In this document: positions 1 to 24,514 of the stretch, piece by piece
Layout: every line of letters begins with the position of its first letter
How positions within the stretch are numbered: the first letter of the stretch is position 1
Source of the DNA: a virus
Strand: one strand, 5' to 3'
IMG/VR virus record: IMGVR_UViG_3300046660_000781
Coordinates: 1 to 24,514 of that record
Length of the DNA: 24,514 nt
Notes under the pieces: generated by a model
Told to the model about the DNA's origin: nothing
Database searches by the model: none
Seen by the model: the letters and a program-made list of their open reading frames with translations, nothing else
Position numbers and translations under genes: made by a program

Positions 1-474
1 ATGTCTGGACCACCGAAAACCCCGACACACCTGGTTCTGGTGAAGGGGAACCCATCAAAACGAGCCGTAAATAAAAGTGAACCCAAACCCCCTTCAGGGG
101 TACCCCCAATTCCCAAGCATCTGGACAAGATGGGGAAGTACTGGTTTAAGCGGATCGGTGATGAACTTGACGCTATCGGCGTGATGACCACGCTCGATGG
201 TAAAGCGCTTGAATTGCTGATTGAGGCTTATACCGAATACCGACATCACTGTGATGTCCTGGCGGAAGAGGGTTACACCTATAAATCAAAATCTGCCACT
301 GGCGAAGAAATGGTAAAGGCTCATCCGGCAGCAGTAATGAAATCCGACGCGTGGAAGCGCATACGAGCAATGCTCGGTGAATTTGGCATGACTCCCGCCA
401 GCCGAACTAAGGTCGGGGCGAAAGGCCCGAGCGAGGCTGACCCACTCGAAGAATTTTTGAAAAAGCGCAAATGA
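1..474 (+). CDS. terS: Phage terminase small subunit (P27 family)
   Basis: This 157-residue protein is the DNA-recognition subunit of the packaging motor; it binds the phage packaging site and hands DNA to the large subunit. The N-terminus (PTHLVLVKGNPSKR, then NKSEPKPPSGVPP) is the typical opening of the P27-like small terminases of HK97-type phages. A helical middle (about residues 45-125) follows, then a basic tail ending FLKKRK. The ATG is the first base of the window and the length is normal for the family, so the gene looks complete, although its ribosome site is outside. It is followed after three bases by the large terminase gene, the expected order. Assignment rests on remembered family resemblance plus context. 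Confidence 0.9.
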   Translation: MSGPPKTPTHLVLVKGNPSKRAVNKSEPKPPSGVPPIPKHLDKMGKYWFKRIGDELDAIGVMTTLDGKALELLIEAYTEYRHHCDVLAEEGYTYKSKSATGEEMVKAHPAAVMKSDAWKRIRAMLGEFGMTPASRTKVGAKGPSEADPLEEFLKKRK

Positions 475-477
475 TGA

Positions 478-2208
478 ATGGCAACGGTTTCGGATGGTAT
501 CCAGTACGCAGAGCGCGTGCTTTCCGGCGAGATTGTTGCTGGCGAACTGGTGCGCCTGGCGTGCCAGCGATTCCTTAACGATTTAGAGCATGGGCCGGAA
601 CGCGGCGTCTACTTCAGCGAGGATCGCGCCCAGCACGTTCTCGATTTCTACAACTTTGTTCCCCACGTAAAAGGTGCCCTGGCAGGCAAGCCGATTGACC
701 TGATGGCGTGGCATGTCTTTATCCTGATTAATATTTTCGGCTTTGTCATTCCCCTCATTGATGAAATGACCGGCGAGCAGATGTTTGATGAAGATGGCGA
801 CGCGATTATGGTGCGTCGCTTTCGTACATCCTATGACGAAGTGGCGCGTAAAAACGCTAAATCAACGCTTTCTTCAGGTATCGGGCTGTATATGACCGGT
901 GCAGATGGTGAGGGGGGCGCTGAAGTTTACTCGGCTGCGACCACTCGCGATCAGGCCCGGATCGTGTTTGATGATGCCAAAAACATGATTAAGAAAGCCC
1001 CCAGAACGTTGGGTCGCCTTTTCGCGCATGTGAAACTCAACATCCACCAGGAACGAACTGCCTCTAAGTTTGAACCGTTATCCAGCGATGCTAACAACCT
1101 TGATGGTCTGAATATTCACTGCGGCATCGTCGATGAGCTCCATGCTCACCGTACGCGTGACGTATGGGATGTTCTGGAAACGGCAACCGGCGCACGTCTG
1201 CAGTCTCTTTTATTTGCCATCACAACGGCAGGTTCTAATAAAGAAGGGATTTGTTACGAACAGCGTGATTATGCCATCAAGGTACTTCGCGGTGTGGTGG
1301 ATGATGATACGTACTTTGCAGTGATTTATACCCTGGATGAAGACGATGACCCGTTCGATGAAAAGAACTGGCCGAAAGCCAATCCGGGGTTGGGGATCTG
1401 CAAGCGCTGGGATGACATGCGTCGACTGGCGAAAAAGGCCAAAGAGCAGATTGCCGCCCGACCAAACTTTTTCACCAAACATCTCAATATCTGGGTAACC
1501 GCAGAAAGCGCCTGGATGGATATGGACCGCTGGGGAAAATGTGCAGACATTGCTTCTGATGAAGATCTCCTGAAATGGCCGTTATGGGTGGGCATCGATT
1601 TAGCCAACAAAATAGACATTTGTGCTGCGGTAAAAACGTGGCATGCACCCAATGGCCATACGCACACGAAGTCAAAATTCTGGATACCAGAAGGCCGACT
1701 GGAAACTGCACCTAAGCATATTTCCGAGCTTTACAGAAAGTGGGCTGATGCGGGTTTTCTGGACCTGACTGATGGAGATGTTATCGATCATGGCTACATC
1801 AAGGCAGAGGTTGAGGCCTGGGTGAAAGGTGAGAGCCTGAAAGAAATTGCTTTCGACCCATGGAGTGCGACGCAGTTTAGTCTTGCTTTGGCAGAGGAGG
1901 GATTGCCGCTGGTGGAAGTGGCGCAGACGGTAAAAAACCTTTCAGAGTCAATGAAGGCGGTGCAGGCCGACGTTTATGGCAACAAAATTCATCATGACGG
2001 TAACCCGGTCATGACCTGGATGATGTCAAACGTCACTGTAAAGCCGGATAAAAACGACAATATTTTCCCTAACAAATCCACTCCGGAGAACAAAATCGAC
2101 GGACCGGTTGCTCTGTTTACGGCAAAAAGTCGGTTACTCGTTAACGGTGGCGATGACGAGCAAGACCTCACCGACTTCTATGAAGATCCGATCATGATAG
2201 GTGTCTGA
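478..2208 (+). CDS. terL: Phage terminase large subunit (ATPase and nuclease)
   Basis: This is the 576-residue packaging motor, which cuts concatemeric phage DNA and pumps it into the prohead by ATP hydrolysis. A degenerate Walker A (ARKNAKST, residues 123-130) and a Walker B (CGIVDE, 215-220, with the catalytic acidic pair D219/E220) mark the ATPase. ITTAGS (248-253) fits the coupling motif. The C-terminal RNase H-like nuclease begins near WVGIDLAN (370-377), where D374 would be a metal ligand. The length and motif layout match the HK97-type terminase family. Its TGA stop shares one base with the portal ATG (TGATG), which suggests translational coupling. Confidence 0.95.
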   Translation: MATVSDGIQYAERVLSGEIVAGELVRLACQRFLNDLEHGPERGVYFSEDRAQHVLDFYNFVPHVKGALAGKPIDLMAWHVFILINIFGFVIPLIDEMTGEQMFDEDGDAIMVRRFRTSYDEVARKNAKSTLSSGIGLYMTGADGEGGAEVYSAATTRDQARIVFDDAKNMIKKAPRTLGRLFAHVKLNIHQERTASKFEPLSSDANNLDGLNIHCGIVDELHAHRTRDVWDVLETATGARLQSLLFAITTAGSNKEGICYEQRDYAIKVLRGVVDDDTYFAVIYTLDEDDDPFDEKNWPKANPGLGICKRWDDMRRLAKKAKEQIAARPNFFTKHLNIWVTAESAWMDMDRWGKCADIASDEDLLKWPLWVGIDLANKIDICAAVKTWHAPNGHTHTKSKFWIPEGRLETAPKHISELYRKWADAGFLDLTDGDVIDHGYIKAEVEAWVKGESLKEIAFDPWSATQFSLALAEEGLPLVEVAQTVKNLSESMKAVQADVYGNKIHHDGNPVMTWMMSNVTVKPDKNDNIFPNKSTPENKIDGPVALFTAKSRLLVNGGDDEQDLTDFYEDPIMIGV

Positions 2209-3512
2209 TGAAATCCAATAAACAACCAGGGCGTGTTAAAAGCGCTCTTTTGAACTGGCTTGGTGTACCTGTCAGCCTGACAAACGGAACCTTCTGGCAG
2301 GAATGGATGGGGACCAGCAGCAGCGGCAAGACGGTCACTGTCGATAAAGCCATTATGTTATCTGCCGTCTGGGCATGCGCCAGGCTGCTGAGTGAGTCCG
2401 TTTCAACTCTGCCATTGAAGATTTATAAGCGTGAAAAAGATGGTTCCCGGGCGCTGGCTTCTGACCATCCTGCATATCGTGTTTTGTGCAAACAGCCTAA
2501 CGGCGAAATGACACCGTCACGGTTTATGCTGATGCTGGTGGCCAGCATTTGTATGCGAGGGAACGCCTTCATTGAAAAGCTAATGATTGGGCAAAAGTTG
2601 GTAGGGCTGAATCCATTGCTTCCGCAAAACATGGTGGTTAAGCGTCTCGATAACGGGCAACTGCAATATACCTATACCGACAAAAATGGTCAGCGGGTGA
2701 TCCCGGTTAAAAACATGATGCATATCCGGGGTTTTGGCCTCGATGGTGTATGTGGAATGATGCCGATGATGACAGGTCGGGATGTTATAGGCTCTGCCAT
2801 GGCGGTAGAAGAATCAGCGGCGAAAATCTTTGAGAACGGCATTCAGAACTCCGGATTTATCAGTGCCAAAACTGATATCAATAAAGAGCAACGAGAGCGC
2901 TTAAAAAAGAATCTTTCGACTTTCGTGGGTTCAAAGAACGCCGGCAAGGTGATGGTTCTCGAAGGCGACATGACCTACCAGGGCGTGACGATGAATCCGG
3001 AAGCCGCTCAAATGCTGGAAAGTCGTTCTTTCAGTATTGAAGAAATCTGCCGTTGGTTTCGCATTCCACCTTTTATGGTGGGTCATATGACCAAGCAAAG
3101 CAGCTGGGCATCCAGTGTTGAAGGGATGAACCTGTTATTCCTGACCAACACACTTCGACCTTTGTTGGTCAATATTGAGCAGGAAATAGCGCGCTGCCTG
3201 CTGGCTAATGATGATGATTACTTTGCGGAGTTCTCCGTCGAAGGCTTGTTACGTGCCGACAGTGCGGGTCGTGCTGCGTATTACACCACCGCGCTACAAA
3301 ATGGCTGGATGAGCCGTAACGATGTGCGCCGACTGGAGAACCTCCCGCCGATAGCAGGTGGTGATATCTATACCGTTCAGTTGAATCTTACGGCTCTGGA
3401 GGATTTGAGAGAAAACAATCAGGCGGCCCGTGCCTCTGCATTGCTTGAACTGCATAACCATCTTTTCCCTGACATTTCTTTCGAGCATTCCCCGCTGAAA
3501 AAGGCTGCTTAG
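2208..3512 (+). CDS. Phage portal protein (HK97 family)
   Basis: This 434-residue protein should form the dodecameric portal ring at one capsid vertex, through which DNA enters and leaves and on which terminase and connectors dock. Family features are the N-terminal segment VDKAIMLSAVWACARLLSESVSTLPLKIY (split: VDKAIMLSAVWACARLL, then SESVSTLPLKIY), the GNAFIE segment, and the later block SIEEICRWFRIPPFMVGH, all characteristic of HK97-type portals. It starts at an ATG overlapping the terminase stop by one base. The maturation protease gene follows after 14 bases, the standard order. No truncation or frameshift is visible. Confidence 0.95.
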   Translation: MKSNKQPGRVKSALLNWLGVPVSLTNGTFWQEWMGTSSSGKTVTVDKAIMLSAVWACARLLSESVSTLPLKIYKREKDGSRALASDHPAYRVLCKQPNGEMTPSRFMLMLVASICMRGNAFIEKLMIGQKLVGLNPLLPQNMVVKRLDNGQLQYTYTDKNGQRVIPVKNMMHIRGFGLDGVCGMMPMMTGRDVIGSAMAVEESAAKIFENGIQNSGFISAKTDINKEQRERLKKNLSTFVGSKNAGKVMVLEGDMTYQGVTMNPEAAQMLESRSFSIEEICRWFRIPPFMVGHMTKQSSWASSVEGMNLLFLTNTLRPLLVNIEQEIARCLLANDDDYFAEFSVEGLLRADSAGRAAYYTTALQNGWMSRNDVRRLENLPPIAGGDIYTVQLNLTALEDLRENNQAARASALLELHNHLFPDISFEHSPLKKAA

Positions 3513-3526
3513 GAGCCATTTAAACC

Positions 3527-4384
3527 ATGACAAAAAAACAACTTCCGGTGGCACCGGCGGGTCGCCCCTGCGCGGGTCTCACCTGCGAACCATTGCCGTC
3601 TGCGCTCGAGCGCTGGAACGGTGGGATTAAAGCCGCGTCAACTGACGATAACACTATCTCGATATTCGATGTTATCGGGCAGGACTACTGGGGCGATGGC
3701 GTGACCGCCAAACGGATCTCTGGGGCACTCCGCGCAATGAACGGTGCCGATGTGACGGTGAGCATCAACTCCCCGGGCGGCGATATGTTTGAAGGCCTGG
3801 CTATCTATAACCTGCTGCGCGAATACCAGGGGAAAGTCACGATAAAAGTGCTGGGTATCGCTGCCAGTGCTGCCTCGGTTATCGCGATGGCGGGCGATGA
3901 TATCCAGATTGGTCGTGGCGCATTCCTGATGATCCACAACTGCTGGGTGGTAGCGATGGGCAATCGTCATGATTTTGGCTCTCTGGCTGATTCACTGGAG
4001 CCTTTTGATAACGCGATGGCTGACATTTATGCCGCCCGTTCGGGTCTGGATGAAAGCAGCATTCATAAATTAATGGATGCTGAAAGCTACATTGGCGGCA
4101 GTGATGCCGTAGAAAAGGGCCTGGCAGACAGTTTGCTTTCCGCTGACGCGGTTGCTGATGGCGATGATTCTCCGTCAGCCGCGCTGCGCAAACTCGATGC
4201 ATTGCTGGCAAAAACAAATACCCCACGCTCAGAGCGTCGAAAACTCATTAAAGCCTTAACCGGAAGTATGCCGGGCGCTACTTCCACCCAAGAAGGTATG
4301 CCGAGCGCTGCCCAACAACCCAACCCTGAAACTTTAGCTCAGCTGGATGCCGCATTGAACGGCCTGGCTAACGCATGCCAATAA
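3527..4384 (+). CDS. ClpP-like prohead maturation protease
   Basis: This 285-residue serine protease is expected to be packed inside the prohead and to cleave the N-terminal delta domain of the capsid protein. A ClpP fold is visible: SPGG (82-85) forms the oxyanion-binding turn, S114 in GIAASAASV matches the ClpP nucleophile, and H137 in MIHNCW matches the catalytic histidine. The third residue is less clear (D183 or E185). The core ends near residue 205; a charged, Ala/Gln-rich tail follows and may tether or target the protease. The ATG has a GGAG box about eleven bases upstream. Ten bases separate it from the capsid gene. Confidence 0.93.
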   Translation: MTKKQLPVAPAGRPCAGLTCEPLPSALERWNGGIKAASTDDNTISIFDVIGQDYWGDGVTAKRISGALRAMNGADVTVSINSPGGDMFEGLAIYNLLREYQGKVTIKVLGIAASAASVIAMAGDDIQIGRGAFLMIHNCWVVAMGNRHDFGSLADSLEPFDNAMADIYAARSGLDESSIHKLMDAESYIGGSDAVEKGLADSLLSADAVADGDDSPSAALRKLDALLAKTNTPRSERRKLIKALTGSMPGATSTQEGMPSAAQQPNPETLAQLDAALNGLANACQ

Positions 4385-4394
4385 CGGAGTAAAT

Positions 4395-5600
4395 ATGTCA
4401 GAAGTTAATGAAATCCTGAAAAAAGTTACCGCCTCTATCGAAGAAGCCACTGGCAAATTTAATGCTAAGGCAGAGGAAGCGCTGAGCGAAGCGAAGAAGA
4501 CCGGCAAGCTGTCAGCGGAAACGAAAGAAACTGTCGATAAAATGGCGTCTGAGTTTAACGCGCTGAAAGAAGCAGAAAAGACGCTAAAATCTGCCTTGGG
4601 TGAACTGGAACAACATGTTGCCCAGATGCCGTTGGCGAATGCGGCAAAAGTTACCGAGACAATTGGTCATGTTGTCATTAACAGCGAAGCGCTGAAGGCA
4701 TTTGCTGCAAGTGTGGAAGGTAACAAGCGCGTGAGCATCCCCGTTAACGCAGCGCTGCTGTCAACGGATGTGGCAAAAGATGTCGTCGCACCTCAGCGTC
4801 TTCCGGGTATTGATACCGCACCGAAACAACGCCTGTTCATCCGTGACCTGATTGCGCCAGGTAACACTTCCTCTCCGGCAATTTTCTGGGTGCAGCAGAC
4901 CGGCTTCACTAACGCGGCGAAAGTAGTAGCGGAAGGTACGACTAAACCGTACAGCGATATTGAGTTTGCGACCAAAATCACGCCAGTTACGACTATCGCG
5001 CACATGTTTAAAGCAGCCAAACAGATCCTGGATGACTTCGCCCAACTTCAGTCTACCGTTGATGCCGAGATGCGTTACGGTCTGAAGTACGCCGAAGAGC
5101 AGGAAATGTTATTCGGCGACGGTACCGGTGTTCACCTGCATGGCATTGTGCCGCAGGCATCGGCCTTTGATCCTGCGTTTACTGTTGAGCATCAGAGTGG
5201 TATCGATGATCTGCGCCTGGCGATGCTGCAGGCTCAACTGGCACGTTTCCCTGCTTCCGGGCACGTACTGCACTTCATGGACTGGGCGAAGATTGAGCTA
5301 ACCAAAGACAGCCTGGGTCGTTATATCCTGGCGAACCCTTCGGCGCTCACTGGTCCAACTCTGTGGGGATTACCAATTGTGGAAACAGAACTTGCTGCTT
5401 TCAAGGGTAAATTCATGACGGGGGCATTCAACGCGGCAGCTCAGTTGTTCGACCGCGAAGAAGCCAACGTGGTGATCTCTACCGAAAACGCCGACGACTT
5501 CGAGAAAAACATGATTTCGATTCGTTGCGAAGAGCGTCTCGCACTGGCGGTCAAACGCCCGGAAGCGTTTATTTATGGTTCATTCTCTGCGGGCTCCTGA
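4395..5600 (+). CDS. HK97-fold major capsid protein with scaffolding delta domain
   Basis: This 401-residue protein is the main shell subunit. Residues 1 to about 105 are charged and helix-forming (EILKKVTASIEEATGKF onward), as in the HK97 delta domain, which acts as built-in scaffold and is removed by the upstream protease; no separate scaffold gene is present. The remainder aligns by eye with HK97 gp5: the PGI turn near 137-139, the E-loop VVAEGTTKPYSDIEF, GDGTG (241-245), and the ending CEERLAL...GSFSAGS. K184, N372 and E379 correspond to HK97 K169, N356 and E363, the cross-linking residues. A good ribosome site (GGAG) precedes the ATG. A GC hairpin lies just after the stop. Confidence 0.95.
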   Translation: MSEVNEILKKVTASIEEATGKFNAKAEEALSEAKKTGKLSAETKETVDKMASEFNALKEAEKTLKSALGELEQHVAQMPLANAAKVTETIGHVVINSEALKAFAASVEGNKRVSIPVNAALLSTDVAKDVVAPQRLPGIDTAPKQRLFIRDLIAPGNTSSPAIFWVQQTGFTNAAKVVAEGTTKPYSDIEFATKITPVTTIAHMFKAAKQILDDFAQLQSTVDAEMRYGLKYAEEQEMLFGDGTGVHLHGIVPQASAFDPAFTVEHQSGIDDLRLAMLQAQLARFPASGHVLHFMDWAKIELTKDSLGRYILANPSALTGPTLWGLPIVETELAAFKGKFMTGAFNAAAQLFDREEANVVISTENADDFEKNMISIRCEERLALAVKRPEAFIYGSFSAGS

Positions 5601-5605
5601 TACAT

Positions 5606-5625
5606 AGCGGCCTTCGGGCCGCTTT
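5606..5625 (+). terminator. GC hairpin with UUCG loop after capsid gene
   Basis: GCGGCC (5607-5612) and GGCCGC (5617-5622) form a perfect six-pair stem closed by TTCG, with an extra A-T pair at the base, followed by only TTT then A. The T-run is short, so this could be a partial terminator or an RNA-stabilising hairpin protecting the abundant capsid message rather than a full stop. Confidence 0.5.
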
Positions 5626-5648
5626 ACTCCCACATGACAGGTACCTTT

Positions 5649-5975
5649 ATGCTTGAGTTATCGATAATCAAAGAGCACTGCCGTATCGATGATGACTTTA
5701 CAGCGGACGATAGTTTGCTGGGCATTTATGGAGGGGCAGCACTGCGCTATGTCGAAACATGGACCCGGCGTAAATTATACGAAACGGATGCCACTACAGG
5801 TTTTACCGAAGATGAAGCGCCGCTCCTGCTGGGTGACGATATTCGGGCGGCGATGCTTTTGCTTATCGGGCATTGGTATTCGAACCGGGAGTCAGTGGTG
5901 ACGGGTATTACTGCGGCTACCGTTCCCTTTGCTGTGGAATCTCTTTTGCAGCCTTATCGGGTGTATGACCTATGA
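5649..5975 (+). CDS. Head-tail connector protein (HK97 gp6-like)
   Basis: This 108-residue protein probably forms the ring that binds directly beneath the portal, adapting the head to the head-closure protein. The sequence IIKEHCRIDDDFTADDSLL, then YVETWTRRKLYE, is the typical helical signature of the gp6-like (phage DNA-packaging) connector family. An in-frame ATG exists 15 bases earlier (5634) but has no ribosome site; the ATG at 5649 is preceded by ACAGG at a suitable distance and gives the family's usual start, so I chose it. The stop overlaps the next gene by four bases (ATGA). Confidence 0.85.
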   Translation: MLELSIIKEHCRIDDDFTADDSLLGIYGGAALRYVETWTRRKLYETDATTGFTEDEAPLLLGDDIRAAMLLLIGHWYSNRESVVTGITAATVPFAVESLLQPYRVYDL

Positions 5976-6316
5976 GTAATTTACGTGCCGGAGAGCTTGA
6001 TAAACGTATTGCGTTACAAACAATCACAGTCCAGCGCGGGCCTCTGGGTGAACCGTTACCTGACAAGCCGGTAAGTATTGCTACGGTGTGGGCAAAAGCT
6101 GAAGTCGTTTCTAATCGAAAAATACGCACCCTTGACCAGCAGCAGGTCGTTGAAACCTGGCTATTCACTATACGGTCACGTAAAGACGTACAGGCCGACT
6201 GGAAAATTGTCTGGGGAGAGGAAGTCTACACAGTCAGAGCTGCTGACCGTAGTTATTCTGATCGCACCGTTATTACAGCTGAAAGGGATATTCGCCATGA
6301 TAGAAACGGCAATTAA
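5972..6316 (+). CDS. Phage head closure / head-tail adaptor protein
   Basis: This 114-residue protein belongs by pattern to the head-tail joining family (SPP1 gp16 / HK97 gp7 type). The opening LRAGELDKRIALQT, followed by a beta-rich middle with VWAKAEV and TIRSRKDV, is the recurrent signature. It would close the DNA channel once the head is full and offer a surface for tail docking. It overlaps the connector gene by four bases upstream and the next gene by twenty bases downstream, so it lies in a tightly coupled operon. Recognition is from remembered family pattern and gene order. Confidence 0.88.
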   Translation: MSNLRAGELDKRIALQTITVQRGPLGEPLPDKPVSIATVWAKAEVVSNRKIRTLDQQQVVETWLFTIRSRKDVQADWKIVWGEEVYTVRAADRSYSDRTVITAERDIRHDRNGN

Positions 6317-6686
6317 AACCTCCCTCGAGCGCTTAACTGGCATGAACGTTTATCCCCTCCTGCTTCCAGATATTGAGCAAAGTGGTGTGACATTTCAGTG
6401 CATATCCGATCCTGAAATTGAAGCAGGAATGGTGAGAACAGGTCTTATCGCTGGCCGTTTTCAGATATCAATCTACAAGGTGGATGACTACACCGGCCTG
6501 GTCCAGTTAGATAAAGTTATCTGGGCCGAATGGAAGAAAATTATCCATGGAAATCTTGAAGGTTACCCGGTCCAGTTTGTTCAGCGTGGAAATATCCTGC
6601 AGGACAAAACTACTCTAACAACCAACCAGGTGCAGTATCGCCTTGTCCGTGACTTCACTCTTTACTTTTATGAGTGTTCGTCATGA
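6297..6686 (+). CDS. Probable tail terminator / tail completion protein
   Basis: This 129-residue protein has an N-terminal helix (IETAIKTSLERLTG) and then a mainly beta sequence (FQISIYKVDDY, QFVQRGNIL, YRLVRDFTLYFYE). That layout, and its place between the head closure gene and the tail tube, fits the ring proteins that cap the tail (lambda gpU or DUF3168-type), but I do not recognise a specific motif. A longer open frame reaches back to 6078 inside the head closure gene; I start at the ATG at 6297 because it is at the usual operon junction (20-base overlap) and gives a normal size. The stop overlaps the next ATG (ATGA). Confidence 0.65.
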   Translation: MIETAIKTSLERLTGMNVYPLLLPDIEQSGVTFQCISDPEIEAGMVRTGLIAGRFQISIYKVDDYTGLVQLDKVIWAEWKKIIHGNLEGYPVQFVQRGNILQDKTTLTTNQVQYRLVRDFTLYFYECSS

Positions 6687-7087
6687 TTACTATGGATGTT
6701 TCTGGCCTGGCAGAACTGGAGCGCAAGCTCATAGAACTGGGTGAAAAAGTCGGTACCCAGATACTCCGAGATGCAGGGAAAGCAGCGCTTGAACCAGTGC
6801 TGGAGGATATGAAACAGCACGCCGGATTCGATGATTCTGCCTCAGGTGAACATATGCGAGACAGTATTAAAACCCGGTCATCTTCTTCAAAATACAAAGG
6901 CAATGCGGTCGTATACCTCCGTGTTGGTCCGAGTAAAAAACACTTCATTAAAGCGCTGGCACAGGAAATGGGGACGGTTAAACAGGTGGCTAGCCCATTC
7001 ATTCGCCCGGCTCTTGATTATAACCAGGCGAAAGTCCTGCGTATTCTCGCGGTAGAGATCCGCGACCGAATTGAAAATAAACGGTAG
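6683..7087 (+). CDS. HK97 gp10-like head-tail / tail protein
   Basis: This 134-residue protein resembles the HK97-gp10 family of small neck or tail-completion proteins. Visible features are the N-terminal GLAELERKLIELGEKV helix, DAGKAALEPVLEDMKQHAG, the HMRDSIKTRS segment, and the C-terminal PFIRPALDYNQAKVL, which are recurrent in that family. A GTG start at 6674 is also possible, but the ATG at 6683 forms an ATGA overlap with the previous stop and has a GAG about eight bases upstream, so it is preferred. In HK97-type phages this gene and the tail-terminator gene sit together before the tube gene, as here. Confidence 0.85.
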   Translation: MITMDVSGLAELERKLIELGEKVGTQILRDAGKAALEPVLEDMKQHAGFDDSASGEHMRDSIKTRSSSSKYKGNAVVYLRVGPSKKHFIKALAQEMGTVKQVASPFIRPALDYNQAKVLRILAVEIRDRIENKR

Positions 7088-7120
7088 CGTCCGCTGCCAA
7101 ATTCATAGAGAGAGAAAACC

Positions 7121-7573
7121 ATGGTCGACAAGACTTCGCCAGAGTACGCGATGCTGCCTGCTGGCACCGTCGTCAAGTGGGGCGCGCTGAGTGCTGACGT
7201 TTCCACAATGAAAGATTTGGTTAACTGTAAGGCGTTGGGAGCGACAGGGCAGACTGGTGGTTTCGTTGACTGCACCACGCTCATTGATAAAAGCAAACAG
7301 TCGATTTCTGATCTTCCGGAAGGTCCTGAGAAATCACTGGGCTTTATCGATGACCCTGCGAATCAGGATTTTGCGGACTTCCTTAACGCGGCTGAAAATC
7401 GTGAAACAGTGCGATTTTACATTGAGCTGCCTAATGGTCGAACAGCGACAATGATCCTGGCGCTATCGGGCTGGCAAATGAATGAAATCACGGCCCCGGC
7501 CAGTGAGGTTATTCAGATCACCGTACAGAGTAAGCAGAACAATATTGTGTGGGGTACGGCACTGACCAGCTAA
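7121..7573 (+). CDS. Major tail tube protein (gpV-like)
   Basis: This 150-residue protein should polymerise as stacked hexameric rings to form the flexible tail tube. It is beta-rich, with alternating segments such as GTVVKWGALSADV, DCTTLIDKSKQSISDLPEG, TVRFYIELPNGRTATMILAL and VIQITVQSKQNNIVWG. The central DLPEGPEKSLGFIDDPANQDF region is typical of this family. It follows a strong purine-rich ribosome site (AGAGAGAG) and is followed by a terminator hairpin and then the tail chaperone, the normal order in lambda-like tails. A highly expressed structural gene would fit the strong translation signal. Confidence 0.9.
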   Translation: MVDKTSPEYAMLPAGTVVKWGALSADVSTMKDLVNCKALGATGQTGGFVDCTTLIDKSKQSISDLPEGPEKSLGFIDDPANQDFADFLNAAENRETVRFYIELPNGRTATMILALSGWQMNEITAPASEVIQITVQSKQNNIVWGTALTS

Positions 7574-7596
7574 TCCATATCATGCCTTCTCTCCGA

Positions 7597-7617
7597 GCCG
7601 CCGAAAGGCGGTTTTTT
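7597..7617 (+). terminator. Intrinsic terminator between tail tube and chaperone genes
   Basis: CCGCC (7598-7602) and GGCGG (7607-7611) pair around a GAAA tetraloop, followed directly by six T (7612-7617). It could cap most transcripts after the abundant tube gene so that later tail genes are made in smaller amounts. Confidence 0.75.
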
Positions 7618-7641
7618 ATTATCTAATACTCAGGAAAAACG

Positions 7642-8004
7642 ATGTCCACTTACGATTTATCCGCTCTTAAATCAGCGTTGCTGAAATCTAAAACAGCCAT
7701 TATCACCGCCGAAATATTTGGTACCACTGTTTATTTGCGTCGTATGACGGCGGGCCAACTTATCGACCATGAAGAAGCGCTGCGCGATGCTCAGGTTGCT
7801 GATGATGCCCGTAAAGCCTCAGAGTTGAGCGTTCAGCTTATCGTTGACTGCCTTGTTCAGCCGGACGGTAACGATATTCCTGTGGAGGACAAGCCCACTG
7901 CAGCAGAATTGCTTCAGGCACATGACAACGTTGCACTCCTCAATGCCATTGATACCGTTAAAAAACACGCGGTTGGCAAGTTAGAGGATGCTGAAAAAAA
8001 CTAA
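7642..8004 (+). CDS. Tail assembly chaperone, short form (gpG-like)
   Basis: This 120-residue product is the zero-frame form of the tail assembly chaperone, which coats the tape measure and recruits tube subunits but is absent from mature tails. It sits directly between tube and tape measure genes, the invariant site for this pair. The protein is helical and acidic (MTAGQLIDHEEALRDAQVADD, LIVDCLVQ). The final codons GAA AAA AAC TAA contain the heptamer A AAA AAC just before the stop, so a fraction of ribosomes should continue in the -1 frame to give the long form. Ribosome site GGA lies upstream of the ATG. Confidence 0.9.
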   Translation: MSTYDLSALKSALLKSKTAIITAEIFGTTVYLRRMTAGQLIDHEEALRDAQVADDARKASELSVQLIVDCLVQPDGNDIPVEDKPTAAELLQAHDNVALLNAIDTVKKHAVGKLEDAEKN

Positions 8005-8243
8005 GCAGCTCGCCCTGGCTTGAGCTGATCTTCTGGCTGGCTGACCGCTGGGGCGAGCCTGACCCCTCAAAAATTGCTGCGTTGCCGGTAGAAACGCTCT
8101 ACCACTGGCGTGCTTATTTCCTGCGTACAGGTGTCATTAGTCGCCCTGGCGATGAACACACCACATCTTCCGAAGCCCCGCCGCAGACAGTCAAGAACGA
8201 TGTTAATGACCAGTGTGCAGCAGTAATGAGAGCATTAATGTAA
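7642..8243 (+). CDS. Tail assembly chaperone, frameshifted long form (gpGT-like)
   Basis: A -1 slip at 7995-8001 would fuse the 120-residue chaperone to an 80-residue extension read from 8001, ending at TAA 8241-8243 (200 residues in all). The extension (LSSSPWLELIFWLADRWGEP, then LPVETLYHWRAYF) looks like the T domain of lambda-type chaperones, which contacts tape measure and tube. In the -1 frame a TGA at 7992-7994 closes the frame immediately upstream of the slip site, and there is no ATG until six codons before the end, so the segment can only be reached by frameshifting. The stop shares one base with the tape measure ATG (TAATG). Confidence 0.88.
7995..8027 (+). promoter_or_regulatory. 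Programmed -1 frameshift site with downstream hairpin
   Basis: The slippery heptamer A AAA AAC (7995-8001) is correctly phased with the zero frame (codons AAA and AAC). Four bases later CAGCTC (8006-8011) can pair with GAGCTG (8022-8027). The loop GCCCT (8012-8016) could also pair with GGGGC at 8050-8054, giving a possible pseudoknot. Heptamer and stem are read directly; the pseudoknot is inference. Confidence 0.85.
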
Positions 8244-11200
8244 TGGCTGACGTTGCTTCCCTTGCCGTCGGGCTGCATCTGAACGCAGCCAACTTTAAAT
8301 CTCAGCTGATGGGCGCCTATGGTGACGCTGAGAACTCTTCGAAACGCTTTAATCGTAACGCCCAGGAGGATGCCAAAAAGACCGATGAGGCATATTCGCG
8401 GATGGGTAAAACCATCACTGGTGTTGCTGGTCGCCTGGCGGGGTTCGCGGGTGCCGGGTTGTCGCTGGGCGCCATCATTACCACGACACGCGAGTATGGT
8501 CAGGCATTATCCGACCTGTCAGCTATTACCGGCGCGACGGGGACGCAATTAAAGACCCTTGATGAAGCAGCTCAGGAAATGGGTCGTAGTACGGAGTACA
8601 GCGCCACTCAGGCAGTTGAAGCCCTTAAGCTGATGGCGTCGGCTAAACCTGAATTACTCCAGACAGCCGACGGGCTCACCGCTGCAACTAAAAGTGCGCT
8701 CACTCTGGCGCAGGCAGCAGGATCGACCTTGCCGGATGCAACCCGCACGCTGGCGCTTTCCCTTAACCAGTTCGGGGCAGGGGCGCAGGAGGCCGACCGT
8801 TATATCAACGTACTGGCAGCTGGTGCCAAATTCGGGGCGTCTGAAATTGTCGATACCGCTGCTGCCATTAAAAATGGTGGTGTGGCGGCCGCACAGGCGG
8901 GTGTGGGCTTTGAAACACTGAACGCTGCTATTCAGGTACTGGCTGAGCGGGAAATCAAAGGTGGTGAGGCGGGTACAGCGCTGCGCAACGTGCTCCTCGC
9001 TCTGGAAAAGGGGACCGATAAAACACTGAAACCTTCTGTAGTCGGGTTAAGCGGTGCACTGGAAAACCTGTCGAAGAAGAACCTTTCAACCGCTCAGGCC
9101 GTTAAGTTGTTTGGCGTGGAGAACATCAACGCGGCTTCGGTGCTGGTGGATAATCGCAGCAAACTTGATGCTCTTACGCAGTCTCTGACAGGCACGCAGA
9201 CGGCGCATGAGCAGGCTGCTATTCGTGTTAATAACCTGAATGGCGACGTCATGGGACTGACCAGCGCCTTCGAAGGTTTGATTCTGAAGGTCGGGGAAAG
9301 TGGTAATGGGCCGTTGCGGTCGGGTATTCAGTCGATTACAGACGGCATCAATGTCCTCACTAATAATTTCAATGCGGTTGCAAGTGTTGCGCTTTATACG
9401 CTTATACCGGTTCTTTCCACAAAACTCACCGCAGGTTTACGCGAAAACGTCAGCGCCTGGCAGCAGAATCAGGCAGCGGTCAAAGCGACTGCAACGGCTC
9501 AGGCAGACGGTGCCCGCAAAACCCTTGAAGCAACAGCCGCCACGCTCAAACGCAATGATGCTGAATTTGGCTACTACCGCCAGATGCAACAGACCGCAAA
9601 ACAGCACGGACTCAATGTCAGCTATCAGGGGGAGTTCAACCGGCTGATCAGGGAAGAAACTGAGCAAACGAATCTCGCAACCCGCGCCAAAATGCAACTT
9701 GCTGCTGCAAATCGTCAGGTTTCTGTCGCTGCGCGTGCCGCGTCTGTGGCTGTTGGCCTTGCCCGTGGAGCTTTGGCTCTGGTGGGTGGTCCGTTCGGTG
9801 CGGCAATGTTGGCTGGATCTGCGTTGCTCTACTTTCATCAGCAGGCTAAAGATGCCAGACAGTCGGCTATTAACCTGAAAGATGCTGTTATTGAGACAAC
9901 CGCTGCGTTGATGCAGCTATCCGATAAGCAACTGGCCGTTAAGCAGATTGATCTGCAGGACCAGTATCAGAATCAGGTTACCCAGCGTAACCAACTGATT
10001 AAGGAGATTCAGGACTCTAACAGTAGGCTGGACAGCCTCGGTGGATTCGATCCCTTCGGGCAGAAAAAAGGCGTAGAGGATAGTCGAAAGCGTGCTGAAG
10101 CTGATCTTGAGTCTGTGAATAAAGGGCTTGAGACCACGCAGGCCAATCTGGAGAACGTCAGTAAATCTCGTTTTCTTGTGCAGACGGGTATTGCCGACCA
10201 GGCCAATAACTTAGCCAGCGACATCAAGGCCATAACAGAGCAGACCGCCAAAGCGGGTGAAGGTGTAACCACTCCATGGACTGGCGAGGACCCATCATCT
10301 GACAAAAAGGTCAAAAAAACAGTAAACCAGTACGAACAGCTTCGCCGGGAAATTGAAGAGGCTCATGCCTCAAGCCTTGCCAGAATCAATTTGCAGGAAC
10401 AGGAAAGCCAGAAAAAGCTGATTGAAGCAGCGAGAGCAAATGGTGCGAGCGACAAAGACCTGCAACGTTCGTTACTGATGAACGCGGAGAACTACCAGAA
10501 ACAGCGGCTCGAGCTTGCTGAACAGTATTCTCCTGCGCGGGCAGCCATCAATAAAGAGAAGGAAGCCAGCCAGGATCTAAAGTCCCTTCTTGATGCTCGT
10601 TTGCTGACAGAGAAGGAATACATGGCGGCGCGTGTCACGCTGTCGCAGAACACATCCCGGCAAATACTTCAGGCGCAGGCCGATGCAATTGCTTCACCAC
10701 GGCTTGATATGGCTGGTGATGTTGACCCGCTGGTTCAGCAGAGAAACCAGCTAACCCAGCAGCAAAGTCTGCTTCAGGCTTACTATCAAAACGGCGCCGT
10801 AAGTAAACAGCAGTACGAAATGCTGATGCAAAAAAGCAGCAAGGATTCTGCTGATGCTCAATATCAGACGGCACTCGAGCTTTATAAATCCCAGAGTGAC
10901 TTTAACAGCCTGGCGATTGGTATGGTTGAAGCAACCAGAGAGCGGACCACTAACGTTCTGACTGGTCTTTTAACCAGAACCCAGACATTCAAGCAAGGCA
11001 TGATGAATCTGTTTTCTACCCTTACCCAATCTCTGATCCAGAACCTTGTCGATATGGCAGCGCAAGCGCTGATTACAAACACGATTCTGAGCTCAATAAT
11101 GGGTATTGGCTCGAGCATTGTTGGCGGCGTAAGTGGTGCAGCATCAGCAAATGCCGGAACGGCAGTTGCCAACTATGGCAGCAGTTTTCAATTCAACGCC

Positions 11201-11569
11201 AAAGGTGGGGTGTACTCCTCTCCTGATTTAAGTGCTTATAGCGGCGGGATTGTTGATAGTCCTACATTTTTTGCTTTTGCGAAGGGTGCTGGCGTAATGG
11301 GAGAGGCCGGGCCAGAGGCAATTATGCCGTTGAAGCGTGCTGCTGATGGTTCTTTGGGCGTACGAATGTCTGGTGGCGGTACTAGTGCAAATATCGTAAT
11401 TAACTCGGTAGTAAACGTAACTGGTGAAAGTAGTCAGTCGCAGACCAGTGGTAGTAATGATGCAGTTGGTCGTGCTTACCAACAAACCATCAATTCCAGT
11501 ATTAAGGATGGTATTCGGAGGGAGTTGAAACCGGGTGGGATAATCTGGAATGCGCAACATAACCGCTAG
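8243..11569 (+). CDS. Tail tape measure protein (lambda gpH-like)
   Basis: This 1108-residue protein sets tail length and probably enters the cell envelope during DNA ejection. Residues about 80-310 form the conserved tape measure core (EYGQALSDLSAITGATG; DEAAQEMGRSTEYSATQAVEAL). Hydrophobic stretches lie near 62-82 and 497-530. Long Gln/Lys/Glu-rich helical regions follow (about 545-900), and the C-terminus has the lambda gpH-type block GEAGPEAIMPLKRAADGSLG. A GTG start at 8213 is possible, but the ATG at 8243 overlaps the chaperone stop by one base and gives the usual N-terminus (MADVASLAVGLHLN). By the rule of about 0.15 nm per residue the tail would be near 165 nm. Confidence 0.95.
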   Translation: MADVASLAVGLHLNAANFKSQLMGAYGDAENSSKRFNRNAQEDAKKTDEAYSRMGKTITGVAGRLAGFAGAGLSLGAIITTTREYGQALSDLSAITGATGTQLKTLDEAAQEMGRSTEYSATQAVEALKLMASAKPELLQTADGLTAATKSALTLAQAAGSTLPDATRTLALSLNQFGAGAQEADRYINVLAAGAKFGASEIVDTAAAIKNGGVAAAQAGVGFETLNAAIQVLAEREIKGGEAGTALRNVLLALEKGTDKTLKPSVVGLSGALENLSKKNLSTAQAVKLFGVENINAASVLVDNRSKLDALTQSLTGTQTAHEQAAIRVNNLNGDVMGLTSAFEGLILKVGESGNGPLRSGIQSITDGINVLTNNFNAVASVALYTLIPVLSTKLTAGLRENVSAWQQNQAAVKATATAQADGARKTLEATAATLKRNDAEFGYYRQMQQTAKQHGLNVSYQGEFNRLIREETEQTNLATRAKMQLAAANRQVSVAARAASVAVGLARGALALVGGPFGAAMLAGSALLYFHQQAKDARQSAINLKDAVIETTAALMQLSDKQLAVKQIDLQDQYQNQVTQRNQLIKEIQDSNSRLDSLGGFDPFGQKKGVEDSRKRAEADLESVNKGLETTQANLENVSKSRFLVQTGIADQANNLASDIKAITEQTAKAGEGVTTPWTGEDPSSDKKVKKTVNQYEQLRREIEEAHASSLARINLQEQESQKKLIEAARANGASDKDLQRSLLMNAENYQKQRLELAEQYSPARAAINKEKEASQDLKSLLDARLLTEKEYMAARVTLSQNTSRQILQAQADAIASPRLDMAGDVDPLVQQRNQLTQQQSLLQAYYQNGAVSKQQYEMLMQKSSKDSADAQYQTALELYKSQSDFNSLAIGMVEATRERTTNVLTGLLTRTQTFKQGMMNLFSTLTQSLIQNLVDMAAQALITNTILSSIMGIGSSIVGGVSGAASANAGTAVANYGSSFQFNAKGGVYSSPDLSAYSGGIVDSPTFFAFAKGAGVMGEAGPEAIMPLKRAADGSLGVRMSGGGTSANIVINSVVNVTGESSQSQTSGSNDAVGRAYQQTINSSIKDGIRRELKPGGIIWNAQHNR

Positions 11570-11627
11570 TTACTTTCATTAGCTCCCTGGGTAGTATGTG
11601 CGGAGCATGTAAATCAAAGGGATGATT

Positions 11628-12035
11628 ATGAAAAATAAAGTATTAGCTTTCTGTTTTAGTCTTTTAATTGCAGGTTGCTCTACAACACCAGTCCCACCAT
11701 CACAAGCAAGGCAAGTAGAGCCAACTTTGGAGTTTCAAAAGAATAGCAACACTTTGCCAGTTGTTATTGTGAGGGATAAAGGTTTTACGGCTGGTGCTTG
11801 CGCGATTACAGTTTTTGTAAATGGGCAACAAGCAGCCCATCTGGATACGGCTGAAAAAACAACTATATACGTTAAGCCTGGGTCAATCGTCTTAGGAGCC
11901 GGATTTGTTGGTTCTGGCTTGTGCTCAGGCCCTCCACGGAATGAGAGGGAGTTTTCTATCCATGATGACTCTAAAGTTATAAGAATTTCTATAGATCAAA
12001 GCGGGAATGTTGATTTGCGTCCAATGACTCTGTAG
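11628..12035 (+). CDS. Prophage lipoprotein (moron) in the tail operon
   Basis: This 135-residue protein has a lipoprotein signal: MKNK, a hydrophobic stretch, and the lipobox LIAGC with Cys17 as lipid attachment site. The mature part starts with a Pro/Ser-rich linker, then a beta-rich domain (LPVVIVRDKG, AITVFVNGQQAAHLD, TTIYVKPGSIVLGAG) with two cysteines that could form a disulfide in the periplasm. An ATG at 11622 abuts the AAGGG box with no spacing, so the ATG at 11628 is the likelier start. The gene is more AT-rich than its neighbours and carries its own terminator, marks of a moron. Phage envelope lipoproteins often block superinfection or aid lysogen fitness; which applies here cannot be told. 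Confidence 0.8.
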   Translation: MKNKVLAFCFSLLIAGCSTTPVPPSQARQVEPTLEFQKNSNTLPVVIVRDKGFTAGACAITVFVNGQQAAHLDTAEKTTIYVKPGSIVLGAGFVGSGLCSGPPRNEREFSIHDDSKVIRISIDQSGNVDLRPMTL

Positions 12036-12050
12036 ACATACATTTAATCA

Positions 12051-12073
12051 AACCCGCTTCGGCGGGTTTTTTT
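12051..12073 (+). terminator. Intrinsic terminator after lipoprotein moron
   Basis: CCCGC (12053-12057) and GCGGG (12062-12066) pair around TTCG, with flanking AA/TT extending the stem, and seven T (12067-12073) follow. It would end a transcript of the lipoprotein gene just before the minor tail protein M gene. Confidence 0.85.
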
Positions 12074-12084
12074 ATAGGCAAAAT

Positions 12085-12423
12085 ATGGCTATTGAAACCT
12101 TTACCTGGAGTCCTCGCCCCAATGCATCCTCGGATACTAAGTTGCGAAACCGCAAAGCGCAATTTGGTGATGGTTACATTCAAGTATCGGGTGATGGCAT
12201 GAATAATAAATCTCAGGAATGGTCGCTGGAATTTGTTGGTAACTCAACTTATATCGGTGCCATCAAAGATTTTATAGAACGGCATGGTGGAACCAAAGCA
12301 TTTATATGGACACCACCGCTTGAGTCTAAGGGACTTTACCGCTGTGAGGGTTATAAACCGACGGCAATTGGAGGTGGTAATTATTCATTATCGGCTACAT
12401 TCACTCAGGCATTCGAACCATGA
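12085..12423 (+). CDS. Minor tail protein M (tail tip)
   Basis: This 112-residue protein belongs to the lambda gpM family of tail-tip proteins. It opens with FTWSPRPNASSDTKLRNRKAQFGDGY, split as FTWSPRPNASSD and RKAQFGDGYIQ, and contains FIERHGGTKAFIWTPP and YSLSATFTQAFEP, all typical of the family. In lambda it joins the tip between the J-I-L-K-G/GT-H initiator and the tube. The stop overlaps the L gene by four bases (ATGA). The ribosome site is weak, so its translation may depend on late read-through transcription past the preceding terminator. Confidence 0.92.
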   Translation: MAIETFTWSPRPNASSDTKLRNRKAQFGDGYIQVSGDGMNNKSQEWSLEFVGNSTYIGAIKDFIERHGGTKAFIWTPPLESKGLYRCEGYKPTAIGGGNYSLSATFTQAFEP

Positions 12424-13169
12424 TTAATAGCGACGTTCAGAAACTCGAGCCCGGCAATAAAATACGCCTGGTTGAAATTGATGGCTCGGCCTTTGGTGCG
12501 GGCCATCTTTATTTTCACGCCAATACCATTCCTCATACGCCGGAAGAAATTGATGCGGCTGGTGGCGACGAAAGCAAGCTACCAGCCAAGCCTGTCTGGT
12601 TTGATAGTCAGGAGTACAGCGCTTTCCCATATGAAATAACCGGTATGGATACCTCCAGTGACGGTCAGACTGCTGAGCCCTCACTGAAAGTGGCAAACCT
12701 CGATGGTGTGGCGACTGCGTTATGTCTGCGTTTTGATGACATGGCTCAAGCCAAAGTCACTGTTCTTGACACTTTCACCCATTATCTCGATGCCAGAAAT
12801 TTCCCTGAGGGGAACGCAAAAGCCGATCCTCAGCAGGTAAAAAAACAGGTCTGGTATATCGATTCCAAGACCAGTGAAGACGATGAAGTTGTCGAGTTTC
12901 GCTTGTCCAGCCCGATGGACTTGCAGGGGCTACTGATCCCAACACGGCAAATTACAGCAATTTGTACATGGGCGTGTCGCAATCAGTACCGCTCCGGTGA
13001 TGGTTGTTCGTATAACGGCCCTAATATGTTTGACCTTAAAGGCAACGCTGTTACTGACCCTTCACAGGATAAATGTTCAGGCCTGATGGTGGACTGCAAA
13101 GCCCGGTTTGGCGCTGACAATCCACTCGACTTTGGTGGCTTCCCTGGAGCCAGCCTTTTACGGAGATAG
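12420..13169 (+). CDS. Minor tail protein L (tail tip, probable Fe-S protein)
   Basis: This 249-residue protein is the lambda gpL-type tail-tip component. The N-terminal two thirds are beta-rich (NKIRLVEIDGSAFGAGHLYF; PSLKVANLDG). The C-terminal part carries cysteines C182, C186, C196, C219 and C226; the spacing of the last four matches the cysteines that bind a 4Fe-4S cluster in lambda gpL. Sequence around them is CRNQYRSGDGCSYNG and DKCSGLMVDCKARFG. It overlaps M by four bases, and the K gene follows after two bases, keeping the M-L-K-I-J order. Confidence 0.93.
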   Translation: MINSDVQKLEPGNKIRLVEIDGSAFGAGHLYFHANTIPHTPEEIDAAGGDESKLPAKPVWFDSQEYSAFPYEITGMDTSSDGQTAEPSLKVANLDGVATALCLRFDDMAQAKVTVLDTFTHYLDARNFPEGNAKADPQQVKKQVWYIDSKTSEDDEVVEFRLSSPMDLQGLLIPTRQITAICTWACRNQYRSGDGCSYNGPNMFDLKGNAVTDPSQDKCSGLMVDCKARFGADNPLDFGGFPGASLLRR

Positions 13170-13171
13170 TC

Positions 13172-13879
13172 ATGCTCGATAAAACGCTGAATGACATTCT
13201 TTCGCACGCCGCTTCCGAATATCCAGGTGAATGCTGTGGTCTGGTTATCCAGAAGGGGCGGGTTGAGCGTTATGTTCCCTGTAAGAACATCACAGCGGTA
13301 CCCACTGAACAATTTGAGCTTTGTCCGGAGGATTACGTGGCGGCAGAAGATCAGGGAACCATTACCGCCATTGTTCATAGTCACCCTGGAGATGGTGCAA
13401 CCACGCAGCCGAGTGAGCTGGATATGCTGCAATGTGATGCGCATGGCTTACCGTGGGTTATAGCGTCATGGCCGGAAGGGGATATCCGCACCATTTACCC
13501 ACGAGGTGAACGTGAGCTGGAAGGGCGAGGTTTCGTTCTGGGTCATGCTGATTGCTGGTCACTGATTATGGACTGGCACAGGCGACAGGGAGTTGAGCTT
13601 AAAAACTACAGCGTGGAGCGCCCTTGGTGGGAGTCCGGAGACGAAAATCTTTATCTCGAAAACTGGTATGCGGAGGGTTTTCGTGAAGTGAGTACACCCC
13701 GGCCAGGCGATATGGTACTGATGCAGGTTTCAGCGCCAGTGGTAAATCATGCCGGGATCCTGCTTCAAGATAACCAGTTGCTTCATCATCTCTACGGACA
13801 ACTCTCCTGCACAACACCCTACGGGGGTTACTGGCGTGAGCGTACCGCCCTGATTGTCAGACATAAGGATTTACCATGA
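13172..13879 (+). CDS. Tail assembly protein K (JAMM and NlpC/P60 peptidase)
   Basis: This 235-residue protein has two enzyme-like domains. Residues about 1-110 are a JAB/MPN metalloprotease fold: E20, the motif H69-S-H71, then S81 and D84 (HSHPGDGATTQPSELD) form the JAMM zinc site. Residues about 120-225 are NlpC/P60-like, with C128 (HADCWSLI), H193 (VVNHAGI) and H205 or H206 as possible catalytic residues; this domain may cleave peptidoglycan during infection. The family is needed for tail-tip assembly in lambda. A GGAG ribosome site lies before the ATG, and the stop overlaps gene I by four bases. Confidence 0.93.
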   Translation: MLDKTLNDILSHAASEYPGECCGLVIQKGRVERYVPCKNITAVPTEQFELCPEDYVAAEDQGTITAIVHSHPGDGATTQPSELDMLQCDAHGLPWVIASWPEGDIRTIYPRGERELEGRGFVLGHADCWSLIMDWHRRQGVELKNYSVERPWWESGDENLYLENWYAEGFREVSTPRPGDMVLMQVSAPVVNHAGILLQDNQLLHHLYGQLSCTTPYGGYWRERTALIVRHKDLP

Positions 13880-14466
13880 ATCAGTATAAAACGGTTTTGC
13901 TAAGCGGAAGCCTGTCGGCACTGTTTGGTCGTGTGCATCGGCTTGTTATCGATACGCCAGCAGAAGCGTGCCGGGCGCTGTCCGTCATCATTCCTGGCTT
14001 TGAGGCTTTTATGCAAAACGCTCACCTTAAAGGGCTGCGCTTCGCTGTCTTCAAAGGCAGACATAACATTACGAAAGAAGAGCTGAAGCATAACAGCGGC
14101 GATGAAGTGATCCGCATCGTGCCGGTGATTGCGGGGAGTAAGCGGGCAGGTGTATTGCAGACCATTATTGGTGCGGTGCTGGTGGTGGCCGGTGTGGTGG
14201 CAACTTTTATTCCCGGTGCCCAGGGGGCCGCGCCATATCTGTTCCAGATGGGAGCCGCCATGATGATCGGTGGCGTGGTTCAGATGCTTTCCCCGCAGGC
14301 AAAGGGACTTTCCAGTCGTCAGGACCCGGACAATATGCCGTCGTATGCATTCGGCGGTCCGGTTAATACTGTCGCCATGGGTAATCCCGTTGGCGTGGCA
14401 TACGGATTACGCGAACGTGGCGGGGCCATTATCTCAGCCGGTATTTATACCGACGATTACCAGTAA
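13876..14466 (+). CDS. Tail assembly protein I
   Basis: This 196-residue protein matches the lambda gpI tail assembly family in order and sequence style. The N-terminal domain (VLLSGSLSALFGRVHRL, GFEAFMQNAHLKGLRFAVF) looks ubiquitin-like. A Gly/Ala/Val-rich hydrophobic stretch (about residues 91-140; IIGAVLVVAGVVATFIP) follows, and then a short polar tail with NPVGVAYGLRERGGAIISAG. It acts with K, L and J in building the tail-tip initiator in lambda. It overlaps K by four bases and is followed by a terminator hairpin before J. Confidence 0.92.
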   Translation: MNQYKTVLLSGSLSALFGRVHRLVIDTPAEACRALSVIIPGFEAFMQNAHLKGLRFAVFKGRHNITKEELKHNSGDEVIRIVPVIAGSKRAGVLQTIIGAVLVVAGVVATFIPGAQGAAPYLFQMGAAMMIGGVVQMLSPQAKGLSSRQDPDNMPSYAFGGPVNTVAMGNPVGVAYGLRERGGAIISAGIYTDDYQ

Positions 14467-14484
14467 CAACCTCTTTTCTCTACA

Positions 14485-14508
14485 GGGTCGCCCAGGCGGC
14501 CCTTTTTT
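14485..14508 (+). terminator. Intrinsic terminator between tail genes I and J
   Basis: GGGTCGC (14485-14491) pairs with GCGGCCC (14496-14502), including one G-T pair, around loop CCAG, followed by six T (14503-14508). It ends only eleven bases before the J start codon, so it may also affect J translation. Confidence 0.75.
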
Positions 14509-14519
14509 GTGGGCGCAAT

Positions 14520-17500
14520 ATGGCAAATATCCAGGGGCGCAAGAGCGGCAGCAGCAAACCCAGCTCTCCCAAAGAATCACCCGATTCACTGCATTCGGTG
14601 GCCACAGCAAAAATCCTTCTGGCACTCAGCGAAGGGGAGTGTGCTGGTGGGCTGACCGATAAAGATATCTATCTCGATGGCACCCCGGTACGTGCGCAGG
14701 ACGGGACACTGAACTTTCCCGGTGTGACGTGGGAATATCGCCCCGGCACCCAGGCACAGGAATATATCCAGGGTATTCCCTCGGTTGAAAATGAAATCTC
14801 GATCAACACACCACTGAAGCAAACGCAACCGTGGACCCGCGCCATCAGCAACACGCAACTCTCCGCGCTGCGTGTTCGTCTGGGGCTTCCGGCTCTACAA
14901 CTCCAGAAAGACAATGGTGATGTAGTCGGTTCGCGGGTTGAGTACAAAATTGAACTTGCCACTGATGGAGGTGCTTATCAGGCGGTGGTGAATGGCGCGT
15001 TTGATGGTAAAACCACATCGTTGTATGAGCGTTCGCATCGCATTGATTTGCCAAAAGCCACCACTGGCTGGCAGGTTCGCGTTACCCGCATTACTGCTGA
15101 TTCAGTTTCTAACCGCCTGGCAGATGCCACGAATATTGAAGCGTACGCTGAAGTCATCGATGCCAAGCTTCGTTACCCAAATACCGAACTTCTGTTTGTC
15201 ACCTTTGACGCAAAGCAGTTCAGCAATATTCCGCAAATCAGTGTTAAAGCTCCGGGGCGGCTGATTCGCGTGCCAACAACTTATGATCCGGTACAGCGCA
15301 TTTATTCCGGCACCTGGGACGGTTCATTCAAGTGGGCGTATTCCAATAATCCCGCCTGGGTATATTACGACATCGTTCTGAATCCCCGTTTTGGCCTGGG
15401 TGACCGACTGGACGCGTCACAGGTCGATAAGTGGGAGTTGTACCGTATAGCGCAATATTGCGATCAGCTTGTTCCTGATGGACTGGGTGGGAGCGGAACG
15501 GAGCCGCGCTTTCTCTGCGATGTGTTTATTCAAAGCCAGAATGAGGCTTTCAACGTACTACGTGACCTGGCGAGTATTTTCAGAGGCATGACGTACTGGG
15601 CCAATAATCAGCTTTTTGCCCTTGCTGACCAGCCACGCGACATGACCTATATCTTTACTCGCGCCAATGTTATCGGCGGCAAGTTTGTTTATGCCGGAGG
15701 CAGCGAGCGTAATCGTTACTCAACTGCAATGGTGTCCTGGTCGAATCCGGATAATCACTACTCTGATGAAGTTGAAGCTGTAGTTGAACAGGATTTGGTA
15801 CGACGCTACGGCGTGCGGCAGACGGAAATTACCGCCATCGGCTGTGTGCGTCGTACCGAAGCCAACCGTCGTGGCCGCTGGGTTTTACTCACGAATGCAA
15901 AAGACCGCCTGGTGACGTTCTCCACCGGGCTTGAAGGGATGATCCCCTTGCCGGGGCATATCATCGGCGTAGCTGATCAGAACTTGTCCGGGAAAGTGAT
16001 GGGTGGGCGCATCAGCGCGGTAAACGGTCGGGTGATTACGCTTGACCGTGTTGCCGACGTAAAGGCTGGGAACCGTCTTATCCTCAACCTTCCTTCGGGA
16101 ATTTCTCAGGCGCGAACCGTTCAGGCCGTCAATGATCGGCAAGTCACTGTTACAACTGCCTACAGCGAAACACCAGAAGTGCAGGCGGCCTGGTCGGTTG
16201 ATGCCGATGATTTGTTTATTCAGCAGTACCGGGTAACGGGCGTCACCGACAATGATGACGCCACATTCACCATCGCGGCCATTAACCACAATCCTGATAA
16301 ATATGCTGCCATCGACAGTGGTGCGCGGCTGGATGAGCGCCCGATATCTGCTATTCCTCCTGGTGTGCAGGCACCGCCAGCAGCTGTCACCATCAGCAGT
16401 TATAGCCGGGTAGTGCAGAACATCTGCGTCGAAACGATGCGGGTGACATGGGATATCGTTCCTAATGCCATCGCCTATGAGTGCGAATGGCGTAAAGATA
16501 ATGGCGACTGGGTGAATGCACCGCGCACCAGTTCGCTGGGGTTTGAAGTCCCGGGCATCTATTCAGGCCGCTATACCGCCAGGGTTCGCGCCATCAGTTC
16601 GAGTGATATCAGTTCCGTCTGGACAGTGAGCCCGGAAAAAGAACTGACGGGTAAAGTTGGCCTGCCGCCTAAGCCGCTTAATTTCCGAACCACGCCCATC
16701 AACTGGGGTATCCAGATCGACTGGAATTTTCCGGACGGTGCAGAAGACAGCTTGATGACAGAAATCCAGTATTCAGCAGCGTCTGATGGGGCAAGCCCAC
16801 TTCTTCTATCTGATGTGCCATACCCTGCAAAATCCTACACACAGCTTGGATTACGCGCGGGGCAGGTGTTCTGGTACCGGGCAAGACTTATCGACCGTAT
16901 CGGCAACCAGTCAGAGTGGACAGACTGGGTTCGCGGTATGGCGAACGATAACGCTGATGATTACCTGGGCGATATCGCTAAAGACTTCCTTACCGCTGAA
17001 GATGGCGAACGGCTCTCCAGCCAGATTGATACCAACATTGAAGGTTTGTTGCAGAACGCGCTGAACAACAACTCTTCGGTTGACCATCAGTTCAAAATGA
17101 ACGGAGAAATTCGCGCGGATGTTCTGACGGTGAAAACCACCGTTGCCGACCTCGATAAAGCGTTCGCGGAGCAAACAACCCTGGTCTCGGCTCAGTTCCA
17201 GTCGGTTGACAAGCAGTTAATAACTAATACCGCTGCACTTGAGCAGAAAATGACATCTGTCTTCAGCAGTTCAGGCGGGTCAGCAATATACAGCATGAAA
17301 GCGGGTGTGAACCTGAATGGCAATTACTACGACGCCGGGATGACTATCGCTGTATTAGCGCCATCCGGTCAGCCGGTTACCACGCGTATTGGATTTAATG
17401 CCAATCAGCTTGTGGTGATGAGTGGCAGCGGTGGCACTGCATATTCGCCATTCGCCATTTATAACGGCCAGGTATTTATCAGTGATGCGTTTATTCGGGA

Positions 17501-17720
17501 TGGGACGATAACCAATGCCAAAATTGGCGATTTCATTCAGTCTGGCAACTGGGATGGCAAGAACGGCTGGCATATTAATAAGAACGGAACGGCCACTTTT
17601 CGCAATATCGATATCTATGGCGCGGTACAGGGCCAGGGGAGCATGTCTATCACCAGTTCCACCATTACTATTCGTGACGGCAACGGTGACATAAAAGTGA
17701 AACTGGGGTATCTGGGATGA
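14520..17720 (+). CDS. Tail tip protein J (host-specificity protein)
   Basis: This 1066-residue protein is the central tail-tip fibre that contacts the host receptor in lambda-like phages. The N-terminal half (to about 600) is the conserved tip hub (VATAKILLALSEGECAGG; IYLDGTPVRAQDG; YDIVLNPRFGLGDRL). Two fibronectin type III-like domains lie near 612-708 and 713-800. A helical DUF1983-type region starts near 832 (SSQIDTNIEGLLQNAL), leading to a beta-rich tip that includes FNANQLVVMSGSGG and ISDAFIRDGTITNAKIGD. The final approximately 60 residues are the likely variable receptor-binding end. The stop overlaps the next gene by four bases. Length is close to lambda J (over 1100 residues). Confidence 0.95.
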   Translation: MANIQGRKSGSSKPSSPKESPDSLHSVATAKILLALSEGECAGGLTDKDIYLDGTPVRAQDGTLNFPGVTWEYRPGTQAQEYIQGIPSVENEISINTPLKQTQPWTRAISNTQLSALRVRLGLPALQLQKDNGDVVGSRVEYKIELATDGGAYQAVVNGAFDGKTTSLYERSHRIDLPKATTGWQVRVTRITADSVSNRLADATNIEAYAEVIDAKLRYPNTELLFVTFDAKQFSNIPQISVKAPGRLIRVPTTYDPVQRIYSGTWDGSFKWAYSNNPAWVYYDIVLNPRFGLGDRLDASQVDKWELYRIAQYCDQLVPDGLGGSGTEPRFLCDVFIQSQNEAFNVLRDLASIFRGMTYWANNQLFALADQPRDMTYIFTRANVIGGKFVYAGGSERNRYSTAMVSWSNPDNHYSDEVEAVVEQDLVRRYGVRQTEITAIGCVRRTEANRRGRWVLLTNAKDRLVTFSTGLEGMIPLPGHIIGVADQNLSGKVMGGRISAVNGRVITLDRVADVKAGNRLILNLPSGISQARTVQAVNDRQVTVTTAYSETPEVQAAWSVDADDLFIQQYRVTGVTDNDDATFTIAAINHNPDKYAAIDSGARLDERPISAIPPGVQAPPAAVTISSYSRVVQNICVETMRVTWDIVPNAIAYECEWRKDNGDWVNAPRTSSLGFEVPGIYSGRYTARVRAISSSDISSVWTVSPEKELTGKVGLPPKPLNFRTTPINWGIQIDWNFPDGAEDSLMTEIQYSAASDGASPLLLSDVPYPAKSYTQLGLRAGQVFWYRARLIDRIGNQSEWTDWVRGMANDNADDYLGDIAKDFLTAEDGERLSSQIDTNIEGLLQNALNNNSSVDHQFKMNGEIRADVLTVKTTVADLDKAFAEQTTLVSAQFQSVDKQLITNTAALEQKMTSVFSSSGGSAIYSMKAGVNLNGNYYDAGMTIAVLAPSGQPVTTRIGFNANQLVVMSGSGGTAYSPFAIYNGQVFISDAFIRDGTITNAKIGDFIQSGNWDGKNGWHINKNGTATFRNIDIYGAVQGQGSMSITSSTITIRDGNGDIKVKLGYLG

Positions 17721-18709
17721 GTTTTGGTCTTGCGGTATATAAAAATGGCAAAGCTTTTGATGTCAGTAATGCATCACCACTGACCTGGCTTGCTGATATT
17801 CCAAAAGCGCAGATACCTATCACCTTAGATAAGACTGCAACGTTTGATTATTCGAGCCTCTGCCCGGCAGGTTGTTCGCTGGTTGTTATCATGGACCGTT
17901 ATTATTCCCTGGTGGGCGCATCAGCAACAACGATGATAAAAATTAATGATATCAAAGTAACGATATCTGATCGTGTTGTGACCATCCGCAGTGGGAAAGA
18001 AACACTGGGGCCCGGGACGTACTATAACAACGGACCTACATATGCCCGCATTTTTGCTGTGTATCCCAATCGTCGACAATCTGATGGATTCGGAATTGAT
18101 ATTGCTGCCGGCGGCTCGTTCCCGTATGTAGTGAATTCGTCACAGGGCATGTTTGCCACCTATATCACTACGGTGACGTTTACGGGGCAATTGAGTCTTC
18201 CAGTCAGTGATTCAGCGATGGTTTTTTGTCACTGGGATAACAATGGCATAAGCATAAAATATGACCGTAGCTCCAGGACACTGACGGGATACAGGGGGAA
18301 TAACGTTGTTGGTGGATTCAGTGTTGAGTTGCGTATTGTCGCATTTGAGATGAAAACACCAACGATGCCACAGTGGGGTTTCGCAATTTATGGTGCGGAT
18401 GGTGCCGCCTGCTTCACCTCTGAGGAAGTGCCCATGATTATCCGGGAATGGGTGAATATCCCTTCCCGGACCGGAACCGCAGCGGGATTTGCATCTCCCG
18501 CAAATATCCCCATGGTTCAGGTTGGGTCCTGGGGGGCAATATTGCGCGATGATGTTTTTTATCTCTCAAATGTCGCGATGAATAATACGGCGATGTTTAT
18601 GGGAACAGGTGAGCGTATCGCGGAGTCCAGAGGAAACTTTACCAACTACGACTCTATTGGTGGCGCAGGGACAAGGGTGCCTGTGCTCTACGGGACCGAT
18701 TACTTCTGA
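17717..18709 (+). CDS. Tail-tip-associated protein of unknown function
   Basis: This 330-residue beta-rich protein is encoded directly after J with a four-base overlap and before the tail fibre. It opens with SFGLAVYKNGKAFDVSN, contains many aromatic and Gly residues, and ends GTRVPVLYGTDYF. Proteins of this general kind, sometimes annotated as DUF6453, occur at this place in several enterobacterial siphophage genomes, but I recall that label only loosely. It could decorate the tip, bind a receptor, or act as a fibre adaptor. No signal peptide, membrane helix or enzyme motif is visible. A terminator hairpin follows. Confidence 0.8.
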   Translation: MSFGLAVYKNGKAFDVSNASPLTWLADIPKAQIPITLDKTATFDYSSLCPAGCSLVVIMDRYYSLVGASATTMIKINDIKVTISDRVVTIRSGKETLGPGTYYNNGPTYARIFAVYPNRRQSDGFGIDIAAGGSFPYVVNSSQGMFATYITTVTFTGQLSLPVSDSAMVFCHWDNNGISIKYDRSSRTLTGYRGNNVVGGFSVELRIVAFEMKTPTMPQWGFAIYGADGAACFTSEEVPMIIREWVNIPSRTGTAAGFASPANIPMVQVGSWGAILRDDVFYLSNVAMNNTAMFMGTGERIAESRGNFTNYDSIGGAGTRVPVLYGTDYF

Positions 18710-18725
18710 GCAACAAAACAAATTC

Positions 18726-18747
18726 AATCCGCTTCGGCGGATTTTTT
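18726..18747 (+). terminator. Intrinsic terminator before tail fibre gene
   Basis: AATCCGC (18726-18732) pairs perfectly with GCGGATT (18737-18743) around a TTCG loop and runs into TTTT. It separates the tip module from the fibre gene, whose own ribosome site (AGGAGAGG) lies about 15 bases further on. Confidence 0.82.
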
Positions 18748-18771
18748 ATTACCTGAAATCAGGAGAGGACC

Positions 18772-19977
18772 ATGCCAGCAGGCACTATCACCCTAACGAA
18801 TAACTCTACCGCGGTTACCGGCTCCGGTACCGCATTTCCGACTGAACTCAAAGCCAATGATTTCCTTGTCGCCATAGTGGGCGGCACAACGTATACGCTG
18901 GGCGTGAAGTCTGTCGAATCGGCTACAGCACTAATACTGACCACAGTCTATGGAGGGCCAACAACGGGTGGCCTTGCCTGGACTCCGATACCTAACGGTA
19001 CGCTGGTGGGAATTACGGCACAGATTGCTGCAGATACAGCGCGAGCCATTCGTGGGTTGAATTACGACAAACAGAACTGGCAGCAGGTATACAGCACAAG
19101 CGGGAACATCACCGTAACATTACCTGATGGTTCAACATATACAGGATCATCATGGAGCAATATATCCAGCCAAGTTAATAACAAAGCGGCAAAGGGAGCG
19201 AACTCAGATATTACCAGCTTATCCGGGTTAACAACTGCTCTTAGCATTACACAGGGGGGGACTGGATCAAAATCACCTTTTGGTTCCGCGGCCAATACTT
19301 TTTGTCAGGGGAATGATTCCCGGCTTGGAACCGTTAATGGTAAAGCCGGTGGAAATATTAGTTCCAATGTAACTGTCGTAGGGAGCGTAGTAACCTCATA
19401 CGGAGCAGGCTTTGGGGTGGGGGCTAATGGAAACTATCGAGTTGAATTAAATGCTGCAGCCGCAGAGCCGGTATCTCTCGGAGACCTGACTGGGTGGACT
19501 TCATATCGATGGTATACAGAACGAATCATCACTGGTGCTAAACGTGGTGGCGGAACAGACCTGTTAAGTTTCGATATTTCCTTTTCAAGCGGAGCAAATT
19601 TCTCACTTAACAAAAATGGGAACGGGACTGCATCCGGATCATGGGTACCAAACTCCGATGTCAGGCTAAAAGATAAAATTGCGAGAATCGAAAACCCGCT
19701 GGAGAAAATGAATCTTCTGAAAGGTTGCACATGGATGAGGATTGATACTGGTAAGTGGGGGATTGGGTTTATTGCACAGGATGTTGCTGAGGTTTTCCCG
19801 GAGGCTGTTTATGAAGGTGACGACAGAAAGATGCCGGATGGCTCGGTTGTTGAAAAGGTGCTTTCACCCGATACCTACGGCGTGTCTGCTGCGCTTCATC
19901 ACGAAGCGATACTGGCACTGATGGATAAAGTAGCTGTACTGGAGAGCATTGTTCAGGAAATGCGGGAGGCTCATTAA
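18772..19977 (+). CDS. Tail fibre with C-terminal S74 self-cleaving chaperone
   Basis: This 401-residue fibre should bind the host surface. The N-terminal domain (about 1-110; AGTITLTNNSTAVTGSGTAF, then TARAIRGLNYDKQNWQQV) is a common attachment domain in enterobacterial phage fibres. A Gly/Ser/Asn-rich middle with LSGLTTALSITQGGTGSK follows. The C-terminal 107 residues are an S74 intramolecular chaperone: S295 and K300 in NSDVRLKDKI form the expected Ser-Lys dyad, so the chaperone should cut itself off just before S295 after trimer folding. GFIAQDVAEVFPEAV is the conserved later block, and the C-terminus is a helical heptad-like region. A strong AGGAGAGG ribosome site precedes the ATG. Confidence 0.92.
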   Translation: MPAGTITLTNNSTAVTGSGTAFPTELKANDFLVAIVGGTTYTLGVKSVESATALILTTVYGGPTTGGLAWTPIPNGTLVGITAQIAADTARAIRGLNYDKQNWQQVYSTSGNITVTLPDGSTYTGSSWSNISSQVNNKAAKGANSDITSLSGLTTALSITQGGTGSKSPFGSAANTFCQGNDSRLGTVNGKAGGNISSNVTVVGSVVTSYGAGFGVGANGNYRVELNAAAAEPVSLGDLTGWTSYRWYTERIITGAKRGGGTDLLSFDISFSSGANFSLNKNGNGTASGSWVPNSDVRLKDKIARIENPLEKMNLLKGCTWMRIDTGKWGIGFIAQDVAEVFPEAVYEGDDRKMPDGSVVEKVLSPDTYGVSAALHHEAILALMDKVAVLESIVQEMREAH

Positions 19978-20003
19978 CCAGACTTTCTCAACCAGACTTC
20001 CTC
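19976..20003 (+). repeat. Tandem 14-bp direct repeat at end of fibre gene
   Basis: AACCAGACTTTCTC (19976-19989) is followed at once by AACCAGACTTCCTC (19990-20003), 13 of 14 bases identical, beginning inside the fibre stop codon. The rest of the gap to umuD (20004-20099) shows no further gene or hairpin that I can support. Confidence 0.8.
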
Positions 20004-20099
20004 AATCCGGGAAAATTTACACAACGCGTAATCCCTTCATCTAAAACGTCCTTTAATCCTGTTAGCTCACAACATCGCCAGCCCGCATAGCCGCCCCGC

Positions 20100-20128
20100 T
20101 TGATCAGGTTTAATGATAGATATACTGT
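20100..20128 (+). promoter_or_regulatory. Probable umuDC promoter
   Basis: TTGATC (20100-20105) as -35 and TACTGT (20123-20128) as -10 are 17 bases apart; TATACT at 20121-20126 is a better -10 but gives a 15-base spacer. Either way the -10 overlaps the LexA box, as expected for a LexA-repressed promoter. Exact hexamers are inferred. Confidence 0.6.
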
Positions 20129-20142
20129 ATAAATACACAGTT
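20123..20142 (+). promoter_or_regulatory. LexA box (SOS operator) upstream of umuDC
   Basis: CTGTATAAATACACAG (20125-20140) has the full CTGT-N8-ACAG core of the enterobacterial LexA site with AT-rich centre, flanked by TA and TT. It lies 20 bases before the umuD ATG and overlaps the likely -10, so LexA should block transcription until DNA damage. Confidence 0.92.
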
Positions 20143-20160
20143 ATTAATTATGGCTATCAT

Positions 20161-20580
20161 ATGAACCTTATCAAACCTGTCTTACTGCGCGAAGTTATCA
20201 CTATTCCGCTGTTTAGCGACCCGGTAAAATGCGGTTTCCCGTCTCCTGCTCAGGACTATGTAGAAGAGCGCTTAGATATTAGTGAGTTAATCGCACCTCA
20301 TCCGAGCAGCACCTATTTCGTCCGAGCGTCGGGTGACTCGATGATAGACGGCGGGATTAGCGACGGTGATTTGCTGGCGGTGGATTGTTCGCGCACCGCC
20401 AGGCATAACGATGTCGTCATTGCCTCGGTTGATGGTGAATTTACGGTTAAGCGCCTTCAGCTTTACCCGACAGTCCAGCTCAACCCTATGAACACGGCAT
20501 ACGCGCCAATCCTGATAGGCAGTGAGGGCACGCTCAATATTCTGGGCGTGGTCACGTTCGTCATTAAATCGATGGGCTGA
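20161..20580 (+). CDS. umuD: UmuD, LexA-like self-cleaving subunit of DNA polymerase V
   Basis: This 139-residue protein has the exact length of E. coli UmuD. After DNA damage it binds RecA filaments, cuts itself and, as UmuD'2, joins UmuC to form translesion polymerase V. The cleavage site C24-G25 (VKCGFPSPA), nucleophile S60 ([10 protein letters not shown]) and K97 (GEFTVKRLQ) all fall at the E. coli positions. An open frame extends upstream to 20113, but that would put the LexA box inside the coding sequence, so the ATG at 20161 is the start. Two bases separate it from umuC. Expression should be SOS-induced. Confidence 0.96.
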
Positions 20581-20582
20581 CC

Positions 20583-21857
20583 ATGTTTGCCCTGGTGGAT
20601 GTCAATTCGTTCTATGCCAGTTGCGAAACCGTATTCAGGCCGGATTTGCAGGGCAGGCCGGTAGTGGTGCTCTCGAACAATGATGGCTGCGTTATTGCCC
20701 GGAGTGCAGAAGCGAAAGCCATTGGCGTCAAAATGGGTGACCCGTTTTTCAAGCAAAAGGATTTGTTCCGGAGGTTCGGCGTTGTCTGCTTCAGTTCCAA
20801 TTACGAGCTATACGCCGACATGTCTGATCGGGTGATGACCACGCTCGAGGAGATGTCACCGCGCTGTGAAATTTACAGTATCGATGAAGCATTCTGTGAC
20901 CTGACTGGCGTGCGTAATTGTCGCAACCTTGAGGATTTCGGAAGGGAAATCAGAGAAACCATTTTGCTGCGAACGCGTCTCACCGTGGGTGTTGGGGTGG
21001 CACAGACCAAGACTTTAGCCAAGCTCGCTAACCATGCAGCCAAGAAATGGCAGCGGCAGACGGGTGGAGTAGTTGACCTGACGAATTTAGAAAAGCAGCG
21101 CAAGCTGATGGCGTATTTCCCGGTTGATGAAGTCTGGGGCGTGGGGCGGCGGATTTCCAAAAAGCTTGAGGCTATGGGCATTAAAACCGTATTGCAGTTG
21201 GCTGATACCGATATCCGGTTCATCCGTAAACACTTCAACGTAGTGCTCGAGCGCACCGTTCGTGAACTACGCGGCGAACCCTGCCTCGACCTGGAAGAGT
21301 TCGCACCCACCAAACAAGAAATCGTCTGCTCACGTTCATTCGGTGACCGGGTGACTGAATACGAGCAGATGCGACAAGCCATCTGTAGTTATGCGGCGCG
21401 CGCCGGGGAGAAGCTGCGGGGTGAACATCAGTTCTGCCGCTATATCTCCGTATTCATCAAAACATCACCATTCGCGCTGAATGAGCCATATTACGGCAAT
21501 CAGGGTGCCGTGAAGTTAATGACGCCCACGCAGGATACCCGCGACATTATTGCGGCGGCGATGCGCTGTCTGGATAAAATCTGGAAGGATGGATGTCGAT
21601 ACCAGAAAGCTGGGATTATGCTGGGTGACTTCTTCAGCCAGGGTGTGGCGCAGCTGAATCTGTTTGACGACAACGCGCCGCGACAAAACAGTGCAGCACT
21701 AATGGAAGTACTGGACCATCTCAACCACAAGAATGGAAAAGGGGCGCTGTACTTTGCCGGGCAGGGCATCCAGCAGCAATGGCAGATGAAGCGGGAAATG
21801 CTTTCACCACGCTATACAACGCGCTGGGAAGATTTGCCGATAGTCAAAGTGAGATAG
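20583..21857 (+). CDS. umuC: UmuC, catalytic subunit of DNA polymerase V
   Basis: This 424-residue Y-family DNA polymerase (E. coli UmuC has 422) copies past lesions such as abasic sites and UV dimers when complexed with UmuD'2. Catalytic residues D6 (ALVDVN), D101 and E102 (YSIDEAF) are present. The little-finger region is intact, and QLNLF (357-361) is the canonical sliding-clamp binding motif. It is co-transcribed with umuD from the LexA-controlled promoter. The last 14 bases overlap the 3' end of the oppositely oriented SRAP gene. All active-site residues are present, so it should be functional. Confidence 0.96.
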
Positions 21858-22518
21858 GTTGAATCAGTTCCTGTCCTTGATTCTTCACATTACCGACTGC
21901 CCGCGTTACTGGATGCCAGGTAAATTCATCAGCCGGTACAGCCGCCTCATGAGCCAGTTCACTCGCTTGAGCACCGCTGGTTTCTGGATTTATCCATTCC
22001 AGTGCTGCTTCGGGCGTAAATACTAAAGGCCTGCGGTCATGTATATCGACTAGGCCTTTATCAGCAGCAGCCGTAACAATCAAAAATCCCTCAGCATCAT
22101 CCCCCACATCAAACGGCTGCTTGCCAATCGCAGCGAAGAACAGTGGCTTCTTATCCTTCCGATAAATGTAATACGGCTGCTTTTTGTCTCCTTCCTTCTT
22201 CCACTCATACCAACCATCAGCAAACACGATCGCGCGGCCATGATTCCATAACGGTTTAAACATCCGGCTGGTGGCCGCAGTCTCAACTCTAGCGTTTATC
22301 AGAGGGGCTTTGTCCCACCAACCGGGCGCGTATCCCCAATGAACAGGATCGAGGTGAAGTGCATCATCACGGTTATTCAGCAGGAGAACTTTGGTTCCAG
22401 GTGCGACGTTGTATCGCGCAATCGGCTCAGGATCGTAAGCGATGTCTTTCTCAATTTCTTCAGTAAGAAATTCAAGATAGTCATCACGCGACTGTATTTG
22501 AGTGAAGCGTCCGCACAT
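21844..22518 (-). CDS. yedK: SRAP-domain abasic-site protein (YedK / HMCES type)
   Basis: This 224-residue protein would form a covalent thiazolidine link with abasic sites in single-stranded DNA, shielding replication forks. The chemistry needs Cys2 exposed after Met removal, so I start at MCGRF (22518) rather than a GTG two codons earlier; the GGAGGTGA ribosome site at 22521-22528 fits this. N37 (RYNVAPG), E105 (GWYEWK) and H160 (DIHDRRP) fall at the positions of the E. coli YedK active-site residues. It converges on umuC with a 14-base overlap. Such genes are often found beside umuC, and the function complements polymerase V. No LexA box is visible at its promoter. Confidence 0.95.
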
Positions 22519-22520
22519 GT

Positions 22521-22546
22521 TCACCTCCAGTAAAGCTGAAAGTATA
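22521..22546 (-). promoter_or_regulatory. SRAP gene -10 element and ribosome binding site
   Basis: On the - strand TATACT (22546-22541) could be a -10 box, with a weak -35 (ATCTCA) about 17 bases upstream. GGAGGTGA (22528-22521) is a near-perfect ribosome site, placed to start at the Cys2-encoding ATG. Transcript leader would be about 16 bases. Confidence 0.5.
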
Positions 22547-22597
22547 GTCGGAGCTGGAATGAGTGAGATTGTGTGGGGATTGCTTACGAATTAAAGT

Positions 22598-22621
22598 AAA
22601 AACCCGGCTCGGTGGCCGGGT
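22598..22621 (-). terminator. Intrinsic terminator after PIN nuclease gene
   Basis: ACCCGGC (22602-22608) and GCCGGGT (22615-22621) form a seven-pair stem with a six-base loop. Read on the - strand it is followed by TTTTT (22602-22598), so it should end the transcript of the PIN module before the SRAP gene. The stem starts six bases after the PIN stop codon. Confidence 0.8.
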
Positions 22622-22626
22622 GATTT

Positions 22627-23172
22627 TCAATGTAAGCCTGATGCACTTTCTTGAGGGAAATCTATCCCAAACTGTTCTGGTATTGGGGTTATATCCGCTA
22701 GAGATTTTGCTGTTATCCCCAAAGACTGGCAACGATTGTAGACACCTTTATCATGAGTCCAAACTTCTTTGACACCTGTTGATTTGGCGATTGAAATAAT
22801 TTGCCTATCAAACTTCACCTTGGTGGTGGTGTCAGAGTTCATCATTTGTTTAAGTTCTTTCAAGCTAGGCATCTGGGCGCATTCAATTGCCGCGATTTCA
22901 TCAAAGGATACTATTTCGAAGCACGATTGCGATTTAATCAGATTGATATACGCTTGGTGCTGATTTTTATCTATTCCTACCAGAAACTCTGCCAAGACAG
23001 GGGTGGGTATAAGCACAGCACCACCTAGGCTATCAACATGTTCGATTAGCGCTTCTGCACGTTTCTGCGGATCAGAAATAATTTCGCCAGTACACGGATC
23101 TGTGAGCGAAACTCCATCCTTGGTTCCAGTAAGAGCTTGAACCAAAACGTTGGTATCAAAAATTACTCGCAA
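22627..23172 (-). CDS. PIN-domain nuclease (putative toxin)
   Basis: This 181-residue protein has the PIN-domain acidic residues in order: D6 with N8 (IFDTNVL), E62 (PVLAEFL), D122 (KFDRQII) and D141 (THDKGVYN). Such proteins are Mg-dependent RNases, often toxins of VapBC-type systems. It is longer than typical VapC (about 130 residues) because of an insertion after the first strand (about residues 15-50). It starts at TTG (23172-23170); GAGG at 23184-23181 is a good ribosome site eight bases upstream, and no other start keeps D6. The start lies ten bases inside the end of the upstream gene, so the two are co-translated. Target RNA is unknown. Confidence 0.88.
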   Translation of the reverse strand: MRVIFDTNVLVQALTGTKDGVSLTDPCTGEIISDPQKRAEALIEHVDSLGGAVLIPTPVLAEFLVGIDKNQHQAYINLIKSQSCFEIVSFDEIAAIECAQMPSLKELKQMMNSDTTTKVKFDRQIISIAKSTGVKEVWTHDKGVYNRCQSLGITAKSLADITPIPEQFGIDFPQESASGLH

Positions 23173-23879
23173 TTTAGTTTCCTCAATGCCTTCAGGATGG
23201 AGTGAGGATCTTCCTCTTCAGCCCATTGGTTTCCTGAAGCGGAACGGATAGTTTTAACCGCTTCTTTTAAGCTGACTTTCTTAATCTTTTCATATGAAGA
23301 GATTTTCAATTTTTTCAGCTTCCAGATGTCATCCTTACGTTCCCAATCGCCTTCCCCGTGTACCCTTATATTCTGGAATAGAATTGCACCGAGCTCTGAT
23401 GCCAATGCTGGCGTTGCTTCACAAGGGTAGGTTTCACCATTAGCGCCTTCAATCTTTACAGGTATTGAATCGTCCTTTCCACCAACGCTGTAGAGGCGAC
23501 CTTGCAAGGTCGTTTTCTTACGGATATATAAAGGGATTTCTTTGCTAACTGTAGGAAAGAGGACAACTACATCATTATTTGCGTTAAGGATTTTTCCATT
23601 GAAGCCGTCTTCATAAAGCAGATCGACAAGCTTAAGATAAGGCCTGCCATTGCTCTGAGCTGTAGCCAGAGAGCGGGAAATTACGTCTTTATAGGTAGCA
23701 TCGTTATCAACCCATGTATTCAGGCATGCTGATCCTTCGCTAACTTTATCAAAATGCACAGCATCAGCCGATCCGTACAAATCTGACAGAGCAGACAAAT
23801 ACTTCACCAGCCGAGCCATTGGCAGCTTGTCAGGGCTTGTCCCATCTAATTTTAGAATGAGGCTATTTGGCTTGCGCAT
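23163..23879 (-). CDS. Unknown protein paired with PIN nuclease (putative antitoxin or partner)
   Basis: This 238-residue protein shows no family I recognise. The N-terminal half (RKPNSLILKLDGTSPDKLPM, helix LVKYLSALSDLYG, then VHFDKVSEGSACLNTWVD) is mixed alpha/beta. The middle (LYIRKKTTLQGRLYSVGG, IPVKIEGANGETYPCEA, NIRVHGEGDWER) looks like a small beta-barrel. The end is Lys-rich and helical (SSYEKIKKVSLKEAVKTIRS), then acidic. A TTG start at 23927 would add 16 residues but lacks a spaced ribosome site, and a TATACT lies just there, so I take the ATG at 23879. Position before and overlapping the nuclease gene is the usual antitoxin place, but it is about three times larger than a VapB. Function is inferred from context only. 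Confidence 0.75.
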   Translation of the reverse strand: MRKPNSLILKLDGTSPDKLPMARLVKYLSALSDLYGSADAVHFDKVSEGSACLNTWVDNDATYKDVISRSLATAQSNGRPYLKLVDLLYEDGFNGKILNANNDVVVLFPTVSKEIPLYIRKKTTLQGRLYSVGGKDDSIPVKIEGANGETYPCEATPALASELGAILFQNIRVHGEGDWERKDDIWKLKKLKISSYEKIKKVSLKEAVKTIRSASGNQWAEEEDPHSILKALRKLNCE

Positions 23880-23977
23880 TTTAATAAAATCCACTATTCG
23901 GGGTTGCTGACCTAAGTATAGCTTCAATCACTTAACAAATAGCTGATTGCAGAATGGCTAGCAAAAACTTGACAGAT

Positions 23978-24005
23978 GTTAACCCATAAAAATTATGTAG
24001 TTAAC
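23978..24005. promoter_or_regulatory. 28-bp near-perfect palindrome, candidate operator
   Basis: Nested inverted repeats GTTAAC (23978-23983 and 24000-24005) and CATAA/TTATG (23985-23989 and 23993-23997) form a dyad with a one-base offset. It lies between the PIN module and the small gene upstream, and directly follows, on the - strand, a TATAAT at 24016-24011, so it would cover the start of a transcript entering the module. Confidence 0.6.
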
Positions 24006-24010
24006 CTGGA

Positions 24011-24016
24011 ATTATA
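24011..24016 (-). promoter_or_regulatory. Candidate -10 element for the PIN module
   Basis: On the - strand the sequence reads TATAAT, a perfect -10 hexamer, about 7 bases before the palindrome. No good -35 is seen at 16-18 bases upstream (TAACGC at best), so it may need an activator. A second TATACT on the same strand at 23920-23915 is an alternative. Confidence 0.4.
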
Positions 24017-24029
24017 GTCAGTGTTAATC

Positions 24030-24269
24030 CTAAGCGTTATTGCCTGCTTTCTTCCCTTGCCTGACTGCTGCCATGATGGCTTTACCCAAGCTTTCGTATT
24101 CCGGTAGAGACAGCACCCGCCATTTCCCATCCCAGAAGCCAAGTACACAACAACGATCGCCAGTAGTTCCTTTGATAGCAAAGGTTCGCATGTCAGATGA
24201 AGGAATAGGAAGCTTTTCCCCAGGGCGGGGGAAGTAAATCCTCACCCCGCCGATGATCATGTTGTCCAT
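24030..24269 (-). CDS. Small protein of unknown function downstream of dinI-like gene
   Basis: This 79-residue protein is not a family I recognise. It has a beta-rich start (MIIGGVRIYFPRPGEKLPIP), a central DRCCVLGFWDGKWRVLSLPEYE segment with two adjacent cysteines, and a helical basic end (SLGKAIMAAVRQGKKAGNNA). There is no signal peptide or membrane helix. It starts five bases after the stop of the dinI-like gene on the same strand, so the two are probably one operon and share its regulation. Start ATG at 24269 has GAG about nine bases upstream; a second ATG three codons later is possible. No terminator follows. Confidence 0.7.
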   Translation of the reverse strand: MDNMIIGGVRIYFPRPGEKLPIPSSDMRTFAIKGTTGDRCCVLGFWDGKWRVLSLPEYESLGKAIMAAVRQGKKAGNNA

Positions 24270-24274
24270 AGACG

Positions 24275-24514
24275 CTACTCGCTGACGAGCCAGAACTCGG
24301 CTTCTTCAAACATTTCCTCGACCAAACGATTTATCTTTTCTTTCTCTGTCTTCGTGCAGTCACTGTTAACGGCGTTAGCTTGCATCGGTTTAACGCGAAC
24401 ATCAGCAGCAGGGAATATCCCATGCACACGCTTTGTCAGTTCGGCCAGAATGAGGTCTTTGGCACCTGGTAAACCTTCCACATTGCGTTTGTCATAAACG
24501 AGTTCAACGTACAT
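24275..24514 (-). CDS. DinI-like SOS modulator
   Basis: This 79-residue protein matches the DinI family in length and layout: an N-terminal strand (YVELVYDKR), a helix (DLILAELTKRVHGIFP), a strand (DVRVKPMQANAV), and a C-terminal acidic helix (KEKINRLVEEMFEEAEFWLVSE, here split: KEKINRLVEEM, FEEAEFWLVSE) ending like E. coli DinI (WFVSE). DinI binds RecA filaments through this acidic helix and tunes LexA and UmuD cleavage. The ATG is the last base triplet of the window, so its promoter and any LexA box lie outside. It presumably modulates SOS timing together with the nearby umuDC. Confidence 0.92.
   Translation of the reverse strand: MYVELVYDKRNVEGLPGAKDLILAELTKRVHGIFPAADVRVKPMQANAVNSDCTKTEKEKINRLVEEMFEEAEFWLVSE

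Follow-up and report, generated by a model that had tools for sequence, protein, structure and literature searches.

The analysed stretch of DNA (24,514 nt, called the window here) carries head and tail genes of a long-tailed phage, recognized by Pfam and PHROG matches: terminase, portal, protease and major head protein and, on the tail side, tail tube protein, tail chaperone, tape measure and central fibre. The chaperone gene sits between the tail tube protein and tape measure genes, as in the lambda G/GT type. Its product belongs to the tail assembly chaperone family, with a match to Pfam Phage_TAC_14 (6.4e-31) exceeding the family cut-off and two PHROG matches, both to tail assembly chaperones. 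Elsewhere in the window (20113-21857, plus strand), a UmuD-like Peptidase_S24 gene and, beginning two bases further on, a gene for a DNA polymerase (phrog_1268) have the look of a umuDC-type pair carried by the phage. The features relevant to the chaperone are:

7121-7573 (+): major tail (tube) protein gene; Pfam Phage_TTP_13 (PF16463, 1.2e-71), PHROG major tail protein
7642-8004 (+): short tail assembly chaperone (lambda gpG counterpart), 120 aa; PF16462, phrog_25875, phrog_344
7995-8001 (+): slippery heptamer A AAA AAC, with 0-frame codons AAA (7996-7998) and AAC (7999-8001); sequence, conserved in relatives
8002-8004 (+): 0-frame stop TAA, immediately 3' of the heptamer, TAA or TGA across relatives; sequence, relatives
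8001-8243 (+): -1 frame extension (lambda T counterpart), 80 codons and TAA; translation, phrog_25875, pN/pS
8009-8018 (+): putative stimulatory hairpin, 5' arm CUCGCCCUGG; RNAfold, RNAalifold, covariation, energy against synonymous recodings
8048-8057 (+): putative stimulatory hairpin, 3' arm CUGGGGCGAG; RNAfold, RNAalifold, covariation
8243-11569 (+): tape measure protein gene; PHROG tape measure phrog_339 (5e-167)

The slip site and its conservation

The chaperone 0-frame ends with GCT GAA AAA AAC TAA (7990-8004), which places the heptamer at 7995-8001 and the stop at 8002-8004. Correct phasing of A AAA AAC with the chaperone frame, claimed by a first-pass annotation of this DNA, can thus be read directly from the sequence. 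The heptamer was also said to lie one codon before the stop; it is indeed near it, but TAA adjoins the heptamer without any codon in between. Among the 19 gene calls of the window, only the chaperone has an in-phase X XXY YYZ heptamer at most 12 codons from its stop.

The relatives comprised annotated phages, contigs of viral origin, prophages on plasmids and the yield of one genome scan; duplicates (L002, L015) were excluded from the fetched loci, and slip regions of 102 bases each were compared. A AAA AAC with directly adjoining TAA or TGA was present in all 57 distinct regions, drawn from phiKO2, PY54, CharmingMan and Providencia phages with overall protein identity down to 42-46%. The scan gave no site in just three fetched loci: Kpn74, a contig that stops within reach of the gene's end, and L192, from a distant Vibrio phage. 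L192 was the one record examined among Vibrio phages carrying a distant homologue, and no heptamer in it passed the scan. In Kpn74 (L011), the A run near 1371 is shorter by one base (A6), and the tail genes are fragmented into small calls by indels nearby; both are probably sequencing errors, and this locus was excluded from the counts. Among 40 thinned sequences, the identical-codon fraction in same-residue comparisons was 1.0 at the three slip codons, i.e. no synonymous change was present; it was 0.71 in the first 20 extension codons versus 0.46-0.51 in the stretches before and after.

A Shine-Dalgarno-like GAGGA (7984-7988) lies six bases from the heptamer. It is common among relatives, with GGAAAC in its place in the L053 group, and was considered as a candidate second stimulator. 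In dnaX, the corresponding distance to the heptamer is longer.

Some relatives contain another candidate slip site at the end of the major tail protein gene. In L007 and L008 (P840, PY54), an in-phase C CCA AAG is located one codon 5' of the stop, and the same heptamer was found at this gene's end in L045, L047-L051 and L109-L111. It opens an 88-codon -1 frame, Ig-like in appearance (Pfam Ig_3 at 4e-5, below cut-off), which in PY54 underlies ORF13, annotated as 'Hoc-like'. Frameshift-made Ig-like extensions are a known class (PMC5009743); this one is absent from the window's phage.

The -1 frame extension

The coding layout agrees with the first-pass annotation. The -1 frame is closed by TGA at 7992-7994, just upstream of the slip, and past the slip stays open for 80 codons (LSSSPW...MRALM, sense codons 8001-8240) up to TAA at 8241-8243, the last A of which (base 8243) overlaps the tape measure ATG. 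No ATG, GTG or TTG within the extension yields an ORF of at least 60 aa, i.e. there is no usable start. Codons 20-41 gave pN/pS of 0.28 in the -1 frame versus 1.75 and 1.49 in the other two frames and, judged from this ratio, the open frame is evolving as a protein. In addition, phrog_25875 (195 positions) spans both halves of the predicted product, its positions 116-195 matching the extension at 3.2e-31, while Pfam held no family for the extension alone.

Some records annotate a separate small ORF in this stretch (P840 ORF16), as might be expected if translation of the extension started internally or by coupling, yielding a separate protein, or if the extension were what is left, after decay, of a gene that was once fused. 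Either origin appears extremely improbable, as there is no suitable start codon near the beginning of the extension, and both the protein-level selection on it and the full conservation of the slip codons argue against such a reading.

The extension had been described as hidden. This holds for most other records checked, which carry the short form only; among the annotated relatives looked at, none other than phiKO2 has the fusion annotated, indicating that routine annotation misses the extension. However, phiKO2 does annotate the equivalent frameshift and phrog_25875 covers both halves, so the extension is a known feature that routine annotation overlooks. In L012 (1014-1571, minus strand) and L011, wrong-strand 'hypothetical protein' calls overlie the chaperone gene and the extension. 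This chaperone was also found in 184 plasmid records, mostly from Klebsiella. Many of these measure about 50-55 kb, almost all are predicted to be non-mobilizable, and they look like phiKO2-type plasmid prophages.

RNA folding downstream of the slip site

When 7995-8080 and 8002-8064 were folded with RNAfold, 8009-8018 paired with 8048-8057 (z -2.6 to -2.95), and the RNAalifold consensus over 20 relatives contained the same stem. The resulting 10-pair hairpin, extended in this window by an extra G-C pair (8008:8058), begins after a spacer of seven bases (8002-8008) and so represents a stable, conserved stem at the distance of some 5-9 bases past the heptamer that is looked for in a hairpin stimulator. 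Its pairing across relatives was 98.5% and dropped to 24-61% on sliding by one to three columns. Eight cells of the hairpin were changed on both sides, and the covariation score was equalled in none of 500 shuffles, the covariation being drawn from few related lineages, chiefly of the Providencia type. The covarying pairs were i) 8012:8054, where G-C is replaced by A-U in three Providencia-type sequences, and ii) 8018:8048, where G-C is replaced by C-G or U-A in five sequences. In the -1 frame, each of the four columns falls on a third codon position; substitutions at 8012, 8054 and 8048 are synonymous, and at 8018 the codon also shifts from Trp to Arg. In 9 of 11 sequences, no more than 2.5% of synonymous recodings encoding the same peptide reached a fold energy as low as that of the native sequence, with a weaker signal in P840 and PSTRCR_117lys. 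One or two hairpin pairs were mismatched in three Providencia-type sequences (L010, L099, L102). Rfam gave no match at gathering scores in the window. The conserved hairpin is a putative frameshift stimulator. It is not described in the literature that we searched; since the principal survey, by Xu, Hendrix and Duda (2004), falls outside that literature, we do not claim priority for it.

A different structure had been proposed for this region, namely an H-type pseudoknot consisting of a six-pair stem (8006-8011:8022-8027) and a loop pairing GCCCU:GGGGC (8012-8016:8050-8054). The letters of the window do allow both helices, including the GCCCU:GGGGC complementarity, but this is not the conserved fold. 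Among the 20 relatives, the first stem was paired in only 71% of cells and its pair 8008:8025 was broken in 13 of them, while the supposed second stem is no separate helix and coincides with the middle of the better supported 10-pair hairpin. RNA folding, which had been suggested as a check, likewise returned the hairpin as the minimum-energy fold, as did the consensus. After this test the pseudoknot was rejected, and we consider it very unlikely to be the stimulator.

The main rival to ribosomal slippage is slippage of RNA polymerase on the A run, which comprises seven A in the window (7994-8000) and eight in Providencia-type relatives. One added A would reach the same frame, giving the junction AEKKL instead of AEKNL, and runs of more than seven A have been linked to transcriptional slippage (PMC3711429). 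However, seven A is at the short end, and slippage by ribosomes accords both with the hairpin under selection, which covaries and starts seven bases downstream, and with the in-phase XXY YYZ pattern with AAC, which never varies. As the source of the extension, transcriptional slippage thus seems improbable to a high degree, although it could contribute a minor share besides ribosomal slippage.

Frameshifting model and known systems

At the level of sequence, comparison with relatives establishes the signal, an open frame, selection on the extension as a protein, and conservation of the hairpin. From these, 7995-8001 is almost certainly a programmed -1 ribosomal frameshift site in a tail assembly chaperone gene of the lambda G/GT type; the conserved slip site and the selection in the -1 frame support the original suggestion that frameshifting adds an 80-residue C-terminal part, at the conserved position ahead of the tape measure gene. 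According to the proposed model, most ribosomes would read A AAA AAC and halt at the adjacent TAA, producing the 120-aa chaperone. A minority, held at the hairpin (8009-8018:8048-8057), would slip back one base by tandem slippage of tRNA-Lys on AAA and tRNA-Asn on AAC, bypass the stop and produce a 200-aa fusion with the junction AEKN-LSSS (predicted junction peptide AEKNLSSSPWLELIFW...). In the lambda model reviewed in PMC5009743, the tape measure is bound by gpG and the tail tube protein by the T part of gpGT. By analogy, the short form would here coat the tape measure protein, with the T-like extension recruiting the tail tube protein, the two products probably having the same roles as in lambda.

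We infer that slippage at A AAA AAC takes place, presumably at a rate of a few per cent, as judged from other phages: 6% and 7% were found experimentally in two HK97-like chaperone genes (PMC3711429). In E. coli, A_AAA_AAC is less slippery than A_AAA_AAG (PMC5009743), which counts against the model but suits a low-level fusion product, a few per cent of slippage being enough for tail chaperones. It is possible, though rather doubtful, that phiKO2/PY54-type chaperones possess a distinct co-evolving signal composed of the weak A AAA AAC, the adjacent stop and the covarying hairpin at +7, in which the stop may set the product ratio by competing with slippage.

The picture of tail building is left unchanged. 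With the present locus, the conserved frameshift of tail chaperones gains another well-supported case and a concrete covarying putative stimulatory hairpin that is open to mutation; moreover, the second chaperone is absent from the annotation of many sequenced relatives.

The system is of a known type, since phiKO2 annotates the frameshift, phrog_25875 spans both halves and AAAAAAC is in print elsewhere. The closest counterpart is gp13/gp14 of phiKO2 (GenBank AY374448, NC_005857; host source Klebsiella oxytoca), with the same gene position and homologous products. There, too, A AAA AAC directly precedes the 0-frame stop and an 80-codon extension follows. The record gives gp14 as a CDS in two parts, labelled 'putative programmed frameshift from gene 13'. 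The phiKO2 hairpin retains the core of 10 pairs and lacks the extra G-C pair at 8008:8058. Lambda G and GT, likened here by description, are likewise two tail chaperones made from one start by -1 slippage just 5' of the tape measure gene. Lambda slips on G GGA AAG, whereas the window has A AAA AAC adjoining the stop in a gene of the Phage_TAC_14 family. The heptamer therefore does differ from that of lambda, but calling it a variant solution was an overstatement, as AAAAAAC has been reported for tail chaperones of phiCbK (PMC3556154), Loki and IME_AB3 (PMC5313236), HCTV-2 (PMC5009743) and, tentatively, Dragolir (PMC6003738). In phiCbK, Loki, IME_AB3 and HCTV-2, which have different hosts and are likened by slip site only, the same heptamer occupies the same functional place, and in Loki it also immediately adjoins the stop. 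The window site is thus an addition to a well-known trick of long-tailed phages, in which a second, longer chaperone is made by slipping back one base.
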